Source: Caldilineaceae bacterium
GTDB taxonomy: Bacteria; Chloroflexota; Anaerolineae; Caldilineales; Caldilineaceae
Direction of reading: 5' to 3'
Length of the DNA: 17,917 nucleotides
Assembly (NCBI GenBank): GCA_022842065.1
Contig: JALHQH010000092.1
Location: forward strand, 1 to 17,917
Part shown: piece by piece, positions 1 through 17,917 of the stretch
How positions within the stretch are numbered: the stretch's first letter is position 1
Layout: every line of letters begins with the position of its first letter
Notes under the pieces: model-generated
What the model saw: the letters and a program-made list of their open reading frames with translations, nothing else
Told to the model about the DNA's origin: nothing
Database searches by the model: none
Translations under genes and position numbers: made by a program

Positions 1-68
1 TCAGTAGCGTGATAATATCCATCTGGAGCTTTCCTGTTTGCTAGATTTCCAATGTGAGAGTTGAAAAC

Positions 69-494
69 CTATCTTACTCGAAAGCTCCTTTTCTGCCTCA
101 TTTTGGCGAAGGTATTGATGACAATGACATATTTGTTATATTCGTGTAACTTGGCGATTAATGGCATGTAGTCGCTGTCGCCAGAGAGAATCACCATCGT
201 GTCGATGTAAGGTTTTGTGATTGCTGTTTCCAGCGCATCAACCGTGAGTTTAATATCTGCTGAGTTTTTACCTTTGTCTTTGTGGCTTGGCATTTCGATT
301 AACTCAACCCCACTCGCCATTAAGGCATGTTTATAGCTTGCGTATCTACCCCAGTCGGCATAGGCCCTTTTGACAACCAAGCGTCCCCGGCTTTTAAGCC
401 CGTTGATCAACTGTTTTGCATCAAAGGATGGTCTATCCCCAAAATTTTCAAAGTCGATAAAAAGTGCTTGATTGTTAAGTTTGCTCTCAGTCAT
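69..494 (-). CDS. NYN-domain (LabA/DUF88-type, PIN-like) nuclease, C-terminus aberrant
   Basis: Predicted 141-residue metal-dependent ribonuclease of the NYN family. Visible motifs are FIDFEN (Asp14, Asn17), KNSADIKLTVDAL (Asp80, Asp86) and ILSGDSDYMPLI (Asp106, Asp108); together these give the acidic active-site cluster. The ATG at 494 is preferred over a TTG at 497 because AGGAGA at 501-506 lies 6 nt upstream of the ATG. After residue 126 (KYVIVI) family members normally continue with a Gly/Val-rich strand and a Ser/Thr motif; here the tail is instead a basic 15-residue stretch ending at 69. The frame offset by one stays open for about 39 codons to a TGA at 3-1, so a frameshift near 120 is possible, although that tail is not recognisable as NYN sequence either. 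The gene is transcribed away from the sigma/CHAT cluster, and no functional link is evident. NYN identity is clear; whether the product is active is not. Confidence 0.75.
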   Translation of the reverse strand: MTESKLNNQALFIDFENFGDRPSFDAKQLINGLKSRGRLVVKRAYADWGRYASYKHALMASGVELIEMPSHKDKGKNSADIKLTVDALETAITKPYIDTMVILSGDSDYMPLIAKLHEYNKYVIVINTFAKMRQKRSFRVR

Positions 495-585
495 CAAGGA
501 TCTCCTATTTCATCTATGCCAATGTTTATCGTGCGCTTGGCTTGAAAACCATCGCTTTTCTTTACGCTGCGACTGGAAAGACCTA

Positions 586-599
586 CGGTTTGCAAACCG
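586..599. repeat. 14-bp perfect palindrome CGGTTTGCAAACCG
   Basis: The sequence equals its own reverse complement over 14 bases with no loop, which fits a dimeric regulator site better than an RNA hairpin. It lies about 90 bp upstream of the NYN start and about 165 bp upstream of the sigma-gene promoter. Its function is not known; a chance palindrome or a remnant of a dispersed repeat is possible. Confidence 0.35.
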
Positions 600-728
600 C
601 GCTCACTTTAGGCGTAACGTGAACGGTGCCCAGGGTGAAGGGGGCGGTGACATTAAGAAAACGAACTACTTGGTAACGTTGATGTCAGCTACAGCAAGTT
701 TTAATTGCTATGTGAAATCTCTGCTGGT

Positions 729-820
729 ACACTTAGCACAAATAAAGCATGGTTGCTTTGAGAACTGTAGCGTAGTATATTATGCTCTTCTAAAGAGAAT
801 ACAGTAGGACATTTAGCACA
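729..820 (+). repeat. Direct repeat ACAYTTAGCACA flanking the promoter
   Basis: ACACTTAGCACA at 729-740 and ACATTTAGCACA at 809-820 differ at one base and start 80 bp apart. One copy lies 12 bp upstream of the -35 box; the other lies about 20 bp downstream of the predicted transcription start. That arrangement is typical of operator pairs, or of a promoter element read by a special sigma factor, but no regulator can be named. Confidence 0.35.
753..781 (+). promoter_or_regulatory. Putative sigma-70 promoter for the sigma-like gene
   Basis: TTGCTT (753-758) and TATATT (776-781) are separated by exactly 17 bp and match the housekeeping consensus at 4 and 5 of 6 positions. The predicted start near 788 gives a leader of roughly 118 nt before the ATG at 906. 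The near-identical 12-mers at 729-740 and 809-820 bracket it. Confidence 0.45.
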
Positions 821-905
821 TTAAATTTTGTGTCAAAATCCTGACTACCCTATCCCAATACGCATACCTGCCAGCTAAGAGATGTTACCGAAATGAGGCC
901 GCACT

Positions 906-1937
906 ATGTCTACGCCAGTAGTCCCCCTTGACGTTTTTGGCGCGCTTTGCCAAACGGTTGCCAACACTTATCCTACCCAACGTACTCATGGTTATCGGGT
1001 CACCGAAAATCAGCTCTTCTTCTTTACGACAGCTGCAAATCGCCCGCGTCACACCAAACAACTTAAGGGTGACACGCAATATGCTGACGATCTGGTGATA
1101 GGATGGCAAGACGAGAGCGCTTTCTTGGCCGGAGCACAGGCGGTAGCGGCACAGCTTGATGGGCTTTCCGGTGAAGTGGTGAGTGGCCTTAAACAACAAG
1201 ATCCGGTCGAGTGGAGCGCGTTTTGGACGCAATTACAGTGCCTACAACGCCAGCTCCCCAAACAATTTGACTATCAATTGGATCAGGGCACACAGGATGA
1301 AGCGCTTGCGCAGTGTTGTGTTAAAGTCTTCAACCTCATCCAGTCGATGCCGGCGGGTGAACTGCTTGATGGGCTGCCCGCGATCCTCCCTTATACCCGC
1401 CAGCGCTTACAACAACCTGGTGCCCTCTACACTTTCCGTAAACCATTTTTGCATTATATCTTTCGAATTTTGCAGAACGAGTTCCGCCGTGCATTGCAAA
1501 AGTGGACCAAAGAGTCGGAGAAGGTTGGTTCGCTGGAAGAACTGCTGGCACTGGGGATTGAGCCTGTCTTCGCTGAGGCGGATTTGGGCGAAGTATATAG
1601 CGCCGCGGAAATGCAAAGGCTGCAAACCCAATTGCAACAGCAGTTAACGCGCCTCTTGGCAGCCATTGAAACGTTGCCGCGTAAACGGCGCCAGGTCGCT
1701 GCTTATACATTGGCTGGTCGCCCACAATTTTGGTCGGCACTAAAGCTGACTGAAATACCTGCCCCCGCCTGGTATCCCCTACCAGAAAAATATCTGACGG
1801 ACCGCCAAATCGCGGCCGAATTAGGTATGACTGATAACAGCGTCCGCGCTCATCGCAATCATGGGTATCACGCGCTCGTTGCCATCGACCCGGCGTTCGG
1901 CCACCTTTTCTCAATCCTAAGTGCGGTTAACTATTAG
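906..1937 (+). CDS. Divergent ECF-like sigma factor (sigma-70 family)
   Basis: A 343-residue protein with an unusual N-terminal extension of about 100 residues followed by a sigma-70-like core. Region 2 appears as QDEALAQCCVKVF (130-142, like the 2.1/2.2 'AEDLVQETF' helix) and then FRKPFLHYIFRILQNEFRR (177-195, like the 2.3/2.4 '-10' helix), followed by a SLEEL linker near 209. Region 4 appears as LPRKRRQVAAYTLAG (257-271) and a helix-turn-helix, LTDRQIAAELGMTDNSVRAH (297-316). GAGG at 895-898 lies 7 nt before the ATG. Typical ECF factors are about 180-200 residues, so this is a long, divergent form. It probably directs RNA polymerase to a small regulon. It lies 136 bp upstream of the anti-sigma-like gene and next to a TPR-CHAT protease gene, so regulated release by proteolysis is a reasonable inference. 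A non-sigma DNA-binding protein is the main alternative. Confidence 0.65.
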   Translation: MSTPVVPLDVFGALCQTVANTYPTQRTHGYRVTENQLFFFTTAANRPRHTKQLKGDTQYADDLVIGWQDESAFLAGAQAVAAQLDGLSGEVVSGLKQQDPVEWSAFWTQLQCLQRQLPKQFDYQLDQGTQDEALAQCCVKVFNLIQSMPAGELLDGLPAILPYTRQRLQQPGALYTFRKPFLHYIFRILQNEFRRALQKWTKESEKVGSLEELLALGIEPVFAEADLGEVYSAAEMQRLQTQLQQQLTRLLAAIETLPRKRRQVAAYTLAGRPQFWSALKLTEIPAPAWYPLPEKYLTDRQIAAELGMTDNSVRAHRNHGYHALVAIDPAFGHLFSILSAVNY

Positions 1938-1996
1938 CGCTGAACCCGATTTATGTTCGAGGCGGTGCGAACGAAAATTTAAGCGTGGCCAGAAAT

Positions 1997-2025
1997 TTAA
2001 TGTAAAGCTGATGGTTGGGTATATA
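1997..2025 (+). promoter_or_regulatory. Possible promoter before the anti-sigma-like gene
   Basis: TATATA (2020-2025) is preceded at 17 bp by a weak TTAATG (1997-2002). It would allow independent or self-regulated transcription of the second gene. The -35 match is poor, and read-through from the sigma-like gene is equally likely. Confidence 0.2.
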
Positions 2026-2073
2026 GGTAAATAATGAGTGAACTATTCAATGGGGAATTGTGAGGAATGGAAC

Positions 2074-2808
2074 ATGACAAGCGAAGCGGGAACGCCAGAA
2101 ATGGCTGCGGCTGAGGAAGAATTTGATTGGGCGCACTTTTCCCAATCACTAATCGCGTATGTGTACCTGGAGCTAAATCGGCAGGCGGCGGCAGAAACCT
2201 ATCCTGATGTGGCGTTTCAGATTTTAACTTCAGTAGAATGTCAAGCTGCCTATCAACACGAGTTACGCCGGCAAAGTTTGGCACAGGTTGATGCCGCCGC
2301 GATCAAGCAGATCCAAGCACTTTTGCCCAGGCTACAACAACCTGCGGCACCGGTTACGCCTGCGCCGGACTGGCTAGAGCGGACAGTCGAACACGGTCGC
2401 GCCTGGCTAGAGGCCGGTACAGAACGTTGGCGCCAAGTGCAACTTTCGTTGGCTGGTCTACAGTTTGGCCCAGCCGGACAACTGGCGACAACAGGTCTGA
2501 TGAGCGAAGACCAGCCAACAGCAGCCCGTGCTGAAGGCGCGTTACAAGTCGCCCCGCCTGAGGCCAGTTTTGAACTGACATTGGTTGTGTTGCCGGATCG
2601 GACGGCTGCCGAACCTAACCTCTATCAAGCCGAAGTAATGTTAACCCTGCTGGATCGCTTTGGTGATTATGCTGGGATCGATCTTTATCTCTTTTGGGAT
2701 GGAACAACCCAGCAAGCGACGACGGATCAACTGGGTCGCGCGCTCTTTACGGCATTACCACAGACGCAAATTAAGGCCATGAGCCTGATCGTTATTTTGC
2801 CCGACTAG
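2074..2808 (+). CDS. Soluble anti-sigma-like / possible CHAT substrate protein
   Basis: A 244-residue protein that I do not recognise by name. The N-terminal part (about 15-75) has the spacing of an anti-sigma helical domain: SLIAYVYLELNRQAAAE, then a helix, then SVECQAAYQHELRRQ, resembling the 'YVDGEL...C..C...L' pattern but lacking the zinc-binding Cys/His set. A Pro/Ala-rich linker follows. The C-terminal part (about 170-244) is beta-rich, with LYQAEVMLTLLDRFGDYAG, TTDQLGRALFTALP and a final hydrophobic strand. That pattern recalls carboxypeptidase-regulatory-like beta-sandwiches fused to some anti-sigma proteins. There is no membrane segment, so it should be cytoplasmic. ATG 2074 is chosen over GTG 2038 and ATG 2050 because GAGGA at 2062-2066 sits 7 nt upstream. 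Its position between a sigma factor and a TPR-CHAT peptidase suggests it holds the sigma factor and may be cleaved; this is inference. Confidence 0.5.
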   Translation: MTSEAGTPEMAAAEEEFDWAHFSQSLIAYVYLELNRQAAAETYPDVAFQILTSVECQAAYQHELRRQSLAQVDAAAIKQIQALLPRLQQPAAPVTPAPDWLERTVEHGRAWLEAGTERWRQVQLSLAGLQFGPAGQLATTGLMSEDQPTAARAEGALQVAPPEASFELTLVVLPDRTAAEPNLYQAEVMLTLLDRFGDYAGIDLYLFWDGTTQQATTDQLGRALFTALPQTQIKAMSLIVILPD

Positions 2809-5278
2809 GCTTACTGGCTGCTGAATGGGCCGGCTCACCAATGAGCAGATATGGTGCCCAAAAAAAAGGATGACTAAAAAGTTTACGCTCGCGCTTGTGC
2901 GGTGTGGTCTGCTGTTGCATGCGCCCAATCTGCTCTAACTGCGCTTCAATCTCAGTTGCTGCGACATCCGCCCACCTGCCGATCCAAGCATAGGCTTCAC
3001 CATAGGTAAGGCTACGTAGCCAATTTTGGGCAGCAGCCAACGCACCGGCCGGATCAAAGCGTTGCTGCGCTGCTTCTGTTTCATGCAGGTGAGCAAAAAA
3101 ATATTCGAGGAAGAGGCGGGTCGATAGTTCATGCACCTTCCAGGCTGTGACCAATAATGCCGGCGTACCGGCGTAGAGCAGGGCACGACTAAGACCCAGA
3201 ATCTCGTCTCCACGCAAGATTTGGCTTCGTCCCGTTTCACAGGCGGCCAAGACAACCAAATCGGCATTCAGTCGCAGCTCGCGCAGGATTTCACTGGCTT
3301 GTAGCTGGCCATCGCTCAACTTAAGATAGGAAAGCATAGGGTGCTGTGGATTGAAAAGCGCATGCCCTAAAAAGCAGACGATGCGATAGCCGCCACTTTG
3401 CGCCAAGAATGCCGTCCGATTGGCCGCCTGCGCTTGTAAGCTGGTATTTGCCGGCTGGTTCCCTAAGGTTGCGGCTGCGCCTTGGGTCAACTGCAAAGTT
3501 TCATCGGTGGGCGCAATCGCCAACAGCCCGCGCTGCGCGGAGGGGGTTCGGCCTAAACAATAGCGAAAGAGGACAGTCGCGCTGGGTGCATAGACGACAC
3601 GGCGGCCGGTGGCCAACAAGGGCGGTGCCTCAACTCCCTGCGGCATCAGCGCGCCGAGCGGGAGATAATTAAGGGGCCCGGTGGGAATGATATAGATCGT
3701 TTTCGCTTGCTGTAACTGCTCCCACACGGGCGCAAGTAGGGCATCGTAAAGCTGTGGGAAAATCGTTAGCCGCCCTAAACGGCCTTCGTTGTCTGGTACT
3801 AGCCCATGTCGCTTGCCTTCGACGTAATCTGCCAATATACCTTGTAGCCAGTGGGTGGTCAGGCGCGCGTCAAGTGGTTGACATTGTACACCCTGGCGCG
3901 TGGCAACCAATAGATGTAAATGATGAGCTTGATCACTAACATAGGCTAATAAGATGGCATCTTCGGGTAACAGCGCGCAAATTTGGGCGGCCGTTAACGC
4001 CGCGACCTGCGCTAAGCCGGCTAGTTCACTGTCCAGCAATTCAATCTGCCGATCCAGCGCCGTTAACGCGACTTCCAAATCGGTCACGGCATTGATGGCT
4101 ATTTCTTCCATCGTCTGTTCTGTAACATAACTTTGTTCTAACTGTTGGCGGAGTGCTGCGCGCCGTAAGAGCAGCGCGTCCGGTAACGGCTGGCGGGGCA
4201 GTGGTTGCTCTCCTGCCAACAGATCGGCCAACACGCGGGCACGCGCCCGCTCGGCTGCTGTCAATGCTGCTGCGCCGTCCTTTTGTGCTAAATAGAGGGT
4301 CAGTGGCGCACTGTAGATGAAATCAGTAATGGCGCGATAGTTAATCTGCGTTGTTGGCGCTGTTAGCTGGTTGCGTAAGGATTCGGTGTGTTTGATGGCA
4401 GTAGCATAGGCAGCGTGTGCTTGTGCCTGATCGTTACGCTGTGCAAAGAGATTGCCTAAGCGGGTCCACGCTTCTGCCAAGTGAAGTTCATCCGCTTCCT
4501 GGTTTAGTAAGGTAATGGCCTCTACCAGCGCTTGCTCTGCTGCCTCTAATTGACCTTGTGGTTGTAGGACTAGCGCCGCCAGATCGGCAAGGCCAACGGC
4601 TCGGTTATAAACACTTTCGGCTTGTTGACAGTGGGCAAAGAGTGCATTAAAGGCATCTGTTGCTTGGGTATATGCGCTTTGTAACGCATAGATACGGGCA
4701 ATGCCATGCCAGTTCTTTGTTAGTTCCTCCTGGCTTGTCGTCTTATTGTTAAGTGTTTCCAATAAGGTGATAGCTGTCTGATGATACCGCAAAGCATGTA
4801 CTAGCGATTGGCTGGACGCAAAGCCTTGTTCTACCTGAAAGGTAAACATGATCCCTAGGTTGTTATAGACCCGTGCTAATCCCAAGGGATAGTCAGCCAG
4901 CTGATATCCCTTGATGGCGGCCTGATAAAGGGTTTCCGCAGCATGCCATTGGCCCAACTCATCCAGTTGAATTGCTAGTGCCAATGACGTGCGCGCACGT
5001 TGGATCGGTTCTAATTCCTGAGCCAGTAAATCACGCCATAGCCGCTCTGCTTCATCAAAACGGCGCTCAGCCATAAAGAGCAGCACGGCCTGATAGTGTT
5101 GATGTGCCTGTTGTACACGTTGAGCCGGTTGGGCTTGTAAGATGGACAGTAAGGCGCGACATGCTGTAAAGCGTCGATCGGCAAGTGCTTGCAGAAAGTA
5201 GCTGCTAAAGCGCGCCAAACCAGCTTCTTCCTGGCTGATTAACTGTGCTTCGAGTTCGATGAAAATTTGTTGTTCCAT
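2792..5278 (-). CDS. TPR-CHAT caspase-like cysteine peptidase
   Basis: An 828-residue protein with an N-terminal array of TPR helices (about 40-345; for example NNLGIMFTF, AEAWTRLGNLFAQRNDQAQA), an AERARARVLADLLAG helix (about 338-355) and a charged helical linker. The CHAT domain covers about 505-820. Its typical strand IIPTGPLNYLPLGAL is followed by the catalytic His639 in CFLGHALFNP and Cys680 in VVLAACETG, then GDEILGLSRALLYAGTPALLVTAW. Both dyad residues are present, so the peptidase should be active. CHAT proteins are caspase relatives that cleave partner proteins when an associated sensor is triggered; TPRs usually serve as the sensor or docking surface. There is no signal peptide or membrane segment. 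The stop overlaps the 3' end of the facing anti-sigma-like gene by 17 bp, and a promoter lies at 5316-5345. The family call is firm; the substrate is inferred from context. Confidence 0.92.
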   Translation of the reverse strand: MEQQIFIELEAQLISQEEAGLARFSSYFLQALADRRFTACRALLSILQAQPAQRVQQAHQHYQAVLLFMAERRFDEAERLWRDLLAQELEPIQRARTSLALAIQLDELGQWHAAETLYQAAIKGYQLADYPLGLARVYNNLGIMFTFQVEQGFASSQSLVHALRYHQTAITLLETLNNKTTSQEELTKNWHGIARIYALQSAYTQATDAFNALFAHCQQAESVYNRAVGLADLAALVLQPQGQLEAAEQALVEAITLLNQEADELHLAEAWTRLGNLFAQRNDQAQAHAAYATAIKHTESLRNQLTAPTTQINYRAITDFIYSAPLTLYLAQKDGAAALTAAERARARVLADLLAGEQPLPRQPLPDALLLRRAALRQQLEQSYVTEQTMEEIAINAVTDLEVALTALDRQIELLDSELAGLAQVAALTAAQICALLPEDAILLAYVSDQAHHLHLLVATRQGVQCQPLDARLTTHWLQGILADYVEGKRHGLVPDNEGRLGRLTIFPQLYDALLAPVWEQLQQAKTIYIIPTGPLNYLPLGALMPQGVEAPPLLATGRRVVYAPSATVLFRYCLGRTPSAQRGLLAIAPTDETLQLTQGAAATLGNQPANTSLQAQAANRTAFLAQSGGYRIVCFLGHALFNPQHPMLSYLKLSDGQLQASEILRELRLNADLVVLAACETGRSQILRGDEILGLSRALLYAGTPALLVTAWKVHELSTRLFLEYFFAHLHETEAAQQRFDPAGALAAAQNWLRSLTYGEAYAWIGRWADVAATEIEAQLEQIGRMQQQTTPHKRERKLFSHPFFWAPYLLIGEPAHSAASKPSRAK

Positions 5279-5315
5279 AGTTATCGGATTGAGTGGCGCT
5301 TACTATTGGCAACGT

Positions 5316-5345
5316 ACTATACCACAGAGTGTCACTGATGTGTAA
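5316..5345 (-). promoter_or_regulatory. Putative promoter of the TPR-CHAT gene
   Basis: On the minus strand TTACAC (5345-5340) and TATAGT (5321-5316) are separated by 18 bp, giving a start about 30 nt before the ATG at 5278. No strong Shine-Dalgarno sequence precedes that ATG, so CHAT translation may be weak. The 99-bp gap 5279-5377 also serves the divergent gene at 5378. Confidence 0.4.
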
Positions 5346-5377
5346 CCAACAAAACTAGATGACAAAAGGAGAAATGG

Positions 5378-8300
5378 ATGTTTACCCGCTACCATTCGTG
5401 CTCACGAAATTGCTCTAACTTCACGCACAAGTTCCTGCCGCCTCTACTGCTGATGAGTTTACTGGTGGGAAGCCTCAGTTTCGCGCTATGGCTCTCTTTC
5501 TACAGACCACTCCTTGCATCTCCCATTCATCGACCACCAGCGCAAAAGCAAGCCGCACAATGGTCGATTACGCCGGATCGCTTCCTGCCTGGCTATGATG
5601 AAACCTGGAGTATCGCCTGGGGTGATGTTGATAATGATGGTGATCTTGATCTGGTCACAGGTAATGATGATGAACCATTGCTTTTGTATCGAAATCAGGA
5701 TGGTGTGGTAGAAGAAGTGCCGTTTTGGCGTTCAACTCTCTTCCATTCGGCGCGAAGTATTGCCTGGGGTGATGTGAATGGTGACGGCTATTTGGATTTG
5801 GCCGTTGGTGACTTTAACCGTGGCTTGGTCGTTTACCGCAATCTAGGCGGTACACTAACCGACGCCCCCTGGACCTCAGTCGACATCAACTATATACGCA
5901 GTATTGCTTGGGGCGATGTGAATGGCGATGGTAAACTTGATCTAGCCGCCGGCATTAGTGGTACGGTAAAGATTTTCCTAAACCAGGGTGACATCTTGGC
6001 GCCAACGCCTCATATCTCCTTAGGCATTTTTGGCCAGCGATCATTTACGAGTGTGGCCTGGGGTGATGCCAATAATGATGGGTATCTTGATCTTGCCCTT
6101 GGCACCTCTGCAAATAACACCATCTTTTTTAACGACCAAAACGGTGAGTTGTCTGGCGGTCCTCCTTGGAGTTATCGGGAATTAGGGAATACACGTGCTG
6201 TTGCTTGGGGTGATATGGATGGCGATGGCCAACTCGATTTGGCTGTGGGCAATGTTGATAGCCCAAGCAAAGTTTACCGCAATCTCGGCAACCGTGAGTT
6301 TGACACTCTTCATTGGCGTACGAATGTCAACGATAGAACATCTAATATTGCCTGGGCTGATGTCGATGGTAATGGTTATCTGGATCTGACGATTGCTAAC
6401 GCTTTTCTGAGTGGTGCGGAAATACAACCCATTCGCATCTATCGCAATCTTACTGGCACGCTACAAATATCCCCTACATGGGAAGCACCCGATGTGGAGA
6501 ATACGCGCGCAATTGCCTGGGGCGACATGGATGGTGATGGTGATGTCGACCTCGCTGCCGGTCGCCTGGGACCAGATACGATTTACCGAAATCGTGGCAG
6601 CACCATGCGACCGACCATTGATTGGCGTTCGCCAATGACCGATGATACCTACAGCTTAGCTTGGGGTGATGTAGATAGTGATGGCGCACTTGATCTAGCG
6701 GTTGGTAATGGCCCAGAGCGGCCTAATCTGTTGTATCACAATCGCAATCAGCAACTCGTTAATACGAACTGGGCACCGCTCGCTGATCGCTTTACCCATG
6801 GGGTTGCGTGGGGCGATGCCGATGGTGACGGCGATCTTGATCTCGCCATTGGCAATAGTGGCTTCCCACAGAGTCAAGGAGCTGTTAATGAACTTTACCT
6901 TAATAACGGTCAAGGATTAGACGATCGCGCTGCTTGGAGCTCAGATGATCAGGATAGCACGTTGAGTGTGGCCTGGGGTGATGTAGATGGTGATGGCGAT
7001 CTCGATTTAGCCGCTGCCAATTTCCAAGGGCCTAACAAGGTGTATATTTATGAAGATGGCTCTTTGACAAATAGTAAAACCTGGTCATCTGCCGATAGTG
7101 ATCGAACTGCAAGTGTGGCCTGGGGTGATGTGGATAATGATGGTGATCTAGATTTAGCTGCCGCCAACAGTGGCGCACCCAGCAAGCTCTATTTGAATCA
7201 ACAAGGAGTGCTAGATCGGGTGGCGGCCTGGTATTCTACTGACGTGCATGATTCACAAAGTGTGGCCTGGGGCGATATGAATGGCGATGGCTATTTAGAT
7301 CTGGCTGTTGGCAACGCAGGCCAGCCAACGAAAGTTTTCTTGAACGTGCGCGGTCAGTTACAGACAGTTGCGACTTGGTTCTCTGCCGATAGTTTTAATG
7401 CACGAAGTGTGGCCTGGGGTGATGCAGATGGCGATGGCGATCTTGATTTGGCCATTGGGAATTTTGGCCAACCGATTAAGGTGTATTTGAATGAAGGCGG
7501 ATTCTTATCGTCTGTTGCTGCATGGAGTTCCAATACCAGTAACACAACCCGTAGCGTTGCTTGGGGAGACATCGACGGTGATGGTGATTTGGATTTAGCT
7601 GTAGGTAATCGAGATAATGAAGTAACCAATGTATCCTACACCGAAATTTATCTGAATCAGCGCGCGGCTTATCTTGGCCGCAGCGGTCCGACTGTTCACC
7701 CCCCTAGCATCGCGATTCATCTGACCAGCGACCCGGTGCAGACCTTTAGCAACCGGCTCTCAACCGCACTCGCGCCGGCGAACTTCTATGCAACACCGGC
7801 CATCCGCCAGGGGCGGGTAATTCCCTTAACCTATTCGCTCTTTCATCCTCTCAGCGAACCTGTGGCCGAAGTCCGCGCTTATTACTCACTCAATGGTAGT
7901 TTTTCTGGCCCGCGCAGCACGTGGCAGGAGGCGAAAGCAACATCCACAACCCAGACGACCGATCTGACAACTGCCCCCTATCCTGCCAGGACCGCCGCCA
8001 ACACTCACACCTTTGGCTGGGATCTGTTGGCTAGCAACTTTTTTGGTCAGAGTGACAATGTGGTGGTTCGTATTGAAGCCTTGCCGGATTACACGCCGCG
8101 CCCTAATTCTGCCCCAGGCTTTTTTCAGTATCCATTGGTTGCTACACAAACTTTCCCTTTCCGTGTGCGCGGCACCCAGATCCGGGTCGTTGATCCCGCT
8201 GGGCAACCCGTTAGCAACGCCTTGCTCTATCGCCTGCCGGCTGACCGGCCTGATCAGAGTCATCCGATTGGTAATGATCAGGTGACCTTTCGCACCATGG

Positions 8301-10738
8301 ACGATGGCTATTTGCAGGGGCGCGGTGAATTGGCGCGCAATGATCGACTGTTGGCGCTAAAGCCAATCCATGCAACCGCGTATTACACCCTTTATCACAC
8401 GAGTGGAACACCAACTGAATCGGGCGTCGATAGTTTTGTCGTTACCACCGGCGGTGTGCAGACGCTAACCGTCTCTGCTGATAATCCACTGCTGCTCTTT
8501 GATCTCATCGTTTCGCTGGAATGGGAAGAAGGCAATAACACCCCGTTTCTCAGCACCCTGCGCCGTGATCTACTCGAAAGTTCCAAAGCGCTTTATGATT
8601 GGAGTAATGGCCAGATCGCTTTGGGCAAAATCACTATCTACCAAGGGCGCGACCATTGGGACGAGGCCCACATCCAACTCTTAGCCTCTAACCAGGTGCG
8701 GCCTAGTGCCAACCGGGGCGGGATCGTCACTACACCGACTATTCTGACTGATCCCAGGCTGACCGAGCCGATTACGGCCACGCGTGGCATCGTGCGGATT
8801 GGGCCGAATTGGACGCGCTACGGTGATAGTGATCCCAATTTCATTCATGACTGGGCGCGCGTGTTGGCCCACGAGTTGGGACACTACCTGCTCTTTTTGG
8901 AGGATAGCTACCTGGGGTTGGATGAAGAGAATGGCTTGCTAATCCCCGTTGATACCTGTCAACATACGGCGATGACCGATCCTTATGAGGATGAGGGTAG
9001 TGAATTTCGGTATGGCCAGCATGGTGATGGGGATTACTTGCTCTGGCAGCATGAATGTGCGCATACCCTGGCTGAGTTGCCCGATTGGGAACTGATCCGC
9101 CTTGTGTACCCAGCGCTACACAGCCCGCCACCGGTCAACCCAGGGCCGGGCAACATGCCTTTCGTCTTTACCACCGTCCAAGTGATGGCTCTGCCTACCA
9201 CCGCTGCCCAACGCTTAGTCAATCCGTTGATTACCATCGGCCCGGCTGAGCCGCAACTGCTCAATGGCCGTATTTATCTGCAACGGCCTGGCCAACACTT
9301 GCTTGATCTGGGCAAGTATACCGGTAACGAAGTGTTAACCCGCGGGGCCTATGAAGGGGACACGCTCTGCATCTTTGGGCGTGACCAGTACGCCTGTAGC
9401 CGGTTGTCGAACAGTCAACTGGCTAGCTTCCCTCTCAAACCATTGTGGGCTTCGTCAATTGCGGTGACGCCGACCAGCACACGCACGTTGACCATTTGGG
9501 TTGACAGTAGCGCTGGCCCCCAGGTGATTGCTACCATCTATCCGGATGGCGCAACCCCTCAACAAGTCACATTCGCAACGGGCAGCCCACAGCCGATCAC
9601 ACTTGATCGGCCCGCCGTTGAAGCGTTAGTCGAAGTAACCAGTGTGGATGGCAGTGAGCGTTTTATTACCGGCTATGCGCTTGGTTCTGGCCCTGGCCGC
9701 CTGCGTAGCTTCGATGGCCCTGGCCGCCTGCGCAGCTTCGATGGCCCAGTGAGCAGCAGCGATGGCGGCGCAGTACTCTATCCGCCGTTGACGATGCCGA
9801 AAACAACCTTTATCGCTTTACAACTGGCGACGACATTGCCGGATCTCCCGCTGGGGCTTGTTCCGCTGGGCCGCGCCTATTATGTCCGGCCAAGTACACC
9901 TATTACCAACTATCAGGGGGGAAGTATCGCCTTCCAATACCTCGGGCGCGATGTGAGCCAAGCCTATTTACCGGAAGAACATCTCGCAGTCTACCATTGG
10001 GATGGGGCTACATGGACCTGTGTGTCATGCCCGCAACAGGTGCAGAACCTGGAACAAAATATTGTCTCGTCACCTTTAGTGGGCGATGGTCTCTATCTCT
10101 TGGCTGGCTTTCAACTCTCACTGAAGGGCGCAGAACTAAACCCAATCGGCTACCCGCTTCCTTATTCACTCCCAGTGACGCAGGCACTGGCTGCCCTCGA
10201 AGATTTTTACACCGTGATTTACCATTACGATGTCAACCAATCTAGCCAACCTTGGACCGCTTACGGGGTCAATGCGCCGGCTTGGGTCAACACATTGCTC
10301 GAACTAAAGCCTAATCAAAGTTACTGGCTCTATGTGACGGAAACCATGCGTTGGAGCATTGTTGACGCGGCTAATCATACGACTATAGGTACTGCCCTGC
10401 AACCACCGCCAAGCATCTTCTATGGTGTGATAACACCAACGGCGACTTTCACCCCCAGCGTAGATCTGCCCGTCTCTGCCACTGTCAATAATCAGCTCTG
10501 TGGTCAGTCGCGTACACAGCTGATTGATGACCAAATTGTCTATGTGATCGTTGTGGGGTGTGGCAACATGGACCAGCCAGTTGCCTTCACGGTCGCTGAT
10601 CGCAATCTCGCCACAACGGCAACCTGGGACAATCGCCGAATCCAGCAATTTGGCCTGAGCTTAGATAATTCATCAACAGGTGTGATAGATCCTCCACTTA
10701 ATCATCACCTTTATCTGCCCTTGATTGCAAACAGATAG
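5378..10738 (+). CDS. Giant exported FG-GAP/VCBS repeat protein with HELGH metallopeptidase motif
   Basis: A 1786-residue surface or secreted protein. A hydrophobic segment at about 25-45 acts as signal peptide or anchor. Residues about 75-765 hold 14 FG-GAP/VCBS repeats with the core AWGDxDGDGDLDLAxGN, a calcium-loop beta-propeller unit. Beta domains follow, including a carboxypeptidase-regulatory-like stretch near 935 (IRVVDPAGQPVSNALLYRL). A zinc-peptidase motif HELGHYLLFLEDSY has His1165, Glu1166 and His1169; the HExxHxxxxxxD form resembles CLCA-type peptidases more than classic metzincins, which have a third His. MTDPYEDE and ECAH motifs follow it. More beta-rich sequence extends to the terminus LYLPLIANR. 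Start choice: AGGAG at 5367-5371 lies 6 nt before ATG 5378, although an ATG also occurs at 5374. It is probably adhesive with a proteolytic module. It is divergent from the TPR-CHAT gene and ends at a shared hairpin. Architecture is clear; catalytic activity is inferred. Confidence 0.85.
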   Translation: MFTRYHSCSRNCSNFTHKFLPPLLLMSLLVGSLSFALWLSFYRPLLASPIHRPPAQKQAAQWSITPDRFLPGYDETWSIAWGDVDNDGDLDLVTGNDDEPLLLYRNQDGVVEEVPFWRSTLFHSARSIAWGDVNGDGYLDLAVGDFNRGLVVYRNLGGTLTDAPWTSVDINYIRSIAWGDVNGDGKLDLAAGISGTVKIFLNQGDILAPTPHISLGIFGQRSFTSVAWGDANNDGYLDLALGTSANNTIFFNDQNGELSGGPPWSYRELGNTRAVAWGDMDGDGQLDLAVGNVDSPSKVYRNLGNREFDTLHWRTNVNDRTSNIAWADVDGNGYLDLTIANAFLSGAEIQPIRIYRNLTGTLQISPTWEAPDVENTRAIAWGDMDGDGDVDLAAGRLGPDTIYRNRGSTMRPTIDWRSPMTDDTYSLAWGDVDSDGALDLAVGNGPERPNLLYHNRNQQLVNTNWAPLADRFTHGVAWGDADGDGDLDLAIGNSGFPQSQGAVNELYLNNGQGLDDRAAWSSDDQDSTLSVAWGDVDGDGDLDLAAANFQGPNKVYIYEDGSLTNSKTWSSADSDRTASVAWGDVDNDGDLDLAAANSGAPSKLYLNQQGVLDRVAAWYSTDVHDSQSVAWGDMNGDGYLDLAVGNAGQPTKVFLNVRGQLQTVATWFSADSFNARSVAWGDADGDGDLDLAIGNFGQPIKVYLNEGGFLSSVAAWSSNTSNTTRSVAWGDIDGDGDLDLAVGNRDNEVTNVSYTEIYLNQRAAYLGRSGPTVHPPSIAIHLTSDPVQTFSNRLSTALAPANFYATPAIRQGRVIPLTYSLFHPLSEPVAEVRAYYSLNGSFSGPRSTWQEAKATSTTQTTDLTTAPYPARTAANTHTFGWDLLASNFFGQSDNVVVRIEALPDYTPRPNSAPGFFQYPLVATQTFPFRVRGTQIRVVDPAGQPVSNALLYRLPADRPDQSHPIGNDQVTFRTMDDGYLQGRGELARNDRLLALKPIHATAYYTLYHTSGTPTESGVDSFVVTTGGVQTLTVSADNPLLLFDLIVSLEWEEGNNTPFLSTLRRDLLESSKALYDWSNGQIALGKITIYQGRDHWDEAHIQLLASNQVRPSANRGGIVTTPTILTDPRLTEPITATRGIVRIGPNWTRYGDSDPNFIHDWARVLAHELGHYLLFLEDSYLGLDEENGLLIPVDTCQHTAMTDPYEDEGSEFRYGQHGDGDYLLWQHECAHTLAELPDWELIRLVYPALHSPPPVNPGPGNMPFVFTTVQVMALPTTAAQRLVNPLITIGPAEPQLLNGRIYLQRPGQHLLDLGKYTGNEVLTRGAYEGDTLCIFGRDQYACSRLSNSQLASFPLKPLWASSIAVTPTSTRTLTIWVDSSAGPQVIATIYPDGATPQQVTFATGSPQPITLDRPAVEALVEVTSVDGSERFITGYALGSGPGRLRSFDGPGRLRSFDGPVSSSDGGAVLYPPLTMPKTTFIALQLATTLPDLPLGLVPLGRAYYVRPSTPITNYQGGSIAFQYLGRDVSQAYLPEEHLAVYHWDGATWTCVSCPQQVQNLEQNIVSSPLVGDGLYLLAGFQLSLKGAELNPIGYPLPYSLPVTQALAALEDFYTVIYHYDVNQSSQPWTAYGVNAPAWVNTLLELKPNQSYWLYVTETMRWSIVDAANHTTIGTALQPPPSIFYGVITPTATFTPSVDLPVSATVNNQLCGQSRTQLIDDQIVYVIVVGCGNMDQPVAFTVADRNLATTATWDNRRIQQFGLSLDNSSTGVIDPPLNHHLYLPLIANR
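5609..7665 (+). repeat. Fourteen in-frame FG-GAP-encoding repeats, 147-bp period
   Basis: The tryptophan codon of each AWGD/AWAD motif begins at 5618, 5765, 5909, 6059, 6206, 6353, 6518, 6662, 6809, 6974, 7121, 7268, 7415 and 7562. Nine of the thirteen steps are exactly 147 bp (49 residues); the rest are 144, 144, 150 or 165. Each unit carries DxDxDGxxDL calcium ligands. Repeat 6 is the most divergent (AWADVDGNGYLDLTIANA). The regularity suggests expansion by tandem duplication and two seven-bladed propellers. Confidence 0.9.
9689..9742 (+). repeat. 27-bp in-frame tandem duplication
   Basis: Units 9689-9715 and 9716-9742 differ at one base (T/C) and are followed by five bases of a third. The protein reads GPGRLRSFD twice in a row. 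It is a recent slippage product that keeps the frame of the FG-GAP gene. Confidence 0.9.
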
Positions 10739-10749
10739 CGCCAAAGTCA

Positions 10750-10784
10750 ATGTGGCGCACAAGGGGAGCACTTGTGCGCCACAT
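10750..10784. terminator. Bidirectional hairpin between convergent genes
   Basis: A perfect 14-bp stem (10750-10763 with 10771-10784) encloses a 7-nt loop. It lies 12 bp after the FG-GAP stop and 2 bp after the stop of the facing hydrolase gene, so it can end both transcripts. There is no long T-tract on either side. Confidence 0.7.
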
Positions 10785-10786
10785 CG

Positions 10787-11692
10787 CTAATTCCCACCCT
10801 CCACCCGCGCCAAAAAATCCGCCAACACGGCCATATACCGCTCCGGCTCCTCGGCATGGGCCAAGTGCGCGCTCTCCTCGAAAACCACCCACTTGGACCC
10901 TTTGATTCCCTGCTGGACTGTCTCCGCAATTAACGGCGTGGCTTCGTCATAGCGCCCGGATGTGATCAGCGCCGGCGCGTTGATTTCGCCCAACCGTGCG
11001 GTGACATCCCAATCTTTGATTACGCCGACGACATGGAATTCGCTTGGCCCGTTCATGGTATGGTAGACCTGGGGCCATTCGCCTAGTTTGGCAAAGGCGC
11101 GCTGCACATAGGGTGGATTGGGCACGACGCGGCAGACATAACGGTCGTAGAAAACTTGCATGGCGGCCAGATATTCGCTGCTGTCGGTGGTGCCGGCGGC
11201 TTCATGGCTGGTTAAGGTCGCTTGCACGTCGGCGGGCAACTCGCCGCGCAGCCGGTTCGCCTCGGCCAGCCACAAGGCCATACTCGATGGTGAACTGGCG
11301 ATGGTGATGCTGGCCACGCCGGTCGGCTGGGTGAGCATATATTGCATGGTCAACATGCCGCCCCACGATTGGCCCAATAGATGGAGCTGATCCAACCCCA
11401 ACGCGCGGCGCACTACATCAACCTCTTCGACAAAGAGTTCAACCGTCCACAGCGCTGGGTCATCGACATGGGTGGAATTGCCGCAGCCCAGTTGATCATA
11501 GAAGATCACCTGCCGCCCGGTGGCCGCCATCGCTTCGAGCGATGCAAGATACTCATGGGGGACGCCCGGCCCGCCATGCAGACAAAGCAGCGGTAACTTG
11601 CCCGCGTCCGCCTGCGTGCCGACAATGCGATACCAAGTTTCGTAGCCGCGAAAAGAAATCGTCCCTTCTCGGACAGGGTAAGGTGTAGACAT
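10787..11692 (-). CDS. pip: Proline iminopeptidase-like alpha/beta hydrolase (peptidase family S33)
   Basis: A 301-residue cytoplasmic serine peptidase predicted to remove N-terminal residues, typically proline, from short peptides. Key motifs are HGGPG at 39-43 (oxyanion hole), YDQLGCG at 65-71, the nucleophile GQSWGG with Ser109, Asp249 in SGRYDEATP and His276 in ESAHLAHAEEPE. Length and spacing match proline iminopeptidase / tricorn-interacting factor F1. AAGGAG lies 8 nt upstream of the ATG at 11692. It is the last gene of the minus-strand operon after the peptide permeases, so it probably acts on imported peptides. A related hydrolase specificity cannot be excluded, because the family is broad. 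Confidence 0.85.
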   Translation of the reverse strand: MSTPYPVREGTISFRGYETWYRIVGTQADAGKLPLLCLHGGPGVPHEYLASLEAMAATGRQVIFYDQLGCGNSTHVDDPALWTVELFVEEVDVVRRALGLDQLHLLGQSWGGMLTMQYMLTQPTGVASITIASSPSSMALWLAEANRLRGELPADVQATLTSHEAAGTTDSSEYLAAMQVFYDRYVCRVVPNPPYVQRAFAKLGEWPQVYHTMNGPSEFHVVGVIKDWDVTARLGEINAPALITSGRYDEATPLIAETVQQGIKGSKWVVFEESAHLAHAEEPERYMAVLADFLARVEGGN

Positions 11693-11712
11693 GGAAAGTC
11701 TCCTTGGTTACT

Positions 11713-11774
11713 GAAGGGGTGACAAGGTGACAAGGTGAACTTCAGCTCTCACCCTGTCACCTTGTCACCCCTTC
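11713..11774. repeat. 26-bp inverted repeat of the GGGTGACA octamer family
   Basis: Arms 11713-11738 and 11749-11774 pair over 26 bp with one mismatch around a 10-nt loop. The arms are built of octamers GGGTGACA/AGGTGACA. It lies between the dppC stop and the pip start, so in the operon mRNA it would form a strong hairpin that could attenuate or protect the transcript. It is the same family as the repeat at 13763-13873. Confidence 0.85.
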
Positions 11775-11782
11775 GTCATTGG

Positions 11783-12670
11783 CTAATGGTCACGTTGTTT
11801 TGGATCAAACTGCGCCCGTAGCCCGTCGCCGACCAGGTTGAAGGTGATGACGGTGATCATAATCGCCAAGCCCGCAAAGATCGAGACATAGGGGGAGAGC
11901 AGTAAAAAGGAGCGCCCTTCGGCCAGCATCGATCCCCAATCCGGTTCGGGCGGTTGAATGCCGAGGCCCAGAAAGGAGAGCGCAGCAATATCGAGGATGG
12001 CGTAGGCGAGATCGACGGAGGAGTGGACCAGGATCGGTGACATGACATTCGGCAGCAGGTGGCGAAAGAGAATGCCCCGATTTTCGACCCCGGTGGCGCG
12101 CGCTGCTTCGATGTAAAGCTGATGCCGTTGTACCAGGGTCACCGAACGCACCACACGCGCAATCGCTGGAATATAGACAATCCCCAGTGCCATCACCGTG
12201 TAACTTAAGCCACGTCCAAAGGTCGCCACAATCAGGATCGCTAGCAACAGGGCGGGGAAGGCGAGCAACATATCGAGAATGCGCATGATAATGTTGTCAA
12301 CCTTACCGCCAAAGTAGCCGGCGATCAACCCAAGCGGCACGCCGATTAACTCGGAGAGGAGCACCACGACGAGTGCCCCGGCCAAGGTTGGCCGCGCGCC
12401 GTAGACGATCCGGCTCCAGGTATCGCGTCCCTGTTTGTCGGTGCCTAGCCAGTGCTCACTGTTGGGGGCTTGCAAGCCATTACGCAAATCCTGCGTGTAG
12501 GGATCCGCCGTGGCGACCAACGGTGCGGCCACCGCCATCAGCGCGATCCCAAACAAAATCAGCGCGCTCAGCACGGCAAGCCGATTGCGAAAAAAGGGCG
12601 CACGCCAAATCGAACGGCGCGTTTCTTTGATTTCAGGGTTAATAACGCGAGTCGCGAGTGTTTGTTGCAT
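11783..12670 (-). CDS. dppC: ABC peptide transporter permease, DppC/OppC type
   Basis: A 295-residue inner-membrane permease of the dipeptide/oligopeptide/nickel class. The N-terminus (WRAPFFRNRLAVLSALILFG) has the usual DppC form, with the first membrane helix at about 30-52 and then a periplasmic stretch ending in LGTDKQGRDTWSRIVYGAR. Five further hydrophobic segments follow. The cytoplasmic EAA loop EAARATGVENRGILFRHLLP (about 185-205) would contact the ATPase. Length is normal. No clear Shine-Dalgarno sequence precedes the ATG at 12670. It is separated from dppB by 146 bp filled by a large inverted repeat. The partner ATPases are not in this window. Confidence 0.93.
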   Translation of the reverse strand: MQQTLATRVINPEIKETRRSIWRAPFFRNRLAVLSALILFGIALMAVAAPLVATADPYTQDLRNGLQAPNSEHWLGTDKQGRDTWSRIVYGARPTLAGALVVVLLSELIGVPLGLIAGYFGGKVDNIIMRILDMLLAFPALLLAILIVATFGRGLSYTVMALGIVYIPAIARVVRSVTLVQRHQLYIEAARATGVENRGILFRHLLPNVMSPILVHSSVDLAYAILDIAALSFLGLGIQPPEPDWGSMLAEGRSFLLLSPYVSIFAGLAIMITVITFNLVGDGLRAQFDPKQRDH

Positions 12671-12702
12671 GAATGTTAACTGTCAGGGTTATGAAGAGAT
12701 TG

Positions 12703-12808
12703 ATCCACGAAGCGGGTGCCCATTGGGCGCGAAGGCACACGAATAAATACACAAGCTTTTGTTGCTCTTCGTGTCTCTTCGCGCCCAATGGGCACCCGCT
12801 TCGTGGAT
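12703..12808. repeat. 32-bp perfect inverted repeat between dppB and dppC
   Basis: Arms 12703-12734 and 12777-12808 are perfect reverse complements. Inside the 42-nt loop the flanking bases 12735-12743 and 12768-12776 pair over seven more positions, so the hairpin has nearly 40 paired bases. The ends contain CCACGAAG/CTTCGTGG, a motif I recall from dispersed intergenic repeats. Its size and position suggest a MITE-like or REP-like element inserted in the operon. Confidence 0.9.
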
Positions 12809-12816
12809 AAGTACTG

Positions 12817-13755
12817 TTACTCAAAACGAATGCGCGGATCGACCACGCCGTAGAGCAAGTCGGTCACCAGGTTGAGCAGCACATAGATCGTCACCAGCAC
12901 CAGCACGCAGCCCTGGATCAGCGGGTAGTCACGGTTTTGGATGGCGTCGGTGATCAGGCTACCCAAGCCGCCCAGGCCAAAGGTATATTCCACCAGCACG
13001 GTGCCGACAAAGAGAAAGCCCAGTTGCAGGCTGGCAACCGTCAACACCGGGATCATGGCGTTGCGCAGCGCATGGCTGAAAACAACGGCGCGCAGTGATA
13101 ACCCTTTGGCCCGCGCCACCGTAATATATTCGCTCTTGAGCACTTCGAGCATCGCCGAACGGGTCATGCGGGCAGTTAGCGCTAACATGCTCAAGGCTAA
13201 TACACCGGCCGGGAGAATGAGATGGTAAAGTTGATCCCAGAAGCCTTCCCCTGCGCCCAGGGCCGGCAACCAGCCCAAGCCATAGGCAAAGACCAGAATG
13301 CCGATGATCCCGCTAAAAAAGACCGGTGAGGAAACACCCACCAGGCAAATGAGCGAGGCGATATAGTCAATGGGGCTGTTTTGATAAAGGGCAGAAAGGA
13401 CGCCCAACGGTAGGGCAATCAGCAACGCAAACGTCGTGCTTAGGAAGATCAGCTTCAAGGTCAAGGGCAAGCGCGCCAGAATCAAATCCGCCACCTGCTG
13501 CTTGAGCCGGAAGCTCTCGCCCAGGTCACCTTGCAATGCGTTCCCTACCCACAAAAAGTATTGGGTGATCGGATCTTTGTCGAGCGCATACTTGGTGCGG
13601 ATTGCCTGCAAGGTTTCCGGCGTGGTGCGCCGGCCCCCCACCATGATTAGCGCCGGGTCGCCTGGCGTCAACCGCACCAATTCAAAGGTGACAAAGGAGG
13701 TAAAGAGTAAGATTGGGATCAGCGCCAAGAGGCGACGGGTGATGTATGTAGACAT
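12817..13755 (-). CDS. dppB: ABC peptide transporter permease, DppB/OppB type
   Basis: A 312-residue inner-membrane permease. It begins MSTYITRRLLALIPILLF, the usual DppB first helix, followed by RLTPGDPALIMVGGRRTTPE and a long periplasmic stretch. The EAA loop VARAKGLSLRAVVFSHALRN lies at about 208-228, and the C-terminus LLYGVVDPRIRFE is classic. The ATG at 13755 is chosen; an upstream in-frame ATG at 13830 would add 25 residues that are only translated octamer repeat. It pairs with DppC to form the channel and with DppA upstream for substrate delivery. Confidence 0.93.
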   Translation of the reverse strand: MSTYITRRLLALIPILLFTSFVTFELVRLTPGDPALIMVGGRRTTPETLQAIRTKYALDKDPITQYFLWVGNALQGDLGESFRLKQQVADLILARLPLTLKLIFLSTTFALLIALPLGVLSALYQNSPIDYIASLICLVGVSSPVFFSGIIGILVFAYGLGWLPALGAGEGFWDQLYHLILPAGVLALSMLALTARMTRSAMLEVLKSEYITVARAKGLSLRAVVFSHALRNAMIPVLTVASLQLGFLFVGTVLVEYTFGLGGLGSLITDAIQNRDYPLIQGCVLVLVTIYVLLNLVTDLLYGVVDPRIRFE

Positions 13756-13762
13756 TGGTACC

Positions 13763-13873
13763 TGACAAGGTGGCAGGGTGAAGGGGTGAAGGGGTGACAG
13801 GGTGAAGGGGTGACAAGGTGACAGGCTCAATTACCGTGGCACCCTGTCACCCCTTCACCCTGTCACCTTGTCA
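13763..13873. repeat. Octamer tandem repeat array forming a large hairpin
   Basis: Seven consecutive octamers run from 13768 to 13823: AGGTGGCA, GGGTGAAG, GGGTGAAG, GGGTGACA, GGGTGAAG, GGGTGACA, AGGTGACA. An inverted copy follows at 13840-13873. Outer arms 13763-13789 and 13847-13873 pair over 27 bp with one mismatch; alternative registers are possible. The inverted end overlaps the dppA stop codon, and the other end is 8 bp from the dppB start. Such short tandem repeats are common between genes in filamentous cyanobacteria and Chloroflexota. Confidence 0.88.
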
Positions 13874-15544
13874 ATTCTTTTTCACGTCTTTCAAAAACGC
13901 ATCCCAGTACCAGAGCGGGGTGATCGAGTAGCCGCTGAACATTTTGTTCATGGCTAAGGGCTGTTTGGGATGTTCGAGCACGATCCAGACTGAATCTTCG
14001 GCGATGATCGCTTGCGCTTCGATCATCAACTTGGTCCGTTCGGCGTTGTTGGTGAGGGCGTTTTGATCGTCGAGTAGCTTGTCAACGGTGGGGTTGACAT
14101 AGTTGCCAAAGTTCGAGCCACCATCACCCACATTGCGCGAGTGGAAGACCGGTAGCAGATTGCCGGCGGGATCCGGGAAATCAGAACCCCAGGCGTTGGA
14201 GAGAATGTCATAATCGCGCGCACCGCCAAAGGCCAGCGTAATCCCCTCTTGGAAGGTCACCTTTTGCACTTCGAGTTCATAACCCAGTTGGCGCGCTGCT
14301 TCCTGCAACGCCAGGGCCAGACCGAGGGCAACCGGATTTTCGTTGGTGGTGATCACCTTGCCATTCAGTTGATCAGCAACCCCCGACTCTTCCAGCAGTT
14401 GTTTGGCCTTTTCCAGATCGTAGGCATAGGTGGGCAGGGTTTCATAGGCTGCCGCCCAGGTCTCTTTCTCAAAGGTCCACAGGCGGGGCATCACATCAAC
14501 CGCACGGGCCAATTCCGCGGTGCCTTCGGCAAAGAGTGAGTTGAGCAAGGCTTCTTTGTCAACTGCATAATTAAGGGCCTGGCGTACCTTCACATTATCA
14601 AAGGGGGCACGTTGCGTGTTAAAGGCGATAAAATCGGTATAATAGCCGTCATTAAGTTGGACATCGACATGTTCCATTGCCATCACAATCGGCATCTGGT
14701 CGGCAGGAATGCCATCACCACCGAGCAGCAGATGGAGTTCACCCGTCTCCATGCCAGCGACACGGGTGGTCGCTTCGGGCAGAATCTTGTAGACAATGCG
14801 ATCCAAGTAAGGGCCACCGTTGGCCTTGTTCCAATAACCATCATACTTTTCGAGCACGACCTGGTTACCCGTCTCCCACGAGACGAACTTGAAGGGACCG
14901 GTGCCCAGCAGCCCACCTTCCGGCTTGCCAAAGGTCTCCTGGTGCGCTTCGTAGTAGGCTTTGCTGATCACGTGGCCGGCGGTGGTGGCCAAAGTATATT
15001 GCCAGAGCGCGTCGGGCTGCTTCAGGGTGACCTTCACGGTCCAGTCGCCGACCTTCTCGATGGTGTCAACACTGGCGTACATCCAGCCAAGGTAGGAGGC
15101 GGTCTCTGGATTGCGGGTGCGCTCCATGCTGAAGATCACATCATCCAACGTCATTGGGCTGCCATCCTGGAAGGTGACTCCCTGGCGCACGGTGTAGCTA
15201 TAGGTCAGCGGATCGGGATTCTCCCAGCTTTCGGCCAGCCCTGGCGCTAAGGTTTCGCCATTGGCCAGCGTCAGCAACGGCTCGGTGATCATGTTGACGA
15301 CGGGATTAGCGGTGAAATCGTAGGCAAAAGCCGGGTCAACGGCGACGATGTCACCTTGGAGGCCGACGACAAATTCGACTGTCTCGCCTGCTGCGGCCGT
15401 GTCCGCCGCACTTTCACTTTCGGCGGCCGGCGCTGCTGTCTCTTCGGTCGTGGCCGGCGCACCGCCACCACAAGCTGCGACCATTGCCAGGGCCAAGAGC
15501 AAGCTTAAGGTGATGAAACTACGCGACCAACGCTTTTTTTGCAT
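13871..15544 (-). CDS. dppA: Peptide/dipeptide-binding lipoprotein (SBP family 5)
   Basis: A 557-residue extracytoplasmic solute-binding protein that captures peptides for the DppBC channel. The N-terminus is a lipoprotein signal: basic KKRWSR, a hydrophobic stretch and lipobox VAAC with Cys25. An Ala/Glu/Thr-rich linker follows, typical of lipoproteins tethered to a membrane. Family 5 hallmarks are present: LAPGLAESWENPDPLTYSYT, VRQGVTFQDGSPMTLDDVIFS and GTGPFKFVSWETGNQVVLEK. The ATG at 15544 is chosen because AAAGGAGC lies 7 nt upstream and the signal peptide begins there; the in-frame ATG at 15598 would put 18 polar residues in front. It lies 132 bp after the amidase gene. Peptide, opine or nickel ligands are all possible in this family. 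Confidence 0.94.
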   Translation of the reverse strand: MQKKRWSRSFITLSLLLALAMVAACGGGAPATTEETAAPAAESESAADTAAAGETVEFVVGLQGDIVAVDPAFAYDFTANPVVNMITEPLLTLANGETLAPGLAESWENPDPLTYSYTVRQGVTFQDGSPMTLDDVIFSMERTRNPETASYLGWMYASVDTIEKVGDWTVKVTLKQPDALWQYTLATTAGHVISKAYYEAHQETFGKPEGGLLGTGPFKFVSWETGNQVVLEKYDGYWNKANGGPYLDRIVYKILPEATTRVAGMETGELHLLLGGDGIPADQMPIVMAMEHVDVQLNDGYYTDFIAFNTQRAPFDNVKVRQALNYAVDKEALLNSLFAEGTAELARAVDVMPRLWTFEKETWAAAYETLPTYAYDLEKAKQLLEESGVADQLNGKVITTNENPVALGLALALQEAARQLGYELEVQKVTFQEGITLAFGGARDYDILSNAWGSDFPDPAGNLLPVFHSRNVGDGGSNFGNYVNPTVDKLLDDQNALTNNAERTKLMIEAQAIIAEDSVWIVLEHPKQPLAMNKMFSGYSITPLWYWDAFLKDVKKN

Positions 15545-15602
15545 ATCGGATGCTCCTTTTATGATGAATTTGAAATAATTTTTATAGGACTTACGCAAGC
15601 GC

Positions 15603-15642
15603 CCACTAGTAGGGGCACGGCATGCCGTGCCCCTACTAGTGG
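15603..15642. repeat. 40-bp perfect palindrome without a loop
   Basis: Arms 15603-15622 and 15623-15642 are exact reverse complements with no spacer. The core GGGGCACGGCATGCCGTGCC is a pattern I recall from dispersed palindromic elements in cyanobacteria and Chloroflexota; that memory was not checked. GACTTACGCA stands just to its left. It lies in the gap between the amidase gene and dppA. Confidence 0.9.
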
Positions 15643-15676
15643 TGAGCAGCGCTGTGTGTATTGTCTTAGCCGCTCA

Positions 15677-16606
15677 TCACTTAAAGATCGCTAACGGCAG
15701 ATAAGCCGACACAATCCAATTCGGCGCATCGACAATTTCGCTGATCTTGAGATCGACTGCTGCGCCACAGAGACAGTAGGCCTGCTCTTTGCTCATCTGG
15801 TAGGTTTTGGCAATATAGTCGATCTGGTAGCGGATGGCGTTTTGGGCATTGGTGAAGAGATCCGGCCCATGTGCGGTGGTGACATAGTAACCGCCCACAT
15901 CCGCTCTGGTCAACTTCTGGCCTGGCGGCGTGATAAAGCGTAGTTCGGGCAAATTCGCATTTTTGACCAGGTTAAACCGCAGCGTCACAAACATCGCGGT
16001 TTCAATGCCCGTGCCATTCACCTCGCCATCCCCCTGCGCCGCGTGACAATCACCACAGGAGAAGTTCGCCCCTGGCACGAACACGGGAAAGTAAGCCTTG
16101 GTGCCGGGCGTGAGATGACGGATGTCAAGATTGCCGCCATTTTCGCGCGGCGGAATGGTGGTCAAGCGCCCGGCTTCGCGTGGGGCAACGCCCATTACGC
16201 CACAAAAGGGTTCATAGGGGATGAGAATATCCTCACGAAAGATGCAGTCAGTGGCGGTCAGTTGGTAGTGGTGCAAATAAGGAGTGGTAAAATCAGCCGG
16301 CAGCAGCCCAAAACCGGGGATCACCGCGTTCCAACCCCAGCCTTTGTGCTCAATGCTGATGATTTCCACCTCCAGCGCGTCGCCCGGTTCTGCCCCGGCA
16401 ATCGCCACAGGACCAGTCAACGGGTGGATCGGGTCGAAGCTGAGCGTCGCCATGGCGGCGTGGTCAGAGGTCGGCGTAATCTGGTTGGCGCTGGCTTCGA
16501 GTGTCTCAAAGGTGACCGTGTCGCCAGGCTGGATCGTCAGGCGCGGGGCAAGCGTATTGTCCCAAAAGGGATGGGGCTGCTTGTCATCGAGTGTGTAGCT
16601 ACTCAT
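15677..16606 (-). CDS. fmdA: Acetamidase/formamidase family protein
   Basis: A 309-residue cytoplasmic amidase predicted to hydrolyse short amides such as formamide or acetamide to the acid and ammonia. FmdA_AmdA family signatures are HPLTGPVAIAGAEPGDALEV (about 61-80), GWGWNAVIPGFGLL, GVMGVAPREAG, PRENGGNLDIRHLTPGTKAYFPV and the strongly conserved FSCGDCHAAQGDGEVNGTG (about 182-200). Length is normal for the family. AGAGG lies about 8 nt before the ATG at 16606. It is the first gene of the minus-strand operon with a peptide transporter and an aminopeptidase, so the true substrate may be an amide or amidated peptide brought in by DppABC. The exact substrate is unknown. Confidence 0.9.
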   Translation of the reverse strand: MSSYTLDDKQPHPFWDNTLAPRLTIQPGDTVTFETLEASANQITPTSDHAAMATLSFDPIHPLTGPVAIAGAEPGDALEVEIISIEHKGWGWNAVIPGFGLLPADFTTPYLHHYQLTATDCIFREDILIPYEPFCGVMGVAPREAGRLTTIPPRENGGNLDIRHLTPGTKAYFPVFVPGANFSCGDCHAAQGDGEVNGTGIETAMFVTLRFNLVKNANLPELRFITPPGQKLTRADVGGYYVTTAHGPDLFTNAQNAIRYQIDYIAKTYQMSKEQAYCLCGAAVDLKISEIVDAPNWIVSAYLPLAIFK

Positions 16607-16867
16607 CTCGGCTATCCTCTCTGGTGTAGGGCAGGTTTGTGCGTAAAGGGGGGCACTTCAGCCGTTTTGATATGGTATTGATATAGGGTAAAACAAGCGA
16701 TTCCTGTCGGTGGCAAAACATTCGCGACAGGCCGCTTTAGTAAATCCAGAGAATGGTGGTAATGGGGCGTTGCCAACCGGTGGCCTCTTTGCAGTCGGTT
16801 GGCGGACAGTGTGTGATTCTGTAAATTACCCGATTATCATTGCTCGCTTCATCATAAGCGATGGCCT
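16607..16867 (-). other. Long structured leader of the amidase operon, no gene
   Basis: If transcription starts from the TATAAT at 16873-16868, the mRNA has about 255 nt before the amidase ATG. Two inverted repeats lie in it. The first is 16695-16737, where AAGCG/CGCTT and CCTGTCG/CGACAGG stack with small bulges around a 15-nt loop. The second is 16772-16803, GCCAACCG/CGGTTGGC with a 16-nt loop. I cannot match them to a known riboswitch. No convincing ORF is present. Confidence 0.45.
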
Positions 16868-16897
16868 ATTATAAGCGGCTTTTGCTGAATTTCCCAA
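16868..16897 (-). promoter_or_regulatory. Putative promoter of the amidase/peptide-uptake operon
   Basis: On the minus strand TTGGGA (16897-16892) and a perfect TATAAT (16873-16868) are separated by 18 bp. It lies just after the stop of the retropepsin-like gene at 16926 and about 260 nt before the amidase start, so this operon can be transcribed independently of the broken gene pair. Confidence 0.45.
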
Positions 16898-16925
16898 TAG
16901 TTTAGCGGTTGACGATTAAATAGCC

Positions 16926-17346
16926 TTAGAAACGTCGCGGTCGTCGTTCCAAAATGGTAGTTTGTTGTTGTGGCCCATCCAAAAGTAGTATCAGTAAATT
17001 AAGAACATTTCTACCAAGGATCACCTCCTGCTCCTCATCTTCGGTGTCAATACCAATGACTTCCATGCCAGGCAGTGTGCCATATGCAAGATGAATATCT
17101 ACCAAATAAAGGGTGACTAACTGGCGGCTACTCCACATACCCCGTACATAAGCGGAGCGTGCTTCTGGTGCCTGAATATCTAGCAGCCATTGGCGCGGAA
17201 CCATTGTGCGGAACAATTGTAAAGTCTGCACCAGTATCGATCAAGGCTGTCAGCATCGTGGTACTCGGTGGCTCACCTGGTGCACTGAGTTGCATCTCTA
17301 AAACTGCGGCGGGTGGGAATTTTGTTTGACTATGGGGTGTAGACAT
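16926..17346 (-). pseudogene. Retropepsin-like (clan AA) aspartic protease, frameshifted
   Basis: Two overlapping frames make one small aspartic protease. The first (from ATG 17346) holds the catalytic motif ALIDTGADFTIVP and then runs out of frame to a stop at 17128. The second carries the rest: PRQWLLDIQAPEA, GMEVIGIDT and the family's second signature VILGRNVLNLLILLLDGP, ending at 16926. The break is a 13-bp tandem duplication at 17195-17220; removing one copy restores a 135-residue protein reading DFTMVPRQWLLD. Bacterial relatives work as dimers of about this size; their substrates are largely unknown. The ATG is only 7 nt after the stop of the upstream gene, so the two are translationally coupled. 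It could be a real pseudogene, a phase-variable switch or a sequence error. Confidence 0.8.
17195..17220 (-). repeat. 13-bp tandem duplication that shifts the frame
   Basis: GCGGAACCATTGT (17195-17207) is followed directly by GCGGAACAATTGT (17208-17220), with one difference. Thirteen is not a multiple of three, so the extra copy causes the shift in the aspartic protease gene. Confidence 0.9.
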
Positions 17347-17353
17347 CGCTAAA

Positions 17354-17716
17354 TTATGCGTTTAGTGTAGAACGAACACGATAAACCGGCATAGATTGAT
17401 CACCGCCAGCAATGATCAAGATCGGTTGACGCTCATAGCGTTCACGTACACGAAAATGGAGCTGTATACGGTCTACATCGCTATCGATGATGACACCGTT
17501 ATAGACTGCCACATACTGCTCTTTATATTGATTCCATAATTCAGTTGGCAGCCGATACCAGGCTGCGGTTTCTGCTAAAATACGCTTCTGTCGATAATGA
17601 GCCAAATGCTGGCGTACAGCTTCTTCAACAATCGCTTCCGCCTCTTTGCCTTCGTGTGAGGCAACCTATTGCACTTCACGAACTAGCGTAGCTTCCTGTA
17701 AATGAATTGTGTCCAT
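17354..17716 (-). pseudogene. RHH-like/DUF5678-like protein with in-frame TAG
   Basis: Reading from ATG 17716 gives MDTIHLQEATLVREVQ, a TAG at 17668-17666 (codon 17), and then an uninterrupted 103-codon continuation in the same frame. The continuation reads VASHEGKEAEAIVEEAVRQH, then a helical region, then a DUF5678-like domain with QYVAVYNGVIIDSDVDR and RVRERYERQPILI. The first part resembles a ribbon-helix-helix antitoxin-type segment. The continuous homology-like pattern and a good promoter upstream of ATG 17716 show that the stop interrupts a real gene; CAG to TAG is the simplest change. An internal ATG at 17605 could give an 83-residue product lacking the first helix. In related genomes, from memory, such a protein often precedes a clan AA aspartic protease, as here. 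Confidence 0.7.
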
Positions 17717-17757
17717 AGCAGATATTACTTTCTCTTACTATTGCCAAGTGTAGTGAA

Positions 17758-17786
17758 AGTATACCATCGAACACCTGTTTTGCCAA
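17758..17786 (-). promoter_or_regulatory. Promoter of the DUF5678-like/protease pair
   Basis: On the minus strand TTGGCA (17786-17781) and TATACT (17763-17758) are spaced by 17 bp, a near-consensus promoter ending about 42 nt before ATG 17716. The good match suggests that the broken pair is still transcribed. Confidence 0.55.
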
Positions 17787-17846
17787 GCATTTCGCTGATA
17801 TACTGAAGTCAAGTTGAGAACCGGCGTTTTGCTGGCTAACGGGATC

Positions 17847-17912
17847 GCGTGCGTCGCACTGACCGCCAACTGTTTCCAGTCCGCTAGATTCTTTGGTCAG
17901 TGCGACGCACGC
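17847..17912. repeat. 18-bp perfect inverted repeat at window edge
   Basis: Arms 17847-17864 and 17895-17912 are exact reverse complements around a 30-nt loop. The right arm extended to 17917 is itself bounded by GGTCAG and CTGACC, so a nested palindrome is present. It may be a terminator of a gene outside the window or a dispersed repeat. The rest of 17787-17917 shows no gene. Confidence 0.8.
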
Positions 17913-17917
17913 TGACC

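Follow-up and report, generated by a model that had tools for sequence, protein, structure and literature searches.

A conserved gene module of sigma factor, anti-sigma-like protein, TPR-CHAT protease and secreted-type protein as an apparent CRISPR-free counterpart to a CRISPR gene switch

Genes of the locus

The DNA analysed here, called the window, is a stretch of 17,917 nt of contig JALHQH010000092.1 from a Caldilineaceae bacterium. The first gene of interest (906–1937, plus strand) codes for a divergent ECF-like sigma factor of 343 amino acids with an N-terminal extension of about 85–100 amino acids. It is followed on the plus strand by the gene of a soluble anti-sigma-like protein (2074–2808; 244 amino acids, alternative GTG start at 2038), referred to below as the partner. 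The gene of a TPR-CHAT protease of 828 amino acids lies on the minus strand (2792–5278), converging with the partner gene with an overlap of 17 bp. A divergent intergenic region of 99 bp (5279–5377) separates it from the fourth gene (5378–10738, plus strand), which codes for a secreted-type protein of 1786 amino acids with FG-GAP repeats. A preliminary description of this DNA had claimed a sigma factor, an anti-sigma-like protein and a TPR-CHAT protein with intact His639 and Cys680, and this anatomy was borne out. Its three-part module stands as far as the three genes are concerned, but the fourth, secreted protease gene and the published ECF54 context (PMC8999054) had been missed. The sigma fold ascribed to the 906–1937 product could be confirmed for region 4, the fold of which is present; region 2 is covered by the profile alignment, and the structure model is poor there.

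The partner contains no transmembrane stretch (maximal 19-aa hydropathy 1.39). It had been described as having an anti-sigma-like N-terminus and a beta-rich C-terminus, and indeed we find a worn-down ZAS/anti-sigma domain at about residues 11–71 (2104–2286, plus strand) and a beta-sandwich at residues 100–241 (2371–2796, plus strand). In the former the zinc motif HxxxCxxC reads QILTSVEC, i.e. the histidine is replaced by glutamine and the first cysteine by serine, whereas the last cysteine is kept. Partners were sought in 85 loci and found in 77 (76 places, since L012 and L179 are one place). HxxxCxxC is present within the first 130 amino acids in 40 of the 77 partners (39 of 75 distinct sequences) compared with 0.245 expected from shuffles, and several others have a spaced or degraded motif. 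The N-terminal domain aligns over residues 11–61 with eight stand-alone HxxxCxxC proteins (hhalign, E 6.9e-11); this value is not independent because a search with the partner profile had brought up the eight proteins in the first place, and our hhalign E-values refer to single comparisons. A sigma factor gene is found alongside all eight of them.

Ten partners were scanned against domain profiles. Four exceeded the zf-HC2 cut-off and six matched CarboxypepD_reg, every one of these below its cut-off. The C-terminal beta-sandwich is weakly CarboxypepD_reg-like in relatives of the window partner (E 0.074 in P0010 and P0011); the partner of locus L030 matches BldD-like_C instead (E 2e-5, below the cut-off). 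The window partner has no likeness by sequence to any solved chain among the PDB sequences, and no Csx30 chain is among its PDB sequence matches at E 10 or less; the fold comparison mainly covers residues 106–244. From the HxxxCxxC, zf-HC2 and CarboxypepD_reg results we infer that the partner is an anti-sigma factor with a transthyretin-like sandwich.

The CHAT protein matches PF12770 with an E-value of 2.9e-42 and shows additional weak TPR matches. The CHAT domain comprises residues 509–815 (2834–3754, minus strand), with the codons of His639 at 3362–3364 and of Cys680 at 3239–3241. Both residues are conserved without exception in all 33 close relatives aligned, and comparison with solved Csx29 structures places them at the catalytic His/Cys of that protein (E 1.8e-6 for 103 aa).

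In the product of the fourth gene FG-GAP_3 is matched in 14 stretches (E 1.1e-96). The protein also contains a zincin-like domain (8240–9259, plus strand) with the motif HELGHYLLFLEDSY, the HELGH part being residues 1165–1169 (8870–8884). No Pfam match was obtained for this domain. Across eight aligned zincin-like domains, that of L003 included, 29 columns are invariant, among them H, E, and H of HExxH. CLCA/M64 matches are weak in four of seven relatives (11–16 bits, with cut-offs near 26), and the L102 protein matches the unrelated RHS_repeat equally well. Judged from sequence, the zincin-like proteins of the loci arranged as in the window probably form an unnamed family that has kept HExxH and stays below the Pfam cut-offs of M64 and CLCA. 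Here and below, secreted refers to hydrophobic N-termini of the zincin and subtilase proteins as judged by eye.

Conservation and the two gene layouts

Homologues of the sigma factor, the partner, and the CHAT protein (P0005, P0011, P0021) come from contigs of one and the same length, 571,804 bp, which gave the first link between the three. Locus L001 of a metagenome-assembled genome (MAG) repeats the gene order and orientation of the window for all four genes. For a wider survey a CHAT profile was built from CHAT proteins encoded in the same direction as their partners, and matches were counted at E 1e-100 or better. Such matches occur in 43 of 301 genomes of the Chloroflexota (the phylum of a Chloroflexi MAG), in 23 of 247 of the Acidobacteriota (that of a Pyrinomonadaceae MAG) and in 11 of 246 of the Actinomycetota (that of Rubrobacter taiwanensis). 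Sixty neighbourhoods were analysed, taken mostly best first from the match rows: 10 of 11 rows for Actinomycetota, 21 of 33 for Acidobacteriota and 29 of 55 for Chloroflexota. Rows near contig ends were left out, as was G743:C14, which is identical to the already included L007; the 11 rows of A5 were chosen with their neighbours already known.

Within 3 kb of the CHAT gene, 53 of the 60 loci have a sigma factor, 53 a partner, and 40 a subtilase. Sigma and partner occur together in 49 loci, so that the triplet with CHAT is conserved outside CRISPR loci, and sigma, partner, and subtilase are all found in 31; the sigma factor or the partner is absent in 11 loci and the subtilase in 20. Only the count with the sigi profile is independent, because CHAT neighbours had served to make the partC, partZ, sigC, and s8 profiles. 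The sigi profile was made from ten sigma factors of one genome, picked by TIGR02937 regardless of CHAT, and it matches in 38 of the 60 CHAT loci compared with two matches in 310,851 bp of sequence lying farther out. Distances of the sigma factor, of the partner, and of CHAT vary together in the Chloroflexota (r 0.90–0.95, 26 loci) and the Acidobacteriota (r 0.67–0.83, 16 loci), in both cases above all 500 permutations; in the eight loci of the Actinomycetota the co-variation is not above the permutations. Shared descent alone could suffice as the cause.

Two layouts can be distinguished. In 64 of the 77 loci the partner gene is co-directional with the CHAT gene and lies upstream of it, in 54 of them within 200 bp. 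Eight loci are convergent as in the window, in four the partner is downstream, and in one it is divergent; a gap of at most 200 bp with the partner upstream or convergent is found in 62 of 77. In eight loci with the partner ahead the gene following CHAT was scanned and matches Peptidase_S8 in seven and VanW in the eighth (L018), where no sigma factor was found.

In the convergent loci homologues of the 5378–10738 gene are divergent from CHAT. A large secreted-type protein with HExxH is encoded at this position in the window, L001, L005, L028, L095, L098, and L102. In L096 the divergent gene is truncated by the end of the contig, and the contig of L029 stops there. An exception in layout is L003, where CHAT and the zincin-like gene are convergent and the contig carries no partner. 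The profile of ordinary sigma factors (sigi) matches the sigma in five of the eight convergent loci (L028, L029, L095, L096, L098) and misses those of the window, L001, and L005. The L001 sigma was recovered with a profile of the window type, and that of L005 has only weak support, from a single sigma model (E 0.0026). Next to the L102 CHAT no sigma turned up; in L033, another relative, Sigma70_r2 is matched above the cut-off (E 1.2e-5).

Seven further convergent loci were then available whose outer flank had been unseen beforehand. All seven have a divergent gene whose product matches the zincin profile at E-values of 2.2e-43 to 7.6e-48 and contains the motif HELGHH followed by DGY, and in all seven the CHAT protein keeps HG and C. 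A sigma factor is seen in six, and the L245 sequence starts at the partner. These seven count for less than seven independent events because six of them are close relatives. Judged by gene order and homology, sigma factor, partner, CHAT, and a secreted-type protease-like gene are a real conserved four-gene module, in which an intracellular caspase-like enzyme is tied to secreted-type proteases in three phyla.

A proposed sigma switch and its alternatives

The module might work as a sigma switch of the cytoplasm that is gated by a protease and accompanied by a secreted one, a proposal that we consider evenly balanced between right and wrong. As long as the cell is at rest, the sigma factor would be held by the partner through its anti-sigma domain. 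Once the TPR array meets a cytosolic trigger, CHAT would become active with its His639/Cys680 pair, dock on the beta-sandwich and cut the anti-sigma within a flexible segment; residues 78–92 or 140–153, the low-confidence loops of the model, are candidate sites. The freed sigma factor would transcribe its regulon, most likely with the divergent secreted protease gene. This would be the logic of Csx29–Csx30–CASP-sigma with another trigger in place of the RNA-guided one.

We regard this mechanism as plausible. The cleavage of the partner by CHAT is a reasoned guess, because CHAT and sigma correspond to the CRISPR components by homology and the partner by analogy. That the sigma factor turns on the secreted protease gene is a guess. 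Upstream of the sigma genes no promoter motif above shuffles was found in three of four clades, and that of the fourth is housekeeping-like; with no shared promoter motif found, control of the module by its sigma factor lacks support.

Alternatively, CHAT could be an output of the system. The anti-sigma would itself sense a cytosolic cue, either a ligand of the beta-sandwich or redox state or zinc where the ZAS motif is intact, and the freed sigma factor would then drive expression of two effectors, CHAT and the secreted protease. The motif is intact in 40 of 77 partners, a passage of a review (PMC8999054) states that soluble ZAS anti-sigma factors answer cytosolic, often oxidative, signals, and the same-direction loci have sigma, partner, then CHAT and subtilase in an operon-like row. 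However, the window partner is without two of the three motif residues, the convergent loci place CHAT outside the sigma–partner transcription unit, and the CHAT gene adjoins the partner gene in most loci. We consider CHAT as output unlikely.

Direct degradation of the sigma factor by the proteases of the neighbourhood, which would keep the system off and involve no anti-sigma, was proposed for ECF54 in the same review (section 3.3). This is quite improbable for the present module: the premise of no anti-sigma seems not to hold because the partner carries an anti-sigma-type domain, and the subtilase and zincin proteins would be unable to reach a cytosolic sigma factor because they look, by eye, secreted.

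The wider CHAT set (110 rows, 107 distinct) has the cysteine in 107 of 107 and the histidine in 103 of 107 distinct sequences; proline replaces the histidine in the other four, and some lineages may therefore do without cleavage. Three of these four (L095, L096, L098) still accompany sigma and partner, as would be expected if CHAT were a scaffold or sensor that works without proteolysis and displaces the anti-sigma from the sigma factor by binding, in the manner of a partner switch, but the conservation of both residues points to selection for catalysis in nearly all CHATs and makes this very unlikely.

Comparison with known systems

In the CalpL–CalpT–CalpS cascade of type III CRISPR a protease, an anti-sigma-like substrate, and a sigma factor occur together; the protease is of the Lon type and the trigger a cyclic nucleotide. 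The window shares the combination of protease, anti-sigma-like candidate substrate, and sigma factor, its protease being a CHAT protein. EACC2-caspase systems accompany an ECF sigma factor and DUF1822, according to a passage of PMC8195603. Judged from that passage, they likewise have a caspase-like protease beside an ECF sigma factor and a third protein, but the caspase-side domains are not alike; DUF1822 gave no match in the eight window proteins scanned. PADLOC gave no match for the sigma factor, the partner, CHAT, or the FG-GAP protein; the part in defence suggested by the preliminary description is unsupported. Among titles and abstract beginnings of the open-licence literature, we found neither an anti-sigma factor in a CHAT/sigma context nor the zincin branch, the nearest being the type III-E papers, the EACC2/DUF1822 note (PMC8195603), and the ECF54 sentence (PMC8999054).

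With the ZAS (zf-HC2) anti-sigma factors the partner shares a homologous N-terminal domain and a gene adjoining that of the sigma factor. It differs in being soluble with a C-terminal beta-sandwich, and in the window two of three motif residues are lost. The ECF54 context is described as carboxypeptidase, subtilase, and CHAT without an anti-sigma factor (PMC8999054, section 3.3). In many same-direction relatives the sigma gene is followed by those of the CarboxypepD_reg-like protein, CHAT, and Peptidase_S8, a likeness in gene context. The window departs from this context: CHAT is there but convergent, a zincin-like protein replaces the subtilase, and CarboxypepD_reg is matched only weakly, in the relatives P0010 and P0011 (E 0.074). 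Unlike the published description, the CarboxypepD_reg-like protein here has an anti-sigma-type domain. The review's carboxypeptidase may be the CarboxypepD_reg-like partner, and this protein the anti-sigma factor of ECF54.

In the type III-E CASP/Craspase system Csx29 cleaves Csx30, the N-terminal domain of which binds CASP-sigma while the C-terminal domain is recognised by CHAT, as stated in a passage of PMC10028731. Common to both systems are a TPR-CHAT protein with aligned His/Cys, an ECF-like sigma factor, and a soluble two-domain protein with an anti-sigma-like N-terminal part. On the other hand, the partner has 244 amino acids compared with 565 given in that source for Csx30, its N-terminal domain is of the ZAS type, the module includes a secreted protease gene, and the window CHAT is distantly related to Csx29. 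As had been claimed, a simple repeat scan found no CRISPR array in the window; in 238 loci no more than two repeats were detected, both of them plain tandem repeats. Of the window ORFs, that of the FG-GAP protein is the only one as large as Cas7-11 (gRAMP).

It is possible, if somewhat doubtful, that Csx29–Csx30–CASP-sigma is one CRISPR-captured version of an older circuit widespread in at least Chloroflexota, Acidobacteriota, and Actinomycetota. In this circuit a TPR-CHAT protease would cut a ZAS/beta-sandwich anti-sigma factor and free an ECF54-like sigma factor that leads to a secreted protease; the carboxypeptidase-like protein would be the anti-sigma that ECF54 seemed to lack, and the window branch would use the unnamed zincin family. 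If true, caspase-like protease-gated sigma release would be a general bacterial circuit and not a CRISPR speciality, a sigma group described without an anti-sigma would be supplied with one, and CHAT proteases would gain a concrete substrate and output. Overall, the module seems to be an equivalent, free of CRISPR, of a protease-controlled gene switch known from a CRISPR system.

Zincin-like genes and the region next to CHAT

The divergent gene at 5378-10738 of the window encodes a zincin-like protein of secreted type, and members of the same family were found in the comparison loci L001, L003, L005, L028, L095, L098, L102 and L239-L245. The motif of this family is HExGHY or HExGHH, with the copy of L001 reading HELAHY. 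Eight of the zincin-like domains were scanned against Pfam and none of the eight met the cut-off; the family seems to be without an existing name.

In the 99 bp between the CHAT and zincin-like genes (5279-5377) we noticed GCAACGTA or a similar stretch, followed about 17 bases on by a GT-containing triplet, and the same arrangement is present upstream of the sigma gene in L239-L244. This combination could possibly be an ECF promoter, a candidate that is not significant as seen. The module of L240 is carried on a contig of 6,346,587 bp (contig 1 of genome G118).

In L095, L096, and L098 an additional ORF of about 300 aa separates CHAT from the secreted-type gene; this ORF had no Pfam match at E 0.01.

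Variants of the CHAT and partner proteins

The catalytic His is replaced by Pro and the Cys is retained in the CHAT ORFs of L095, L096, L098, and L090, three of which belong to sigma-partner-CHAT loci. These four His-less proteins are likely pseudo-proteases. A different arrangement was observed in L100 (the same place as L004), L097, and L101, where the first CHAT is followed by a small ORF and then by a second, longer CHAT-domain protein (~1000 aa).

The partner ORFs of L018, L019, L107, L112, L216, L217, and L220 contain a tandem pair of HxxxCxxC motifs, which constitutes a doubled zinc anti-sigma domain. The partner of L030 (4553-5407) matches BldD-like_C (E 2e-5, below the cut-off) and not zf-HC2.

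Other genes of the window

The region 11783-16606 contains an acetamidase/formamidase gene (Pfam E 5.6e-62) together with genes which, from their sequence, we take to encode permeases and the binding protein of a dipeptide-type ABC transporter. At the other end, on the minus strand, the ORF at 69-497 encodes a NYN-domain (LabA-like) nuclease (Pfam E 8.1e-27) with weak PADLOC matches to HEC-09 and NYN.
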